Shown: piece by piece, positions 1-64,000 of the stretch | Position numbering within the stretch: the stretch's first letter is position 1 | Layout of the letters: each line of letters begins with the position of its first letter | From: Adhaeribacter arboris | GTDB taxonomy: Bacteria; Bacteroidota; Bacteroidia; Cytophagales; Hymenobacteraceae | NCBI RefSeq assembly: GCF_003023845.1 | Contig: NZ_PYFT01000001.1 | Coordinates: 5,332,001 to 5,396,000, forward strand | Length of the DNA: 64,000 nucleotides | Direction of reading: 5' to 3' | Translations under genes and position numbers: made by a program | The notes under the pieces: model-generated | Database searches by the model: none | Told to the model about the DNA's origin: nothing | Seen by the model: the letters and a program-made list of their open reading frames with translations, nothing else

Positions 1-336
1 TGCAAAATCGAAGTTCCGTTCCCGTACATCTACCGTTATCAGTTGTCCCAGGTTATTGTATTCGTAAGTTATGGTACTCTTTTCTTTTCCTTTGTAATAA
101 CCTTTGGCTTGAAGTACCCGGTTTTGATAGCCATATTGATAAAGGGTATATTGAGTGGTATCATTTAAATCATAGAGTTTAGCTACCCTACAAAAAGAAG
201 CTAGGGGTCTAACTTCTTCTTTCGGTTCAGAACCATCACCCTGCTCGCAGCCGGTTAAAAAGGATAAAAGCACCAGGCACCAAATAATTGGCCTAGAAGC
301 GGTACTAAGTAAGAATTTATTTATATGGAAGTACAT
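1..336 (-). CDS. Lipoprotein with YD/RHS-like C-terminal region, partial
   Basis: An open frame runs leftward from an ATG at 334-336 to the window edge with no stop, so only the N-terminal 112 residues are visible. The start carries a lipoprotein signal: a short basic N-terminus, the hydrophobic stretch IIWCLVLLSFLTGC, and a lipobox LTGC with Cys30 as the likely lipidated residue. An acidic linker follows (GDGSEPKEE), as is usual for surface-exposed Bacteroidota lipoproteins. The visible mature part has the rhythm of YD/RHS-like beta repeats (YDLNDTTQYTLYQYGYQN, then YEYNNLGQLITVDV). The function is unknown; cell-envelope location is the firm inference. Confidence 0.7.
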   Translation of the reverse strand, partial: MYFHINKFLLSTASRPIIWCLVLLSFLTGCEQGDGSEPKEEVRPLASFCRVAKLYDLNDTTQYTLYQYGYQNRVLQAKGYYKGKEKSTITYEYNNLGQLITVDVRERNFDFA

Positions 337-398
337 GAGTTGGAAGTACAGAATGTTTTGTGTTTGATGATAATGGAAGACTGTGAGGCTGAATAACA

Positions 399-668
399 CT
401 ACTTACCGGGCCGGCGGCCGTAACTATTCTCCGCATCCGATTTGCTTACCGCGGAAATCGGATGCGGACACCGGTTCAAATCGGCTCTGCTCTCCGTGCG
501 CTGATAGGCATAGGCACTGCCACCCTCACAGGTGTACACCGGTGGAGCTTGCTGTTTTTTTACCGACGGCTTGGAAGTAAAAGCTTGTGGTTTAGCGGGA
601 GTGGTCGTTTGAGCCGAAGCCAAACCTGTGTGCAGTAGAAAAGCTAAAAGGAGTAAAAGTTGTCGCAT
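399..668 (-). CDS. Small secreted protein, degenerate Cys-motif family
   Basis: This 89-aa protein begins with a clear signal peptide (MRQLLLLLAFLLHTGLASAQ, cut after AQ). A Lys/Pro/Thr-rich linker leads to a C-terminal module starting VYTCEGGSAYAYQ. From memory it resembles small secreted Bacteroidota proteins with a YxCxxxxAxxYHxxxxCxGLxxC...GRxxC pattern. Here several positions that are usually Cys or His are replaced: YQ for YH, ESRADL for a CxGL-like segment, and GRRPGK for GRRPC. If the family assignment is right, the metal or disulfide motif is decayed. The gene stands alone on the minus strand; function is unknown. Confidence 0.55.
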   Translation of the reverse strand: MRQLLLLLAFLLHTGLASAQTTTPAKPQAFTSKPSVKKQQAPPVYTCEGGSAYAYQRTESRADLNRCPHPISAVSKSDAENSYGRRPGK

Positions 669-966
669 TAATAAAAGTTTAATTTGCCTGATTAAATATT
701 GTAATTATAAAATATTTCACTAGGCAAATTAAAAGCCAGTTTTAAGAGTATGCTGGAATTAAGTAGATGTTAGACAAAGATTAGGTGTAAAGTAGAGTGG
801 CATTGTTTAATAGTATAATTTGTATCTTTAATGGCAAACATACTCCATGGGGATAATTGTAATAATCGTTCTATAATGCTATAAGAATATATAACTTTCT
901 GAAGGGGCATCAGCAAAACATATTTTGAGAACAGGTCGTTTTCAACACAGAATATTAATTCAACGC

Positions 967-1143
967 ATGAAGCCGTACCACGAGCTAACCTCAAAAGGTA
1001 AAATCATCCGCATGACTATTGCCCGGATAGTTATTCATAGTGTTTTACTCCTTGCCTTTTATTTTGCCTGCGCCCGTTTATACAAGAAAATAAATAAAGT
1101 GAGAACACCGGCTAATCGGGATAAAAGCTTACCTATTGCTTAA
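967..1143 (+). CDS. Possible small single-pass membrane protein
   Basis: An ATG at 967 gives a 58-aa product with a basic N-terminus, one hydrophobic segment (IARIVIHSVLLLAFYFACA) and a basic tail, consistent with a small inner-membrane protein. A longer in-frame start exists at 925, but the ATG at 967 fits a membrane protein better. No family is recognised. Support rests only on the open frame and the plausible transmembrane helix, so it could be chance. Confidence 0.3.
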   Translation: MKPYHELTSKGKIIRMTIARIVIHSVLLLAFYFACARLYKKINKVRTPANRDKSLPIA

Positions 1144-1187
1144 ATTAGAATCGTCCTTTTTCCTCCTTGCCAGAATAGCTTGCCGGA

Positions 1188-1976
1188 TTAAGGCTCAATT
1201 ATCTCTACTGAGGGCTGGCTATCATCTTGGGTATTCTCGGCTGCACCATTAAACTCGTAATACTGAATATTAATGTTTAATATATTGTCGTAGGGGATAG
1301 AAAGGTAATTACCCGGGATCTCTCTAAAATGGGTTTCCCCGGTAGCACTAAAGGTCTTTTTGGATGGGTACTTTATGATGATGCGGTCCAGGCCTCCACT
1401 CGTTCTGGATAGATAATAATCTTCCAGAATGCCGGAATAAATAATTCCCTCACCAATATTGGTTAAAACATCCACCATTATAAAGTCAATATTTTTGTGG
1501 TATTTCCAGCCCCGTTCGGTGTTCAGGTATTCTCCGGTAAACCAATAATGCCAGGTATTCGGAAACCGGAGAAAAGAAAAATAAGGTAGCGTATCCAGGC
1601 TTAAACCTCTGACGAAACTTCTCGCTCCGGTACCTACTAAAATACCAAACACGGTTAAACCAATATTATAGGTTAGTATAGGAGCTATATGCGCATGTAT
1701 GTTCTGGAAGATAGGAGGAACCCGTTCTTTATCGTTTCCGCCCACTACCAAATAACCAATGTTCTCCAGTAATACTTGATAGGACGTTGTAGCTTCTACG
1801 ACTAAAATGGCAAAAGCATGTAAGAGGATGGCTGGGATAATGGCCCAGATAATCTCATTAACTAGATTAGTGGTAATGTACTCAATGGAGAATCGGGAAG
1901 AAAAATAGCTTCGGCGAAGGGCAATACCAAGAAGAGTAATGAATACGAGAAGTACTGTAACAAAAGCAAAATTCAC
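1188..1976 (-). CDS. Three-TM membrane protein of unknown function
   Basis: The 262-aa protein has three N-terminal hydrophobic segments at about residues 1-22, 40-60 and 95-118, followed by a soluble, beta-rich C-terminal half (DVLTNIGEGIIYSGILEDYY, then IPGNYLSIPYDNILNINI). The architecture reminds me of DUF6338-type proteins, in which a similar cytosolic segment follows N-terminal helices, but I cannot confirm this. The start is a GTG three bases after the stop of the upstream small gene, so the two are probably cotranscribed and translationally coupled. They lie downstream of the restriction operon but are separated from it by a hairpin at 2202-2262. Confidence 0.6.
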   Translation of the reverse strand: MNFAFVTVLLVFITLLGIALRRSYFSSRFSIEYITTNLVNEIIWAIIPAILLHAFAILVVEATTSYQVLLENIGYLVVGGNDKERVPPIFQNIHAHIAPILTYNIGLTVFGILVGTGARSFVRGLSLDTLPYFSFLRFPNTWHYWFTGEYLNTERGWKYHKNIDFIMVDVLTNIGEGIIYSGILEDYYLSRTSGGLDRIIIKYPSKKTFSATGETHFREIPGNYLSIPYDNILNINIQYYEFNGAAENTQDDSQPSVEIIEP

Positions 1977-1979
1977 CTA

Positions 1980-2138
1980 CTAAAGCTCTTTTACTTTTAC
2001 GGTGGAACTATTAATTTTTAAGTTAGCAATAACATGCGCGTTTTTAGAAGAAGCCTCCTGAATGCTTTTTAGAATAGCTCTTCCTTGAGTCTCTTTGCTA
2101 AAATAATTTTTTGCTGTTTTACTTTGTCTGGCCTTCAT
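1980..2138 (-). CDS. Small basic hypothetical protein
   Basis: The 52-aa product starts MKARQSKTAKNYFSKETQGR and ends with KVKEL. It is strongly basic and otherwise featureless, with no membrane segment. I chose the ATG at 2136-2138; an upstream in-frame TTG at 2193-2195 would add 19 hydrophobic residues. It ends three bases before the GTG of the membrane protein gene, implying an operon. No family is recognised. Confidence 0.45.
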   Translation of the reverse strand: MKARQSKTAKNYFSKETQGRAILKSIQEASSKNAHVIANLKINSSTVKVKEL

Positions 2139-2201
2139 AGCGCTGATTTTATCCAATATGATAAATAAAACGTAATTTTCAAAATGTAGATTCAAAAATT
2201 A

Positions 2202-2262
2202 AATGAGTAATAGTAGGTACCTAGTGCTTAATGAAGTCTACCAAGTACTACTTTTACTCATT
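2202..2262 (-). terminator. Imperfect hairpin closing the type I RM operon
   Basis: The arms AATGAGTAATAGTAGGTAC and GTACTACTTTTACTCATT pair with few mismatches around an A/T-rich loop. The hairpin lies 75 bases past the hsdM stop and before the next minus-strand gene, where a transcription terminator would be expected. Confidence 0.5.
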
Positions 2263-2336
2263 CAGCCAGATTAGGTTTGCTTAAGCAACTTTTGATGAAA
2301 GATGTTTAAATTATAACTTTAAACTATTCCTAAGAA

Positions 2337-3821
2337 TTACTTCTCCAAAGCCGTTAAAATTGTCCGGAAACTCTCTAATCCTGCTTCCAGGTTCTCGATT
2401 ATATCCTCTGCCAATACATCCGGGTCCGGTAAGTTATCTAAGTCGGCGAGGGATTTATCTTTTAGCCAGGTAATGTCGAGGCTGGTTTTGTCACGGGCGA
2501 TTATTTCTTCGTAGGTGAATTTACGCCAGCGGCCTTCCGGGTTGGTTTCGGGGTGGTAGGTTTCGGTGCGTTTGTGGCGGTTTTGCGGGTTGTAGCAGGA
2601 GATAAAATCTTGCAAATCTTCCAGCTTAAGTGGGTTCTTTTTAAGGGTATGATGGATGTTGGTGCGGTAATCGTACACCCATATTTCTTTGGTCCAAGGG
2701 TCTTTGCTGCTGGGTTTGTTATCGAAAAAAACCACGTTGGCTTTTACCCCGTGGGCGTAGAAAATACCAGTGGGTAAACGCAGGATGGTATGCACATCGG
2801 TGGTTTCCAGTAGCTTTTTGCGGACGGTTTCGCCGGCTCCTCCTTCAAACAGCACATTATCCGGTAATACCACGGCAGCCTGACCGGTGGTTTTAAGAAT
2901 GCTGCGGATGTGCTGCACAAAGTTAAGTTGTTTGTTGCTGGTTGTTGCCCAGAAATCCTGGCGGTTATACGTAAGGTCTTCTTTTTCCTGTTCGCCTTCG
3001 GCGTTGGTAAAAGTCTGGCTGCTTTTTTTACCAAAAGGCGGGTTGGCCAGTACGTAATCGTAGCGCACACCGATATCGGCAATCAGGGCATCGGCCGGAG
3101 AAATAAAATTATCGCTGTCAATGTCGCCGATGTTGTGCAGGAACAGGTTCATGAGCGCTAGGCGACGAGTGCTGGCTACAATTTCGTTGCCGAAGAAGGT
3201 TTTGTATTTCAGGAACTGCCGTTGCTCTTTGTCCAGGTCGTGGTGGGCTAAAAGGTAATCGTAAGCGGCCAGGAAGAAACCGCCGGTACCGCAGGCCGGG
3301 TCGGCGATGGTGCGCATAGGCTCCGGGTCTACGCAGGCTACCATGGCTTTTATTAAAGCACGGGGCGTGAAATACTGGCCGGCACCGCTTTTGGTATCTT
3401 CGGCGTTTTTCTCCAGCAGACCTTCGTAAATATCGCCTTTATCTTTTACACCCATCATTAGCCATTGCTCGTTGTTAATCATAGCAATGATTTTGGAGAG
3501 CTTGGCCGGGTCCTGGATTTTGTTCTGGCTCTTGGTAAATATTTGCCCCAGAATACCTTTTTCTTTGCCCAGTTCCCGGAGCATAATGGTATAATGGGTT
3601 TCCAGTTCGGCTCCTTTTAAATCTACCAGGCTTTCCCAGTTGTAATCTTTGGGAATAGGTAACTGGCGGTTGTGCGGTGGTTTGGTATATTCATCCGCCA
3701 TTTTCAAGAATAGCAGATACGTAAGTTGCTCTAAATAATCGCCGTAGCCCACGCCATCATCGCGGAGGGTATTGCAGAATGACCAGACTTTAGAAACGAT
3801 AGCGGAGTTGTTGTTACTCAT
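2337..3821 (-). CDS. hsdM: Type I restriction-modification system methylase subunit HsdM
   Basis: This 494-aa protein is the N6-adenine methyltransferase subunit that, with HsdS, modifies the recognition site and forms the core of the restriction complex. An N-terminal helical HsdM_N-type region (about residues 5-130) precedes the catalytic domain. SAM-binding motif I is DPACGTGG at about 174-181, and catalytic motif IV is NPPFG at about 259-263. The segment GAGQYFTPRALI just before motif I is typical of HsdM. Length matches the family. The ATG overlaps the stop of the AlbA_2 gene by eight bases (ATGAGTAA), so translation is probably coupled. It is the last gene of the operon. Confidence 0.95.
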   Translation of the reverse strand: MSNNNSAIVSKVWSFCNTLRDDGVGYGDYLEQLTYLLFLKMADEYTKPPHNRQLPIPKDYNWESLVDLKGAELETHYTIMLRELGKEKGILGQIFTKSQNKIQDPAKLSKIIAMINNEQWLMMGVKDKGDIYEGLLEKNAEDTKSGAGQYFTPRALIKAMVACVDPEPMRTIADPACGTGGFFLAAYDYLLAHHDLDKEQRQFLKYKTFFGNEIVASTRRLALMNLFLHNIGDIDSDNFISPADALIADIGVRYDYVLANPPFGKKSSQTFTNAEGEQEKEDLTYNRQDFWATTSNKQLNFVQHIRSILKTTGQAAVVLPDNVLFEGGAGETVRKKLLETTDVHTILRLPTGIFYAHGVKANVVFFDNKPSSKDPWTKEIWVYDYRTNIHHTLKKNPLKLEDLQDFISCYNPQNRHKRTETYHPETNPEGRWRKFTYEEIIARDKTSLDITWLKDKSLADLDNLPDPDVLAEDIIENLEAGLESFRTILTALEK

Positions 3822-5307
3822 TTTTTAAGTTCTTCTTTAAATATTCGGTCAGATAATACCCGCCGGTTTGAGGAGCATCACCTCTAAACTCAATGAATCC
3901 AGCATCTCGAAGTAACCTCAAATATCTTTCAAGGCTTTTCTCTGAAATTCCTGTACTAGTTCTATACTCAGGAATCCTTTTTCCTTCTTGTCTAACTATA
4001 GCGTTAAGAAGGGTAGCCAGTTTAATTTTAACATTCTTAGTAGCTCCCTCAATTGCTCCCTCAATTGCTCCCTCAATTGCTCCGTCATTTACAGTATCAG
4101 TTGTTCTATTACTTATAACCTCATTAACTGTACCGTTAACTTCTAAAGGAATAGCCATTTTAAATACATCACCTTCTTCAAAAATTGGCACTTTGCCAGG
4201 AGCGTAGTGGGGCAGGTATTTATTTACGTTTAAAATACCGGAGCCTAATTCATCCACGTGGCCTAGTTGGGTGAAGAATTTGGCGATAACTGGATTTTTC
4301 GCAAAAGGAGAAAAGTTTTCGGGTAATAAGCGACCATAGGTGTGCGGCCGGTTAGCATTCTCAGTAACTACCCGGTCGGTGTAAATGAAGAGCCGAGCGG
4401 GATAAGCGTTGGTAAACTCCCGGTGTACGAGCAAATTGGCTACAACTTCCCGGAAAATCTTGGACCTAAGACTAACGCGAATGGCTCCTTCCAGAAAAAA
4501 CTTATCGGGTAGGTGCTTAGCGATAAAGCTCATTAGTTGGTCGTAAGTGTCTATCAGGTTGGTTTGAACATAAAGACGGTCATCATAACGGTCTAGGTTT
4601 TGGCGGCGGACCAGTGCATCCGTTTTGTAATGCGGTAAAATACTTTGAATGATTTCGTCCTGACCTAACAGAAGAGCGGCGGCTAAAGTATAGCCCTCCT
4701 GACCGGTTTGCAGGTCGCGGCGGAAAAGGCCGGCTTTCCGGAGCAATTGTTCGTCGTCGAGGGCTAGCCAGGGATGATTATAGTCGCGGCTGCGAATTAA
4801 GTTCCGGACTTTCGGAAATAGCTCCGGATTAAAGTCGGAGAACCGCAGCGCTGGGTAAATAGTGTTTTCGGAATAACTGGCACTTTTGCGGGTGTATAAT
4901 TCGGAAATAGCAATATGGCTGGTAAGTTTATAATCACCATCTTCGCTGCGGTCATAAACGATGCGCCGGCATTTGTGTACCTGCGAACTTTCCGGAACCT
5001 GGATATGAATAAGGGTTGCACCTTCTACTTCCACTAATTGGGGGAGCAAAATAAAAGGCGGTTCCAGCAATTGCGGATTATTAGAAATATTGACAATTTC
5101 TTTTAAAAGTTGTGGTGCGCGGGCTTTATTAACACCGAGTACTTTGCCACCATCGGAAATTCCTAATAAAATATCGCCGCCGGCTCTATTTAGGAAAGCG
5201 CATACGGTTTCGAAAAGGTTAGCGGGGAGTTCCGAAATTGCTTCCTTAAACTCAAGTCGCAAGCCTTCTGTTTGTTGCAGTAATTGCCTAACACGCGCTT
5301 CGTTCAT
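3814..5307 (-). CDS. AlbA_2/Schlafen-like putative ATP-binding transcriptional regulator
   Basis: The 497-aa protein has an N-terminal AlbA_2 (AAA_4, Schlafen-like) domain at about residues 10-135, seen as LRLEFKEAI...CAFLNRAGGDILLGISDGG. A central HATPase_c_4-type region follows (about 275-390: LLVHREFTNAYPARLFIYTD and VDELGSGI). The C-terminus is a winged helix (about 440-490: STGISEKSLERYLRLLRDAGFIEF). Between them is a Gly-Ala-Ile-Glu repeat encoded by a 12-bp tandem repeat. Such genes are frequent passengers inside type I restriction operons, where their role is not settled; nucleic acid binding or regulation is inferred. The gene lies 49 bases after abiV and overlaps hsdM. Confidence 0.8.
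   Translation of the reverse strand: MNEARVRQLLQQTEGLRLEFKEAISELPANLFETVCAFLNRAGGDILLGISDGGKVLGVNKARAPQLLKEIVNISNNPQLLEPPFILLPQLVEVEGATLIHIQVPESSQVHKCRRIVYDRSEDGDYKLTSHIAISELYTRKSASYSENTIYPALRFSDFNPELFPKVRNLIRSRDYNHPWLALDDEQLLRKAGLFRRDLQTGQEGYTLAAALLLGQDEIIQSILPHYKTDALVRRQNLDRYDDRLYVQTNLIDTYDQLMSFIAKHLPDKFFLEGAIRVSLRSKIFREVVANLLVHREFTNAYPARLFIYTDRVVTENANRPHTYGRLLPENFSPFAKNPVIAKFFTQLGHVDELGSGILNVNKYLPHYAPGKVPIFEEGDVFKMAIPLEVNGTVNEVISNRTTDTVNDGAIEGAIEGAIEGATKNVKIKLATLLNAIVRQEGKRIPEYRTSTGISEKSLERYLRLLRDAGFIEFRGDAPQTGGYYLTEYLKKNLKNE
4043..4090 (-). repeat. 12-bp tandem repeat encoding GAIE units
   Basis: The 12-mer GCTCCCTCAATT (plus strand) is repeated about 3.6 times inside the AlbA_2 gene and encodes repeated Gly-Ala-Ile-Glu on the minus strand. 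Copy-number change would keep the frame and alter only linker length before the winged helix. Confidence 0.85.
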
Positions 5308-5334
5308 TTAAAATAATACTAACTAATTGTAAGA

Positions 5335-5372
5335 TATTTATTCGCCGTACAAATATTTATTCGCCGTACAAA
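5335..5372. repeat. Perfect 19-bp tandem duplication at the abiV stop codon
   Basis: TATTTATTCGCCGTACAAA occurs twice head to tail. The second copy contains the abiV stop codon and its last codons (LYGE-stop), so the first copy is a duplicated gene end lying in the 49-bp spacer before the AlbA_2 gene. Confidence 0.9.
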
Positions 5373-6004
5373 AATGACCTTATTCTTTCATCAGTTAAAG
5401 GCATTGTAAAAATTGGACTTATAAACTGCAAAAGCTTATCTGATAAATTTTTATACTTTTGATAGCATATTTTGTCAACATCTTCGGGTATCATCCAATC
5501 TTTTTGATAATCAACATAAAAGCCTTTGTTTTTAAGGTTATTAGCCCCTTTAATTAACTCGCTAAGCATTTCCGCCTCCTCTTCGGTTAACTCCCCTAAT
5601 TTTAAAGCCTTACTTAAAAAGATTGCAGTAGATTGAAATTTGCTTAAAGCGTTATGTGGAGTAAAGAAGTAATACTGCCAATTATATTCGTAATCAGTAA
5701 TGTAGTATCCTGTTAGTGATAGTAAGAATTCTTCAATATTTAAATGCTTAAAGCTGTGATTTCTAAATATTTTATCTCTTTCAACCGGGCTTATAAAATA
5801 AATATCATTGTTTAAACCAATCAATATCAGTGCTTTGATTAATTCTTCGGAAGCAAGAATAACGTGCGAAACGGCAAATCCATAAAATTGCATATTAGCG
5901 GCAGCTTCACTCAATAATAAATGATTTTTTCCATTCTCGAAAGAATAACAGGCTCCTGAAAGCAAATCACAATCGGCCCAATAATCTATTTTTTGATTTT
6001 TCAC
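5357..6004 (-). CDS. abiV: AbiV-family HEPN abortive-infection protein
   Basis: The 215-aa protein matches the AbiV pattern: an N-terminal helix with ACYSFENGKNHLLLSEAA, the helix FAVSHVILASEELIKALIL, and the later segment NNLKNKGFYVDYQKDWMIP. AbiV of lactococci blocks phage translation, and the fold belongs to the HEPN group of toxin-like RNases. An R81-x5-H87 pair fits the spacing of the HEPN RX4-6H motif, but I cannot say whether it is the active pair. The start is a GTG overlapping the hsdS stop (GTGA), so it is coupled to hsdS. Its position between hsdS and hsdM suggests a back-up suicide response guarding the restriction system, which is inference. Confidence 0.78.
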   Translation of the reverse strand: MKNQKIDYWADCDLLSGACYSFENGKNHLLLSEAAANMQFYGFAVSHVILASEELIKALILIGLNNDIYFISPVERDKIFRNHSFKHLNIEEFLLSLTGYYITDYEYNWQYYFFTPHNALSKFQSTAIFLSKALKLGELTEEEAEMLSELIKGANNLKNKGFYVDYQKDWMIPEDVDKICYQKYKNLSDKLLQFISPIFTMPLTDERIRSFLYGE

Positions 6005-7974
6005 TTCTTCTTTTTCAATGTTTTTTTCTCCTGACTTGCCGTCTTCAAAACCATTGAACCTTTACCTTGAGGGATAAAATTGTGGCTTCTCATCCAGGTT
6101 AACGCTTTATAAAACTTCTCCCGATTTATGTTTAGCTTTCGCTCCGACCAGTTTTCTCGGGACTCATAAACAATTTCATCATCCGTCGGATTTTTGCTGG
6201 CCAATAATAAATTATTCCATCCGGCAAAAAGCGTAGCAATCACTTCGGCTTGTTCCATATCAAATTTCAAAAAAGTTTCTATTAAGGCATTTACTTCTTT
6301 AAATTGTTGCTCTGTAAGGAATTGCTGAGTTTTAGCAATAATGTTTTTCATGCCCCGCAGAGAGGTGTATGTATGGCCAATTGGTAGCTTTTTAATTTGA
6401 AACCAACCTGCTTTTGTTGCCCGATGTTCTACCTTTTTTAAATGATTAAAATCATCAGGACCAGCGGCATCTTTTACCGGCTGCCTGCCTAATGAAATGC
6501 CAAGGAAATTTTCTACCTGATGGGCAATTTTTTCGTCTTTTACGTGATTCAACTTGGGTAAATGCTCCGGGTGCTTTTCATGAGTGTCAATCACCAAGGC
6601 AAGAATGCCCGCGTGTAAATCAGTAGCAGTAATACCAGCAATCTTCATGGGAAATTCTTCTTCGGGAACCAAAGGGATAATTTTTGCTTCTTGTTCTTCA
6701 GTAACAGTATTGAGGACTTCTTTATAAGCAACCAACTTACCCTCAAAAGCTTTCTTTAAAATACTCTGGCAAAGGGTTTCGGCTTGTTGCAGGCTTTGGG
6801 TGATGGTTTCTTCTACTTTATCGCAAACACTTAGGCGGCTTTCTACTTCCTGAACAATTTTTCTCTGTTCTTCAATTGTACAGAGTGGAAAAGGCATTGA
6901 ATTACAATTCTCTTTATTAAGGTATTGAATAGTTGTTGAAGTGGATTTTTTCTCGAAGTAATATTTATTTAGCTGAATACAATAGGCAAGAAAATTAGAG
7001 TCAACTAAATCATTTGTTAAGAAAGCATGCAACTGTTGATTTATAACAATTGGTTTTTCAACTACAGCACTTATCCCAAAAGTACCGACACAAGTCATTA
7101 TCACACTACCAGTTGGAATTACTCTAGCGTTATATTCCTTTATCTCTGAATCAGATAATCCTAATTTAATCGTTGTGTAATCAATTTTAATTGAATGTTC
7201 ACTGAGATTCGGAGTTGTTACCCATTTTATTTCTCCTGTAAATGATTTAGGTTTATCCCTGTTCGGAACAATACTTTTACATATATCTCCAATTTTAACC
7301 AATCTCCAACCCTCCAGCAATTCACTTTCTTTAACGTCTGGATTGGTAAGTTTTCCTTCAAAAGCCCACTTTAAAACGGCTTGGCGGTAAACTTTTAACT
7401 GCTGCCGGGCAGTTTCTAATTGTTCTTTGCCTTTGTCTAATTCGCTTAGCAGTTCCTCTATTTTGGCAACTATTTCTTGTTGTTCATCCAATGTAGGATA
7501 AGGTAAAGGAATTTCCTCAATGGTTCTAGAAGACAAATGCTTTACCGTTACAGAAGAAGTTTCAGCATGAATGGCATCAAGGAATGGCTGTAAACAGTAG
7601 AATAAAAACCTTTCGTTAATAGCCTCAGAGTCTGGTAAAATCCTACAAACTCGTTGATTTAATAATGCATCTGGTCCTTTCCAATAAGATGCTTTAAAAT
7701 CTCCATCCATTCCAATAAGGATATTTCCTTTATGAACTATAAATTCTTCACTGTAATTTCCTTTATATCTATCAACTGTAGTAGTATTATCAATATCACG
7801 TATTCTGATTAAGGGCATTCCTTCATCCTTGGAAAAGAAGGAAGAACTGAACGCGTAACCATTTTGAACCTTCGCAACTTCTTTTAAATATTTTCTATCC
7901 CAATGTTCAGCCTTAACTAATAATTGGTGTTTACCTTCTTCAACTATTTCAATCGGTTTTCTTCCAAGTGCCAT
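6001..7974 (-). CDS. hsdS: Type I restriction specificity subunit HsdS with C-terminal extension
   Basis: HsdS reads the bipartite DNA target for both methylation and cleavage. Two target-recognition domains are visible at about residues 25-165 and 222-370. Each is followed by a helical spacer: LDEQQEIVAKIEELLSELDK...AFEGKLT (about 168-215) and EEQRKIVQEVESRLSV...AFEGKLV (about 375-420). The protein is 657 aa, roughly 200 longer than a standard HsdS. The extra part, from about 440 on (including GRQPVKDAAGPDDFNHLKKV and FAGWNNLLLASKNPTDDEI), looks like a separate alpha-helical domain that I recall fused to or encoded beside other HsdS subunits. The ATG abuts the hsdR stop (TAGATG). Confidence 0.92.
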   Translation of the reverse strand: MALGRKPIEIVEEGKHQLLVKAEHWDRKYLKEVAKVQNGYAFSSSFFSKDEGMPLIRIRDIDNTTTVDRYKGNYSEEFIVHKGNILIGMDGDFKASYWKGPDALLNQRVCRILPDSEAINERFLFYCLQPFLDAIHAETSSVTVKHLSSRTIEEIPLPYPTLDEQQEIVAKIEELLSELDKGKEQLETARQQLKVYRQAVLKWAFEGKLTNPDVKESELLEGWRLVKIGDICKSIVPNRDKPKSFTGEIKWVTTPNLSEHSIKIDYTTIKLGLSDSEIKEYNARVIPTGSVIMTCVGTFGISAVVEKPIVINQQLHAFLTNDLVDSNFLAYCIQLNKYYFEKKSTSTTIQYLNKENCNSMPFPLCTIEEQRKIVQEVESRLSVCDKVEETITQSLQQAETLCQSILKKAFEGKLVAYKEVLNTVTEEQEAKIIPLVPEEEFPMKIAGITATDLHAGILALVIDTHEKHPEHLPKLNHVKDEKIAHQVENFLGISLGRQPVKDAAGPDDFNHLKKVEHRATKAGWFQIKKLPIGHTYTSLRGMKNIIAKTQQFLTEQQFKEVNALIETFLKFDMEQAEVIATLFAGWNNLLLASKNPTDDEIVYESRENWSERKLNINREKFYKALTWMRSHNFIPQGKGSMVLKTASQEKKTLKKKK

Positions 7975-10752
7975 CTACGCCGCTAACTCCTCGTTTAATT
8001 CATTTATAATTTCATCGGTCTGATCACCGAACAGTTGCCACATTTTACCCAAACCCCCGTGAGCATTAAAGGGGCTTAAATCAAAATCGTCGCGCTCCAG
8101 CCGGAAACTGTTGGCTACGTAGTCTTTTATCATCCGGAGCCATTGCATCTGGGTTTCGGTAAACTTGAGGGTACCGGCCTGCTTTTTAAATACCCATTCC
8201 TGAAAGTTACGGTCCACGGTTTTGTCGTAGGCCGTCAGGGTTTCGTCGAGTCCGCTTACTTTCCGGATGAGCGCCACCAGAGCCATGAGTTCGTTTTTGG
8301 GCTGGCCATTTACTTTTTCCAGTTGTTCGTAAGCCCGCCAGATGTTTAAAGGCGCTAAGTTAGGTCTTGCAGCTTTAATTGTTTCCACCAAATCCTTCAT
8401 CATTTTATAAGTGAGTTCCCTCCGCCCGTAGGGTTGTCCGTAAAATAACTGCAAAGCCGTAATTTCGGTTTGGTGGGTTTCTATCCAGGTCCGGAAATCC
8501 TGCACCAGGTTTTCGGCTTCGGCTTGGTTGTCTTTTACCCAGCCAATATTTACCAGCTCATCGGGGTTAATGTGGTCAATTACCTGGTCGTACTTTTTGC
8601 GGACATCAATCACATAATTCCTCAGGTCGTAATCGTTAAACACGGCCGTAGCCTGCTCAATAATTTGTTCGTGTTGTTCCTTTACCTGGGCTTCAATTAC
8701 ATCGGGGGCAGCACCGGGGTTTTGCGCCAGTGCCTGTAATCGTTCGTTTTCCAGCGTGTCCGGGTCGTAGGCGTGCAGCAGTTGCTTTACCACCTGGTTT
8801 AGGGTAAGTCCGCCGGCTTTTTCGGCAAAGGCGAGTTTTTCTTTTTCGTTTATCTGTTTATCGAGCCGGATGAGGCGGTTGGCCAGCGTGGTGAGCATGG
8901 CTTCGTCTTTGTTGCCCATGGCAATGCCTTCCAGTACTTCTTTCAGCGAGAGGCCCGGCTTTTTCTCCAACGGGCGGCTGTCGGTTTTCCGGCTTTTCTC
9001 TACCCCAATGGCATCTATAATCACAAAATGGTCTTTGGTGTATTTAGCGGCCGGGGTGCCGGTAGCTTTGAGTTCTTCTAAACTACAGGTGCGGGTGCCG
9101 CGGCCTTTCATTTGCTCGTAATAGCTGCGGCTTTTTACATCGCGCATAAACAGCAGCACTTCCAGCGGCCGGATGTCGGTACCGGTGGCAATCATATCTA
9201 CGGTAACGGCCACGCGCGGGTAATAACTGTTGCGGAACTGCTGCAACACGGTTTTGGGGTCTTCGCTGCGGTAGGTTATCTTTTTGCAGAACTTGTTTTC
9301 TTCGGCAAATTCTTCCCGCACAATATTTATAATGTCGTCGGCGTGGCTGTCGCTTTTGGCAAAAATGAGCATTTTAGGTACTTCAAACTTGCCATCCGGT
9401 CCAATCCGGTCGGGGAACATTGCCGGTAAATTATCTTTATCGGCTTTAGCAATGAGCCGGATTTGGTTCGGGTTTACTACTTTCTCGTCGAGTTGCTGGG
9501 CCCGGTATTCCACTTCTTCGTCCAGGGTATTCCAGAACTGTTTGCGGGTGAGTTTTTCGCGGGTGCCTACGTATTCGCCTAAATCTATCTTAGCCCCTTG
9601 CTGGGTAATTTTAGTGACAATCTCGAAAACATTGTAAGGCACCAGTACACCGTCTTCCACCGCTTTCTGGTAGCCGTAATCGCAAACTAAGTTCTGGTTA
9701 AAATAACCAAAGGTCCGATTATCGGGCGTAGCGGTTAAACCAATCTGGAAGGCATCGAAATAATCGAGCACCTGTTTCCAGAGGTTGTAAATGCTGCGGT
9801 GGCATTCATCAATCACCACGAAGTCGAAAAACTCCATGGGTATTTTTTCATTATACACCACCGGTAAAGGTTCCTTGGGCTGCCACTTACCTTCGTTCGG
9901 GTTTTCTTCTTCGTCGCGTTCGTCTAAAGGGGTGCCTTTTAAAATAGAATACAAGCGCTGGATGGTGCTGATGTACACTTCGCTGTCGGTGGGCACAAAG
10001 GCACTGCTCAGGCGGGTAACGCCGTAGAGTTCCGGGAAAAGCCGGTTGTCGTCCTGTGGTTCGTAGCGCTTAAATTCCTGCTCGGCCTGTTCGCCCAAGT
10101 TTTTGGTATCTACCAGGAACAAAATGCGCTTGGCTTTGGCAAATTTGAGCAGGCGGTAAATAAAAGTAATAGCCGTAAACGTTTTACCCGAACCCGTCGC
10201 CATTTGAATGAGGGCTTTGGGCCGGTTTTCCCGGAAAGATTTCTCCAGGTTGGTGATGGCTTGAATCTGGCAATCGCGTAAGCCATCGGTAGGTAGTCCC
10301 GGAATATCATGAAACCGACCTCGTAAGGTTTTACTTTCCTTTATCCATTTCTGAAAAGTCTCGGGCCGATGGAAAGTAAACACCGGCCGGGAGCGAGGTT
10401 TGGGATCGCGGTAATCGGTAAAGCGGGTAACTTCACCGGTACTCTCATACACGAACGGCAAAGGACCATTGTTAATGTATTTGAGCTTAGCCGTAGCATA
10501 ATCAACGGACTGGTCTTCGTGTACCGTCAGCTTGACGCCTTCTTCTTCGCGTTTGGCTTCAATAATACCTACTGGCTTCTTATCCACGAACAACACGTAA
10601 TCCGCCGGTCCCACATCGGTTTGGTATTCCCGAATCGCAATACCAATGCCGGCGCTTAAATTTACTTTCTTTTTATCCTGTATGATCCAGCCACTAGCAG
10701 TAAGTAATTTATCAATCTCGTCACGGGCTTTCTGTTCGGGATTTTGGTTCAT
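7975..10752 (-). CDS. hsdR: Type I restriction endonuclease motor subunit HsdR
   Basis: This 925-aa protein is the ATP-driven translocase and nuclease of the complex. The N-terminal nuclease domain shows a PD-(D/E)xK-type arrangement, with D51 in GPADYVLFV and E65-A-K67 in VGIIEAKRE. The SF2 motor has Walker A ATGSGKT at about 185-191, the DECH box at about 315-318 and TATPDNR shortly after. ATGTDIRPLEVLLFM and RGTRTC belong to the second RecA domain. The C-terminal 300 residues resemble the EcoEI-type R subunit tail. It is the first gene of the operon, so its expression would set that of the rest; an A/T-rich upstream region follows on the minus strand. Confidence 0.95.
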   Translation of the reverse strand: MNQNPEQKARDEIDKLLTASGWIIQDKKKVNLSAGIGIAIREYQTDVGPADYVLFVDKKPVGIIEAKREEEGVKLTVHEDQSVDYATAKLKYINNGPLPFVYESTGEVTRFTDYRDPKPRSRPVFTFHRPETFQKWIKESKTLRGRFHDIPGLPTDGLRDCQIQAITNLEKSFRENRPKALIQMATGSGKTFTAITFIYRLLKFAKAKRILFLVDTKNLGEQAEQEFKRYEPQDDNRLFPELYGVTRLSSAFVPTDSEVYISTIQRLYSILKGTPLDERDEEENPNEGKWQPKEPLPVVYNEKIPMEFFDFVVIDECHRSIYNLWKQVLDYFDAFQIGLTATPDNRTFGYFNQNLVCDYGYQKAVEDGVLVPYNVFEIVTKITQQGAKIDLGEYVGTREKLTRKQFWNTLDEEVEYRAQQLDEKVVNPNQIRLIAKADKDNLPAMFPDRIGPDGKFEVPKMLIFAKSDSHADDIINIVREEFAEENKFCKKITYRSEDPKTVLQQFRNSYYPRVAVTVDMIATGTDIRPLEVLLFMRDVKSRSYYEQMKGRGTRTCSLEELKATGTPAAKYTKDHFVIIDAIGVEKSRKTDSRPLEKKPGLSLKEVLEGIAMGNKDEAMLTTLANRLIRLDKQINEKEKLAFAEKAGGLTLNQVVKQLLHAYDPDTLENERLQALAQNPGAAPDVIEAQVKEQHEQIIEQATAVFNDYDLRNYVIDVRKKYDQVIDHINPDELVNIGWVKDNQAEAENLVQDFRTWIETHQTEITALQLFYGQPYGRRELTYKMMKDLVETIKAARPNLAPLNIWRAYEQLEKVNGQPKNELMALVALIRKVSGLDETLTAYDKTVDRNFQEWVFKKQAGTLKFTETQMQWLRMIKDYVANSFRLERDDFDLSPFNAHGGLGKMWQLFGDQTDEIINELNEELAA

Positions 10753-11016
10753 GCGGTATTCGGGAATCTATTTCCAATGATACAAAATATTTTCTGTTTT
10801 GAATATTATTATAGAGCCTCGACAAAGTATTTTTTTATAGCCCACCTAAAGTCAGGCACCTCAAATTATTTAGGAGGTTTAGGATGGATATCTGAAAACT
10901 TAAAAAAGCAGAATAGTTACAGAAGGCGAGTAATCAGGAGATGATTACAAAGAAAAGTAGTTTGGTTTGGGTTATAACAAGTATTAAGGTAAGTTTTCCT
11001 TGATTAAGACTTGGCA

Positions 11017-11325
11017 TTAGCTGTATCCTTTTACAAGCAGCTCGTAGAATTTGTGGGCCAAGACATCTAATTGGTTAAAAAAAGCAGAGGTTTCCAGAGC
11101 GGTGAAATTTACCATTTGCTGATGATAAAAGGCATAATAACTATCATTGTTTTCTGGTATGCCCATCAGGACCAGAATAATGCTGCCTAGATCACTGTGG
11201 TAGGGTTCGGCTATAATTTCGAGTAGGTTTAACCCGAAATGGAGTTTATTGCTTTTCAGGTCCTCTTTAATGAGCTTTACAATTAGCTCCGGCCTAGTGA
11301 TAAGCGAGTTAGATAGTGGTGTCAT
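11017..11325 (-). CDS. Hypothetical protein, 102 aa
   Basis: The protein is all-helical by appearance and slightly acidic, with no signal peptide or transmembrane segment (LIVKLIKEDLKSNKLHFGLN and LDVLAHKFYELLVKGYS at the end). The open frame has a good ATG start and sensible codon use. No family is recognised and its neighbours give no clue. Confidence 0.5.
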   Translation of the reverse strand: MTPLSNSLITRPELIVKLIKEDLKSNKLHFGLNLLEIIAEPYHSDLGSIILVLMGIPENNDSYYAFYHQQMVNFTALETSAFFNQLDVLAHKFYELLVKGYS

Positions 11326-12090
11326 AGAGTAAAATAAAAGTTAATGGTTATAGGTTTAATGGATGGATAGGTATAAGAGCAATCCAGTTGAATTACCGGC
11401 AGGGAAAAAAGCAAGGTTAGCCTTTTCTATTGTGGAGCTTTCCGATGAAACAGGAAGAGAATAGAATAGAGGAAGGTTTGCAGGAGCTTTATTTGCAAAC
11501 TTCCTTATAAACTTATCTAAATTGAAAATGTGCTACCGTTAAGGCTATCGAAGATTCTATCATTGGTGAGCCTCATATCAGTGCTTTGGAGCGAGAAGCA
11601 TGGATTGCCTTAAAGATACAATACCAAAAGTTGATGGAACTTCGGTTATAATCTGTATTATTCTAAAAGAATAGGGAAGGGAAAAAAGCAGCAGTGATAC
11701 TCCTGGCTTAGTTCAGTTAACAAGTAAAAGGACAATTTTATAACCGAGTTTAATTAATCGGTTACTATGTCGTTCCGAATGCTTTTTTGCAATCGAATAC
11801 AAAAAGGCTGTTCTAAATAATTAATTTAATAAAGCAGGGAAAGGAAAAAAGCGTTCCTGCTTATTACTTTAAGAAATAGATTACGGTATAAGAGAAGGCT
11901 GCATGGGCGAGTATAAATCGATTTCGATTTAAAAGGAGTTGTTAGCAAATTGGTTGAAATGAAGTCAGCTGAAATTTATATCGAATCTTTTGACCAAACA
12001 GAAGAAAAGTAATAAATTCTAAAAGCAACAATTGCACTTTCTCTTTAAGATAATCCCGGAGTAACATTCAGATTGGTACCTATTCTTTTT
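11326..12090. other. Non-coding stretch with a decayed small ORF
   Basis: No intact gene is supported. A plus-strand ORF at 11445-11510 (MKQEENRIEEGLQELYLQTS) stops early. A start-less frame at about 11530-11651 continues with GEPHISALEREAWIALKIQY and a stop. Together they look like the frameshifted remains of a 60-70-aa gene. The short motif GGRAAAAAAGC recurs near 11402, 11678 and 11831. Confidence 0.35.
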
Positions 12091-12306
12091 TTAAAAATCC
12101 ATTAAGTCACGCAAAGGTATTTCCAAGGCCTCACTAATAGAAAGCAACACATCCAAGGTAACAGCAAACTGAGCATTTTCGGTTCGCATAATGGTAGCCC
12201 TATTCAGGTTGGCTATATCAGCCAGTTCTTGTTGGCTGATTCCTTTTGATTCTCTGATGTTTTTTAAATGTGTTCCAAAAGCTTTTAATTTCGCTGGATT
12301 CTTCAC
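12091..12306 (-). CDS. XRE-family helix-turn-helix transcriptional regulator
   Basis: The 71-aa protein is a minimal Cro/C1-type DNA-binding domain: FGTHLKNIRESKGISQQELA (helices 1-2), then DIANLNRATIMRTENA (recognition helix) and LDVLLSISEALEIPLRDLMDF. It has no second domain, like many antitoxin-type or prophage regulators. It is divergent from the acidic 88-aa gene starting at 12416, and the 109-bp space between them probably holds both promoters. A regulatory link is likely but not shown. Confidence 0.88.
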   Translation of the reverse strand: MKNPAKLKAFGTHLKNIRESKGISQQELADIANLNRATIMRTENAQFAVTLDVLLSISEALEIPLRDLMDF

Positions 12307-12415
12307 CTGCTAAAGGTCACTAATCCAGAAAAAATTAAATGCTGCATATATGTAACATGATTTAAAATATTCTTAAGTTTGCTGAAACATTTCAGAATAT
12401 TAATTCAAAACACGT

Positions 12416-12682
12416 ATGGTACAGGTATACAGTTACGGCATGGAAGATGAAGATACCTTCTATATGGAGGGGGAGATAGAGGAGGAAGCGGATGTAGAAG
12501 TATTTAGTAAACGATTCCAGGAAGGTCTTCAGACCCATATGGGAACCGTTTATGCTTTAAACTATTTTTACTTCCATCGAGCCTTGAGAGTAACCTACCC
12601 CTTCAAACTCCGGTTTCGGGTGGCTTTAGATCGGGAATGCTACTTTAAAATGGGATGGGAAAATGGGTATGATTATTCTTAG
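12416..12682 (+). CDS. Acidic hypothetical protein, 88 aa
   Basis: The N-terminal half is strongly acidic (MEDEDTFYMEGEIEEEADVE) and the C-terminal half is rich in aromatic and basic residues (YALNYFYFHRALRVTYPFKL). No signal peptide or membrane helix is present. It is divergent from the XRE gene. No family is recognised; the strand bias and clean open frame support a real gene. Confidence 0.5.
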   Translation: MVQVYSYGMEDEDTFYMEGEIEEEADVEVFSKRFQEGLQTHMGTVYALNYFYFHRALRVTYPFKLRFRVALDRECYFKMGWENGYDYS

Positions 12683-13855
12683 TAGAGCTCTTGCCCGTGC
12701 TCGAATAGTTCTACCTAAAGCCAGGTGCTACTACCACAAGTAAGCTGACCCGAGCATTAAATAAGTGCCGCAGCAATAAAGAGCGGGACTCAAGAAGTAG
12801 TCAAAGAGGAAATGTAGCCTGTTGCTTATCGGCTAAAAGGTGCTTGGAAAGTAATTTCGATGTCGAATACTAGGTAAGCTCGTTAGTTGCTCCGCCAGGA
12901 AAACGGTCGAGCAGCATCCCCAGAGTTAGGGTAACCTACTACCCGGAAAGTTTTGCTCAAACCCTAAAGGTGAATTTGATTTCGCCAGTAGGTTATAGCT
13001 ACCGCCACTAAGAAATGCTACCTGCAAGGGAAATTAAGGCCATAAAACTAGGTTGCCCCAGAAAGGCTCTCTACCCCTGCATAAATCTAAAAGCGGTGCT
13101 ATGAGCTTCACTGGAGCATAAAGCAAGACATTTAGGATGCAGTACGCGGTACCGGTTCAATAGGGAAGCGCAAAAAAGGGTAGGTACCGATGGTGGGTTT
13201 TGGTAAAAAGATTTGGGTTGGGGAAAAAGGGAGAGGGGGTGGTTGAAAAGGGTGGTACCCCGCGTGGCGCGCTGACCCAAAAAGGAGGGTTCTGATTCGC
13301 TCGCCTCTTCGAATACCATCCTCTTTTTGGTTACTACCGGCTCCATACAAACCAGGCGGATCCCGGTACCTACCTTACACCCGCATAAATAAAAATTAAG
13401 GAACAGTAGTAGAAGTAATGCCGTTCTGGGTTAACCCGAGTAAAATGGATCAGGCCTAGGAGTAAGGATGGATATAGCCTGTGCCTGTAAGGAAGAGCAA
13501 ATTAAGGTAAATGGGAGAGGGTATTACGGATGATTTTTCAGTAGAACACCCCTTTGAAATACCGGGTGATTCATGTGCTTTAAATGAGGCCCAATCTTAG
13601 GCACTATAGTATACTACAGGTATATTAAACACCAGAAAGGAAATCAACCGAAAATTCACCCAAATAGGCTTCGCTCGGAGTACCTCTTCCTGTGATACGA
13701 GCCCTACCTAAAGCCCCCTTTTTCGGGTACCATTGCTGGAGGTGTATCGCCTGTGTTTACCCCGAGGAGGGAACTCCATCGTAGGAATTGTTCTTTTAAA
13801 TAGATTTACTTTATTCGGCCCATTACTCTTACTTAAAACTAACTAGCACTTGCCT
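12683..13855. other. Long stretch without a convincing gene
   Basis: Short ORFs on the minus strand at 13071-13350 overlap each other in two frames and have low-complexity, Pro/Ser-rich translations, so none is called. The segment contains many GGTACC palindromes (near 13150, 13185, 13253, 13365). No RNA gene or mobile element is recognised. Confidence 0.5.
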
Positions 13856-14251
13856 ATGTCGCCCACTTACCTTTGGATTATCTTACTGGTTCTTGCTGCT
13901 TTCTTGCTGCTGCGCTATGTGTACCGGTACCTCAAAGAAGCTTGGCAGATTAGCCGGCAAGGGGGGATGGCTACCAAGTACCAGGAGTTGCTTCGCTTCG
14001 TGTGCCAGGCCCAACCTGGCCTGCACGTGCGGAGTACCGGTAGCCGCCATATTGCTTACCGAGAAGAAAGACCTACCGGTCCGGTCATCTTTACCCTCTT
14101 CCAAGCCTGGGGCCAGCTAACCGTGGAATGGCGCTTACAACATCCTACCTTTGGCCCTCGCACTTACCAGTGGAAGTTCGCGGAACACGAAAGCCAATCA
14201 CTCATGTTTGCTAAGATAAAAGCCGATTTAGAATGGGAAGGAGACAAATAA
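13856..14251 (+). CDS. Hypothetical protein with N-terminal membrane anchor
   Basis: From the ATG at 13856 the product is 131 aa. A hydrophobic helix (TYLWIILLVLAAFLLLRYVY) anchors the N-terminus; a basic stretch follows, then a soluble domain rich in beta-type residues (HIAYREERPTGPVIFTLFQA, LTVEWRL) and a C-terminal helix FAKIKADLEWEGDK. A TTG two codons upstream is an alternative start. Function is unknown. Confidence 0.55.
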   Translation: MSPTYLWIILLVLAAFLLLRYVYRYLKEAWQISRQGGMATKYQELLRFVCQAQPGLHVRSTGSRHIAYREERPTGPVIFTLFQAWGQLTVEWRLQHPTFGPRTYQWKFAEHESQSLMFAKIKADLEWEGDK

Positions 14252-14512
14252 TAGGTACGTATTAGCTAAATATCAAAATGAATAGAAGCTGGTTTGTTCT
14301 TTTATTTCTGAGGATGCACGTGACTAGTTTTTACTTTATCTTGATTTAGCCTCATCTTATGCCGCTGACTCTTTCGCCCTGACCTGTTGCGTGCTCTACC
14401 CCGGCGGCGCTGGTACCTAGTGCGTCATGACTGGCTCACCCCGCGCTTGTAGCAAATAGTAGATTACTTTACAACCTTAGTAAATAATTATTGTCTTAGC
14501 TCGACTTTAGCA
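14252..14512. other. Gene-free spacer
   Basis: I see no gene, repeat or hairpin here. It separates the membrane-anchored protein from the transposase relic. Confidence 0.5.
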
Positions 14513-15164
14513 TTAAGCGGCATAGGCTAATACGTGATGCAGATGATTGAGTAAAGATATGGGTATTTGTATCATGTCCTGTTGTTTAGTAGAGGATGAA
14601 AAATTAATATTCTGCCAGAAAAGGCCTCTTACGGTAGTAATAGCATCACTGAAAGTAGGCTTTTCTTTTTTGTACCATGCTGTGGCGTTTATCAGCAGTT
14701 ATCCCTGTTGTTGCAGTCTGTCAGCCAGCAGGGTAATGATAGAGAAAAGGCCCAACAGCACTGGTGTAGTACGCTCTATTGCTTTCTCTGACCACTGCCT
14801 TTGCGTCTCTACTCCCAGATGTGCCCTTGTCTCTTCCAGCGTAACTTCTACGAACCACCTTCTGGCAAAGTAGAGCCCTATCATCTCTGCCGATAGTTCC
14901 ATGTCAGTAGAAAGTAAGGCAACCGGTGCCAGTTTCCCTTCCGGGTCGCGCAGTAGTCCCCAGTATCCGTAGAACAGAGGTAATGGTGCGTTTGCCCGGA
15001 GCTGAAATGGCTCCTGCTACTAGAAGACGGGCATGCACAAAAACCGATTTGGAAAATAAACCAGAATAGGCTATTATTATTCCTAAGAACTCATCGGGAA
15101 AGCTGGACAAAAATGCTAAAGTCGAGCTTAGAAGGTGAGTAAAATATATCCTTAATACTGTCAT
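14513..15164 (-). pseudogene. IS701/IS4-like transposase, internally deleted and broken
   Basis: Two blocks of one DDE transposase are recognisable. The N-terminal block (15164 down to about 14955) ends in FVHARLLVAGAISAPGKRTI and SVLRILG. The C-terminal block, in another frame, runs YWGLLRDPEGKLAPVALLST, then RRWFVEVTLEETRAHLGVET and QRQWSEKAIERTTPVLLGLF. An in-frame TAA at 14699-14701 interrupts it, and the same frame continues INATAWYKKEKPTFSDA to a stop near 14513. The middle of the protein (about 200 or more residues in relatives), with part of the catalytic core, is missing; the blocks join at a TACTGGG stretch that fits both frames. This is an inactive remnant. Confidence 0.8.
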
Positions 15165-15649
15165 TGAGGAGTTTGTTCAGCCAGTTAAACTTCAGACCTC
15201 TATTTTCTTTATTAGGAAACAATAGAGTTGCCAAGTGACGTCTAGTATCAATTTAGAGAATACATTGATTGAAGCATTTAATGGTGTAAGTTTTTACCAA
15301 GGACGGTAAAACTTTCGTCTAGCCCTCATTTCGGATAGAAAATCGATCTTAAGTGATCATTTATCCAAAATGAGAAATACTTTTTGGTAGAAGAAATATT
15401 TAGAGGGGTGTAATTTTAGAGACTAGCTTTCTAAATGGAACGATAAATCGTTAATTGCTATTATGCCTCTACTTAGCATAACACTGGTTATAGGATTCTG
15501 CTAAGGTATTTGCATTGAACTATCTATCAAGAAACAATAGAATTTGACCAAGATTCAAGAATTGAGTAAGAAGCACCAAAGGGAGCTTGATTTAAAGGGG
15601 AATTAGCTAAGAAAGTATGGCTGATGGAATTCCTAGCTAGTTTATTCTA
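15165..15649. other. Gene-free spacer
   Basis: I see no supported gene. The sequence is A/T-rich with stops in all frames; it may include flanking remains of the IS701-like element, but no terminal repeats could be matched. Confidence 0.45.
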
Positions 15650-15892
15650 CTAACTTGGTAAACCTAAATCTCTTTTTACTGCCGCAATGACAAATGATTC
15701 GGAATGTTCAATAAAGCACCATTTGGTAAGGAGGTATTGCTGGTGTTGCAGTGTTTCCTGCTTATAATACGAAAAGCAAACGAGCTCCTGCTGCGGATCA
15801 GGTAACTTTGCTTCCTGAACAGTAAATGTTAATTCAACTTCTGGGTAGCAGGTATTAAAATCTTCAACGAGACTAAAATTAAGGTTATCCAT
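15650..15892 (-). CDS. Hypothetical protein, 80 aa
   Basis: The product starts MDNLNFSLVEDFNTCYPEVE and ends FVIAAVKRDLGLPS. It has alternating beta-type residues, then a helix, and no membrane or signal segment. The size and style match the other orphan proteins of this region, but no family is recognised. Confidence 0.45.
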   Translation of the reverse strand: MDNLNFSLVEDFNTCYPEVELTFTVQEAKLPDPQQELVCFSYYKQETLQHQQYLLTKWCFIEHSESFVIAAVKRDLGLPS

Positions 15893-16048
15893 AATGCGAT
15901 TGAACTAGTAGGCGTATGCTATTGAGGTATTTTTGGTGGAAATAGCTTATCATGCTAAGGCAGGAGTAGCATGGCTTTAATTCTTAATTTTAAAGTAAGA
16001 CATCCTGTCGTAAAAGAGTAAAACATTTCCAGAAGTCAGATCATTCCT

Positions 16049-16306
16049 TTAATCTAGGGACATGGGAATGTTGATTAACTGAATTAGTTTCAAATAAGGT
16101 TCTAATCCATTCAAGCTGGTAAAACCCCGAATAAGAAAAATTTTCTCGCCGATGCCCTCATACCATACTTCCGCATAGATATGGCGCACATAAAACAAAC
16201 CCGAATGACATACCAATCGGTGGCAGCTTGCTAAGAAGATACCTTCCTTTTTAATTAGAGTGGTACGTTGATCTAAAGACTGTTGATGGAAGGAAGCTAC
16301 ATTCAT
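16049..16306 (-). CDS. Orphan protein of the LEPYL family, copy 1
   Basis: This 85-aa protein shares a layout with the products at 20228-20476 and 29602-29850. It has a Gly-containing start to the core (KKEGIFLASCH), a hydrophobic strand with an acidic residue (LFYVRHIYAEVWY), a Phe-led turn (IRGFTSLNG) and the signature LEPYLKLIQL near the C-terminus. It is the most diverged of the three. It may be a compact alpha/beta domain of unknown role. The three copies are not adjacent, which suggests old dispersal rather than tandem duplication. Confidence 0.6.
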   Translation of the reverse strand: MNVASFHQQSLDQRTTLIKKEGIFLASCHRLVCHSGLFYVRHIYAEVWYEGIGEKIFLIRGFTSLNGLEPYLKLIQLINIPMSLD

Positions 16307-16811
16307 CTTTGATTAAAGGCTAATGGTCAACGAGGTAAGTAACACTTTACTTTCTCCGGCATGGATAATTTTGTTGCAAGTAAATCTCAAAATCCGGGTT
16401 TATTCCTGATAAATAGTAACTTAACTAAGATTTAGACCTTCCTTTCAGATTAAATCTTTGACCAGCGAACAAGTACGGACTAGGTCGCTATTACTACGGA
16501 AATAAGTAATATTCTCTAACCAAACCAGACTTTTAATCGGCACTTATTCAGCCATAAGAAAGGAATTTATAGTAATAAAATTAAGAATCAGTATGGTTAT
16601 CTGATTACCTGCTGAGTTTTGAGCGCCTCTAAATAGAAATTTTGTTTTGACAATTAACTTCATCTACTGTCTAATGAATGAAGGATATTATTTACATAAA
16701 ATGTACTTATATGAAAGGAATAAGGAGTAATTAAGACTAAACAGATAAAGATTCCGCAACTTACGACAAAATTTTTGAGATTTGTTTTCAAAGGTTTCCT
16801 GGGGTAATACG
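16307..16811. other. Gene-free spacer
   Basis: I see no gene. It is A/T-rich with frequent stops in all frames, and is bounded on the right by the 27-bp inverted repeat. Confidence 0.5.
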
Positions 16812-16870
16812 GGTACAAACAGGTAAAGTAGCAGCCTCTAAACGAGGCTGCTACTTTACCTGTTTGTACC
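16812..16870 (-). terminator. 27-bp perfect inverted repeat with a 5-base loop
   Basis: GGTACAAACAGGTAAAGTAG followed by CAGCCTC pairs perfectly with the right arm 16844-16870 around the loop TAAAC. It lies 38 bases past the stop of the 75-aa minus-strand gene, where an intrinsic terminator would sit. The stem is unusually long, and no clear T-tract follows on the minus strand. Confidence 0.6.
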
Positions 16871-16908
16871 TATGATATAGGAAAAAAGTCTCTCTTAGAA
16901 AGCGAGCG

Positions 16909-17136
16909 TTAAGAAAAAATATGATTTTGTCCGGGCAATGTTAAAAATTTCTCATTTCCCAGTTGAGTCAAATGGTCGAGTATTTTACTTTTTACTTGGA
17001 ATAGCTGGATTACCTCCGCAATGTCGCTATCCTGATCCAGGTGCAGGTCAATATAAAACAAAGCTTCATCCGCTTCGGCCAAGGTTAATTGATCCACCTC
17101 TAGACTTTCCATAATATAATCGATTAATCTTGCCAT
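16909..17136 (-). CDS. Small acidic helical hypothetical protein, 75 aa
   Basis: The product begins MARLIDYIMESLEVDQLTLA and is acidic and helical for about 57 residues before a short tail. Its opening resembles the 59-aa product at 21998-22177 (MTSLLDHIFCNLEGRELDRG): both start M-x-x-L-[IL]-D-[HY]-I-x3-L-E and have a Tyr-[IL]-Asp near the middle. They may be distant paralogues. The function is unknown. Confidence 0.5.
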   Translation of the reverse strand: MARLIDYIMESLEVDQLTLAEADEALFYIDLHLDQDSDIAEVIQLFQVKSKILDHLTQLGNEKFLTLPGQNHIFS

Positions 17137-17767
17137 GGCTTGTTCATATTCAAGTAAATGTAAAGGAATGAACTTTTCCTTTTAGTCGTATTAACCCGGA
17201 ATTTAACGCGTATAAAGTGGGATATTATACCTAATCTTATTATACATTGTTTATACCAGAGCATTTATTAAACTAACTTAATTAAAATTAACAAGGGCTT
17301 TAATTTTCTGCCGGAACAATGCCCTGGATAAACGAATATTTCAGGTAGTTAGAACATCATGGCTAAGGGCTTCTGATAAAATACTTTCAAGAGATGGGTT
17401 AATACTGATTCTAGTAGGTAAACACTTAAACTTAAGAGATTAGTACGGAAAATGGAACTTGGAAAGAACTAGATATTCTTCTTAATTGTAACTTCTTTGT
17501 CTGCTTAAAAACGGCTTCATCCCATGAGCTTATTAGATAAAGATTAGATAAAGAAATCCTGACGAGTATCTTGTTCTACCACTATCATCAACCAGGGCTA
17601 AAGCAAGCTTATAAGGGCCGATACTTGCTTTTTTCGGAAGAAGTAATAATCGGGGATTTTGGCAGCTGCTGGTAAGCCTATCAACAAAGCTACCAGCTCC
17701 TGCAGCAACCGCAATTTTTTGTGAAATATTGCCAGTAGAATAATTCTGTATTCTTAATCCGTAGGTA
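17137..17767. other. Gene-free spacer
   Basis: No convincing gene is present; a minus-strand ORF at 17533-17820 has an unlikely composition and overlaps the next plus-strand ORF. Confidence 0.45.
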
Positions 17768-17986
17768 ATGCAATTTAAGCTAGACTTTAACCATTTCGTT
17801 CCGGTCCAACATGAGCCCACTCAGGCGTACTTGGCTTTTCGAGTGACGGAGAATAAAGATTTTGATACCGCGGCGGATACTGATATTTACAAGTGTTATT
17901 TGATAAAATCTAACGGAAAGATTAATCTATTGAAATCTCTTTTGGTGCCTAAGGCCGAGCTTCAGATGATTTTACTTCTACTCTAA
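17768..17986 (+). CDS. Possible small hypothetical protein, 72 aa
   Basis: The ATG at 17768 gives a soluble product (MQFKLDFNHFVPVQHEPTQA, ending KAELQMILLLL). The composition is protein-like and the frame is open to a TAA, but no homologue is recognised and an antisense ORF covers part of it. Confidence 0.33.
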   Translation: MQFKLDFNHFVPVQHEPTQAYLAFRVTENKDFDTAADTDIYKCYLIKSNGKINLLKSLLVPKAELQMILLLL

Positions 17987-18693
17987 CCCTTCCTTCGATT
18001 TAATTAACCTAATTAGCCTGATCCAACCATTTTTTAACGGCCAGAGGCAAAGATGTTTCTGAGATAAATACTACCTAAATAATTTTGTAAAATCGAGTAG
18101 TTATACGGACTGATTCAGTACATCTTCTTTCCATTGCAATATATCTTCTTTCTATTTCAGTATATCTTCTTTCTATTTCAGTATATCTTCTTTCTATGAT
18201 ACTTAGTATACTATAGTAAATATGTTGTACTACTAAAAGAAGCTAATGGCAATATAAAATAAGAAATAATTGCGAGTACCTGTTTGTCTGGATAACAATC
18301 AATAGGTAGTAAACATTGCAAAACGATAGACCAGTATAAGTTTATAGCGCTTTATCCTAGCTGCTTATGTTTGATACTTCTACCGGCTCCTGGCCTTTTC
18401 TTCCAACATCCGCTAATATTTTATGCTCGTGTTAACAATTTAGGCGATGATCGCGAACCAAATGAATTCTTCCTGCTCCCAACCGTTGAAGAAACCGCTT
18501 CATCCATGAGTTGCCGGCTTAATTCGTATCCTTGAAACCTAGTTCCGGCAAAGATTATAGGAGCCTACATTACTTCTCTCCCTGGTTGTTACAAGGTTGG
18601 GGTTGAAATTAGTCTTACTTGTTAAACGAAGAGCATGGCACAACCAAGCCTTAACTTCCAATTTATGTGTAATGTATTATCTAATGGCTATCT
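17987..18693. other. Gene-free region upstream of the desaturase
   Basis: No gene is supported. It contains the 21-bp tandem repeat (18119-18202) and is otherwise A/T-rich. The promoter of the desaturase must lie in its right part, but I cannot point to a clear consensus. Confidence 0.5.
18119..18202. repeat. Four 21-bp tandem repeats
   Basis: The unit TATATCTTCTTTCTATTTCA(G) occurs as two identical central copies flanked by one diverged copy on each side, with a further partial TTCAG before the first. The pyrimidine-rich unit length equals two DNA turns, so equal-face protein binding is possible; slippage-derived noise is the simpler alternative. Confidence 0.85.
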
Positions 18694-19803
18694 ATGAATC
18701 AAAAGGTTAAATTTATTAATAGCCATAAATCAAATTTCTTTGCTACGGTCCGTTATCGGGTAGAGGAGCATTTTGTAGAAAAGGGCGTTTCTAAACATGC
18801 TAACCAGGTCATGTGGCTCAAGACTATATTTTATTTAACCGTTTCCCTGACACTCTATCTCTTGATACTTTCGAATCAGTTTGGTATCTGGAGTCTGTTC
18901 ACTTTGGCGGTACTTTTAGGTATTTTTAACGCGGGCATTGGGTTCAATGTCTGTCATGATGCGATCCACGGCTCCTTTTCGGCTAATAGTAAGTTAAACA
19001 AAGCTCTTAGCTTTATCTTTCATTTAATTGGTGCCAACCCTTATGTCTGGAACCTGATGCACAATGTCGTGCACCATACCTATACCAATATACCCGGACA
19101 CGATGAGGATATCGAAGTAGCTCCGGGATTAATTCGCTTAGATCCTCAGCAGAGAGTGAATAAGTTGCAACGCTTTCAACACCTGTATGCCATTGGCGTT
19201 TACAGTCTAGCTTCCCTTTCTTGGGTATTCCGGAAAGATTATGTTAAATTCTTTCAAAAGAAGATTGGACACCACCCAACTTTAAACCACCCGAAACAGG
19301 AGTATTTTAATCTATTTTTCTATAAAGGCCTTTATTATTTCCTGTATATTGGCTTGCCTTTACTCGTGCTGGATATTACCTGGTGGCAATTTGTGATTGG
19401 CTTCCTGAGCATGCACCTAGTGGAAGGGCTGGTGATGGGCTTAGTCTTTCAACTGGCCCACGTGGTAGAAGGCACCGACTTTCCGGTGCCAAATGAACAA
19501 GGTAATATCGAAGAGGCCTGGGCGGCCCACCAGATGCATACCACCGCCAACTTTGCTATTAAGAGTAAACTAGCGGGCTTTCTGCTGGGCGGCTTGAACC
19601 AGCAAATTGAACATCACCTCTTTCCCAAAGTTTGTCATATTCACTATCCAGCAATAGCCACTATTATTAAGCAAACAGCCCAGGAGTTTGGTTTACCTTA
19701 CATTGAGAATCCTACCTTCTTTCGGGCTTTTCAATCGCATTATAGGATGCTAAAAAAACTTGGTTATGAAGCGTACCGATTGCAAAAGGAAATGGTAGTG
19801 TAG
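18694..19803 (+). CDS. Membrane fatty acid desaturase (front-end type)
   Basis: The 369-aa protein is an integral membrane di-iron desaturase that introduces a double bond into a fatty acyl chain. The three histidine boxes are present: HDAIH at 88-92, HNVVHH at 123-128, and QQIEHH in the C-terminal third. A Gln in place of the first His of box three is typical of front-end (delta-5/6-like, linoleoyl-CoA-type) desaturases. Hydrophobic spans lie at about 45-85, 105-120 and 205-245. There is no fused cytochrome b5 domain. It stands alone; regulation by temperature or membrane fluidity is plausible from the family only. Confidence 0.9.
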   Translation: MNQKVKFINSHKSNFFATVRYRVEEHFVEKGVSKHANQVMWLKTIFYLTVSLTLYLLILSNQFGIWSLFTLAVLLGIFNAGIGFNVCHDAIHGSFSANSKLNKALSFIFHLIGANPYVWNLMHNVVHHTYTNIPGHDEDIEVAPGLIRLDPQQRVNKLQRFQHLYAIGVYSLASLSWVFRKDYVKFFQKKIGHHPTLNHPKQEYFNLFFYKGLYYFLYIGLPLLVLDITWWQFVIGFLSMHLVEGLVMGLVFQLAHVVEGTDFPVPNEQGNIEEAWAAHQMHTTANFAIKSKLAGFLLGGLNQQIEHHLFPKVCHIHYPAIATIIKQTAQEFGLPYIENPTFFRAFQSHYRMLKKLGYEAYRLQKEMVV

Positions 19804-19847
19804 TGGCCAGGTGAAAAGAGGTACAGGAATAAAGAAACTAGTGAATG

Positions 19848-20108
19848 ATGTTAGAAATACCGGCCGAGTTCCCGTTAGAAGAAGTAAAAAAAGAAATTTT
19901 GCAATTCTGTGTCCAAGCCAAAAGCCGGAATGCTATTTTAGAGTATATTTTGGTTGATGATAGTACCTCCAACTTTAGACGATATATTGGGCAGTTACTC
20001 AAGCAGCGCTTGCTTAAAAATAATATCAACGACAAACCTTACAGCCGCCAAGAGCAATTTATCATCACCCAAAAAGGCTTAAACTACTTAAAAGCGATTG
20101 CTTATTAA
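19848..20108 (+). CDS. Small winged-helix-like protein
   Basis: The 86-aa protein resembles the winged-helix modules at the ends of Fic and RecG-like ATP-binding proteins. It has a helical start (FPLEEVKKEILQFCVQAKSR), a recognition-like helix (NFRRYIGQLLKQRLLK) and a wing (INDKPYSRQEQFIITQKGLN). The pattern 'connect to the next unit, cannot dissociate, D-K-P-x-S-R' is seen in DNA-binding wings. It may be a free-standing DNA-binding protein or a relic of a larger one. It follows the desaturase by 44 bases on the same strand, so cotranscription is possible. Confidence 0.55.
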   Translation: MLEIPAEFPLEEVKKEILQFCVQAKSRNAILEYILVDDSTSNFRRYIGQLLKQRLLKNNINDKPYSRQEQFIITQKGLNYLKAIAY

Positions 20109-20227
20109 CTAGATGCTAAATCCGTTTACAGATTATGTGCCCAAGCCATTGACGGAAGGTAGAATAAAAATGGTTTTGGCTTAAATCCCATGAAGTGTAA
20201 AATGGATGGATAAAAAGATGTAGAAGG

Positions 20228-20476
20228 ATGATTACCCATAGAACCTTTAATTATTTACCGGTACCCGACAAGCTGATGTACTTGAAGGGAAAAGGAACCG
20301 TTATAGCTATCCGTTATACCCACGTATTTGAAATTAAACTCTACTACCTGAATAATTTCTTTGTAGAAGTGTATTATCATCTTCTAGGGCAGCAATGTGA
20401 CTACATCGGGACCTTTCATAGTACCAGTTGGCTAGAACCATATCTGGACCACATTAAGCTGGATTTAGATTTATAG
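20228..20476 (+). CDS. Orphan protein of the LEPYL family, copy 2
   Basis: The 82-aa product aligns without gaps over its full length with the product at 29602-29850, at roughly 35-40 percent identity by eye. Shared elements are KL-x-Y, a central NNFFVEV/PNFFVEI strand, C-[DE]-YI, and the C-terminal WLEPYLDHIKLDLDL / RLEPYLEKIKLRLDW. Conservation of a whole short protein supports a real, selected gene. No signal peptide or membrane helix is present. The function is unknown. Confidence 0.65.
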   Translation: MITHRTFNYLPVPDKLMYLKGKGTVIAIRYTHVFEIKLYYLNNFFVEVYYHLLGQQCDYIGTFHSTSWLEPYLDHIKLDLDL

Positions 20477-20627
20477 CGGGTATCTACCTGCTCACCCATG
20501 AGAGGATTACAACCGGTTATCCTATCCTAAGAAATAGATAGTGACACGATTTTCCAGAAAGGACCCTTTAACTAAGAATAAATGGGCTTATTTTATATAA
20601 AGGAACTTATAAGAAAAGTAACTTGCC

Positions 20628-21707
20628 TCAAAGTAGTAAAGGAAAGGAGAGATAAAAGGTTGTGCCTTTACTTTCTTCACTTTCCAGTTGGATGGTTCCT
20701 CCCTGGAGTTCTACTAAATCCTTTACAATCGATAAGCCAATTGCATTAGGCTTTTCCCCGTTTAAACCGGGTCGAGCTGCTTTGGAGTTATGTTTTTCGA
20801 ACAAGTAGGGTTGGATCTCCCGCGGAATACCTATTCCGGTATCGGCATGGGAGATAAACAGCCGATTCTGTTGCAGTTCTAGCGAGATACGGATCCTTCC
20901 CTCCGGCGGGGTGAACTTGATGGAGTTGGTGATTAAGTTATTAAGAATTTGAGTAAATTTAACCTCATCCAGTTCGACCATGATCTTCTCCTCAGAACTA
21001 CTCACTTCCATAGTCATTTGAATTACTTTGGACTGGACAAAAGCCTCCACCGTTTGTTTTACCCGTTCGACAATATCGAACCTTACGGTATTTACCGGAG
21101 TGGCTACGGACTTGATATGTTCGTCCCGGAGTACATCGGCAATCAGCTTGTTACAATCCTCATAGGCCCGGTAAATGATACTAAGATGAGAAGCCAGGTC
21201 CTGATAATTCTGCTGGGTATGGTCCATCTCCATCAGGACGGCAACCCCTTTCATAATGGCCAGCGGCCCTTGTAAATCATGGGCGACAATCTGCAAGGCA
21301 TTATTTTTTTTGCGGGAGAACTCCAGCAGGAACTCTCGGTATTGCGCTTGCTGGGTAACATCTTCCACCAAACCCACGATAGAAGTTAGCCGCCCTGAGT
21401 CATCCAGAACAGGATGAGCATCTACCTTCACCTGCTTGGACCGGTCCGAAGAAAAACAAAGACTAAACTCGATCTGACAAGCCTGGCCCTGCCATACTTT
21501 CTCCAAGCGTAAAGCTACTGCTTCCTGGTCGTTTTCATCGATCCTTTTCGCTAAGAGAGGAGGAGATTGTTCTATTAAAGCCTTGTCTATTTCCCACAAG
21601 GATTCTACGGTTAAACTGAGATAATCGAATTTACCCGTTAGCAGGTTATACTGGAAAAGTACTTTGTTGCTGGACTTACTTAGCTGGTCAAAAATAGCAA
21701 GGTTCAT
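20628..21707 (-). CDS. PAS-domain sensor histidine kinase
   Basis: The 359-aa kinase is soluble. It has an N-terminal PAS domain (about residues 8-120, ending VGLVEDVTQQ), a dimerisation/phosphoacceptor helix with AHDLQGPL (H143), and a HATPase_c domain. The latter shows the N box NNLITNSIKF, G1 box DTGIGIP and G2 box GLSIVKDLVELQGG. There are no transmembrane segments, so the signal is probably cytosolic. No response regulator lies beside it, making it an orphan kinase. Its PAS domain lacks obvious cofactor-binding residues that I could recognise. Confidence 0.88.
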   Translation of the reverse strand: MNLAIFDQLSKSSNKVLFQYNLLTGKFDYLSLTVESLWEIDKALIEQSPPLLAKRIDENDQEAVALRLEKVWQGQACQIEFSLCFSSDRSKQVKVDAHPVLDDSGRLTSIVGLVEDVTQQAQYREFLLEFSRKKNNALQIVAHDLQGPLAIMKGVAVLMEMDHTQQNYQDLASHLSIIYRAYEDCNKLIADVLRDEHIKSVATPVNTVRFDIVERVKQTVEAFVQSKVIQMTMEVSSSEEKIMVELDEVKFTQILNNLITNSIKFTPPEGRIRISLELQQNRLFISHADTGIGIPREIQPYLFEKHNSKAARPGLNGEKPNAIGLSIVKDLVELQGGTIQLESEESKGTTFYLSFPLLL

Positions 21708-21997
21708 AGGACAATCTACAAAAAGATAAAGGCACTGATGAGGAACTAAAGATATTGGATGCTAAAGCAAGAAAAGAATTCTCCTAATAGTTCCCTCAAA
21801 GGCGGGTTACTTTCCAGAAAGCAGCATGCTTATGGCCATCTATTTTTATCATTATACCGTACATCCTATTTTAGCGATTATAGATGCTACCATAATTTTG
21901 GAATATATTTAAGTAGTAGCCGCAAGGATTTTGCGTATCTTTTTTGTCTTTACTATTTTTTAGAGGCCGTATAGATAAGTTGTTTGTAGCAGTTAAT

Positions 21998-22177
21998 ATG
22001 ACAAGCTTATTAGATCATATTTTTTGTAATTTGGAGGGAAGAGAGTTAGACCGAGGTCAAATCGAGAGTTATATCCAGTACTTAGATGAGCTTATTCTTC
22101 ATGGTTTGCCTCTGGAAAAAGAAAAAACCTATCATACCCTCAAACTCCAGCTACAAAATCGCTTGAATAATTTATAA
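21998..22177 (+). CDS. Small hypothetical protein, 59 aa
   Basis: I chose the ATG at 21998; an upstream in-frame start at 21944 would add a poorly protein-like segment. The product (MTSLLDHIFCNLEGRELDRG, ending LQLQNRLNNL) is helical and resembles the start of the minus-strand product at 16909-17136. The function is unknown. Confidence 0.45.
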   Translation: MTSLLDHIFCNLEGRELDRGQIESYIQYLDELILHGLPLEKEKTYHTLKLQLQNRLNNL

Positions 22178-22518
22178 ATCAGTGAGAAATCTAATTCCAC
22201 TAGCAAATTCTAGGTGAATGAGACCAACTTCTCGGCAGTTCACAATAAAATAATAGATTATCTGGAAATTCGTTGACCTAAATGTCTAATAAAACGAGAA
22301 AATCCTGCCAATGAATTTGCCTTATTTTACACAAGTGTATTTATAAAACTATTTAGCCAGTCTAACAAGTTGATTATAAGTACAACTACTATAAATAACA
22401 ACTCGTTTTTACCTTTAGTACAAGTAAGTTCTAGCTTCTCTCATCTAATCACAAATAATGAAGGAAAACTTGTGGAAGCTGGAAAAATGGGGAGCGGTAA
22501 ACGGAATAGTTTAGAATA
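22178..22518. other. Intergenic region upstream of cheB
   Basis: No gene is visible. It presumably contains the promoter of the cheB and cheB-cheR fusion pair. Confidence 0.4.
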
Positions 22519-23574
22519 ATGAAAAAAAGGAATATCGTGGTAATTGGTGCCTCCACTGGCGGTTTTGAGGCCATCAGGCAATTAATAGCCAGATTGCCGG
22601 CTGATTTGGATGCCGCTATTTTCATAGTTTGGCACATGTCACCGGATGTAACGGGCATCTTACCTCAATTAATTAACCGGCAGAAAACTATTCTAGCCAC
22701 TAACGCGGTGGATAAGGAGCCTATTGTTATGAATCGCGTTTATGTAGCCCCTCCCGACCGGCACCTGCTGTTGGAGCAGGGCGTGGTGCGGGTAACCCGA
22801 GGGCCCAAAGAAAACCGGTTTCGTCCAGCAGTGGATCCCTTATTCCGTTCCGCGGCTTATATGTATGGCCCCCGAGTAGTTGGAATAGTGCTATCCGGCG
22901 GCTTAGATGACGGAACGGCGGGGTTATGGGCCATTAAACACCGAGGCGGCTTGGCTATTGTACAGCAACCTGAGGAGGCTGAAGTGCCTTCTATGCCCGA
23001 AAACGCCTTAGCGGCAGTGCAAGTAGATTACTGTTTATCAATTGCTGAAATAGCAGCTCTGTTGGTTAAGTTAACGGCAGAACCCATTCAGGAAGTAAAA
23101 CAAGAAGATATGAAAGAGCAAGAAAAGACCGAAATAGAAGTGCGCATTGCGCTACAGGATCAAGCCCTGGAGCAAGGCGTTATGAAATTAGGCCATCTAT
23201 CGCCCTATGCTTGTCCGGAATGCCATGGTGTCTTGTCAGCAATTCAGGATGGCGACATTATCCGCTACCGGTGCCACACGGGTCACGCATATTCGGCGAA
23301 TAGCCTGCTAACCTCTATTACTGAAAACATCGAAGATAGCTTGTGGGGTGCCATCCGGGGAGTGGAGGAAAGCATGATATTGCTCAATAACTTGGGTGAC
23401 CATTATGCCGAAAACAATCAACCCAAATTGGCGGCTATGTATTTTAAAAAGGCGCAAGAAGCAGAATCCAGGGCAAATATAGTAAGACAAGCAGTTCTAA
23501 ACCATGAGCAACTAACCAACGATAGGATCAGCCGGCAAGCAACCGAAGAAGATTTAACATCTTCAGAAAGGTAA
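22519..23574 (+). CDS. cheB: CheB-type methylesterase with C-terminal Cys/His motif
   Basis: The 351-aa protein carries a complete CheB esterase domain without a receiver domain. The catalytic triad is recognisable: S12 in GASTGG, H39 in VWHMSP and D131 in LSGGLDDGTAG. CheB removes methyl groups from (or deamidates) chemoreceptors. After a charged linker (about 190-220) comes a CPECH...RCHTGH motif (C232, C235, C252, H256), a likely zinc-binding knuckle, followed by a helical C-terminus. It is 34 bases upstream of the CheB-CheR fusion on the same strand, so they probably form an operon. No receptors, cheA or cheW lie nearby, so the substrate may not be a classical receptor. Confidence 0.9.
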   Translation: MKKRNIVVIGASTGGFEAIRQLIARLPADLDAAIFIVWHMSPDVTGILPQLINRQKTILATNAVDKEPIVMNRVYVAPPDRHLLLEQGVVRVTRGPKENRFRPAVDPLFRSAAYMYGPRVVGIVLSGGLDDGTAGLWAIKHRGGLAIVQQPEEAEVPSMPENALAAVQVDYCLSIAEIAALLVKLTAEPIQEVKQEDMKEQEKTEIEVRIALQDQALEQGVMKLGHLSPYACPECHGVLSAIQDGDIIRYRCHTGHAYSANSLLTSITENIEDSLWGAIRGVEESMILLNNLGDHYAENNQPKLAAMYFKKAQEAESRANIVRQAVLNHEQLTNDRISRQATEEDLTSSER

Positions 23575-23608
23575 AATCCATCTTAGGAATTAGGGTAAGT
23601 AAAGTTTA

Positions 23609-26600
23609 ATGGAAACAAATCAAATTACCAAGTTTCTCACCGAAAAACCAGAAGGTTTTCTGATAACCGGTATTGGCGCCTCGGCCGGGGGTGTCCAGGC
23701 GCTGAAAGAATTCTTTCAGCACGTACCAGAAGATTCTGGGGTTGCTTATGTGGTCATTCTGCATCTGTCACCCGACCACGACAGTCAGCTGGCCCAGGTA
23801 CTCCAGGCGGTTACCACTATTCCGGTGAGGCAGGTAACGGAAAAAGTTAAAATTGAGCCCGACCATATCTTCGTGGTTCCCCCTAACCAGCACCTGATAA
23901 TGGAAGATGGCTTTGTAGTGCCTTCCGTTAACCTGCACTTGGAAGATAGACGGGCGCCGGTAGATATCTTCTTCCGGACATTAGCCGATTCATATGGTCC
24001 CCGGGCCATTTGCGTGGTTTTATCCGGTACCGGTGCCAATGGATCTATGGGATTAAAACGGATAAAAGAAATGGGCGGAGTGGCGTACGTGCAAAATCCG
24101 CGCGAGGCGGAGTTTAATGAAATGCCGCGCAATGCCATCGCCACAGATTTGGTAGATGAGGTGCTACCAGTGGCGGATATTCCCCGCAAAATAATTATAT
24201 ACCAAAACAGCGTCGGCACGATTGAAATACCCGTTGAAGCCGAAAAGCGCCCGGAACAGCAACAACAAGCGCTGCGAGAAATATTTACGCAGTTGCGCCT
24301 GCGTACCGGTCACGATTTCTCCAACTATAAACATCCTACTCTGCTGCGCCGGATTGAGCGGCGTATTAATATTCGCAACCTGCCCGACCTACCCAGCTAC
24401 GCGGCCTTTGTCCAGCAAAATCTGGAGGAAGTTAATGCCCTGCTCAAAGATTTGTTAATCTCGGTCACTAATTTCTTCCGGGATAAAAAGCCCTTTGAGG
24501 CCATGGAACGGGAGATGTTACCTGTTATTTTTAAGAATAAAACTGCCCAAGACGAGGTGAGAATATGGGTGGCGGGTTGTGCCACTGGGGAAGAAGCGTA
24601 CTCCCTCGCCATGCTGGTGGCCGAAAGAACCCTGAGTGCCTTAAACACCCCTAAAGTACAAATATTTGCCACTGACATTGACGATGCCGCCCTTACGGTA
24701 GCCCGGGAAGGGTTGTACACGCTCAACGATGCCGCCGATGTGTCGCCGGAAAGATTGCGGAATTTTTTTCAAAAAGAAGGCGACAATTACCGCATTAAAC
24801 GCGAGATAAGAGAAATGATTTTGTTTGCGAGCCATAACTTTTTAAAAGACCCGCCTTTTTCGCGCCTCGATCTGGTAACTTGTCGGAATGTATTGATTTA
24901 CTTGAATGCTACGGCTCAGGAACGGGTAATGGAAACGTTTCACTTTGCTTTAAAATCCGGTGGTTATTTGTTTCTTGGCTCTTCTGAGTCGGTGGATGGC
25001 GCAAGTGACCTGTACGCCCCTGTTAGCCGGGATAACCATATCTTCCAAGCGCGGGAAGTGGCTCTGCGCCATTACCCGGTGCCGGAGAGTGTTTCGTCGA
25101 CCTTTCAATTCCAGAAAAATGAACCCCTGCTGCAAAAGCAAGAAGTCAGTATTGGACAGTCGCTCCATCGAATTTCGTTCGGGGAGCTGCACCAGAAAAT
25201 GCTGGAACAATACGCGCCACCTTCCCTGGTGGTAAACGCGGATTATGATATTTTGCATATGTCCGAGAAGGTAGGCCGCTTTCTGGAATTTTCCGGTGGG
25301 GAACCAACAAAGAATTTGCTAAAACTGATCAAGCCGGAGCTCCGGTTGGAGCTCCGGTCGGCGCTTCACCAAGCCGCACAACGCCAGGCACCTATGGAGG
25401 TCCGGAATATACCATATGGTAAAAGTGAAGAACGCCAATTGCTAAGCATTCAGATAAGACCGGTAACGAAAGAAGATGATCCCGCCAATGCGTTTATTCT
25501 GGTAATATTTGATCAAAATCAAAAGGAGCCGAGTGCGGAAACAATCGTGTTACGTTCGGACGAACCAGTGGCCAGACATCTGGAAGAAGAACTTATCCAG
25601 GTAAAAGCCCAATTAAGACACTCGACGGAGCAGTTCGAATACCAGGCTGAAGAGTTAAAGGCCTCGAATGAGGAATTACAGGCCATTAATGAAGAATTGC
25701 GTTCGGCTGCCGAAGAACTAGAAACTAGTAAGGAAGAACTGCAATCCATTAATGAAGAGGTACGGACGGTAAACCAGGAACTGAAGGTAAAAATTGAAGA
25801 AATGGGCGTCACCAGCAACAATCTTCAAAATTTGATTAATTCGGCCGAGGTAGCTACTATTTTCCTGGACCGGGCTTTCTGCACCCAGTTATATACTCCG
25901 GAGGCGCGGCAAATTTTCAACTTGATTCCTACTGACTACGGTCGCCCCATTTCGGACATCACCCATCGTCTAGAATACCGCGATTTGTTGCACGATGTCG
26001 AAACCGTGCTGGAAAAGCTAACGATTATCGAACGGGAAGTAACTACCACCGACGACCAAGCTTTTATGATGCGGATATTACCTTACCGCACCACCGAAGA
26101 CCGGATAAACGGGGTGGTGATTACCTTTTTTGACATTACGAAGCGAAAACAATCCGAAAAGGCGTTGCAGCAATCTGAAGACCGGCTGCGCTTGTTGATA
26201 GAGAGTGCTAAGGATTATGCCATCTTTACCATTGATACAGAAAGACGGGTAATAAGCTGGAGCAGTGGTGCCCAAATGATTCTTGGTTATACGGAAGCCG
26301 AAATTATGGGCAAATCCGGCGACATAGTCTTTGTGCCGGAAGACCGCGATCAGATGGCTCCGGAAAAAGAATCGGAGACAGCACACCAAGAAGGCCGCGC
26401 CGAAAATGAGCGTTGGCACCTGCGCAAGGATGGCTCCCGCTTTTGGGGTTCGGGAATTACGCAGCCCTTACGTGATGAACAAGGAAAAACTATTGGCTTT
26501 GTGAAAATCATGCGGGATTTAACGGAACAGCGGCAAATGGAAGAGGCTAAGTTCTTTTTGGCTTCTATTGTGGAGACTTCCAATGATTCGGTGATTACCA

Positions 26601-29236
26601 TTGACTTTCAAAGAAATATCACCAGTTGGAATAAAGCCGCCGAAAATCTATATGGATTTAGAGCAGAGGAAGCAATTGGTAAGAATTTGACTCTGCTCAC
26701 GCTTCTCGAAGACTTTGCAGAAATTATAAATTGGATTGACGCCATAGAACATAGCCGGGAAGTGGCCGTTTTTGATACGGTCCGGCATAACAAAGAAGGC
26801 GAGCCTGTTTACCTGGAGATCGTGATGTCGCCGGTGTTAAATACTTTCGGGCAGGTTATTGGCATTTCCATCATTGCCCACGACGTAAGTGAACGCAAGC
26901 GACGAGAAGCGAACTTAGCCTTCCTAGCAAAAATCAGCATAGATTTCGCCCCCTTATTAACCATACAGCAAGTGATGGAGTTGGTAGGGGAACAGCTTGC
27001 CCGTTACTTGCTGCTTTCACGCTGCCACTTTGCCCTAGTTGATGAAGACGACGATCGGGTAGAGGTTATTTACGAATACCGGCGAGATGAAAAAATGCCA
27101 AGTTTGATGGGAACGCACCACCTTTCTGATAACCTTACCGAAGAAGGTAGGCGGTATTTAAGGGTCGGTAAAGTGGCAGTGATAAACGCTACCATGAACA
27201 GTCGGCTGGTGAAAATCTCGGCGCAGATGCTCCAGCAGATTGGCTTTGGTTCGCGGGTAGATGTGCCGCACTTGGCGGAGGGGCAGTGGAAATTTTTACT
27301 CACCGTAGGACGAGCAGAAGTAGGCGAGTGGCGCAGCGATGAAGTGGAACTGCTACAAGAGCTGGCCGCTAAAATATACATTCGCCTAGAAAGAGCCCGC
27401 GTTGAAGAAGCGCTTCATCAGTCGGAAGAACGTTTGCAAAAGGCACTTTCTATTGAAACGGTAGGTATAATCTACTTTGATTTAGAAGGAGGTATTCAGG
27501 ATGCCAATGTTGCTTTTGAACACATGAGTGGCTTTTCGAAAGAAGATTTTGTTCAGGGCAAAGTTCGTTGGGAAGAGATTACGCCGCCGGAATATATGGA
27601 AATTACCTCAATCGCCCGGCAGGAGTATGAAGAGAAAGGTCAGAATACGCCATACGAAAAGCAGTATATCCGTCCGGATGGCACCCGTTGGTGGGGACGG
27701 TTTGCCGGCAGACGCCTCAGCGAAAACGAGTACGTAGAGTTTGTAGTAGATATTACCGAGCGGAAACAAGCTGAAGAAGAACTCCGACAATTGAATGAGT
27801 CGCTGGAACGACAAGTAAGCGAACGTACGCAGGCTTTACGTGAAAGCCGGGACCTGCTACAATCCGTTTTTGATACTACCTTGCTTAGTCTTTCTATTAT
27901 CAAAGCGGTCCGGGATGAAAATGAGACCATTATTGATTTCAGGATTGAGTTGGTAAATAAAGAACTGGAGCAGGAAACCGGCCGCACGGACCTGGTGGGT
28001 AAATTGTATTCAGTCGAATACCCAGGCATTAAACAAGCCGGTCTATTTGATCTTATGCTCCGAGTGATGGATACCGGAGAACCGGGCCAGGTAGAATATT
28101 ATTACCCGCACGAAAACTTTAACAAGTGGTATTCGGCCATGTTTGTGAAATTAGATGATGGGTTAGTGGCCAGCAACCTGGATATAACGGAGCGGAAGCT
28201 TGCCGAAGCGGAACTTACCCGCAATTTCACTATTTTGAAACAAGCCGAGGAAGTCGCGGGGATGGGTAGTTGGGAGTTTGATTATACCACTAATAGCTTC
28301 TACTGGTCGGAAGGAATGTACCAATTATTTGGATTATCAATGGGAAGTGAAAAGAGCCCGGAAACTTACCTGGATTATGTGCTAGAAGAAGATCGGATCA
28401 TTGCAGAGAACCTGGCACAAACGATCCGACATAATCCCCAGCCGCTAGAAGAAACCCTGCGCATCCGGGTAAAGGAAAAGGTAATTACTTTACAAATAAA
28501 AGGCATTGTGTTGCGCGATGATTTGGAGCGGCCTTACAAGCTGTTGTGCGTAGACCTGGATGTTTCCGAATTGAAACGTTTGGAGCAGGAAAACCTGCAT
28601 ATTCGTTTAGAACAGCAAAAAGCCTTGCTACTTGCTGTTCTAGAAGCACAGCAAGAAGAAAGAAAAAGAATAGCCGAATCTTTACACAATGGGGTAGGTC
28701 AGATCTTATATGCTACTAAATTGAACCTGGACCAATTAGTGGCCCACCTACCTAAAGAAGTGATGACACCCACGGCGAATCTTTTATCGGAGGCTATTCA
28801 GGAAACCCGGCGCGTGTCGCACGAGCTGGTGCCGCTCGTTCTTGAAGATTTTGGTTTGACCCAGGCCATGGAGGATTTATGTCAAAAGTATGAACAAAGT
28901 GCCATTCAAGTAAATTGCGAGGTAGATCTGGAAGGGCGTTTAGAGTCTTATTTAGAACTAGCGATTTACCGCATGGCCCAAGAATTACTGACCAATGTGG
29001 TCAAACATGCGCAAGCCACGGAAGCCGATTTGTTGCTGACCCAGGAAGAAGGAGAAATTACCTTAAAGTTGCGGGATAATGGCCAAGGTATGAACTTGAA
29101 AAATGGTAAATCAAAAGGCCTTGGGTTGCGCGCCATTGCTGACCGGGTTAAACTACTCAATGGTACCTTTACAATCGCCACGCCGTCAACAGGCAAAGGC
29201 ACGCTGATGATTATACAGCTACCCGTTCCCATTTAA
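23609..29236 (+). CDS. CheB-CheR-PAS-GAF-histidine kinase fusion protein
   Basis: This 1875-aa cytosolic signalling protein combines many modules. In order: a CheB esterase (about 18-205, GASAGG with S25); CheR N-terminal and SAM-methyltransferase domains (about 215-480, WVAGCATGEEAYSLAM and CRNVLIYL); a region of unclear fold; and a long coiled coil (about 660-730, rich in EELxxxNEEL). Then come several PAS domains (about 735-1097), a GAF domain (about 1100-1264), three more PAS domains (about 1267-1657), and a HisKA_3-type kinase (about 1677-1740, with H1693 in ESLHNGVGQ) with HATPase_c (NGQGMNLKNG and GLGLRAIADR). It probably links methylation-like enzymology to phosphorylation of an unlinked response regulator. 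Confidence 0.92.
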   Translation: METNQITKFLTEKPEGFLITGIGASAGGVQALKEFFQHVPEDSGVAYVVILHLSPDHDSQLAQVLQAVTTIPVRQVTEKVKIEPDHIFVVPPNQHLIMEDGFVVPSVNLHLEDRRAPVDIFFRTLADSYGPRAICVVLSGTGANGSMGLKRIKEMGGVAYVQNPREAEFNEMPRNAIATDLVDEVLPVADIPRKIIIYQNSVGTIEIPVEAEKRPEQQQQALREIFTQLRLRTGHDFSNYKHPTLLRRIERRINIRNLPDLPSYAAFVQQNLEEVNALLKDLLISVTNFFRDKKPFEAMEREMLPVIFKNKTAQDEVRIWVAGCATGEEAYSLAMLVAERTLSALNTPKVQIFATDIDDAALTVAREGLYTLNDAADVSPERLRNFFQKEGDNYRIKREIREMILFASHNFLKDPPFSRLDLVTCRNVLIYLNATAQERVMETFHFALKSGGYLFLGSSESVDGASDLYAPVSRDNHIFQAREVALRHYPVPESVSSTFQFQKNEPLLQKQEVSIGQSLHRISFGELHQKMLEQYAPPSLVVNADYDILHMSEKVGRFLEFSGGEPTKNLLKLIKPELRLELRSALHQAAQRQAPMEVRNIPYGKSEERQLLSIQIRPVTKEDDPANAFILVIFDQNQKEPSAETIVLRSDEPVARHLEEELIQVKAQLRHSTEQFEYQAEELKASNEELQAINEELRSAAEELETSKEELQSINEEVRTVNQELKVKIEEMGVTSNNLQNLINSAEVATIFLDRAFCTQLYTPEARQIFNLIPTDYGRPISDITHRLEYRDLLHDVETVLEKLTIIEREVTTTDDQAFMMRILPYRTTEDRINGVVITFFDITKRKQSEKALQQSEDRLRLLIESAKDYAIFTIDTERRVISWSSGAQMILGYTEAEIMGKSGDIVFVPEDRDQMAPEKESETAHQEGRAENERWHLRKDGSRFWGSGITQPLRDEQGKTIGFVKIMRDLTEQRQMEEAKFFLASIVETSNDSVITIDFQRNITSWNKAAENLYGFRAEEAIGKNLTLLTLLEDFAEIINWIDAIEHSREVAVFDTVRHNKEGEPVYLEIVMSPVLNTFGQVIGISIIAHDVSERKRREANLAFLAKISIDFAPLLTIQQVMELVGEQLARYLLLSRCHFALVDEDDDRVEVIYEYRRDEKMPSLMGTHHLSDNLTEEGRRYLRVGKVAVINATMNSRLVKISAQMLQQIGFGSRVDVPHLAEGQWKFLLTVGRAEVGEWRSDEVELLQELAAKIYIRLERARVEEALHQSEERLQKALSIETVGIIYFDLEGGIQDANVAFEHMSGFSKEDFVQGKVRWEEITPPEYMEITSIARQEYEEKGQNTPYEKQYIRPDGTRWWGRFAGRRLSENEYVEFVVDITERKQAEEELRQLNESLERQVSERTQALRESRDLLQSVFDTTLLSLSIIKAVRDENETIIDFRIELVNKELEQETGRTDLVGKLYSVEYPGIKQAGLFDLMLRVMDTGEPGQVEYYYPHENFNKWYSAMFVKLDDGLVASNLDITERKLAEAELTRNFTILKQAEEVAGMGSWEFDYTTNSFYWSEGMYQLFGLSMGSEKSPETYLDYVLEEDRIIAENLAQTIRHNPQPLEETLRIRVKEKVITLQIKGIVLRDDLERPYKLLCVDLDVSELKRLEQENLHIRLEQQKALLLAVLEAQQEERKRIAESLHNGVGQILYATKLNLDQLVAHLPKEVMTPTANLLSEAIQETRRVSHELVPLVLEDFGLTQAMEDLCQKYEQSAIQVNCEVDLEGRLESYLELAIYRMAQELLTNVVKHAQATEADLLLTQEEGEITLKLRDNGQGMNLKNGKSKGLGLRAIADRVKLLNGTFTIATPSTGKGTLMIIQLPVPI

Positions 29237-29601
29237 ATGTGTTGGATAGCTAATTGCATCTCAATTAAGAAAAAATAAATTAATAAAGAGCTCTTTCCTC
29301 TACCTGTGAGTTATGATTTTGGACCAAAACTTAAATAGTACAGCTCGAGAGTGATTACAATTAACCTTTAGTTCTCCTATTTTAATTTCCGCAGGAACTT
29401 CTTTACCGAAAATTAGTACCAAGTCGTGGATAATGAGATTCAAGAAGTGAGAGGATTTAAAAACAAGAATTTGCTAAAACCTTCTCAGATTTAAATTTTA
29501 TATCCTTAAAAAATCTAGAGGATATCCTTTATAGGATGTCCATTTATTAGGCTAATTCAGTTTATTGCAATTCTTAAAATAAAAATTAGCTTTTTATATA
29601 T
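29237..29601. other. Gene-free intergenic region
   Basis: A/T-rich sequence between the convergent fusion gene and the small orphan gene. Imperfect repeats of AAATCTAGAGGATATCCTTT type near 29510-29540 could form a weak hairpin; no gene is seen. Confidence 0.4.
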
Positions 29602-29850
29602 TTACCAATCCAACCTTAATTTAATTTTCTCTAAATAAGGTTCCAACCGGAGAGTAGCGTTAAAGGCTTCGATGTATTCGCATTTGGCCTTATTCTTGGA
29701 AATATTAATTTCTACAAAGAAGTTGGGAACATAAAAAAGAAAAATGCTACAAAAAAACGTATCGCGGCAAGCCAGGAATTTTCCTCTATTATGAATATAC
29801 TCTAATTTTTCTAGTTGCGATAAGGATTCAAATGTATTCCAAGGTTTCAT
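29602..29850 (-). CDS. Orphan protein of the LEPYL family, copy 3
   Basis: From the ATG at 29848-29850 the product is 82 aa, the same length as the copy at 20228-20476, which supports this start over the longer in-frame one at 29895. Shared elements are TF near residue 6, KLEYI, a central YVPNFFVEI strand, CEYI, and LEPYLEKIKLRLDW at the end. It lies 17 bases downstream of the GNEF-family gene on the same strand, so both are probably one transcript. The function is unknown. Confidence 0.65.
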   Translation of the reverse strand: MKPWNTFESLSQLEKLEYIHNRGKFLACRDTFFCSIFLFYVPNFFVEINISKNKAKCEYIEAFNATLRLEPYLEKIKLRLDW

Positions 29851-29867
29851 AATCGTGGGTCCAGGAA

Positions 29868-30083
29868 TTATAATTGGAAAAGCGCCATCAAACACTTCTT
29901 AATAGCCTCCGGCTCGTAGAGGCAAGTAAATTCATTCCCATTGTGTTTAATGGTAACTTTTATTTGGCCTAGAAAGTCCGGTTGAACGATGACGCCATAA
30001 ATTTTTAAGGCATTGTAATTTTCCAGCGTGCAGGCTTGTTCAATAAGAGCGTGCAGCGCCGACTGGGATAAGGTAGTAACCAT
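29868..30083 (-). CDS. Orphan protein of the GNEF family, copy 1
   Basis: The 71-aa product is homologous over its whole length to the product at 51826-52041, about 40 percent identical by eye and of identical length. Shared residues include AL-x2-LIE-x2-C, NY-x2-L-x2-YG, V-x-PD, GNEF and P-x-A-x-K-x-CL. The fold is likely alpha/beta with a central two-strand hairpin around the GNEF turn. It is paired with a LEPYL-family gene downstream. The function is unknown. Confidence 0.65.
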   Translation of the reverse strand: MVTTLSQSALHALIEQACTLENYNALKIYGVIVQPDFLGQIKVTIKHNGNEFTCLYEPEAIKKCLMALFQL

Positions 30084-30906
30084 AAAGATTTTTTGAAGAA
30101 TAGGCGCAATGGCTTTTATAGATGCAAATCGTATTTCGGGTAGTCAAGTCAAAGATGAAGGTAATGGCTATTAGCTAGTACTAACAGAATCCTGGATTAA
30201 CTAGCAAATTTTGATAGACTCACCCTTTAAAAGTAATGTTCTAACAAATACTCACCTCAAAAATGAATAACGAACTCTTGTTGTATATCCGTTTCGTAGG
30301 ACCAAATTTTAGCATCAATATGCTTCCTGTGATACATAAGCAGGAGGTAATATCTAGTTTGATTCTATTGCTTAAGGACGGTAATTAATGTTGTAAGAGA
30401 AACAAAAATACTCGCTCATTATAGCTTGTCTCTTAATCCAACCAGAATAAATACTTCATTAATAATTCGTGCTTTTTATAAGTACGTACGTATAATTACT
30501 GTTTTGTTAAATGAATTTATACGGAGTGGACTTGTATAAGGTTGACCAATATTATCAAAAGCAGCGGAGCCTTTACAAAACAGAGAAAGAAGTCTTAAAC
30601 TGGACCTAAAAATTAAAATGGAAAACCAACTTTTTGAGATCAATGTCAAAGAATTTATTAGTCAGGATAAAAATAATTAAGATGATATGGGTAAGTTGAT
30701 GAAAAAAGAAAAAAGTTAAAAACAAACAAGATTATCCAAGAAGCTTTGAAGTGGGTAGTTAGTTAATTTCTGACGCATCAGTGCTGAATAGTTGGCTGAT
30801 TGTGGTATAGTTAGTATTAACATAGGTAACTTATAGAGTGGAGAGGAGGTATTCTTGATGGCAATCTCAGAAGTTTATGGCAAAACTTATACTAAGACTA
30901 AGGGAG
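30084..30906. other. Non-coding stretch with possible ORF relics
   Basis: No intact gene is supported. A plus-strand frame at about 30511-30609 (MNLYGVDLYKVDQYYQKQRS) and a short one at 30618-30680 (MENQLFEINVKEFISQDKNN) read like broken coding sequence. The right border is the inverted repeat of the IS256-family element. Confidence 0.35.
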
Positions 30907-32056
30907 TGTAAAATAAACTGTGTCACTTATTATTTTTATTAGAGTTGTGGGCATGTGGTAAACCTGTTTGGAGGTTTTCCATATGTCCCCAACTATCCAT
31001 TTTTGAGATAGACTGTGAGTCGTTCTTCAAACCTAATGTAAAGCTGCGATAAAGTCAAGCGCCAGTTGTGCAGCGGCATAGTCCACTTCTCGGATACTTT
31101 TTGCACCACCAGGTAAATCAGCTTCAGTAAAGCATTGTCGGAGGTGAAAGCCCCTTTAGTTTTGGTCACTTTACGTACCTGTCGGTGGAAGCCCTCCACG
31201 ATATTGGTCGAATAAATGACCTTACGAATAGCAGCATCATACTTAAAGAAGGTTGACAAATGCTCCCAGTTATTATACCAGCCTTGTAGCGGCACTGGGT
31301 ATTTCTTGCCCCACTTCTCGTCCAGCTTCAGCAGGTTTTCATAGCCTTCTTCCTGGTTGAAGGCTTGGTAAACCGGTTTGAGGTCAGCTATAAAGGCTTT
31401 CTTATCCTTCTCGGCAATATAGCGTAGGCTGCTGCGAATCTGGTGGACCACACAAGTCTGGATCTCGGTTTGAGGAAAGATGGCAGCAATAGCTTCGGGA
31501 AATCCTTTCAGTCCATCAATGCAGACAATGAGCATATCTTCTACGCCGCGACTTTTCAGGTCTGTTAACACCGAGAGCCAGAATTTAGCGCCTTCGCTCT
31601 CTGACAAGTACATGCCGATTAAGTCTTTGGTGCCACTAAGACTTACACCTAGAATATTGTACACTGCCCGCGTGACCACACTGCTCCCTTCCCGGACTTT
31701 GACTATCGGATCAAAGCTGCCCGAGCGGTCCCGGGTAGTTTCCAGTTCAAACTCTCCTGAAAGGCTCTTGACCTTTTTACTAGTCTTGCCATTCTTGCGG
31801 TTGGTCAATCCCGCTGCCTTTTCCTCCTGCAGGTGAGCCTCTAATTCGCCGGCCAGCGCCGACTCTAGAAAGTGTTTGAGTAATGGCGCAAAGATGCCTT
31901 TCTCGCCATTCAGCGGTTTGCCTGCATACATCCCTCTTATCGCTTCCTGCTTGAAGCTTTCAAAGTCAAATTCCTGGTCTTTTTCCATAAATAAACTGTG
32001 TCCTTTAAAGTTAATTCTTTATTCCCTTTTGTTCTTTTGACACAGTTTATTTTACA
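30907..32056 (-). mobile_element. IS256-family insertion sequence
   Basis: A 1150-bp element is bounded by 19-bp perfect terminal inverted repeats, TGTAAAATAAACTGTGTCA at 30907-30925 and its complement at 32038-32056. It contains one transposase gene on the minus strand. I see no matching 8-9-bp target duplication in the flanks, so the insertion is old or the flanks rearranged. Confidence 0.88.
30993..31988 (-). CDS. IS256-family transposase with internal deletion
   Basis: The frame is open for 331 aa, shorter than the family's usual about 400. The N-terminal zinc-finger-like and helical part (HFLESALAGELEAHLQEEKA) is intact, and so are the C-terminal catalytic blocks: CIDGLKGFPEAI with the second Asp, CVVHQIRSSL, and IYSTNIVEGFHRQVRKVTK with the Glu. 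In relatives the text from about FEPQ-I-V to the YLDAI segment with the first catalytic Asp lies between FDP and KVREG. Here these are fused (SFDPIVKVREG), so about 80-90 residues and the first Asp are missing, in frame. The protein is therefore probably inactive. Confidence 0.85.
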   Translation of the reverse strand: MEKDQEFDFESFKQEAIRGMYAGKPLNGEKGIFAPLLKHFLESALAGELEAHLQEEKAAGLTNRKNGKTSKKVKSLSGEFELETTRDRSGSFDPIVKVREGSSVVTRAVYNILGVSLSGTKDLIGMYLSESEGAKFWLSVLTDLKSRGVEDMLIVCIDGLKGFPEAIAAIFPQTEIQTCVVHQIRSSLRYIAEKDKKAFIADLKPVYQAFNQEEGYENLLKLDEKWGKKYPVPLQGWYNNWEHLSTFFKYDAAIRKVIYSTNIVEGFHRQVRKVTKTKGAFTSDNALLKLIYLVVQKVSEKWTMPLHNWRLTLSQLYIRFEERLTVYLKNG

Positions 32057-32238
32057 ATCTCTAAGAGTAGTTATAAGAGAAAAATTATTTTCCTTCTTCT
32101 AGTCCCTTTTTCCGTTTGGATTTAATTAAAATAAATACCTTTTCCATGTTCTATTAAGGAAAGGTAATAGGCTCCCTTTGTGCCGGTGGGTTAAACATTA
32201 TTGTTCCCTAATCGGTAAAGGCAGTATAATTCCTGGCT

Positions 32239-33198
32239 ATGCTGATCCGACGAAATCTAAAGCCAAGTGTCATTTTCTTTTACACTTGGAAGAGTATGCT
32301 CTATTACCTCTTGTTGGCTCTGGCGGTTTATCTGCTCCACGACTTTTTTGCCGTCTGGGAATTACATATTCCCTTTACCGCTATTTCGGCTCTGAGTACG
32401 GCGCTGGCTATCTTCCTGGGTTTTAAGACCAGTAATGCCTACGAGCGCTGGTGGGAAGCCCGCCAAATCTGGGGTTCGCTCGTTAATTATAGTCGCGCCT
32501 GGGCCCGCCAGGTAATTACCATGGTGATCCCGCCCGAACCAGAACAAAGTGCTGCCGTCAAAGATTTACAATACCGGATGGTCTACCGGCACATGGCTTT
32601 TGTGCATGCCTTGCGCGTATTTTTAAGGCAGAAACACACCTATAATAAGCAGTGGCAAGAAGAGATTTACGAGGAACCCAATCAATACTCCGACACGGAA
32701 GCTTTTCTTTCTCCCACTGAATACCAGCTTTTTACCCATAAGCAAAATCCACCCAACTACCTGCTCGAATTACAAGGCGAAGACCTACGCACCGCTTACG
32801 ATCAGGGCTGGTTATCCGATTTCCGGTTTGTCAAACTGGAAGAAACGCTGGTGGAGTTTAACAACGTGCAAGGCCGCAGCGAACGCATTAAAAATACGCC
32901 CTTTCCGCGGCAGTACAGTTTCTTCTCGCGCGTTTTTGTGTTTATTCATGCTTCCCTCTTACCTTTTGTCTTTGTCGAGGAACTGGGGTGGGCGAGTATT
33001 CCCATTTCCGTCATTATTTCTTTTGTGTTCCTGTGCCTAGACTTGATCGGGGAACGCTCGGAAGATCCCTTTGAAAACCGGCTGGAAGATGTGCCACTAA
33101 CCGCTCTGAGTTTAACGATTGAGACTAACCTAAAAGAACAATGGGGGGCGCTGGATTTTCCCGCTAAAAAGCACCCCCCCGGCGGCATTGTTCTCTAG
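32239..33198 (+). CDS. Bestrophin-family anion channel
   Basis: The 319-aa membrane protein matches the bestrophin/YneE family of pentameric anion channels. The N-terminal helix (FYTWKSMLYYLLLALAVYLL), the conserved FLGFKTSNAYERWWEARQIWG motif and the later pair of helices (FSRVFVFIHASLLPFVFVEE, then SIPISVIISFVFLCLDLIGE) are diagnostic, as is the EDPFENRLEDVPL segment near the C-terminus. Ion selectivity cannot be told from sequence alone. It is a single gene convergent with the adhesin operon. Confidence 0.9.
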   Translation: MLIRRNLKPSVIFFYTWKSMLYYLLLALAVYLLHDFFAVWELHIPFTAISALSTALAIFLGFKTSNAYERWWEARQIWGSLVNYSRAWARQVITMVIPPEPEQSAAVKDLQYRMVYRHMAFVHALRVFLRQKHTYNKQWQEEIYEEPNQYSDTEAFLSPTEYQLFTHKQNPPNYLLELQGEDLRTAYDQGWLSDFRFVKLEETLVEFNNVQGRSERIKNTPFPRQYSFFSRVFVFIHASLLPFVFVEELGWASIPISVIISFVFLCLDLIGERSEDPFENRLEDVPLTALSLTIETNLKEQWGALDFPAKKHPPGGIVL

Positions 33199-33245
33199 GA
33201 TATAGAGGCCATCCACCTATACAAAGAGAGAATGATTCTCCCGTC

Positions 33246-33372
33246 ACTCGTCTCAGCAATCAAAATTTTACTTGTTTTCCGAGATGCCTCTTTGAGATTA
33301 CTATTCCGTCCAAAATACCGGATTTTACCACATCCTTTTTCTTTATCTTTTTTCTATCGTTTTCTGAGACGG
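33246..33372. promoter_or_regulatory. Res-like repeat cluster without a resolvase
   Basis: The stretch CAAAATTTTACTTGTTTTCC followed by GAGATGCCTCTTTGAGA resembles the region just upstream of the resolvase gene at 49.6 kb (GTGAGATGCTCATTTGAGAC). It is bounded by CGTCTCAG (33248-33255) and CTGAGACG (33364-33371). It may be a recombination site left by a lost mobile element. Confidence 0.4.
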
Positions 33373-33405
33373 TTGGTCAATTTATTTTAGTACTAGACGT
33401 AGAGC

Positions 33406-33471
33406 TTACCCGCTCAATAAAACAAAAGGCTTATCATTAATGATAAGCCTTTTGTTTTATTGAGCGGGTAA
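33406..33471. terminator. 66-bp perfect palindrome, bidirectional terminator
   Basis: Two 33-bp arms meet with no spacer at GGCTTATCATT/AATGATAAGCC, between the convergent bestrophin gene and the adhesin operon. The arms contain AAAACAAAAGGC and GCCTTTTGTTTT, so each strand would give a hairpin with a U-rich 3' side. Position and symmetry support termination from both directions. Confidence 0.85.
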
Positions 33472-33475
33472 CTTA

Positions 33476-34459
33476 TTACCAAAGAGTAATCTTTTTACCC
33501 AAGCCTTTATAATTTACAGGCATCAGATTATAAATAAGCACTATTTCATTGCTGCCTCCATTGATGCGGCTGGCCTTACCCGAGGTAGTTTCGTAGGTAT
33601 ACCCGATTCTAACCTGGTTGAAACGCATGCCTCCAGTAAAGGAATAGGCTAAATCCTGTCGGTAGCCCACTCCAGCCCAAAAGGAATTATTAATTACTCC
33701 TTTTAATTGGCCTTCAATCGTTTCCCGCAATTTAGAATCATACCGGTAAATGCCATTTACAATCAAGCCAAATTGATCCGAAATACCTTTCCGGTATCCT
33801 GCCTGCACCACATGATTGGTTGGAAAAGCATCCTCCAGGTAGTTCCCTCCGGAACTTAACTTTCCCTTAGCCGCATCCTGCAAGGCATATCCGATGTAAT
33901 AATCTTCTGCCATCAACATCACGCCCACATTCACATCTACTTTAGTAACCCTCGTATTATCGTTAGCAAATAAGTTTTGATATTTCGGATCATTGGTAAC
34001 ATCTACCGCCAGTTTAGTCTGGTCCAGGGAGGTGGCATCATAGGTAATGGCTGCTCCGGCTCGTAAACTTAACTTTTCAGAAAGCCGAACCCGGGAACTA
34101 TAATTGAGAAAAAGTTGCGTTTGGCGATAAGGACCAAACGTATCCCGCAGCAAGGACAACCCAACAGCGTTTTTAGCTCCTAAGTACTGGTTTGAACCTT
34201 GGTCTGGCTTATTGCCATCTTTCCAGGTAGTTAAATCAGCCAAATCTAATTCAGCAGAAATAAAAAGGGTTTTAGGAGCATTTTCAAACCCAGTCCACTG
34301 GTTGCGGTAAATACTTTTGAGAACCGATCCATCCTGTCCCGTTAAAGCTGGGTTGAAATAGTGCGGCACCAAAGAAAAGTTAGCAATTTGTTTTCTGTTT
34401 TGAGCTTGTACTCTCCAGGCAGAAGCCATTACCAATACAATTATTAAAAACTTTTTCAT
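33476..34459 (-). CDS. PorP/SprF-family type IX secretion system protein
   Basis: From the ATG at 34457-34459 the product is 327 aa with a signal peptide (MKKFLIIVLVMASAWRVQAQ). A longer frame to 34579 runs into the upstream gene and is less likely. The mature N-terminus (FSLVPHYFNPALTGQDGS, then YRNQWTGFENAPKTLFIS) is the PorP/SprF signature, and the rest is beta-barrel-like. In flavobacteria SprF is needed for secretion or surface placement of the SprB adhesin encoded beside it. Here it follows the 1655-aa adhesin by 11 bases, so it is probably that adhesin's dedicated partner. Confidence 0.9.
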   Translation of the reverse strand: MKKFLIIVLVMASAWRVQAQNRKQIANFSLVPHYFNPALTGQDGSVLKSIYRNQWTGFENAPKTLFISAELDLADLTTWKDGNKPDQGSNQYLGAKNAVGLSLLRDTFGPYRQTQLFLNYSSRVRLSEKLSLRAGAAITYDATSLDQTKLAVDVTNDPKYQNLFANDNTRVTKVDVNVGVMLMAEDYYIGYALQDAAKGKLSSGGNYLEDAFPTNHVVQAGYRKGISDQFGLIVNGIYRYDSKLRETIEGQLKGVINNSFWAGVGYRQDLAYSFTGGMRFNQVRIGYTYETTSGKASRINGGSNEIVLIYNLMPVNYKGLGKKITLW

Positions 34460-34470
34460 TTTAGTTACTT

Positions 34471-37400
34471 TTAGAGAATAGTTATTACTCCTTTGTTCGT
34501 CAATTGAATATCTTCCACTTTTATCACGTAGAAGAAGGCGCCTTTTAATACTTGTCCGCGCAGGTCCTTGCCGTCCCAACCCTTTTCCGGATTGGTAGAA
34601 TGAAATAAAAGCACTCCCGACCGGTCAAAAACATCTATGGATATTTTATTGTAAAATTTAAGTTCCGGTACCATCCAGGTATCGTTGATGCCATCTCCAT
34701 CCGGAGAAAAGGCATTCACAATCTTTAACTGGTCAACGGCGGTAGCATATTGCGTTTTCGTTAAAGTGAAGGCCCGCTCAATCGTGTTGTTGTAAGGATC
34801 GGTGCTTCTTACTCGAATGGTGAACTGGGTCATTCCCGATAAACCATTGTTTGATTTAAGAAAGAGCTGGTTCCCTGTAATTTGGAACAGATTGTTATGC
34901 ACATCCCCTTGGCCACTTACTAAGGTGTACACCAATTCAGTATCATCCGGATCAGTCGTGGAGAAGGTTCCGATTACCTCATTAGCAGAAGCTTCCGGCC
35001 GGAAAGTAGTGGCGTCAAAGGCTAAAGCTGTTGGCGCCTTGTTCGGCTGTACTTCTACGACCACCTGAATGGTCTTATTATCCAGGTTAGTCGTTAAAGG
35101 AGAGAGTACCAGTTCCCCAGTGAGGGTATATTGGCCGGCAACGGCACCATTGTAATTACCCTGACTCCAGTTCACCGAAATTTCTTCTTTCGTTCCGGTA
35201 GCGTAAGTAACTTCCACTTTAGTCGGCAGTGGAATCCGCGCATATTCTGTCCGGATAGGCACACTAATTATCGCGGGTTCCCTGACTGCTACAATGTTGC
35301 GCATGATTTTAATGGTCTGAGCCGTTACTTCCGCGCCTTTATTACCAGCGGCATCCTGCAAGTACAAGGCTATAGTTAAGGTGCCATCGTTTAAACCCGT
35401 TAAATCCAGGGTAGAAATATCAAATTGAGCATTTTCTACCTTGATAGATTCGATTACGGGAGTGCCACCATTATTACTGGTTATGGTGTAATAAAGCGTG
35501 GTACCCACTTCCGCCCCGCTTATTGGCATCGAAATAGCAGCTATATTGGTAACGTCTACTCTTGCAGTATTGAAAGCTACAGCATAACCTGTTGGTATAA
35601 CGGTATCTACCTGGATGGCTAAAATACCACTCTGCTCGCTGACATTACCTGCCACATCTTTAGCGGCTACCTGAATGGTATAAGACTCATCCGGGAGACC
35701 AGTGTGGAAGGTATAATTCCAGGAACCATCCGCACCTGCTGTTACAGTAGCCACTGACTCCCCATTCAGGTAAATGGTTACTTCGGCGCTTGCCTCAGTA
35801 TTGCCGGAAATAGTGGGAGTATTGTCATTCGTATTGCCATTATTGCCCTCCGCTAGTACCGGAGCACCTGGAGCGGCTGGTGCTTGCGTATCTACTGTGA
35901 TTTTTAAAGCGGAACTAGCGTTACTTGTATTGGCGGCAGAATCAGTAGCCGTTACTGTAAAGCTATAATCTCCATCGGTAAGCCCTGCTTCAAAAGTATA
36001 ACTCCAGTTCCCATCGGCATCAACTGTTACCGTTTCACCTCCGGTTCCATTCGTAAATATGGTTACCCGGGAGTTTGCTTCCGCTCTACCACTTATAGTA
36101 GGAGTATTATCATTCGTGTTGCCATTATTCCCTCCCGCTAATACCGGCAAAGTTGGGGTGGCTGGTTCAGCAGTATCTACCCGAATAGTTAAAGCCGTAC
36201 TGAGCGCACTTGCATTACCAGCCGCATCGGTAGCAATAACGGTAATGTCCTGGGAACCGTCTTCTAAAGCGGTGGTAAAAGTATAAGTCCAGGCGCCTGT
36301 TTCATCCGCTGTTAAGGTAGCGACAGCTTCCCCATTCAGGTAGATGGTAACTGCTGAACCCGCCTCGGCTCTACCACTGATGGTAGGAGTATTATCATTC
36401 GTGTTGCCATTATTCCCTCCCGCTAATACCGGCAAAGTTGGGGTGGCTGGTTCAGCAGTATCTACCCGAATAGTTAAAGCCGTACTGAGCGCACTTGCAT
36501 TACCAGCCGCATCGGTAGCAATAACGGTAATGTCCTGGGAACCGTCTTCTAAAGCGGTGGTAAAAGTATAAGTCCAGGCGCCTGTTTCATCCGCTGTTAA
36601 GGTAGCGACAGCTTCCCCATTCAGGTAGATGGTAACTGCTGAACCCGCCTCGGCTCTACCACTGATGGTAGGAGTATTATCATTCGTGTTACCATTATTC
36701 CCTCCCGCTAATACCGGAGTACCCGGAGTAAGTGGCAGCGAGGTATCAATGATAATTTCTAATGCTGGACTGCCCTCACTAATGTTCCCAGCCTCATCCG
36801 TAGCTGTGACGGTAATTTCATAATTGGAGTCGGGTAGAACGGCAGAATAAGTATAAGACCACTTACCCTCTTCGTCGGCCGTAACCGTAGCAGTCATAGT
36901 GCCATTGGTGTAAATAGTAACGGTCGCACTAGCTTCTGTCGTCCCAGTAACCGTCGGAGTATTGTCATTGGTATTACCTTGGTTACCTCCAGTTAAAACC
37001 GGCATCTCTGGTGTCCCAGGTTTCTGGGTATCGACTACAATCGGAAGAGCGGTACTCTTATCGCCGGTAAAGCCAAGTAAATCCGTGGCATTGGCAGAAA
37101 GGTTATGTTCTCCTTCGGTAATATCCGTGGTAAAGGTATAGGTCCATCTTCCATCCTCACCGGCAGTAACACTGGCAATGGAGTCCGCTCCATTGTAGAT
37201 GGTTACCTGAACATTTGGCTCCGCTGTTCCGGTAACGGTTGGAGTAGCATCATTGATAAACCCGTTCGTACCCCCCGTTAATACCGGCGCAGAAGGAGTA
37301 GCTGGTTTATAATACGTTAAGGTTCTAGATGATTCTATTGTTCGGCTTTCACTATTCCCTACGGCAAATTTAATTACCCTTTCAGTAGTATTGGAGGAAG

Positions 37401-39438
37401 TGCTGCTGAAGGTAACACTCCGCAATATTTCTTGCATTTGAGACGCAGTAGCTGTACCTGTAAACGTCAACACCCCGGTGGCAGCATTATAACTTGAAGA
37501 AATTCCGTCCGGTAGTGTTCCAACAGCCAAAACATCCGCATTTTCCCGGAAGCCAGATTGGATATACACGCGGGCACCAGTAACATCCCTTCCCGTAATT
37601 GTTAGTTGATCATCCACAATTGAAGCTTGCTTAAAATAAGCCTGCTTATTGGATTCGGTACCTGCTATCACATTATTAGGAATAATGGTAACTGTAATCC
37701 TAACCCGTTCTGAAGGGCACCCGCCTACCGTTTGACTAACCCAGTACTCTTGTGAGCCAAGAGAACTTGTGGCAAGGGTTGGCGCAGTAGAGGATCCGGT
37801 TCCGCCGGTGGCGGCCTCGTACCATAATAAATTTGAACCCCTTACTTGTTCGCTTAAGCTGGGCGCTTCCTCATCTTGGTAATAGGTTACATTAGTGACT
37901 ACGGGCGGCTCGGTATCATTCAGGTTCACGGTAGCAGTAAAGGTAGTAGTAGCCTGATCTCCATCGGCATCGGTTACCGTAACGGTTATGTTTGAAGTAC
38001 CATATTGGCCGGCAATAGGGGTTACCGTTACTGTTCGGTTAGCGCCGGAACCACCTAAAGTAATATTGGTATTCGGAAGAAGTTCTGTGTTGGAAGAAGT
38101 AGCAGAAACCGTTAAACTTCCAAGGCTAGTTTCGGTATCCCCAACGGTGAAGTTAAGGGCAGAAGAAGTAACATCCTGGCAAATAGTTGGTCCTGATATG
38201 CTGGAAATAGTAGGTATAGCATGACTGGCAAAAGGCGCCCGGAAGACATCAGAGAATTGCGAATTAGCGTCCTGGGTTACAAAGTAAAAATCGTAATTGG
38301 TCCCGGCTTGAAGCCCAGTCAGATTAAATGTAGTTTCCACATTGGCTTGCATGGCACTCGAACCTCTGGCGGCAACAACCGTAGCCCCGTAGTTCGCACC
38401 TTCTTTTATTTGCGCAGCTGTGGGCGCGGCTGCATTGCGGGGTACTACCATCCAATAACCGGTAGCGGCTACGCTGGAAGTAGCATTAAAAACCGCACTG
38501 GTTGAAGTAATGTTAGAAATGCTACCGCTTACCTGTGCTACTTCATTTATAATTTCATTCAAATCTTCCAGTTCCCCGGCCGCATAATACCAGGTAAAAT
38601 CGTCGCTGGCTCCAACGGCTAAGTCATTCAAACGAACATAAAAGCCATAGGAGCCATCATTGGTTAACTGAGTACTACTGGAAAGGGGATTTTGATTAAT
38701 AACGTTTCTAAAGTCACAACATCCTTGCATAATGGTATTGCCTTTAGTAGAATTAGTATAAAATAAAATACCTTCTTGTGACGTAAATATTTTAAGAGCG
38801 GCTGATCGGGTGGTGGCATTCGGAATCTGAGTAAAAGCTCCATTTACCAGGTTTCCTTTCTGTTTGGTAGGCGTATCTGTACCACCCACAAAATCATCTC
38901 TGGTTCCTATCCAAATACGCACATTATCTATTGGGCTAGCGCTTAAGTTCTTAACCTTCACCTTAACTTCTATATAGGCGCTATTTTGCGGTAGGGTATA
39001 CGTATTTTCAATTTCTAGTAGGGAGCTGCCAACAGTTATATTACCTCTGGAGGTGATAGTGCCATACCCATTGTTACTACCAGTACTCGTATAACCGGAG
39101 GTACTAATAACTTGGTTACTTAAAGCCGGATTCTGTACAATCGTGCCATTAAGATTCCATTCATTGGTTTTAACTCCTCCAACGGCAAAAGCATTATCTA
39201 AAGGATAATTAGAGAAGGTCAATTGACGCCAGGCATTCTGAACACTATTAAAATAAAAGGGCTGTTGCAAATTCCCGGAGGCATTAACCGAATTCTCGTT
39301 GCCATTGCCCATGCGCAGCTTATTATTGTTTAAAATAGTTTGAGCCTGCGCCTTTTCTGGCAAACCAAGCAGTAAGCTTCCCTGAACTAATATTAGGGTT
39401 ATAAGAAAAAGCTTTGTATATTTTTCTGTATATTTCAT
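34471..39438 (-). CDS. Large T9SS adhesin with Ig-like repeats
   Basis: The 1655-aa protein starts with a signal peptide (MKYTEKYTKLFLITLILVQG...AQAQ). An N-terminal region of about 400 residues has beta-type sequence. Six Ig-like repeats of about 95 aa follow (about 709-1280), each starting PVL-x-GG-x-x-G-x-T-N-D-x-TPT; repeats three and four are nearly identical. A cadherin-like segment and a gliding-motility-associated C-terminal domain (about 1566-1655: NAFSPDGDGINDTW...ISIDVFDRSG) complete it. That domain is a T9SS type B sorting signal. The protein is therefore exported through T9SS and probably surface-attached, functioning in adhesion or gliding. It lies in an operon with a secreted protein and the SprF-like gene. 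Confidence 0.93.
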   Translation of the reverse strand: MKYTEKYTKLFLITLILVQGSLLLGLPEKAQAQTILNNNKLRMGNGNENSVNASGNLQQPFYFNSVQNAWRQLTFSNYPLDNAFAVGGVKTNEWNLNGTIVQNPALSNQVISTSGYTSTGSNNGYGTITSRGNITVGSSLLEIENTYTLPQNSAYIEVKVKVKNLSASPIDNVRIWIGTRDDFVGGTDTPTKQKGNLVNGAFTQIPNATTRSAALKIFTSQEGILFYTNSTKGNTIMQGCCDFRNVINQNPLSSSTQLTNDGSYGFYVRLNDLAVGASDDFTWYYAAGELEDLNEIINEVAQVSGSISNITSTSAVFNATSSVAATGYWMVVPRNAAAPTAAQIKEGANYGATVVAARGSSAMQANVETTFNLTGLQAGTNYDFYFVTQDANSQFSDVFRAPFASHAIPTISSISGPTICQDVTSSALNFTVGDTETSLGSLTVSATSSNTELLPNTNITLGGSGANRTVTVTPIAGQYGTSNITVTVTDADGDQATTTFTATVNLNDTEPPVVTNVTYYQDEEAPSLSEQVRGSNLLWYEAATGGTGSSTAPTLATSSLGSQEYWVSQTVGGCPSERVRITVTIIPNNVIAGTESNKQAYFKQASIVDDQLTITGRDVTGARVYIQSGFRENADVLAVGTLPDGISSSYNAATGVLTFTGTATASQMQEILRSVTFSSTSSNTTERVIKFAVGNSESRTIESSRTLTYYKPATPSAPVLTGGTNGFINDATPTVTGTAEPNVQVTIYNGADSIASVTAGEDGRWTYTFTTDITEGEHNLSANATDLLGFTGDKSTALPIVVDTQKPGTPEMPVLTGGNQGNTNDNTPTVTGTTEASATVTIYTNGTMTATVTADEEGKWSYTYSAVLPDSNYEITVTATDEAGNISEGSPALEIIIDTSLPLTPGTPVLAGGNNGNTNDNTPTISGRAEAGSAVTIYLNGEAVATLTADETGAWTYTFTTALEDGSQDITVIATDAAGNASALSTALTIRVDTAEPATPTLPVLAGGNNGNTNDNTPTISGRAEAGSAVTIYLNGEAVATLTADETGAWTYTFTTALEDGSQDITVIATDAAGNASALSTALTIRVDTAEPATPTLPVLAGGNNGNTNDNTPTISGRAEANSRVTIFTNGTGGETVTVDADGNWSYTFEAGLTDGDYSFTVTATDSAANTSNASSALKITVDTQAPAAPGAPVLAEGNNGNTNDNTPTISGNTEASAEVTIYLNGESVATVTAGADGSWNYTFHTGLPDESYTIQVAAKDVAGNVSEQSGILAIQVDTVIPTGYAVAFNTARVDVTNIAAISMPISGAEVGTTLYYTITSNNGGTPVIESIKVENAQFDISTLDLTGLNDGTLTIALYLQDAAGNKGAEVTAQTIKIMRNIVAVREPAIISVPIRTEYARIPLPTKVEVTYATGTKEEISVNWSQGNYNGAVAGQYTLTGELVLSPLTTNLDNKTIQVVVEVQPNKAPTALAFDATTFRPEASANEVIGTFSTTDPDDTELVYTLVSGQGDVHNNLFQITGNQLFLKSNNGLSGMTQFTIRVRSTDPYNNTIERAFTLTKTQYATAVDQLKIVNAFSPDGDGINDTWMVPELKFYNKISIDVFDRSGVLLFHSTNPEKGWDGKDLRGQVLKGAFFYVIKVEDIQLTNKGVITIL
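36098..36667 (-). repeat. Two 285-bp tandem repeats in the adhesin
   Basis: The segments at about 36098-36382 and 36383-36667 are identical over almost their whole length and encode two of the Ig-like domains. The neighbouring domains are clearly diverged, so this pair is a recent duplication, expandable by recombination. Confidence 0.85.
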
Positions 39439-39441
39439 GAT

Positions 39442-39885
39442 TTATTTCTCCTGGATTTTAGTTTGGGTTATGGTCCAGGTGTCACCTGTTTTTTGCAAGG
39501 CCAAGGTTACGGGTATAAATTCTTCGTATCCCCCTTTGAAATGATAGTAGTAGGCAAAATCTACCTGAGCAGTATTCTGCGTTATTTTAAATTCCCGAAA
39601 CAGGAAAAAGGCATCTATTTTAGTGGCTTTAACTTCTTCTTTGGTTTTAAAAACCAAAGGCTTGCCATTTTTGGTAACAACCAAGTTACTGGGAAAGGAA
39701 ACGCCGTGCTGCATGACATACAATTGTTTTACATTGCCATTAGCCGTGCGGGGATAGTACTCTTGTAGTTCTGCCAGACCAACGCATTTCTGCAGTACCC
39801 TGGCCTGATCGCTTAAAGATTGAGCCATCAGGTGAATGGCACACCCGAAAAAGATAAAGAGAGTTAGTAAAAGTTTAGTTTTCAT
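39442..39885 (-). CDS. Secreted hypothetical protein, first gene of the adhesin operon
   Basis: The 147-aa product has a signal peptide (MKTKLLLTLFIFFGCAIHLMAQ). The mature part (LSDQARVLQKCVGLAELQEYYP, ending TLALQKTGDTWTITQTKIQEK) has a cystatin- or NTF2-like look, with a final strand-rich segment, but no family is recognised. It is three bases from the adhesin start on the same strand, so it is the leading gene of that operon. A role in adhesin assembly or surface placement is possible from context only. Confidence 0.6.
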   Translation of the reverse strand: MKTKLLLTLFIFFGCAIHLMAQSLSDQARVLQKCVGLAELQEYYPRTANGNVKQLYVMQHGVSFPSNLVVTKNGKPLVFKTKEEVKATKIDAFFLFREFKITQNTAQVDFAYYYHFKGGYEEFIPVTLALQKTGDTWTITQTKIQEK

Positions 39886-40724
39886 TGCTAAAGAAAATTA
39901 TTGAAAAAATGTATTCGGTTCCGTGTTGATATTTTAGAAACTAAGGCTTACTAGTTAAAAGAGAAGCCGTAGTTTGGAAGGCGCCATTTTACTTGTCTTA
40001 CCCAAGGTTACGCTTCCAAAAAAACCTTATGGAAAGTATAAATACTCTCTAAATAGGATTTGTAAGAGGAAGTAAAACACAAGCCTAATAAGGCGGATGC
40101 TTATTTAAATCTTTTTATAGTAAGTCTTTCTTCATGCTATATAATTTGAAATGAATGGACAAAATACTCCCATCTTAACTTTTGCGTCAAGTTGTACTTT
40201 ATAAGTTTTTGTATATAAATAAATTACTTAAACATGCCTGCCTAATCTTGTTCGTTTAAATAGGGCAAAACCAGGCTTGATGGCTTAGTTCAATAAAAAT
40301 TAGGCTATACGCTCTCGGAGCTGGTTGTTATTAAGAATAGCTGCATTTATTACTTCGTAAAAGTACTTCAATGAATTTCTAATGGGAAATATTAACGGGA
40401 GAATTAAATTTTTATAATTGTATTATTCTAATACTTTAATAGGAGCAATTTTATAGTGATTAGCAGATTTTAGAATTAGAGGGAAGAATGGAGAGATAGC
40501 TCTAGTTAATTAAGTATAATGTATATATACAATACTTAATAAATTTTTACTTTAAATACAAGCCTTAAATCTTCTAAAACATCTAAAAAGAGTATGTAAA
40601 TCTTGCGTTTTTGACCGAGTGTAATAGCACTTGGTTAGAAAAGAAGTATGTGTAAAAAGCTTTTTTATAATTTTAGTTACTTACCTAGACTTGCATAAAA
40701 GTTTCATTTATAAAGGTAAGTTCC
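39886..40724. other. Gene-free region upstream of the adhesin operon
   Basis: No gene is seen. It probably contains the operon promoter; A/T-rich sequence with several TATATA stretches. Its other end is the IS3 terminal repeat. Confidence 0.5.
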
Positions 40725-40783
40725 TGAAATAGCTTTACCGGTTAAACGGTAAAAATTCTATTTAATTTTTCAATGAACAACTC

Positions 40784-41737
40784 CTAGTTGACGGGATTTT
40801 TTCTTTTGTATTTGCGCCAGCGCTTTCTCAGTGTTCCTTCCTTTAGGTGGGCCTGATTAGGGGTTAAGTAATCACAGGAAGCAGGAGGACGCAGTTGGTT
40901 ATAAGCCAGGATGGACTTGGTAATAGCGGCCTTGGCCAAGTCAACGGAGATAAAAGCCCGACAGTTGAATTCCTCTTTAATGGTTCTGTTTATTCTTTCG
41001 GCTACGGCATTTTCTCCGGGGCCTCCTTGGTTGGTCATATTGATGCGGATGTCACGGGAGCAAAGTAACTGAATATATTCCTGGCAGCAGTACTGGATAC
41101 CTCGATCCGAATGATGGATCAAGCTTCCTTTTCCCTTGGGTAAAGTCTTAACTGCCATTTGTAGAGCGGCTAGCGGTCCTTTCGTCTGTAAGGTGGTGTC
41201 CAAAGCCCAACCAACAATCTTATGAGAATAAGCATCCGTGATTAAACTTAAATAGCTAAAATCACGACCTGTTCTGATGTAGGTGATATCACTTACCCAT
41301 ACCCGATTAGGGCGGGTCGCCGTGAATACTTTCACTAAATTCACATACTTGTAAAATGGATGCTGCGAGTTGGTTGTTTTTGCCCATTTGCGCCGCTTAG
41401 AACGTAGTAAATGATGCTCCCGCAACAAATCATACAGCTTATCCCGCCCCAATTTTATGTGCTGTTCAGCTAAGCAGTCACTTAGCAAATGATGTGGTTT
41501 TCCCGTGCCCACACCAGGTAATTGCTCTCGCAACTTTACAACTTCTTGTACAATAGTCATTTGATTTACCTGCTTTTTATCTTGTTGCCATACTTGCTGG
41601 TAATAAGCTTGCCTTGATTTTCCAAACAGTCCGCACAGTTTCCCTAAACCAATTAAGGGATGCTGCGTGTTTAACGCTTGGACCGTTTGGAACCAGACTT
41701 TTTTCGGATGTCTATGCTTAACTGTTTTTCCGCTACT
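40784..41737 (-). CDS. IS3-family transposase OrfB
   Basis: The frame is open from 41737 and gives about 317 aa; a shorter ATG start at 41560 would lose the N-terminal helix-turn-helix (HPLIGLGKLCGLFGKSRQAY). The rve/DDE core shows RVWVSDITYI (Asp), HHSDRGIQY (Asp) and GGPGENAVAERINRTIKEEF (Glu), so the catalytic residues are present. In this family OrfB is made as an OrfAB fusion by -1 frameshifting at an A6G motif, which lies just upstream here. OrfA is broken, so the fusion cannot form normally. Confidence 0.88.
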   Translation of the reverse strand, partial: SSGKTVKHRHPKKVWFQTVQALNTQHPLIGLGKLCGLFGKSRQAYYQQVWQQDKKQVNQMTIVQEVVKLREQLPGVGTGKPHHLLSDCLAEQHIKLGRDKLYDLLREHHLLRSKRRKWAKTTNSQHPFYKYVNLVKVFTATRPNRVWVSDITYIRTGRDFSYLSLITDAYSHKIVGWALDTTLQTKGPLAALQMAVKTLPKGKGSLIHHSDRGIQYCCQEYIQLLCSRDIRINMTNQGGPGENAVAERINRTIKEEFNCRAFISVDLAKAAITKSILAYNQLRPPASCDYLTPNQAHLKEGTLRKRWRKYKRKNPVN

Positions 41738-42058
41738 TTAATCATCGTCTCTAAAGCGGTATTCTGGAGCCTTACTTGGGCGAGCTAGGCTAGCGCTTCG
41801 GCTAGTTGCTGCTCTAATTGCTCAGTTCTTGTCTGGGATGGCGCCATATGAAAAGAAGGTTTAGTTCGATAATACTCCGAGCAGCCTAGTTTTAAAGTAA
41901 CAGCGATTCCATTTTTGTAAAACGGAACCCGAAACTGGATGCTTTTGGATGGATTCTCGAAAAGATAGCAGGCCGGAACGAATTTCTTCGACCATGATCC
42001 TTTTCTCTTTAGACGAATAAGCTTCTTTTACGTTTCCTTTTAATTCCCTTTTGTTCAT
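41738..42058 (-). pseudogene. IS3-family OrfA, broken
   Basis: The N-terminal part (MNKRELKGNVKEAYSSKEKR...VLQKWNRCYFK) ends at a stop near 41861. A further segment in another frame (SQTRTEQLEQQLAEALA) runs into a TAG and continues as LAQVRLQNTALETMIKVAEK, the usual leucine-zipper end of OrfA. At least one frame change and one nonsense codon are therefore present. Confidence 0.7.
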
Positions 42059-42081
42059 AGCTTTATACTCTTGGTGTAAAG

Positions 42082-42855
42082 CTATTTCAGGAGTTTACCG
42101 TTTCCTTTTATATTTATAACCTTAACCCCTCGTCTTTCAAATCTAGCTTTTTCATGTGGAGAACAATCAATTTTTAGAACATAAGCTTGGCGCCTGAGAT
42201 TACCAAGCCTATCTTTAATGACCTGCCAAATTTGCCTAAAATCGGTATCATCCAAACTGTAACCTATAAACAATGGAGTTCTCATAATTAGCAGATTCGC
42301 TAAATATGTTGCTAGCATAGGATTTCTACTTAAAAACCTGTCATAGTCTTCCTCTGTTATAACGAGCCTATTTGGATGATGCAAATCTCCATGCAATTTT
42401 AAGATGGTTATTCCATCACTTGTATTTGCAATTGAAAGTTGGTCTTCATCAATTATTGGTCTGCAATATTTTGGAATTAAAGAGTATCCTTGTTCAAGTA
42501 AAAATTCAAAGTTTGTGGTGCATACCATATCAAATTGAAGCTCACAAAATGCCTTGTGGGTTTTCCCTGGTTTAACAGAGCCAAGTAACAGCAAATCCGT
42601 AAGCTTCTCAATTAGATTAGTTCTTGAATATTCGTGACAGTAAGCAGATATAGCATCGAGGGCATTCGTGTATTTATAATCTTGAATATTCGCTGCGACG
42701 GCTCTTCCCAGTTCATCCCAATCTAGCATCTTTTTGTTTCTTGGGATTTCTGCATTTTTAGAAAAGCCTGCTCCAATGATAGGCAAACAACGGTTACTCA
42801 CTAAGTCATCCAAAAATGGTTTAGGGAAGTATTCGAGGTACTTGTATTTCTTCAT
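42082..42855 (-). CDS. SIR2-like domain protein, C-terminus truncated by IS3
   Basis: This 257-aa protein has a SIR2_2-type Rossmann domain. LPIIGAGFSKNAEIP (about 24-38) contains the NAD-binding GAG, and VCTTNFEFLLE (about 111-121) and LHGDLHHP (about 154-161) contain the TTN and HGD motifs. Later, FIGYSLDDTDFR is typical of the NADase-type SIR2 domains in anti-phage systems, which deplete NAD. The stop codon is TAG in the IS terminal repeat (CTCCTGAAATAG), so the original 3' end was replaced by the insertion. What followed is lost; relatives often have a C-terminal effector or sensor domain. Whether the remaining domain is active is unknown. Confidence 0.85.
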   Translation of the reverse strand: MKKYKYLEYFPKPFLDDLVSNRCLPIIGAGFSKNAEIPRNKKMLDWDELGRAVAANIQDYKYTNALDAISAYCHEYSRTNLIEKLTDLLLLGSVKPGKTHKAFCELQFDMVCTTNFEFLLEQGYSLIPKYCRPIIDEDQLSIANTSDGITILKLHGDLHHPNRLVITEEDYDRFLSRNPMLATYLANLLIMRTPLFIGYSLDDTDFRQIWQVIKDRLGNLRRQAYVLKIDCSPHEKARFERRGVKVINIKGNGKLLK

Positions 42856-43056
42856 ACTGTTTTGCTGTAATGCAATATCCCCTAACTAGCGAGTAGGCAC
42901 AACGGAATCAACGAATATACTATATATTTGAAATAATATAAATTAGCAGAGAGTGGAACACCCAAATTCTTCTTTTAAATAATCCTACCGAATATATATT
43001 AGATCAAACCGTATCATATCGTATCATTTATTTAGTAAAAGTGCTTTATTTGTAAC

Positions 43057-44097
43057 ATGAGTAATAATGTATTCTCTTTTACAATTAACTTAGATTGGCC
43101 ATTAGTTAATCTCATCAGCCAAATTGATCGATTTGATGCTTCCTGGTCTTCTATCGAGCGAAAAGAAGGACAAAGTTTAAAACAGCTTAAATCTATCGCT
43201 ACTGTCAGAAGCGTGGGTGCCTCTACCCGTATAGAAGGATCTCGGATGAGTGATGAGGAAGTAGAAGTTCTGCTAAACCAAATTAACATTACCAAACTAG
43301 AAGACCGGGATTCTCAAGAGGTAATGGGCTACTTTGAAACGCTAGATATTATATCCGAATCTTTTGAGGATATAGCTATTACTGAAAGTAGTATAAAGAA
43401 TTTGCACAACATCCTAATGAAATATAGTAAAAAGGATGTCTGGCACAAGGGTAATTACAAGCAGCATAGTAATGCGGTAGAAGCCAATTATCCGGATGGT
43501 ACCAAACAAATCATCTTCCAAACCACTGCTGCCGGATTTCCCACAGAAGATGCTATGCGCGCCTTGATTGCCTGGTACCACCAGGATGCCGAAACGCATC
43601 CGCTGGTAAAATGTGCTTTATTTACATACGAGTTTTTAAGCATTCACCCTTTTCAAGATGGAAATGGCCGCTTAAGCCGGCTGCTCTCTACTTTACTGTT
43701 ACTAAAAACAGGCTATAAATGGACACAGTATGTCAGCTTTGAACATGAAATAGAAAACCGAAAAGCAGAGTACTACCGAGTTTTAAGAAGTTGCCAAGCT
43801 CAGCGACCTCGGGAGAATATAAGCGATTGGGTGAATTTCTTTTTTGATGCCCTAAAAAAAATACAAGAGCAGTTAATGCAAAAATTAGAAATCAAGGGGG
43901 TAGAAGGTCAATTATCTCCTCGAGAAAAATCTATTATGGCGTTCATTGGAAATCATCCTGGTTGTAAATCAGGCGATATTGCAAAAAAATTAGCTATACC
44001 TAATCCAACTGTAAAGCGGATATTGTCCGATCTATTTAATAAAAGCCTTTTGGAAAAGCATGGAGTTGGCCCAGGTACAAATTATACGATTGCTTAA
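43057..44097 (+). CDS. Fic-family protein with inhibitory motif and winged helix
   Basis: The 346-aa protein is a Fic-type AMP-transferase. It has the catalytic motif HPFQDGNGRLSR (H197) and, N-terminally, the inhibitory motif S56-x3-E60-G61 (STRIEG), as in class II Fic proteins where it blocks ATP binding. A C-terminal winged helix (about 285-345, including GNHPGCKSGDIAKKLAI) suggests DNA binding and autoregulation. It is divergent from the SIR2-like gene with about 200 bases between. Fic proteins modify host or self proteins at Thr, Tyr or Ser residues; the target here is unknown. Confidence 0.9.
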   Translation: MSNNVFSFTINLDWPLVNLISQIDRFDASWSSIERKEGQSLKQLKSIATVRSVGASTRIEGSRMSDEEVEVLLNQINITKLEDRDSQEVMGYFETLDIISESFEDIAITESSIKNLHNILMKYSKKDVWHKGNYKQHSNAVEANYPDGTKQIIFQTTAAGFPTEDAMRALIAWYHQDAETHPLVKCALFTYEFLSIHPFQDGNGRLSRLLSTLLLLKTGYKWTQYVSFEHEIENRKAEYYRVLRSCQAQRPRENISDWVNFFFDALKKIQEQLMQKLEIKGVEGQLSPREKSIMAFIGNHPGCKSGDIAKKLAIPNPTVKRILSDLFNKSLLEKHGVGPGTNYTIA

Positions 44098-44211
44098 TAT
44101 CCTATTTTACATTAGTTAAAGGCTGGTTCTTTAAACGGTTAATAGGAAGCTGAACTATCTAGGGAAGAGCAGAAATAAGTGGACAAAAAACCCTTCTATT
44201 TTTCCTACTTA

Positions 44212-45124
44212 ACTCAAGTTGCGAGCTATTAGACTAAATTAGTGAGCGTAAAAGCGAAGATAAATAAGATTATTTTAAGAATGAATCCTTGGGCAGTAAC
44301 GGCATGAATCTTCTTAGGGAAGAAGTTAGTGATGCCGGAAAAAGTGGTTTCGATGCGTTTTCGGTAATAGTTTTTAAAAAAGCTACGTATGGTTCTTCTT
44401 TTCTTTTGGCCTTAGATTTACGGCAGACTCGTAACTCCACTTGTTCACATTCGGCGAACAGATCTTCGAGTTCATAGCAGGTATAGCCGCTATCGGCATA
44501 AAGCTGGCTCTGTTCCGGCAGATAAACTGGCATAGCTTTTAGGGCGGTTACATCGGCAAAAGAGCCGGCATGGATATAAAATTGCACCGGCAGGCCAGCC
44601 TCTGTGGTAATCACTTGTACCTTAAAACCGTAGAAATAACGCCTCTTACTAGCATTTTTACCGCGGTAAGCTTCATTTTGCAAAATATAACACCGGTTAA
44701 TCCGGATGTTATCACAAACCGCTCCGGGAAAGGAATCGATTAGATAGCGACAGCCCGTATTGAGTTCTTTCAGGCTTTGGCCTAAACAAGGCAATAAGCG
44801 GATTTTGCCGGCCCTGTAAACGGCGGATAAAGCCGGATTTGTCAATCATCTTAACCCCGTGGTGTTCTTTCAAATAGGTGCAAGAGGAAGAAAGATTGCC
44901 ATAGAAGTAGCGGGCAGCCAGTAAAGCGGTGGTGAGTATTTCGGCATCGGAAATCTTGCAATGAATATCACTTTTTCTACCAATAGTGTGAAAAAATCGT
45001 CAATAAAGCAGTATATTGCAATGGTCTGTTCTTTCATGGCTTTTACATTTTGATGGTTCCCAAGCTTTAAAACGTATTTGATCATGGGTAGGACAGACTT
45101 CTTTTTATATCCCGCAACTTGAGT
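44212..45124 (-). mobile_element. IS982-family insertion sequence
   Basis: About 913 bp bounded by ACTCAAGTTGCG (44212) and its complement CGCAACTTGAGT (to 45124). It holds one broken transposase gene. The terminal repeat and size agree with IS982 elements. Confidence 0.8.
44229..45037 (-). pseudogene. IS982-family transposase with three frameshifts
   Basis: Three reading frames must be joined. The N-terminus MKEQTIAIYCFIDDFFTLLV changes frame after the run GAAAAAG (about 44966) to SDIHCKISDAEILTTALLAA. A second change near 44828 leads to RAGKIRLLPCLGQSLKELNT, followed by IDSFPGAVCDNIRI. A third at an A-run near 44372 restores NYYRKRIETTFSGITNFFPK, giving a final stop at 44229. Two of the three breaks lie in homopolymers. 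Confidence 0.85.
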
Positions 45125-45214
45125 TAATTAAAAAAAGCGGTTTTTCGGGCTTGTGGCTGGTTAGAAAAACTGGGCAAAAAAGAGTAGTATCTTTCTTGAA
45201 AGAAAGAATAATCC

Positions 45215-48200
45215 TTAAGGTACCACTTCCTGCTTGATCATTCGCTGTAACAGGTGAAAGGCCGAACCAGTTACCTGAACCAGGTAAATACCATTGGGCA
45301 CGCCTTCTAAGTTAAAATCTATTGCATTATAGCCAGCAATAACCGGTATGATCTTAGTCTGAAGGATTTTTCCGGTTATATCGCTAATAATTACCTGCAC
45401 CTTTTCGGAGGCAGCAGCCGTTATATTTAAAGTAAACTGGCTCGTTGTTGGATTGGGATAGATGGTTATATTAGGAAGTGAGCTTCCTTCCCGTTTAACT
45501 GAAATAATCGGGCTAGTTGCTGTTTGGCTGCTAGTATCCACCAGGATTAAACGATAATAACTTGTTCCGTTTACACGTTGTCCGTCCGGAAAGGTATACG
45601 TTAGAAGCTGCTGGCTGGAGCCCGCTCCTTTCACTTTACCAACCACCTGAAAAGAGATACCATCCAAGCTTCGTTCTACTAAAAAATAATCATTATCTTT
45701 CTCGTAAGAGGTCTCCCAATAAAGCAGGACTTGATTTTTGTTATTTTTAGCGGTAAATGTAACTAGCTCTATTGGTAGAGCCACATTTATCGCATTTTCC
45801 CGGAAAGCATAATTGGGGGTAGGCTCCGTACCAAAAGTGGAAGGATCAAAAAAATCTACCCAACCATCCTGATCGGTTTCGTGGTAAAAACTATTACCCA
45901 CATCTAAATAATTGAAAATACCATCTGCATCATCGTCTTCCAACCAATCCGGTACCGTGTCGCTATCGGTATCCAAGTTGTTTCTATAATAAAGAGCGGC
46001 CGCGTTATTACCCGCATTTGTGGCGTTAGTAGTAAATTGAGTAGCTAAGGCTTTTAATTCTGTTATAGAATAACCCACATTCGACGCCGGATTGGAACTG
46101 TCGTAGGCTTCGATAGCGTCTTGATACCGATCATTATCACTGTTTAAATCCAGATAGTCCGGGTAATTATCGCCATCCAGGCCAAAGTTCTGCGGATTTA
46201 AAGGCACTCCGTTGGTAGTACACCCGCAGGTTCCATCGTATCTATCGTCTATTCCATCCCGATCGGCATCCGTTCCAGCGGGTAAAACCGGGGTTTGGCC
46301 AGGAGTTGCCTGAGCTTCCAAGTAATCGCGCAGTCCATCATTGTCCGAATCAATATCCAGGAAATTTTTTAATCCGTCTCCATCCCGGTCGTCCAAGCTG
46401 GCATTGGTGAGTGTCAGGGAACTGCTGGGAATCCCATTAGCATTTACTAGACTGGTCAGGCGACCCGTATTGTTATCGTAATCGGTAGCAGGTACAAAGC
46501 CATAAGGTGCTTGTTCCACTACGTCGGTAATACCATCCCCGTCCGAATCCAGGTCAAAAGCATTAATAATGCCATCCCTGTCTTTATCAAAAGTATCATT
46601 CACTCCGTCGTTATTGGTATCAACCCAGACAATGCCCCCACCCGGAGTAGTATCCCGAAAGTTAGGTAAACCATCATTGTCAATGTCGGTGGTTGGATCA
46701 ACCCCATTCGATTCTAATGTATCCGGAATACCGTCATTGTCATCATCTAAATCCAGAGCATCCGCAACCCCATCGCCATCCGAATCCAATGGATTAAGCG
46801 TAATATCGCACACACTCTGCAGGTTGGTTAAACTGCCCGTGCTGGCCGTATATCCAAAATAAACCGAGGGATTATTCCCAAAAACGGTACTGACAAAATC
46901 TTCGGAATATTGCTGGCGCAGGACCCCGTCAAAATAAACATATAAGGTATTGGAAGTATTTTTCCAGACAATTTGAATCAGGTGAGTGGCATTGTCTTCC
47001 ACGTTAGCCGAAGTACTGCTCATTTGTACCGCGGGTAATACCGGTTGCCGTTCCTCGCCATTTTTGAAAATAGCAATGTGGTCCGCGGCAAGGTCCGTGG
47101 TTATATTAACATTATTATTATTATGAGTGTCAAATTCAATCGCTATGGAAGGGGTTATCCCGCCGGAGCGCGGCGTGGCAGCACTGGCCCCGTGCCCAAA
47201 GCCAATACCTTCGCCGGGCGCCCCTACCGCAAATAACGGATTACTGGTACGCTGAAATCCAAAAGCTATTCCGTCCGCTCCATCGTGGTTCCCAAAAAAA
47301 GCGTGGAAACTAATTTCAAAAGCATTGCTTAACGAAATGGGGGTGGCCCGCCAAACTTGGCCCCGCTGGTTGGCTACATCGGCGGTTAATTGATAACAAT
47401 TTTCCCCGGTTTTAATGGCGTTGGCATTAGCCTGGTAATTATCATTGGTGATGACCAGAGTTAGGGGTAAATCAATGGTTCTGCCGCCTCTAATATCGGT
47501 GAGTGTCACCGTAGAATTGTAAGTGCCTGCTACTACCGTGGTACTATTTACCGTAATATTGCCGTTGGCATTCAAGGTTAAAAAAGCGGGTAAGGCTGTG
47601 CCGGTTACAACTGCCTCGGTAATAGTGCCATTCGGGTCGGTCGCAGTGGCTAGGATGGCGCCATTTTGCAGCCCGAATTTAGAATATCCCGTAGCGGCCG
47701 TGTAGGTGTAAGTAGCTGCATTATCGGCCGTAACCGGGATAATATAATTGGCGGTAGTAGAAGTGGCCGCGGTAGGTGTATTTTTATCGGTCGCCGAATA
47801 AGTGAACGTCGCATTACCGGTAAAACCCGCTGCCGGTGTAAAGGATAAACCACTGAGCTGATTATTCGTAGCGGTGAAGCTGTTGCCACTCGTTACCGCC
47901 ACATTGTTAATATATAAGGTACCCGAAGTAGGTGCCGAAACAATTCGAAAGCTGCCAATGGCATTACTACCCCCATCCGGATCGGTAGCTACTAAATTGG
48001 CGATAGCTTTTTGCAGGGCGGTATTCGCCACCTGGGGAGAGGTGGTGATGGTACCAACGACGGGTGCTTCGTTGACATTCGTTACCGTTACCGTTATAGT
48101 TTGGTCATCGGTTAACCCCCCGTTATCGGTTACGCGAACAATAACCGTATACGTATTACTGCCGGCAGCTGAACCAGGCGCTTCAAAGTTGGGGTAGGGA

Positions 48201-48910
48201 CTGTTAAAACTAAGAGCCCGGGAAGTAGGATTTAAGGTAAACTTACCCGCATCCGCTCCCCCCACAATGGCGTAAGTCAGGGTTCCCACATTTTCATCCG
48301 TCGCGTTAACCGTAGTCACAGCAGCAATGTTTTCGGCCATGGAAATAGAAGCGGTGGCTAAGCCACCGTTGGAAGAAATAACCGGAGGCGCATTCGCCGT
48401 ACCAAACACCTGAAATTCAAATAAAGAGTACCCGTAAACGTTATTTCTGGCCGTGCCATTCATGCGCACGTAGCGCCCATTTCCGGTTAAACCCGTATAA
48501 TTCAGGTAAGAACCAGAAGTGGTGTTACCGGTTACCGTCCGGATAGTTGTCCAACTACTTTCTACCTCCGGATTAGCGGATGCTACCTGTAATTGATAAT
48601 CCCGGCCACTTGCCGCTTCCCACCAGAGGCTTATTTGCGTAATATTATAGACGGCTTGTAAATCCACATAGATCCAGGCGGTAGCACCCGTGTTACTGGA
48701 CCAGCGCGAGTTTCCGGTGGTATTACCATCAAACGCCAAATCAGCGGTGTAACTCGTCATCATTTGGACCGAGGAGGCCGTAGCCGGTTTGTTTAAAGCT
48801 AGGTTAACTTGGGCAAAAGATTGGCTAGTAGAAAAAATAAGAACCAGTAACCAAATTAGATTTAAAAATGGAGAGAGAAGCTTTTTACTAAAAGAGAAAC
48901 GTGTTCGCAT
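45215..48910 (-). CDS. T9SS-exported adhesin with lectin and TSP3 repeats
   Basis: The 1231-aa protein has a signal peptide ending SFAQ. Domains in order: an F5/8 type C (discoidin-like) carbohydrate-binding domain (about 35-170); a cadherin-like domain (about 174-285); an Ig-like stretch; an L-type lectin-like domain (about 503-703, FEISFHAFFGNHDGADGIAF and SIAIEFDTHNNN); and thrombospondin type 3 calcium-binding repeats (about 703-1030, DxDxDGxxD motifs). A T9SS type A sorting domain follows (from about 1147: ITIYPNPTTSQFTLNI). It is probably a surface or secreted glycan-binding adhesin. Confidence 0.92.
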   Translation of the reverse strand: MRTRFSFSKKLLSPFLNLIWLLVLIFSTSQSFAQVNLALNKPATASSVQMMTSYTADLAFDGNTTGNSRWSSNTGATAWIYVDLQAVYNITQISLWWEAASGRDYQLQVASANPEVESSWTTIRTVTGNTTSGSYLNYTGLTGNGRYVRMNGTARNNVYGYSLFEFQVFGTANAPPVISSNGGLATASISMAENIAAVTTVNATDENVGTLTYAIVGGADAGKFTLNPTSRALSFNSPYPNFEAPGSAAGSNTYTVIVRVTDNGGLTDDQTITVTVTNVNEAPVVGTITTSPQVANTALQKAIANLVATDPDGGSNAIGSFRIVSAPTSGTLYINNVAVTSGNSFTATNNQLSGLSFTPAAGFTGNATFTYSATDKNTPTAATSTTANYIIPVTADNAATYTYTAATGYSKFGLQNGAILATATDPNGTITEAVVTGTALPAFLTLNANGNITVNSTTVVAGTYNSTVTLTDIRGGRTIDLPLTLVITNDNYQANANAIKTGENCYQLTADVANQRGQVWRATPISLSNAFEISFHAFFGNHDGADGIAFGFQRTSNPLFAVGAPGEGIGFGHGASAATPRSGGITPSIAIEFDTHNNNNVNITTDLAADHIAIFKNGEERQPVLPAVQMSSTSANVEDNATHLIQIVWKNTSNTLYVYFDGVLRQQYSEDFVSTVFGNNPSVYFGYTASTGSLTNLQSVCDITLNPLDSDGDGVADALDLDDDNDGIPDTLESNGVDPTTDIDNDGLPNFRDTTPGGGIVWVDTNNDGVNDTFDKDRDGIINAFDLDSDGDGITDVVEQAPYGFVPATDYDNNTGRLTSLVNANGIPSSSLTLTNASLDDRDGDGLKNFLDIDSDNDGLRDYLEAQATPGQTPVLPAGTDADRDGIDDRYDGTCGCTTNGVPLNPQNFGLDGDNYPDYLDLNSDNDRYQDAIEAYDSSNPASNVGYSITELKALATQFTTNATNAGNNAAALYYRNNLDTDSDTVPDWLEDDDADGIFNYLDVGNSFYHETDQDGWVDFFDPSTFGTEPTPNYAFRENAINVALPIELVTFTAKNNKNQVLLYWETSYEKDNDYFLVERSLDGISFQVVGKVKGAGSSQQLLTYTFPDGQRVNGTSYYRLILVDTSSQTATSPIISVKREGSSLPNITIYPNPTTSQFTLNITAAASEKVQVIISDITGKILQTKIIPVIAGYNAIDFNLEGVPNGIYLVQVTGSAFHLLQRMIKQEVVP

Positions 48911-49054
48911 AGCCAGAAAAAATAGCTCGAAACCGTAGTCGGCAAATGAACCAAAATGGAAGGTACAAAGAGTAGTGCATAAAAAAGTGAAATACCAACT
49001 AATAAGGCATAAAATGCCAATAAATAATGGGATAGTTTCATTGGTAGTACAATT

Positions 49055-49617
49055 TTATGAATCAGTTGCTTCTAAGTACCGGTAACAAGTAGCCCGGGAA
49101 ATACCCAGAATCTTTGCGATCTCTTCCGCTCGTTTACCAGATTCGGAAAGAACTTTCGCTGACTTGGCTTTTTCTTGTGCTTCGGGCGTTAAACCACCCG
49201 GTCTCCCCCCTGCTCTACCCCGAGCTCTAGCGGCTACTAAGCCGGCTTTGGTTCTTTCCTTGATGATCTCCCGCTCAAATTCGGCCAGGGAAGCAAAAAT
49301 GTTAAAGGTAAAGCGACCAGTGGAAGTAGCCGTATTAATCCCATCCTGTAAACTCACAAAGTCCACTCCCCTTTTTTGAAATTCGGCGACCAGGTCAATC
49401 AAATCGCGTAAGGATCTACCCAGTCGATCCAGCTTCCACACCACCACCGTATCACCAGCTCGGAGCTGCCCCAAGAGCTTCTCCAGCTCTGGTCGTTCCT
49501 TGTTTTCCCCGACTTCTTTTCCTGGAAGACCATCTCACAACCTTGTTTGATTAGAGCGTCTAGTTGCAATTCTAATTTTTGATCCTGGGTGCTGACCCGG
49601 GCATAGCCAATTTTCAT
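49055..49617 (-). pseudogene. Serine recombinase (resolvase/invertase), frameshifted
   Basis: The N-terminal frame (MKIGYARVSTQDQKLELQLD) has the catalytic Ser9 and the resolvase start. It shifts at a run near 49498-49506 (ACAAGG), after which the correct frame continues QLRAGDTVVVWKLDRLGRSL and ends with the DNA-binding helix-turn-helix KILGISRATCYRYLE. One inserted base would restore a protein of about 187 aa. A long IS-type res region lies immediately upstream. Confidence 0.85.
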
Positions 49618-49750
49618 ATTTGTCTCACGAATGCCATTTCAAATATACAAAATTACTTTTGATTTGTGAGATGCTCATTTGAGACGGATTTTAGCGAGAA
49701 AAAGCCTCTTTTTCGAGGCTCTATTTTCGTCTCAGAAAACGGTCTAATAA
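49618..49750. promoter_or_regulatory. Res-like inverted and direct repeats upstream of the resolvase
   Basis: TGTCTCAC, GTGAGATG, TTTGAGACGG and CGTCTCAG are arranged in the 130 bases upstream of the resolvase start. They are reminiscent of the multi-subsite res regions of serine resolvases, which lie next to the gene. An 18-bp hairpin AGCCTCTTTTTCGAGGCT lies inside (about 49708-49725). A second cluster with similar sequence is at 33246-33372. Confidence 0.45.
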
Positions 49751-50109
49751 AAAAATTCAGGTAGCTCTTGGTTCACGTAGATATTCGCTTGTAACACCTT
49801 ATATTTGTAGAGTAAGCAATTGGTAGGCTTTTATCCCGAATAATAGGGGTTCTCATTTTATTTATCGTCCTGAACAATCTAGTGCAGGCCTAGTAAAACA
49901 CTAAGGCAGGATGAAACTTGTTGTAAAATTTGATTTATTCCCATTTGTTTTAAATCTATACTAGTTAGATCCTTATACAACTGGTGTTTGACTTTATCGA
50001 GCGCTTTACATTAGGTTTGAAGATTGATTAAAAGACAATATCAATAATCACTGACACAGTTCAGTTTACTCTCCCTTCCGTTTACCCTCCCATAAAAGTT
50101 GGCAACTAG
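49751..50109. other. Gene-free spacer
   Basis: No gene is visible. A/T-rich sequence between the res-like region and the 3' end of the TonB-like gene. Confidence 0.45.
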
Positions 50110-50802
50110 TTAACTCTTAGCTGAAATTACTTTCATCAGAGCAGTATAATACGCTGCCTCTTCCTTTCTACCCGCTTTCTCATATAAATCAATAGCTTTT
50201 CTATAGTAGTTTGTATTTAACGGCTGTCTACTTAGTAGATATTCCATTGTTTCAATTGCCTTGTCATTTTTTCCCTTTGCCATAAATTCTTCTACTCTTG
50301 CCAAGTATTTGCTATCCTCCTGATAATTGTAAAAACCATTATTTGGGAAATAACCTACCACTACTATTGATTCATGGAAGTATGTAGGAATATTTTCTAC
50401 ATTCACATTATAATCTGCTCCAGAAAGTTTAAACTGAACTGGGATAACCACATAAAAGAAATCGGAGGTATCATTCGTAGGCAGCCACTTACCATCCGTT
50501 AGCTTGGCCACCTGAAAAAATTGATCTTTAAAGGCTTTAGGCACTTTATTCAAGGTTCCTATATCTTCAATTGTACCACTTTTTTTTACCTTAATAACTC
50601 CTAAAACAGTGCAGACTTCTGGGTTGCTCATCATTTCCCTGGTTAGTCTTGTGGATCTGGCGAAATGTTTCAGTAAGACCTCTTCGCCTTCCTTATACTG
50701 AGCAGCATTTTTAATTTGCCTTAGATCACTGGAAGCTATCTGAGCCAAGCTATATTGATGAACAAGACCAAGTAAGAGAAATGTCAGGATATAGTTTTTC
50801 AT
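50110..50802 (-). CDS. Secreted protein with TonB-C-like domain and helical tail
   Basis: The 230-aa product has a signal peptide (MKNYILTFLLLGLVHQYSLA). The middle (CTVLGVIKVKKSGTIEDIG, then TDGKWLPTND and FFYVVIPVQFKL) resembles the TonB C-terminal fold. The C-terminus (about 185-230, YLARVEEFMAKGKNDKAIET, YYRKAIDLYEKAGRKEEAAY) is TPR-like. Such proteins are common in Bacteroidota, where their role is unclear; a periplasmic protein-interaction role is inferred. Confidence 0.6.
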   Translation of the reverse strand: MKNYILTFLLLGLVHQYSLAQIASSDLRQIKNAAQYKEGEEVLLKHFARSTRLTREMMSNPEVCTVLGVIKVKKSGTIEDIGTLNKVPKAFKDQFFQVAKLTDGKWLPTNDTSDFFYVVIPVQFKLSGADYNVNVENIPTYFHESIVVVGYFPNNGFYNYQEDSKYLARVEEFMAKGKNDKAIETMEYLLSRQPLNTNYYRKAIDLYEKAGRKEEAAYYTALMKVISAKS

Positions 50803-50850
50803 AATGGTATATAAAGCAAGTCAGTATTACTAGTAAAGTAGCGAACAGTT

Positions 50851-50894
50851 AAGCAAGCTATCAATACTGATTTTTCAGTATTGTTAGCTTGCTT
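50851..50894 (-). terminator. 20-bp hairpin terminator
   Basis: AAGCAAGCTATCAATACTGA pairs with TCAGTATTGTTAGCTTGCTT around a TTTT loop with one mismatch. It lies 53 bases past the stop of the broken channel gene on the minus strand. Confidence 0.75.
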
Positions 50895-50947
50895 TACAAT
50901 GTTAGATTGTTGCCTCATTCTTTATATGTTTTCTTTTCCTCTATAAA

Positions 50948-51574
50948 TCAGGAGGCGACAAAGGCAGTAAAAGTCCCAAACAGTCCGACTCCAATAGTCA
51001 TTAAAAGTGCGGCTATTACCCGCCCTTCGGTAGTAACTAGAAATTTGTCTCCGTAACCTACTGTGGTAATTGTTACATAAGCCCACCATAAAGCATCCTC
51101 CGCTGTTTTAATATTACTGTTTGGATCCGTTTCTACTTGCAGAATGGCAATGGCTGAAAATAACACCATTAACACGGTAATGGTAGCTCCTGCGGAGAAG
51201 GTGCCTTGAACTCTGTTTTTGAAGATGTGATTAACCAGGTGCTTAGTAGAACGAAATGCTCGTAGAATCCGCAATAATCGAATTAGCCTAATAGCTCAAC
51301 CTGCTCTCAAGAAATCTACGGCAGGAATACTGGAAATTAAGTCAATCCATCCCCCGCGCATAAACTTCAACTTATTATCTGATTTATAAAAACGGTAAAG
51401 AAAATCTGCTAGAAAGAAAATACAAATGGTATTATCTAGTAGACTAAGTAGTGGGGATATTTCAGGAGGTAGTTTAAAAATGGTTTCTACAATCAGGGCA
51501 CCTAAAACGTAAATGGCTAAAACAATAATTAATAGATTTAGTAAGCCTAACTTTTCATTATAATTAGCTTGCAT
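50948..51574 (-). pseudogene. Voltage-gated ion channel broken by a nonsense codon
   Basis: Both halves are in one frame, separated by a TGA at 51297-51299, directly before the voltage sensor. The upstream half gives S1-S3 (LGLLNLLIIVLAIYVLGALI, LDNTICIFFLADFLYRF). The second begins AIRLIRLLRILRAFRS, the Arg-spaced S4, then S5, pore helix and selectivity filter TTVGYGD, and S6. A CGA Arg codon changed to TGA is the simplest explanation. The full-length product would be about 208 aa, a small potassium channel. A restart at 51274 could make the pore part alone. Confidence 0.85.
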
Positions 51575-51705
51575 CCTGTATGGAGTATTTCTCTAAAGTA
51601 GGAAATTTCTCCATACAGGATATTAAAATTAGAGTAAGCTATTTTCTTGCTGCATTTGCTCTAGGATACCTATATCCAATTATATGGCAACTGCTCGCTA
51701 ATTTA

Positions 51706-51736
51706 GGGAGTGGTTCGAATCTTTCTCTCTCCGCTA
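51706..51736 (+). other. tRNA-Ser-like 3' end fragment, possible att remnant
   Basis: GGTTCGAATC followed by TTTCTCTCTCCGCTA looks like the T-loop and acceptor end of a serine tRNA. The T-stem is poorly paired and no 5' part is found upstream. It may be a remnant left by a mobile element that integrated in a tRNA-Ser 3' end. Confidence 0.35.
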
Positions 51737-51825
51737 ATTTTTAAATAGTAAAAAACTCCTTAAATATTAATCAATCATTTTCTGATAATTAACGTAAAAA
51801 CTACGCCATTTTTAAGAAAGTAATT

Positions 51826-52041
51826 ATGGCCACCGACTCTTCTAACTTCGCCTTAAAAAGCTTAATTGAACATATCTGCATTTTCCAAAATTATGATCAA
51901 TTACGGGCGTACGGGATCACCGTGCGACCCGACATCCTTATTCAAGGAAAACTAATTGTCAAATATCAGGGTAATGAATTCAATTACGGGAACGATCCAC
52001 CCGCGTTGAAATCTTGCTTGGAGAGAATTCTTAAGTTGTAA
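51826..52041 (+). CDS. Orphan protein of the GNEF family, copy 2
   Basis: The 71-aa product is collinear with the product at 29868-30083 and shares LIEHIC / LIEQAC, NYDQLRAYGITVRPD / NYNALKIYGVIVQPD, KYQGNEF / KHNGNEF and PALKSCL / EAIKKCL. Conserved length and spacing support a real gene. Unlike the other copy, no LEPYL-family gene follows. The function is unknown. Confidence 0.65.
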   Translation: MATDSSNFALKSLIEHICIFQNYDQLRAYGITVRPDILIQGKLIVKYQGNEFNYGNDPPALKSCLERILKL

Positions 52042-52658
52042 GTGGCCTTCTGCCTGAATCAGGTTATTTGCCTATAAGGCAGAAGAACGCTCCCATAACT
52101 GTCTACTTGTATAAATTTGAAGTAGATTGCCGGCTAAGCTTATTTAAATTAGTCCAAGTCCATAACCATATAAGCCTTAGGTTAGGAAGCGCAATAAAAG
52201 TATACGTACTGGTTAGTTTGGCATTATATTTAATATATTATATAAATATATAATGAAACTCCACGACTTTAACCGGAATATTCATGAACAGAGGGCCTCT
52301 TTGGTTTGAGCTAAAGGAGAATTCCTAGTTGCTCGCATCAGTAGTGTATATAATATCTGCCTGTACTTCATGGGTAGTTTCTTTGCTAAGGCCTTTTATC
52401 GAATAGCTGATAAAGAGATAGATTTAGTGAGGGAGTTTAAAAGCACCTCTTTTCTAAATACTTACCTAGACAATATACATCTGGATTCTATTAGCTTATG
52501 AATTGTGGTTTGTTTATAAGATAGTGCAGGTGTCACTAGGCAAGGCTTAATAGTAATTCCCCTACTCTTATTATTTTAAAATTATCCTTTTGTTAAATCC
52601 TTAGAAAATAGCTATATGCAAGGTTCTCTTGTATTACTTTGGTGAAAAATAATGCCTC
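52042..52658. other. Gene-free stretch
   Basis: No gene is supported; a 61-aa ORF at 52068-52253 has an unlikely composition. The segment is A/T-rich. Confidence 0.45.
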
Positions 52659-52964
52659 ATGAATCAAAGAACAAAGATACTTATAACTGGTCAAGATTGC
52701 CCCAGATTAACACTACCAATATATTCCTTGGGAAAGGACAAGGATGATAAAATAATAGATACTCCTATTCCAAGCTATAAGAAATTAAGATATTACCTTC
52801 ATAAAGATGATGAACTGGATAAAATTTTTTATAATAATGATAACTTTAAAATTGCGTTTGAAGAGGAGGCAAAATCTATGGATAATGATGAAGTCATAGA
52901 TGATTACAGTGACGATAACTACAGTGATGAGGACTATGATTTTGATGATTTCAGATATAAGTAA
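52659..52964 (+). CDS. Hypothetical protein with acidic tail, 101 aa
   Basis: The N-terminal two thirds are mixed (MNQRTKILITGQDCPRLTLP). The C-terminal third is almost entirely Asp, Glu, Tyr and Ser (DDYSDDNYSDEDYDFDDFRYK), with low complexity. No signal peptide or known domain is present. Such acidic tails often bind basic partners or cations, which is inference. No homologue is recognised. Confidence 0.5.
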   Translation: MNQRTKILITGQDCPRLTLPIYSLGKDKDDKIIDTPIPSYKKLRYYLHKDDELDKIFYNNDNFKIAFEEEAKSMDNDEVIDDYSDDNYSDEDYDFDDFRYK

Positions 52965-53130
52965 TTAGGGGCACCACTATTTACCATTATCAATTTCACT
53001 ATATATGTTCAATGTGCTAGAATATTGTTGTTAGTGGTAATTAACACTATGCTTATAGTATGCGTACTACCATCTAAAAAGCCATTCCATTACTCAGATA
53101 TCTATCTTGTTCGTTCTACTAATAGGTACC

Positions 53131-54735
53131 TTATCTCGATAAGATTAACTGTTTGGAAGCTACCTGTTTGCCATTCACCACTAAGGTGTAGATGTAATTA
53201 CCCGCTGGTAAGTCATTCCCATTCATCTGTATCTCCCCACTAGCAGGAGCCTGTAAAGTTTTTACCAGTTTTCCCGTAGCAGAATTATAGACAAGAATTT
53301 GAGCAGTAGCATTAGCAGGAACAGTGTAGCGGAAAGTAGTAGTGGAGTTAACTGGATTAGGAGTGTTTTGTTCCAGTGAAACGCCTAATGAACCTGAATG
53401 CTCGGAATTGTTACTTCCACTCATTCTACCACCCGCTTCTAATTTAGCAATTTTATCTGTTAGGATATTGATAGTTTGCTGTTGTTCCTGCATAGCCTTA
53501 ATCATGATAGGAATCAGTTCCGTATAATTTACGGCTTTTGTATTCAGAATGTCTCTTGTAACTGGTTGGGGATCTATCCTTGCATTGGCAAGATCTTCGT
53601 TTGCAGAGGGCCTCATTTCTTGAGGTTTATTATTAACTTGAGTATCCGAATTCAATGCAAAAGGCATTTCGTTTACCAGATTAGGTAAAACTTGTTCTAA
53701 GTCCTGGGCTAGTAAGCCATAGTGGTTACCTTTAGGCAATTGAAGAGAGGCATATTTTCCATCTTCCCGGTACTGATAGTATTTAGGATTAAGCTTGTTT
53801 ATTATATCTATTGCATTGCCAAAGTCCTGTATATTTTTCTTGATTTCTTTATCGCTGGGTAGGTAGGAGCCATACGTAAAAACATTGCCTTTAAAGGCTC
53901 CGGCATAAACACCAGAGGCCGTTGATCCAGTCTCAGCCCATAAACCATGGTTGGAACTGGAGTAAAAGTTTCCCCCATAATTTCGGAAACTAGATCCCCA
54001 AACCGCAATATTGCTGTTGCTGGTCCCAAAAACGCCAATCCCACTGCTGGTAAACCCATAAACCCCATAACTACTACCCACGCCATAGATGCCCGTATCC
54101 GTACCTCTACCGTACACTCCAACATTGCCATTCCCATAAACTCCGGTACTAGTGCTGCTATAACCATTCACGCCATAAGTACTGCCCGTACCATATACGC
54201 CCCTTTTACCCGTACCAAATACCCCCGCACCGTCGGCATTTTCACTGGAACCATAAACACCATAGGTGGCTCCCTGACCCTGAACCCCGGTTCCGGTACT
54301 ACTGTTGCCATACATAGATATTCCACCCCCTTCTACGTGCAATTTAGCAGCGGGGGAATTAGTACCGATGCCTACGGGTCCGAACACATACAAGCCATTG
54401 CTGGGAGGAACTACATTGGCCCCGATAGACACGCCACCAGCATTATGGGCCAGAAACTTGGTTACTCCATTTACCTGGACCCGAAAAGGAATTTGACTAC
54501 TAGTACTATTCACGTGGAGCTTGGCATTCGGCGCTTTCACGCCCAGTCCCCATAAACCTGCCCCAGTAACTCTGCCCCTTTCCAGGTTATTTGTTTCAAA
54601 GATGACCGAATAGCCGGTGTTGGAACCTATCTTTTCCGCTGTAGTAAGATTATTTCCACCCAGCTTCCATTGAGCTTGGATATCAGAATTAGCTAAAAAT
54701 AGGAAGCCTAAGGCGGTAAGGGTAATTCTTTTCAT
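53131..54735 (-). CDS. T9SS-sorted surface protein with S74-like tail-fiber domain
   Basis: The 534-aa protein has a signal peptide (MKRITLTALGFLFLANSDIQ...). A low-complexity glycine-rich repeat region with GVYG/GIYG units (about 140-270) looks like a beta-helix or fibre. The S74-type 'chaperone of endosialidase' segment follows (about 288-350: SDKEIKKNIQDFGNAIDII and HYGLLAQDLEQVLPNLV). S74 domains of phage fibres self-cleave after assembly; here the context is bacterial. The C-terminus (from about 455: LGVSLEQNTPNPVNSTTTFR) is a T9SS type A sorting domain. It is probably a self-assembling fibre on the cell surface. Confidence 0.85.
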   Translation of the reverse strand: MKRITLTALGFLFLANSDIQAQWKLGGNNLTTAEKIGSNTGYSVIFETNNLERGRVTGAGLWGLGVKAPNAKLHVNSTSSQIPFRVQVNGVTKFLAHNAGGVSIGANVVPPSNGLYVFGPVGIGTNSPAAKLHVEGGGISMYGNSSTGTGVQGQGATYGVYGSSENADGAGVFGTGKRGVYGTGSTYGVNGYSSTSTGVYGNGNVGVYGRGTDTGIYGVGSSYGVYGFTSSGIGVFGTSNSNIAVWGSSFRNYGGNFYSSSNHGLWAETGSTASGVYAGAFKGNVFTYGSYLPSDKEIKKNIQDFGNAIDIINKLNPKYYQYREDGKYASLQLPKGNHYGLLAQDLEQVLPNLVNEMPFALNSDTQVNNKPQEMRPSANEDLANARIDPQPVTRDILNTKAVNYTELIPIMIKAMQEQQQTINILTDKIAKLEAGGRMSGSNNSEHSGSLGVSLEQNTPNPVNSTTTFRYTVPANATAQILVYNSATGKLVKTLQAPASGEIQMNGNDLPAGNYIYTLVVNGKQVASKQLILSR

Positions 54736-55160
54736 AATGTTGAAGTTAAGGTAGGTGACAGGAAATGCTTAGTTCAGGAGGGCAGACGAAACAAGTTCCT
54801 TTTAGTAGGTATGCTAAAAGGAACTACCAGGGTGGAGGAATCTTGCAAGCTAAAGCTTTAAGGTATCAGAATGCAAGAATAATTTTAGGAAATACTCGGT
54901 TCATGTACCGACTAAATTATTCAATAATAACCATTTAACCAATATGCTTCTGGAGGATATAACCAAGTCGTTCGCCATATACGGGCAACCTTGTACTTAG
55001 AGAACCGAAAAATTTTTATGGAAGTATATAAGTTTACTGACGAAGCGGGGAAGTAAAATAGAGTAGTTTAAAATGGTTTAGAAAAAAGGCTATTAATTGC
55101 TAGAATGTGCTGTATTTTAATAGCTTAGGATAATTACTAGTCATTTCGATTTAGTACCTC
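54736..55160. other. Intergenic region
   Basis: No gene is visible. It separates the surface-fibre gene, which starts leftward, from the end of the AraC-type gene, and probably holds the promoter of the former. Confidence 0.45.
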
Positions 55161-56096
55161 CTATTTAATCGGAATATGGAAGTCCACGATACATTTATTT
55201 TCCGGTTGTTTCCGAAAATCATTATGGTAGACTTCATAAGGGGCAAGTTCCGATTTCTGGTAGCCATGTTCCTGCATCCAAACGAAAAGACTATTCCAGG
55301 CTTGTTCAAAATCGTTAAAAGTTATAGTAAATCGCCCAACAATACTTCTTCCTTTCTGAATAGTTAAAGCCTTTATTTCTCCCGCTTCCTTAAAGGGTTT
55401 ATCCGTGGTGAGACAAATGCTCATGCGGATTTTAGTGGAAGCCGTTACTTTATTACTATCGTGCAATATTCTAACTATTTTAGTATCCGGATTTTTTAAT
55501 AGTCCTTTTGGCTGGGCCCATTTAATTAATTGATCAAAGGCTTTCTCTACACCTTTTACACCAATGTGGGTGAGGCAGGCAAAATGTATATCTGGGTTCT
55601 CTTTAAGTTCAATTTTTGCATTCATTGTCAGCCAGTTTAAATGGTCCATAATGTTGCAAATATATGGTTCAATGATCAAAGATATTTGTCCATTCTTGCT
55701 ATCTAGTCTACTTATCTTACTGAATCTATCAGGCATTCTTTTTCTAAATTCCGAGGGTGTTAATCCATAATACATCTTGAAAGCCCTGGTGAAGGAAGAA
55801 TGGCTGTTAAAACCGAATTGGAGCAAAAGCTCCGCTAGGCTAACGACTTTATTCTGCATTAAGATAGAAGCAATTTTTTCAATCCTTCGGCGGCTTATAT
55901 ACGCATTTAAGGGTTCGCCAATGACGGCTTTAAATAATCTATGAAAATGATAAGGAGAATAAAAAGCTACGGTGGAAACCAAGTTTAAAGATAAATCGGC
56001 GTTTAGATTCTCCTCAATGTAATTCAATGCAAGGTTTATACGACGTATATAATCTTTCTGTAATTCCTCTGGATGTATCATTTTAAGGGTAGGCAA
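55161..56096 (-). CDS. AraC-family regulator with GyrI-like effector domain
   Basis: The 311-aa protein has an N-terminal AraC/XylS DNA-binding domain (about residues 15-118). It contains two helix-turn-helices: LSLNLVSTVAFYSPYHFHRL and SLAELLLQFGFNSHSSFTRA, ending with FKMYYGLTPSEFRKR. The C-terminal domain (about 160-311) resembles GyrI/Rob-type small-molecule binding domains, with LCLTTDKPFKEA and FHIPIK. Rob-like proteins control drug efflux and stress genes. The gene is isolated; its own target is unknown. Confidence 0.88.
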   Translation of the reverse strand: MPTLKMIHPEELQKDYIRRINLALNYIEENLNADLSLNLVSTVAFYSPYHFHRLFKAVIGEPLNAYISRRRIEKIASILMQNKVVSLAELLLQFGFNSHSSFTRAFKMYYGLTPSEFRKRMPDRFSKISRLDSKNGQISLIIEPYICNIMDHLNWLTMNAKIELKENPDIHFACLTHIGVKGVEKAFDQLIKWAQPKGLLKNPDTKIVRILHDSNKVTASTKIRMSICLTTDKPFKEAGEIKALTIQKGRSIVGRFTITFNDFEQAWNSLFVWMQEHGYQKSELAPYEVYHNDFRKQPENKCIVDFHIPIK

Positions 56097-56345
56097 GACC
56101 GCTAGCGAATATACATTATTATGCCTATAGTCACTTTATAACTCTAAAATAGACTGGCAAGTTTGTCTTCAAAACTAATGGAAAAAGGAAATAGACCTAT
56201 CCTTGTTTAACAAAAGCTTACTTATAGGGCAAAATTGGAGACTCAAGAGGAAATGGACCCGGAAGCAGTTAATTGAATTTCGAAGAGGGAAAAGTAAAAA
56301 AGGGCGAGTAGCCCTTTCCTTCTAAAAGCAATCGTACCTTAAAAA

Positions 56346-58709
56346 TTATTCGTTCGCCTTCCAATAAATTTTAAAGGTAGAGCCTTTCCCTTCCCGACTC
56401 TCCAATTCAATTTTTCCACCCCTATTTTCAATTATTTTTTTAACAATATACAATCCAATACCACTGCCTTCCACATGGTGATGGGCTCTTGTAAACATGC
56501 CAAATATCTTCTTTTGGTTTTCTTTAATGATGCCCAGGCCGTTATCCGACACTTGTAAAACAATCTGATCCTTTTCTTTATAGGATGAAATATGTACTTC
56601 CGCTCTACGGTCCGGGGAGGAATATTTTAATGCATTAGAAACTAAATTATAAATAATGCTTCTTAGGTTTTTTTTGGAATACTGGATTTCCGAAATTTTA
56701 AAATTAGTGGTCACCATGGGATTAAATGTTTCTATAAGTTCTCGGATATCCAGCTTTACTTCTTCCAATATCTGTGTAAAAGATACTAACTCCACTTCTT
56801 GAAGCTCCATCCGTTGCAGTTTGGAAATATCCGTTAAATCTTTGATGGTGTGTTTAAAACGTTCCACGGCTTGAAACATTCTATCAACTAACGGCTGTTG
56901 CTCTTCCCTGATAGTATCCTCTTCCACCAAGGCGTTTAACAATCCTTCCAGATTAGAGATGGGGGCTTTCAGGTCATGCGATGCGGTATAAATGAAATTA
57001 TCCAGATCGTTGTTCACGATGGTTAGCTGCTCATTTTTCAGTTTCAGACTTTCTTCTGCTTTTTTTAATGCTGTAATATCAGATAGGGTGCCCGTTAATC
57101 GAATTACTTTACCTTTTTCATTTAGCACTGCCTTTCCCTTGGCAACAACATTCCTGATTTCTCCGGATGGGTGAAGTGTTCTATATTCAACCTCGAACTC
57201 TACTCCTTTTTCCACATGAGCTTGGAAAGCATCCTTTATCTTATCTACATCTTCGGGATGGATATACTGACTCATGCTTTGTAAGCCTCTTTCCTCTTCC
57301 GGTATATATGCTCCCGTGATTTCCGCATAGCGATCATCCCACCAGGCTTTATCGTTGATAAAGTCCCAATCCCAAATGCCATCCCGGGTGGCTTGCAGGG
57401 CAAGACTTAAACGTTGTTCACTCTCTTGTACCTCCTTCCGGGCAACCACAAGATCCGTCACATCGGCCGCCGTATTTACTATTCCATAAACTTCCCCCGC
57501 GGAATTTACCAGCGGCGTAAGACTGTAATTATAATAAAACCGCTGGACCTTTCCTGCTATCTCCATATCGAGTCGCTGTTGTTTTACATGCAAAGGGTGT
57601 CCAGAATCAAATACTTGATCCATTTGTTCAAACACTTGCTGGTTTTCTAACTCCTGCATCAAGGCTCGATACGACTTGCCAATTACATCATTTCCTTTTC
57701 CTAGGCCATCTCTTAAGGCTTGATTGGCAAACTGGATCCGCAACTTCTCCCGGCCCACGTAAACCCCTATGGGATAGGGAGAGCTTTCGACCACGGTTCG
57801 TACCAGTTGCTCACTTTCCATTACTTTTTTTCGGCTTATCACCTGATCCGTTACATCAATGGCGTGAACCAGTATCCCATAAGTATTACCTGCCCTATCC
57901 AGGTAGGGCTGGTAAACTAAATCAAGAAATACATCCTCGAGCTCTCCTGTGGCTTTCCTGGCAAGTTTGGCAGGCATCTCATTGCCGACAAAGGCTGTTT
58001 TGGTTTGATAGACTTGGTCTAAAAGTTCGAAGAGCCCTTGCTCTTCTAATTCCGGTAATGCCTCCCGCACGGGTTTACCAATTATTGGTCGATTAATCCC
58101 CACCAACTCCCTATATTTGGGATTGGCGAGCTCAAAAACATGATCGGGTCCGGTTAAAACGCCAATAATAACCGGAGCCTGCATAAACAAGGAATAAAGC
58201 TTTTCTTTTTCAACCTGTATCTGATTTTTTACTGAAACAACATCCTCAATTTGTTGAGCAGATTTTTTGACGTAACTTTTATATTCCTCCTCTCTTTGAA
58301 TCTCTTTGGTGATATCTACTACCTTCTGGATAATATACTCCACTTCCTTATCGGCATTTAAAACGGGAGTATGAATGGGGTACCAGAATTTCTCTTCGAA
58401 GCCGGTACCCAAATGGGCAGGCCGCGGAACATCATACCGTTGCACCTCCATCTTGTGGGGTGTTTTATGTTTTAATACATACTCTAAGGATGATCTAACT
58501 TTTGAAACCCCATTCGCATCCACCTGCTCCGGATTATCCGGAAATGCCTCAAAAATATGTTTACCGATAAGCTGTTCCCGAAAAGTGAAAGTGGCTTCTA
58601 AATAAGCATTGCTGGCATTAAGGATGATCAGATCCGGGGAAAGAATTAAATATAGATCGGGAACCGTCTCAAAAACCTGTAGTTTTGATTTATCTAATTT
58701 GGATGCCAT
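56346..58709 (-). CDS. Multi-PAS sensor histidine kinase
   Basis: The 787-aa cytosolic kinase has four or so PAS domains at about residues 10-135, 165-290, 295-425 and 430-555. A dimerisation and phosphoacceptor helix follows with TASHDLKAPISNLEGLL (H578), and a HATPase_c domain with NLVSNALKYSSPDRRAE, DNGLGII and GSGIGLYIVKKI. There are no transmembrane segments and no receiver. The output partner is not in the window. Confidence 0.9.
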   Translation of the reverse strand: MASKLDKSKLQVFETVPDLYLILSPDLIILNASNAYLEATFTFREQLIGKHIFEAFPDNPEQVDANGVSKVRSSLEYVLKHKTPHKMEVQRYDVPRPAHLGTGFEEKFWYPIHTPVLNADKEVEYIIQKVVDITKEIQREEEYKSYVKKSAQQIEDVVSVKNQIQVEKEKLYSLFMQAPVIIGVLTGPDHVFELANPKYRELVGINRPIIGKPVREALPELEEQGLFELLDQVYQTKTAFVGNEMPAKLARKATGELEDVFLDLVYQPYLDRAGNTYGILVHAIDVTDQVISRKKVMESEQLVRTVVESSPYPIGVYVGREKLRIQFANQALRDGLGKGNDVIGKSYRALMQELENQQVFEQMDQVFDSGHPLHVKQQRLDMEIAGKVQRFYYNYSLTPLVNSAGEVYGIVNTAADVTDLVVARKEVQESEQRLSLALQATRDGIWDWDFINDKAWWDDRYAEITGAYIPEEERGLQSMSQYIHPEDVDKIKDAFQAHVEKGVEFEVEYRTLHPSGEIRNVVAKGKAVLNEKGKVIRLTGTLSDITALKKAEESLKLKNEQLTIVNNDLDNFIYTASHDLKAPISNLEGLLNALVEEDTIREEQQPLVDRMFQAVERFKHTIKDLTDISKLQRMELQEVELVSFTQILEEVKLDIRELIETFNPMVTTNFKISEIQYSKKNLRSIIYNLVSNALKYSSPDRRAEVHISSYKEKDQIVLQVSDNGLGIIKENQKKIFGMFTRAHHHVEGSGIGLYIVKKIIENRGGKIELESREGKGSTFKIYWKANE

Positions 58710-58860
58710 TATACGTAATCTATATCATGATTATTTAGGAAAATGTAAACTACAGCTAAAAAAGCAACTTTAAATAGGAACCTATCTTTTAATGGCCATA
58801 TTTCCTACATGAAGGCAGTAGGATTTTAATTCTTCCCAGATATACGTGTCAAGCCGCAAA
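58710..58860. other. Spacer before the IS3-end fragment
   Basis: No gene is seen upstream of the multi-PAS kinase. Confidence 0.4.
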
Positions 58861-58938
58861 TGGACCACTTTTAAACCAGGATGGACGAGACCAACGGTCA
58901 ACTTTTTTCAGAATGAGTCACCTGATAAATCTATCTCA
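58861..58938 (+). mobile_element. Solo IS3-family right end
   Basis: Roughly 78 bp from TGGACCACTTTTAAACCAGG through CCAACGGTCAAC to AATCTATCTCA matches the end of the fragment at 63065-63137 (CCAACGGTTAACGTTTTTAG ... AATCTGTCTCA). No transposase sequence is attached, so this is a relic. Confidence 0.65.
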
Positions 58939-59283
58939 AAAATGACTTAAATAAGAGAAAGAAAAAGACTTGGTAGTTGCAGGTCTTTTTGGCTGAATAG
59001 TAATCTCGAATAGGCATCTCGAAAAACAAGATTGATTTTTCATTCTGATGAGGAGATAGCAAGATAATAGAGGATTAAGGAGTATTAATTAGGTTTAATA
59101 TCTATTATTAACTATATTTAAACCGGCTAAGGATATCCTGCTTATGAAAGCATCGCTTCTCTGGTAGCTATGGCAGAAAAAATAATATTTTACCAATAAA
59201 ATACCACCAGGAACTAAGTAAGCGTTTTAGGTGTAATGCGCTCAACCTGGCAGAGGTGCTTTCCTTAGTTTAAAAGATAAATT
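58939..59283. other. Gene-free spacer with a weak hairpin
   Basis: AAAAAGACTTG ... CAGGTCTTTTT at about 58965-58992 can form a short hairpin. Otherwise nothing is recognised. Confidence 0.4.
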
Positions 59284-59466
59284 ATGTTAGCCAACATCAC
59301 CTTCTATCAAACCAATCGCGAGAGGTTAAAACAGCTTTATAGTGGACGGTATCTGCTCATTATTGAACAAAAGGTTTGGGGTGATTTTACTACTTGGGCG
59401 GAAGCTTGCCGGAAAGGATTAGGCTTACTCCACCAAGACAATTTCCTGATCAAGTACTGCTCTTAG
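59284..59466 (+). CDS. Small DUF5678-like protein, 60 aa
   Basis: The product (MLANITFYQTNRERLKQLYS, then GRYLLIIEQKVWGDF, TWAEACRKGLGLL, NFLIKYCS) has the pattern of short proteins with a GKYVxI-x-V-G-x-F-x-T-x-EA-x-GL-x-FLIK layout. From memory it resembles DUF5678, often found beside aspartyl protease-like genes. It stands alone. The role is unknown. Confidence 0.5.
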   Translation: MLANITFYQTNRERLKQLYSGRYLLIIEQKVWGDFTTWAEACRKGLGLLHQDNFLIKYCS

Positions 59467-59496
59467 ACTAAGACCCTAACTTTGAGGCAAGTTTTT

Positions 59497-59994
59497 CTAC
59501 CTCTTGGCTACTATCAATTCGGCTTGCGCCTGCTGTAACCATTCTTCTGCCTGAATTTTCTTGTTAAAGATTTGCATCTGAAAAGCTCCTCGTATTCGAT
59601 GGTGCAGGTTTTCGGCCGATAAACGGGCTAAGGGTTCTGGGCTAGTAATGTGGGCAAAATGCGTCAATCCGGCTGTGAGGGCTCGGGGAACCCAGTGGGT
59701 GACAAGCCATTCGGTGGCCTGGCTCCAGGGGCCCGCCACTAACCGGTTATCATTTAGTAGCTGGGAACTTTCATTATCCGCTACTACTTCCAGGCTGGCG
59801 TCGGCACCTTGCTGAACACTGGCCAGGCATTGCGAACCCAACCAATTATTATAGACCCAGCCGGTTGCTGGCTCGTAGGTGATGGTCAGAAAAATCCGCC
59901 CTGCTGCATTCTTTAATTCTCTTTTCACGTCTATAAGGATTATTCCCCCGAGCCACCCATTTGGACTGGGTAGGGTGGTATACGTAATCCCCAT
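59497..59994 (-). CDS. Hypothetical protein with STAS-like layout, 165 aa
   Basis: The product begins MGITYTTLPSPNGWLGGIIL. The N-terminal half is strand-rich (FLTITYEPATGWVYNNWLGS), followed by ATEWLVTHWVPRALTAGLTH and a C-terminal helix FNKKIQAEEWLQQAQAELIV. From memory, similar STAS-like Bacteroidota proteins have a W-x-x-A-x-E-W-L pattern. No signal peptide or membrane segment is visible. The function is unknown. Confidence 0.5.
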   Translation of the reverse strand: MGITYTTLPSPNGWLGGIILIDVKRELKNAAGRIFLTITYEPATGWVYNNWLGSQCLASVQQGADASLEVVADNESSQLLNDNRLVAGPWSQATEWLVTHWVPRALTAGLTHFAHITSPEPLARLSAENLHHRIRGAFQMQIFNKKIQAEEWLQQAQAELIVAKR

Positions 59995-60484
59995 TAAATC
60001 AACTAGTAAGTGTTAAAAAACTTAGTCTTAATAACGAATCTTATGGTAAATAAGCGATCTTTTCTAGGTTTTGTTATATTGTGAGATTGCCACGCAGCAA
60101 CCATACGGGCGAGGGAACAGCTATTTTATTAATGCTAATGCTTTTGTTGTTATAAATTAGACAAGCCCCAATTACCTACTGTGCTTCGTTAACGCAAAGT
60201 TAAAATAGGGTATTCTCGCAGCTTGCCTAATTGGTCGAATAGTTCATAAACTTCCTCGTTATCGTGTTCCAAAAACGTTCAATGCTTGTACCAAAAACGA
60301 ACACTTTAATGCCTTATTTTGTCACAACCAAGTGATAATTAAGCATTTGATTTCTGGCATATTTTTAGACCCAAAACTCGGATGCGGTAAATAGTAACCA
60401 GATACATAACTTCTGCGCTGCTAAGATATAACAGTTACAGGTATAAAAAAGGAGAAGTATAAGCGTTTAAATAAACTTTCTTTT
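59995..60484. other. Intergenic region between divergent genes
   Basis: No gene is supported. It lies between the divergent 165-aa gene and the permease gene and should contain both promoters. Confidence 0.5.
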
Positions 60485-62815
60485 ATGTTTAGAACAAATC
60501 TTAAAATTGCCTGGCGAAATCTTGTAAAAGACAAGCAATTTACCTTTATAAATGTACTTGGTTTATCGGCAGGACTTGCTTGTTCGTTACTTATTTTCTT
60601 ATGGGTGAAGGACGAATTGAGCTATGATAAATTCTTTGCTAATGAGGATCGCATATACAAGCTCATGGAAAACAATTCAGAAGAATCATCGGGCTTGTTA
60701 AGCGATGCGGTTAAGCAACAAATACCGGGAGTTAAGTATGCAGCAGCCGTCGCACCGTCTAACTGGTTTCCACAATACACGCTTTCCGTTGGCGACAAAA
60801 ATATTAAAGCCAATGGGCAATATACCGGTAAGGATTATTTCCATATTTTTTCTTTCAAACTTATCGAAGGCAAAAAAAATGGAGTACTCGAAAACAAAAA
60901 TTCCATTGTGCTATCGGACGAGCTGGCAAAGAAACTTTTTGGTTCTACCGAAAATATTATCGGGAAGCCGGTACGATTTGATCAAGCAACAACCTTCTAT
61001 GTCTCCGGCGTGTTTGAAAAAGTACCGAAGCATTCCTCGCAGCAGTTTGACTTTGTACTATCATTTGAATATTTTAAAATTATTAAAGATTGGGTAACAA
61101 GATGGGAGAATAAAGGCCCACACAACTATATATTGTTAGACCAAAAAACGGATATTAAAGCCTTTAACAAAAAAGTCTCCAACATAATTGCGGTCAATTT
61201 CGGCGATACGACCAGTAAAGTTTCGGCAGCAAGATTTTCAGATCTTTACCTGCATAATAATTACGGCAATAATGCGAAAAGCGCCGGCAGAATTGAATAT
61301 GTGAGACTGTTTTCAATACTGGCCATATTTATTTTAGTGATTGCCTGTATCAACTTCATGAATCTTTCCACCGCAAAGGCATCCGGCCGTTTAAAAGAAA
61401 TCGGCATTAAGAAAGTAATTGGCGCCGATCGTAAACAGCTCATCTTTCAATTTCTCTCCGAATCGTTGTTGCTTACATTATTAGCAACCGTATTGGCAGC
61501 AGCAATTGCCATATTGCTATTGCCCGCCTTCAATCAGATTACAGGAAAACAAATCATTCTAAATTTTGACACGACTATCATCGTTTATCTTATAGTAATT
61601 ATTCTCGGCACCGGTTTACTGGCCGGCAGCTATCCGGCTTTGTATTTGTCTAAGTTTAATCCTCTTTCTGTATTAAAAGGCAAACTCCATACTTCTGCAG
61701 CGGAAGTGTTGTCGAGAAAAGGACTCGTGGTTTTTCAATTTACCCTATCCACTATTTTAATTGTTGCCGTAATGGTTATCTATCAGCAGATACAATTAAT
61801 ACAAAACACTGACGCTGGTTATAATAAAAATAATATTCTTCGCCTGTCTGTAGAAGGTAACATACGAGGTAAAGAAAAAGAATTTATAGCAGAACTTAAA
61901 AATATTCCGGGCGTCGTTAATGCCAGCTCTACGTTGCATAAAATGATTGGGCATGGCTATTCCCATTACGGTATGAATTGGCCAGGAAAAGATCCTAGCA
62001 GTGAACTTATTTTTGAAGCTTTTGAAGTTGATTATGACTTTATTGAAACGATGGGGATGCAAATTAAAGAAGGCAGAAGTTTTTCACGGAGTTTTGGCGC
62101 CGATTCCACAAAAATTGTCTTGAATGAAACAGCGGCTAAAATGATGGGGCTAAAAGATCCAGTGGGGAAAAACATCCTTAAGTTTGGTAATAAAATGCAG
62201 ATTATTGGGGTTGTAAAGGATTTTCATTTTGAGTCCTTGCATGAGCCAATAAAGCCTTGTTATCTGTCCTTACTGCCGGGGAATACAATCGTGGCCAGGG
62301 TGCAGGTAAACAATGAACGACAAACTATTGCCGCCATTGGGCGCTTGTATGAAAATTATAATCCCGGTTTACCGTTCACATTTAATTTTCTGGAGGAAGC
62401 TTATCAAAAGCAATATGAATCAGAAACAAGAGTATCTGCCTTATCCAAATATTTTGCGGGATTAGCCATTGTTATTTCCTGCCTGGGCTTATTTGGCCTA
62501 GCAGCATTCACTGCCCAAAAAAGAAGAAAAGAAATCGCGGTGAGAAAAGTAATCGGCGCCTCCGTCATCAACATTACAACGATGCTGTCAAAAGATTTTT
62601 TAAAGTTGATTTTTATTTCATTGACGCTTGCTCTTCCTGCAGCGGGGTGGTTGATGAGTAATTGGCTTCAAAGCTATGCGTACCGCATCCGCATTACACC
62701 CTACATATTTGTAATTACCGGCCTATCTATAATACTAATAACTTTATTCACCATAAGTTTTCAAGCTATAAAAGCAGCAATGGCAAACCCGGTGAAGAGT
62801 TTGAAAACGGAATAA
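60485..62815 (+). CDS. MacB/FtsX-family ABC transporter permease
   Basis: The 776-aa protein is an inner-membrane permease of the MacB/FtsX type with two repeats. The N-terminal helix (FINVLGLSAGLACSLLIFLW) follows the conserved FRTNLKIAWRNLVKDKQFT. A large periplasmic MacB_PCD domain follows (about 45-260). Then three helices with the signature LKEIGIKKVIGADRKQLIFQ (about 275-400), a second periplasmic domain and the repeated RRKEIAVRKVIGASVINIT near 685. No ATPase lies beside it in the window, as is usual in Bacteroidota where these genes often stand alone. It probably handles signalling or peptide/lipid export. Confidence 0.9.
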   Translation: MFRTNLKIAWRNLVKDKQFTFINVLGLSAGLACSLLIFLWVKDELSYDKFFANEDRIYKLMENNSEESSGLLSDAVKQQIPGVKYAAAVAPSNWFPQYTLSVGDKNIKANGQYTGKDYFHIFSFKLIEGKKNGVLENKNSIVLSDELAKKLFGSTENIIGKPVRFDQATTFYVSGVFEKVPKHSSQQFDFVLSFEYFKIIKDWVTRWENKGPHNYILLDQKTDIKAFNKKVSNIIAVNFGDTTSKVSAARFSDLYLHNNYGNNAKSAGRIEYVRLFSILAIFILVIACINFMNLSTAKASGRLKEIGIKKVIGADRKQLIFQFLSESLLLTLLATVLAAAIAILLLPAFNQITGKQIILNFDTTIIVYLIVIILGTGLLAGSYPALYLSKFNPLSVLKGKLHTSAAEVLSRKGLVVFQFTLSTILIVAVMVIYQQIQLIQNTDAGYNKNNILRLSVEGNIRGKEKEFIAELKNIPGVVNASSTLHKMIGHGYSHYGMNWPGKDPSSELIFEAFEVDYDFIETMGMQIKEGRSFSRSFGADSTKIVLNETAAKMMGLKDPVGKNILKFGNKMQIIGVVKDFHFESLHEPIKPCYLSLLPGNTIVARVQVNNERQTIAAIGRLYENYNPGLPFTFNFLEEAYQKQYESETRVSALSKYFAGLAIVISCLGLFGLAAFTAQKRRKEIAVRKVIGASVINITTMLSKDFLKLIFISLTLALPAAGWLMSNWLQSYAYRIRITPYIFVITGLSIILITLFTISFQAIKAAMANPVKSLKTE

Positions 62816-62819
62816 GGGC

Positions 62820-63023
62820 TAAATGGAATTCTTAAGCAGGAATATCTGCTTCATCGCTGGGTGTATTCTTTGATTCAGGCGCGATGGGTGCTGGAGCAAG
62901 CCGTGTTTCTCTACAACTACAAGCGTCCCTACCTAAGTTGTGACCTGCTGGATCCCGAACAGGCCCATCACCAGACAGGGTACCTGAAAAGAAGATGGAA
63001 AAACTACTATAAAAAAAGTATTT
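62820..63023 (+). pseudogene. IS3-family transposase, C-terminal fragment
   Basis: The fragment reads NGILKQEYLLHRWVYSLIQA, then EQAVFLYNYKRPYLSCDLLD and PEQAHHQTGYLKRRWKNYYK. NGILK-x-EYL and the YN-x-x-RP motif are the C-terminal end of the IS3 DDE domain. The N-terminal part is missing, and the fragment starts five bases after the permease stop. It is a different subgroup from the copy at 40.7 kb. Confidence 0.85.
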
Positions 63024-63137
63024 AGCAACGTTGGCCAGTAACGTCAAACAAGAGGAACCAATAATGGTCAACTCCGAGTAAGGATTAATAACCAACGGTT
63101 AACGTTTTTAGGACGGGTCAATCCCAAATCTGTCTCA
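62820..63137 (+). mobile_element. IS3-family element, right end only
   Basis: It consists of the transposase fragment plus 114 bp ending in TGTCTCA at 63137. The end matches the solo end at 58861-58938. The left end is not present in the window. Confidence 0.7.
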
Positions 63138-63149
63138 GGAAACGACGGT

Positions 63150-64000
63150 GGCTGTTGCACAACCCCTTGATTGAAGTTAATCGTTGAAGAAGGATAGGAC
63201 TATTTTTTAAGGTTATGCAAGGCAGAAAGGTTTTGGAAGATGAAAAGGCGTTGCTTTTTTCGCTCTCGGCACATGTACCAGAACACAACTTCTATCGCCG
63301 CTTGAAACAGCAGTTGAATTTGGATTTTCTCTACGAGCTTACCCAACCTTACTACGGACGATGTGGTCAGCAGTCGATCGATCCGGTAGTCTTCTTTAAG
63401 CTCTGCTTGGTGGGTTACCTGGAGAATATTGTTTCCGACCGCCAACTGATCGAGCACTGTAGCCTCCGACTAGATCTGCTTTACTTTTTAGACTACCAAA
63501 TAGATGAGCCCTTGCCCTGGCACTCCACGGTTTCTCGTACTCGGCAGCTTTACCCGGAGAAGTTGTTTGAGCTACTGTTTGATAGAGTCTTTCGCTTATG
63601 TGTCGAGAAAGGCATGGTAGCCGGTCATCGGCAGGCGATTGACTCCGCCCCCATTAAGGCCAATGCTTCGATGGATAGCCTGCTTTTAAAACAATCACCC
63701 GAGTCGGTGAAAAAGCACTTAACGAAGGTTATCCTCGAGAATGAAGCGGTAGTAAAGAAGTCCAACCAGAATAAAGAGGGAAAGCCAGAACAGTTCCTCT
63801 CGGCTCCGGAGTACCAGTTAAGAAAACTGGAAAAGCACCAAGATCAGCTGAAAGCATCTCCCAAAGGCTTAGGCGGTAAGCACGAGAAGGCCCGCCTGGT
63901 CAGCAATAAAACGCACTACAGTTCCACCGATCCGGATGCCCGCATATCGGTCAAACCGGGCAAAGCCAGACAACTTAACTATTATTGCAGCCTGGCGGTG
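63150..64000 (+). mobile_element. IS1182-type element, cut by the window end
   Basis: GGCTGTTGCACAACCCC at 63150 is a plausible left terminal repeat, 65 bases before the transposase start and 12 bases after the end of the IS3 fragment. The element extends beyond the window. Confidence 0.6.
63215..64000 (+). CDS. IS1182-family transposase, partial
   Basis: An ATG at 63215 opens a frame that continues to the window end (262 codons, no stop). The N-terminal DUF772-type domain (FYELTQ-like LYELTQPYYGRCGQQSIDPV, VVFFKLCLVGYLE) and the DDE start with Asp in HRQAIDSAPIKANASM are visible. The family is typically about 450-500 aa, so about half is present. It has no upstream gene partner. Confidence 0.88.
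   Translation, partial: MQGRKVLEDEKALLFSLSAHVPEHNFYRRLKQQLNLDFLYELTQPYYGRCGQQSIDPVVFFKLCLVGYLENIVSDRQLIEHCSLRLDLLYFLDYQIDEPLPWHSTVSRTRQLYPEKLFELLFDRVFRLCVEKGMVAGHRQAIDSAPIKANASMDSLLLKQSPESVKKHLTKVILENEAVVKKSNQNKEGKPEQFLSAPEYQLRKLEKHQDQLKASPKGLGGKHEKARLVSNKTHYSSTDPDARISVKPGKARQLNYYCSLAV

Follow-up and report, generated by a model that had tools for sequence, protein, structure and literature searches.

What genes make up this locus? The window analyzed here (the whole 64,000-nucleotide stretch from Adhaeribacter arboris) carries two same-strand open reading frames separated by 34 nt: a stand-alone CheB, hereafter the solo CheB, and a 1875-aa protein that joins CheB, CheR, PAS, and GAF-like domains to a histidine kinase (Table 1). 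The original prediction had described such a pair, and the observation is real: both frames were confirmed, their domains were recovered with Pfam, and the pair is conserved and more specific than first described. Beyond what had been noted, the triad Asp of the fusion's own CheB domain (CheB*) is changed to Asn, a helix with paired Glu residues follows CheR, and the kinase is a separate gene in six relatives. A transposase-like ORF (IS256-like by eye; window 30993-31988, reverse strand) lies 1.7 kb after the fusion, in the direction in which some relatives carry a response regulator.

Table 1. Features of the solo CheB and the fusion kinase (window positions; res, residues of the respective protein)
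Feature	Position	Strand	Basis or details
Solo CheB	22519..23574	+	351 aa, PF01339 catalytic domain res 7-181, triad Ser12-His39-Asp131 intact
Predicted zinc ribbon of solo CheB (res 226-259)	23194..23295	+	Cys232, Cys235, Cys252, His253/His256
CheB*-CheR-PAS-coil-PAS_10-PAS/GAF-histidine kinase fusion	23609..29236	+	1875 aa, Pfam
CheB* domain of fusion (res 21-195)	23669..24193	+	Ser25 and His52 kept, Asp replaced by Asn144
Codon AAT of Asn144, CheB triad Asp position (LSGTGANGSMGL)	24038..24040	+	Alignment with 1chd
CheR_N and CheR methyltransferase (res 221-473)	24269..25027	+	PF01739/PF03705, alignment with 1af7 and 5ftw
PAS-like domain between CheR and coil (about res 539-636)	25223..25516	+	Model secondary structure
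One long predicted helix (res 654-745)	25568..25843	+	Model
Six heptads (res 681-722) with Glu-Glu at f,g, proposed methyl-acceptor helix	25649..25774	+	Heptad conservation
PAS_10 domain (res 739-844)	25823..26140	+	Pfam
Variable sensor part, further PAS and GAF-like (about res 871-1678)	26219..28642	+	Pfam
HisKA_3-type phosphoacceptor (res 1684-1743, under cut-off) and HATPase_c (res 1783-1874)	28658..29230	+	Pfam

The solo CheB has PF01339 (CheB_methylest) as its sole domain, starting at residue 7, and no receiver domain was found in the protein. Its Ser-His-Asp triad, located by alignment with 1chd, recurs in all 57 solo CheB rows with a readable triad—a count that includes the duplicates L039/L069 and L040/L103, three frames that are interrupted ahead of the tail (L040, L103, and L100), and one tail-less CheB (L050), with four cut or broken rows in which the triad is partly visible (L025, L086, L099, and L102) standing outside it. 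The AF2 model (pLDDT 89.5) returned nine Foldseek matches with E up to 0.001, all of them CheB, over 185-198 columns; two NCBIfam matches to the protein were both far below cut-offs. Past the catalytic domain, the model places strands (226-231, 238-244, 247-251, and 257-259) on both sides of each of two Cys/His knuckles, and a helical hairpin (260-327) follows. The knuckles, CxxC and CHxGH, occur in 49/49 aligned solo CheBs, broken and partial frames having been left out of this alignment, in which C232, P233, C235, G237, R251, C252, H253, G255, and H256 are invariant. Judging from motif and model, the tail is a predicted, family-wide zinc ribbon, probably with a structural or docking role. 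It had been suggested that this tail might sense redox or metals; the 49/49 motif and the strands fit a structural zinc ribbon, and nothing here speaks for redox sensing.

In the fusion, Pfam identified the CheB domain, CheR_N (221-271), CheR (286-473), PAS_10, and several PAS domains. HATPase_c is over its cut-off (39.3 vs. 26.4 bits), GAF is just under (21.0 vs. 22.4 bits), and HisKA_3, at 23.1 bits vs. a cut-off of 24, passes in the homologues L068 and L077. Among the best 25 of 37 NCBIfam families, TIGR00229 (PAS) alone passes its cut-off. CheB* matches the fold of 3sft (Z 29.3) and the CheR part that of 5ftw (Z 29.5). The SAM-binding motifs of CheR are intact, its conserved Arg, Asp, Asn, and Tyr are present, and the columns R291, E329, D356, R426, N427, and Y431 are invariant across 43 aligned rows. 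In the homologue L068, Pfam places a PAS domain at 528-630, which corresponds to the PAS-like region that separates CheR from the coil. A model of residues 1-856 had a mean pLDDT of 82.3 and a pTM of 0.55, a value that leaves the placement of its domains uncertain. After PAS_10, the chain continues for 52-1070 residues in 37 members of the clade.

How does the pair relate to the chemotaxis genes of this genome? As the original prediction held, no cheA, cheW, or receptor is near: the 7.25-Mb, two-contig genome has a single MCP signal domain and just two CheW domains, one each in CheW and CheA, and all three sit near C1:1.19 Mb, some 4.2 Mb away in contig coordinates. They belong to the single chemosensory cluster (G000:C1:1182420-1190768; L002 4421-12769), whose 1645-aa poly-HAMP receptor, CheW, CheY, CheA, and CheC-like protein were named by eye and in which a genome-wide domain search found no CheB or CheR domain. 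The pair is not genetically linked to receptor, CheA, and CheW as in a classical pathway, this sole cluster being elsewhere; nor was there a complete chemotaxis operon that uses both proteins, since the only chemosensory operon is without cheB and cheR. In the matching cluster of two relatives (L122 and L123), cheB sits between cheY and cheA, with no cheR there, and the matches listed include no CheR for the genomes G030 and G115. CheB and CheR domains as such are not rare in this genome: every CheR match falls in one of four distinct CheB-CheR fusions, which are located in the window, at C1:1.43 Mb and C1:2.07 Mb, and on contig C2. On C2 the matches are doubled (10464-12149 and 191332-193016), about 180,868 bases apart and near both ends of a 209.5-kb contig. 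Because the duplicates share this spacing, C2 is suggested to be a circular plasmid of ~181 kb whose contig ends overlap and whose frameshifts were left uncorrected; some of its fusion frames are shifted. A 30-residue CheB-like match (25.5 bits) also occurs at G000:C1:777305-777394 in a 46-codon frame, around which no CheB ORF was found in L026.

We then asked how well the gene arrangement is preserved among relatives. Named genome contigs scanned with fusion residues 1-854 yielded 41 loci at 61-76% identity, mostly from Bacteroidota, and the window and its plasmid paralogue bring the set to 43. Left out before counting were L039 (L069's contig), L040 (L103's contig), L027 (a second copy of L025), and a second fusion of L081 (6360-9635), whose partial CheB match is misaligned at the triad and reads E-N-D. 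In 39/43 loci, a same-strand solo CheB precedes the fusion by no more than 500 nt (L103, L106, and L108 judged from frames), so what had been called a probable operon appears, from gene order, to be a conserved one. The exceptions are L091 (downstream), L107 (1.6 kb upstream), L092 (cut by the contig edge), and L095 (none in the locus). In six loci (L079, L080, L088, L092, L104, and L107), the fusion chain stops soon after PAS_10, and the next same-strand gene encodes a separate PAS protein with HATPase_c, with HisKA or HisKA_3 in 5/6 and GAF in three. The split order is CheB, then CheB*-CheR-PAS-coil-PAS_10, then the PAS kinase, the CheB of L092 being beyond the contig edge and that of L107 1.6 kb away. 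A receiver-domain gene, identified by eye, is the first or second same-strand downstream ORF in 20 of 36 listed loci (the L081 row concerns another fusion); Pfam confirmed Response_reg in all 10 of these that were checked, three of which also have a LuxR-type GerE domain. No response regulator adjoining the fusion was found in the window. With two regulators of relatives as queries, neither the window nor the four fusion loci of this genome gave a match at E 1e-3, and the 1.7 kb after the fusion held one 17-residue match only (E 0.001); elsewhere in the genome, the best homologue lies at C1:1757844, with 50% identity. Three Asn-type loci (L096, L099, and L107) are on contigs labelled as Actinomycetota, Acidobacteriota, and Abditibacteriota MAGs, a placement that reflects either gene transfer or binning error. 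Two places (L050 2109-3562 and G130:C1:304133-305290) have an adjoining CheR of stand-alone size (~280 aa) and tail-less CheB (~200 aa), and genomes with no MCP match likewise contain CheR matches of stand-alone size; these may represent a second receptor-free methylation system.

The CheB domain of the fusion does not have the canonical triad, reading Ser25, His52, and Asn144. The corresponding residues are S165-H191-D287 in the P. atrosepticum enzyme (PMC7698151) and Ser164, His190, and Asp286 in Escherichia coli CheB (PMC3180692). Mutagenesis and conservation back the role of the triad in CheB, but other triads are known in which Asn takes the third place (PMC9825947), so a loss of CheB* activity is not certain. 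The Asn is present in 41/43 loci of the clade (39/41 scanned, the window, and the plasmid copy), and none of the peptide patterns used in the locus scan covers the site; the two Asp exceptions, L075 and L098, are both from Hymenobacter sp. YC55. Unlike this clade, all 40 fusions examined from other clades (38 from survey genomes, chosen among the matches listed, and two C1 paralogues of this genome) keep the Asp. On a quick tree of 79 rows, from which L105, L106, L103, and L108 were left out, the Asn fusions and the two YC55 rows form one clade (39/79 rows, SH-aLRT 100), and the site changes twice; this looks most simply like one origin at the base of the clade and one reversal. Could CheB* be a decaying relic? 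Its Ser and His are kept in all readable Asn-type loci except L102 (Ser to Ala), and dN is low (0.05-0.15) vs. dS (0.4-2.4) in six pairs, which gives that idea no support. Mean identity over 37 rows is 0.71 for CheB* vs. 0.73 for CheR, and by these sequence measures CheB* is under strong constraint. Nor does pairing with a solo CheB account, as a rule, for the loss of Asp: 12/40 other-clade fusions are paired within 500 nt (10 divergent, and one upstream and one downstream on the same strand) yet keep it.

Does the module require a chemoreceptor? From the 41 scanned loci we took 21 isolate genomes (20 Asn-type plus YC55, MAGs left out and genome completeness unstated), and 13 of them have no MCP signal domain; CheW is found in none of the 13. 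The eight MCP-bearing isolates are six Hymenobacter, a Chryseosolibacter, and a Fulvivirgaceae isolate. A chemoreceptor is therefore not an obligatory substrate. Of the 13 receptor-less genomes, 11 have the solo CheB immediately before the fusion, L091 has it downstream, and L095 shows none; the module thus persists where there is no chemoreceptor at all. A survey of 148 genomes of the order gave at least 49 in which CheR matches a frame of at least 600 aa, counted here as a fusion; these counts rest on the matches listed and on frame length, so that weaker fusions could be missed. MCP is over the cut-off in 31 of the 49 and not in 18, none of which has CheW, although one of the 18, G039, shows an MCP match below that cut-off; 15 genomes have MCP without a fusion, among the matches listed. 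Fusion and MCP co-occur above chance in the order (odds ratio 9.6, genome size and descent uncontrolled), which counts against their full independence.

The long helix that follows CheR carries heptads of the type N-E-E-L-Q-[ST]-x, repeated over residues 681-722. A plain structural coil is expected to conserve positions a and d most. Across 36 non-redundant fusions (5 Asn-type), compared within their own coils, entropy is instead lowest at f (0.09 bits) and g (0.20), followed by e (0.43), a (0.72), c (0.95), b (1.71), and d (2.17); the f,g mean is 0.14 vs. 1.45 bits for a,d, and 0/20000 shuffles were as low. Glu fills 416/426 f,g cells, with Asp or Gln in 2. The length over 684-722 deviates in 9/81 rows, always by exactly seven residues. 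Such conservation of Glu pairs resembles that expected of a CheR substrate, and it could also serve docking only. No match to the strict MCP methylation consensus was found in the fusion coil; a relaxed consensus has five coil matches at 7-residue spacing and two more elsewhere in the fusion, and the genome's own MCP has two strict matches. Used as a query against this genome, the coil matched at E < 1e-9 in five places, all within the four CheB-CheR fusions (one duplicated), and the next match stood at 0.001. Among ORFs of the fetched loci, 81 of the frames that hold the heptad pattern have a CheR match; a single one, L070 1-1356, has none, begins at the locus edge, and carries a similar NEEL heptad coil.

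What might such a protein pair do? We propose, at a probability of roughly 50%, that this two-component sensor kinase has a receptor-free module for sensory adaptation built in. The CheR of the fusion would methylate Glu residues at f and g of the long helix further along its own chain, within or across a dimer, and the solo CheB, with its intact triad, would strip the methyl groups off again. The methylation level would reset the signal that passes from the helix via the PAS/GAF array to the kinase, which would signal to a response regulator. CheB*, with its Ser-His-Asn set, would probably be a weak or altered esterase, or a reader or docking site for the methylated helix. The original prediction had suggested that the fusion could act on itself or on an unknown receptor; self-action is now the better-supported option because of the 13/21 genomes without a receptor, the lack of CheW in all 13, and the Glu-pair coil. 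The conserved pairing with a solo CheB, the intact CheR motifs, the 18 surveyed genomes of the order that have a fusion and neither an MCP over the cut-off nor CheW, the receiver-domain genes downstream in relatives, the restriction of strong coil matches to the fusions, and the RsbM/RsbK precedent discussed below also count for self-adaptation. Against it count the want of a strict MCP consensus in the coil, the relaxed pattern elsewhere in the fusion, the position of the coil outside the kinase chain in the six split relatives, the L070 coil without a CheR match, and the window's lack of a response regulator next door; the co-occurrence of fusion and MCP counts the same way, though genome size or descent could produce it too. 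A tentative variant, which we hold to be improbable as a whole, sees a complete system for glutamate methylation without a chemoreceptor, in which CheR is the writer, the solo zinc-ribbon CheB the eraser, and CheB* a reader or a different hydrolase.

Alternatively, the CheB and CheR domains could be non-catalytic docking or dimerization parts of a large sensor kinase, with no carboxyl methylation at all. The lost triad Asp would fit, as would the absence of a known substrate; the invariant CheR motif residues (43 rows), the intact solo triads (57/57), the near-equal conservation of CheB* and CheR with Ser and His kept, and the strict Glu identity in the coil argue against it and make it unlikely. 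We give still less credence to action in trans on the genome's single poly-HAMP chemoreceptor. That receptor's operon has neither cheB nor cheR, cheB sits in the matching cluster of two relatives, the receptor has the two strict consensus matches, and fusion and MCP appear together above chance; however, 13/21 isolate genomes with the clade's fusion have neither receptor nor CheW, and G030 and G115, of the same family, have a receptor and no CheR match among the matches listed. The pair might also methylate and demethylate other sensor kinases or further proteins in trans. The split forms, which keep the methylase-coil protein apart from the neighboring kinase, speak for this, but within this genome the coil signature is strong only in the fusions themselves, and we consider it the least probable of these readings.

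Methylation-based adaptation is textbook knowledge for chemoreceptors, and RsbM is a methyltransferase of the CheR type. KEGG K13924 carries the name of a CheB/CheR fusion and was found listed only as a cheR. The folds here are those of classical CheB and CheR (1chd, 6ymz, 1af7, and 5ftw), with catalytic residues for the solo CheB and CheR; unlike the classical proteins, the solo CheB has no receiver and carries a predicted zinc ribbon and helical hairpin, and no receptor, CheA, or CheW is nearby. As in annotated CheB/CheR fusion kinases, the order is CheB-CheR-coil-PAS_10, common to the 40 other-clade fusions; 28 of these lack a solo CheB within 500 nt, and in 10 it is divergent. No account of the function of CheB-CheR fusion kinases was found in the open-licence literature searched. 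The nearest likeness is RsbM/RsbK of Bacillus cereus, in which a methyltransferase is likewise co-encoded with a kinase: RsbM is reported to methylate RsbK, a sensor kinase, on its signaling helix and to repress it, and is described as an orphan methyltransferase without a cognate methylesterase (PMC4574943), and a genomic link of RsbK with CheR has been described (PMC12848376). Helix methylation is reported there and is proposed here from sequence and model; unlike the separate RsbM, described without a paired methylesterase, the CheR here belongs to the kinase chain itself, with a solo CheB encoded alongside. FrzF and other CheR-TPR proteins similarly fuse CheR to another domain and belong to non-classical pathways, but FrzF methylates a chemoreceptor, FrzCD (PMC3447774).

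The nearly invariant Glu heptads name the exact residues to test, the receptor-less species offer a clean background, and the split operons would be useful for testing in trans. In the Asn clade, where an intact CheB adjoins the fusion, the esterase role looks to have been split naturally. If the proposed adaptation module is real, ordinary two-component sensing would gain a chemotaxis-style memory, and two-component sensors of Bacteroidota could adapt to background as chemotaxis arrays do.
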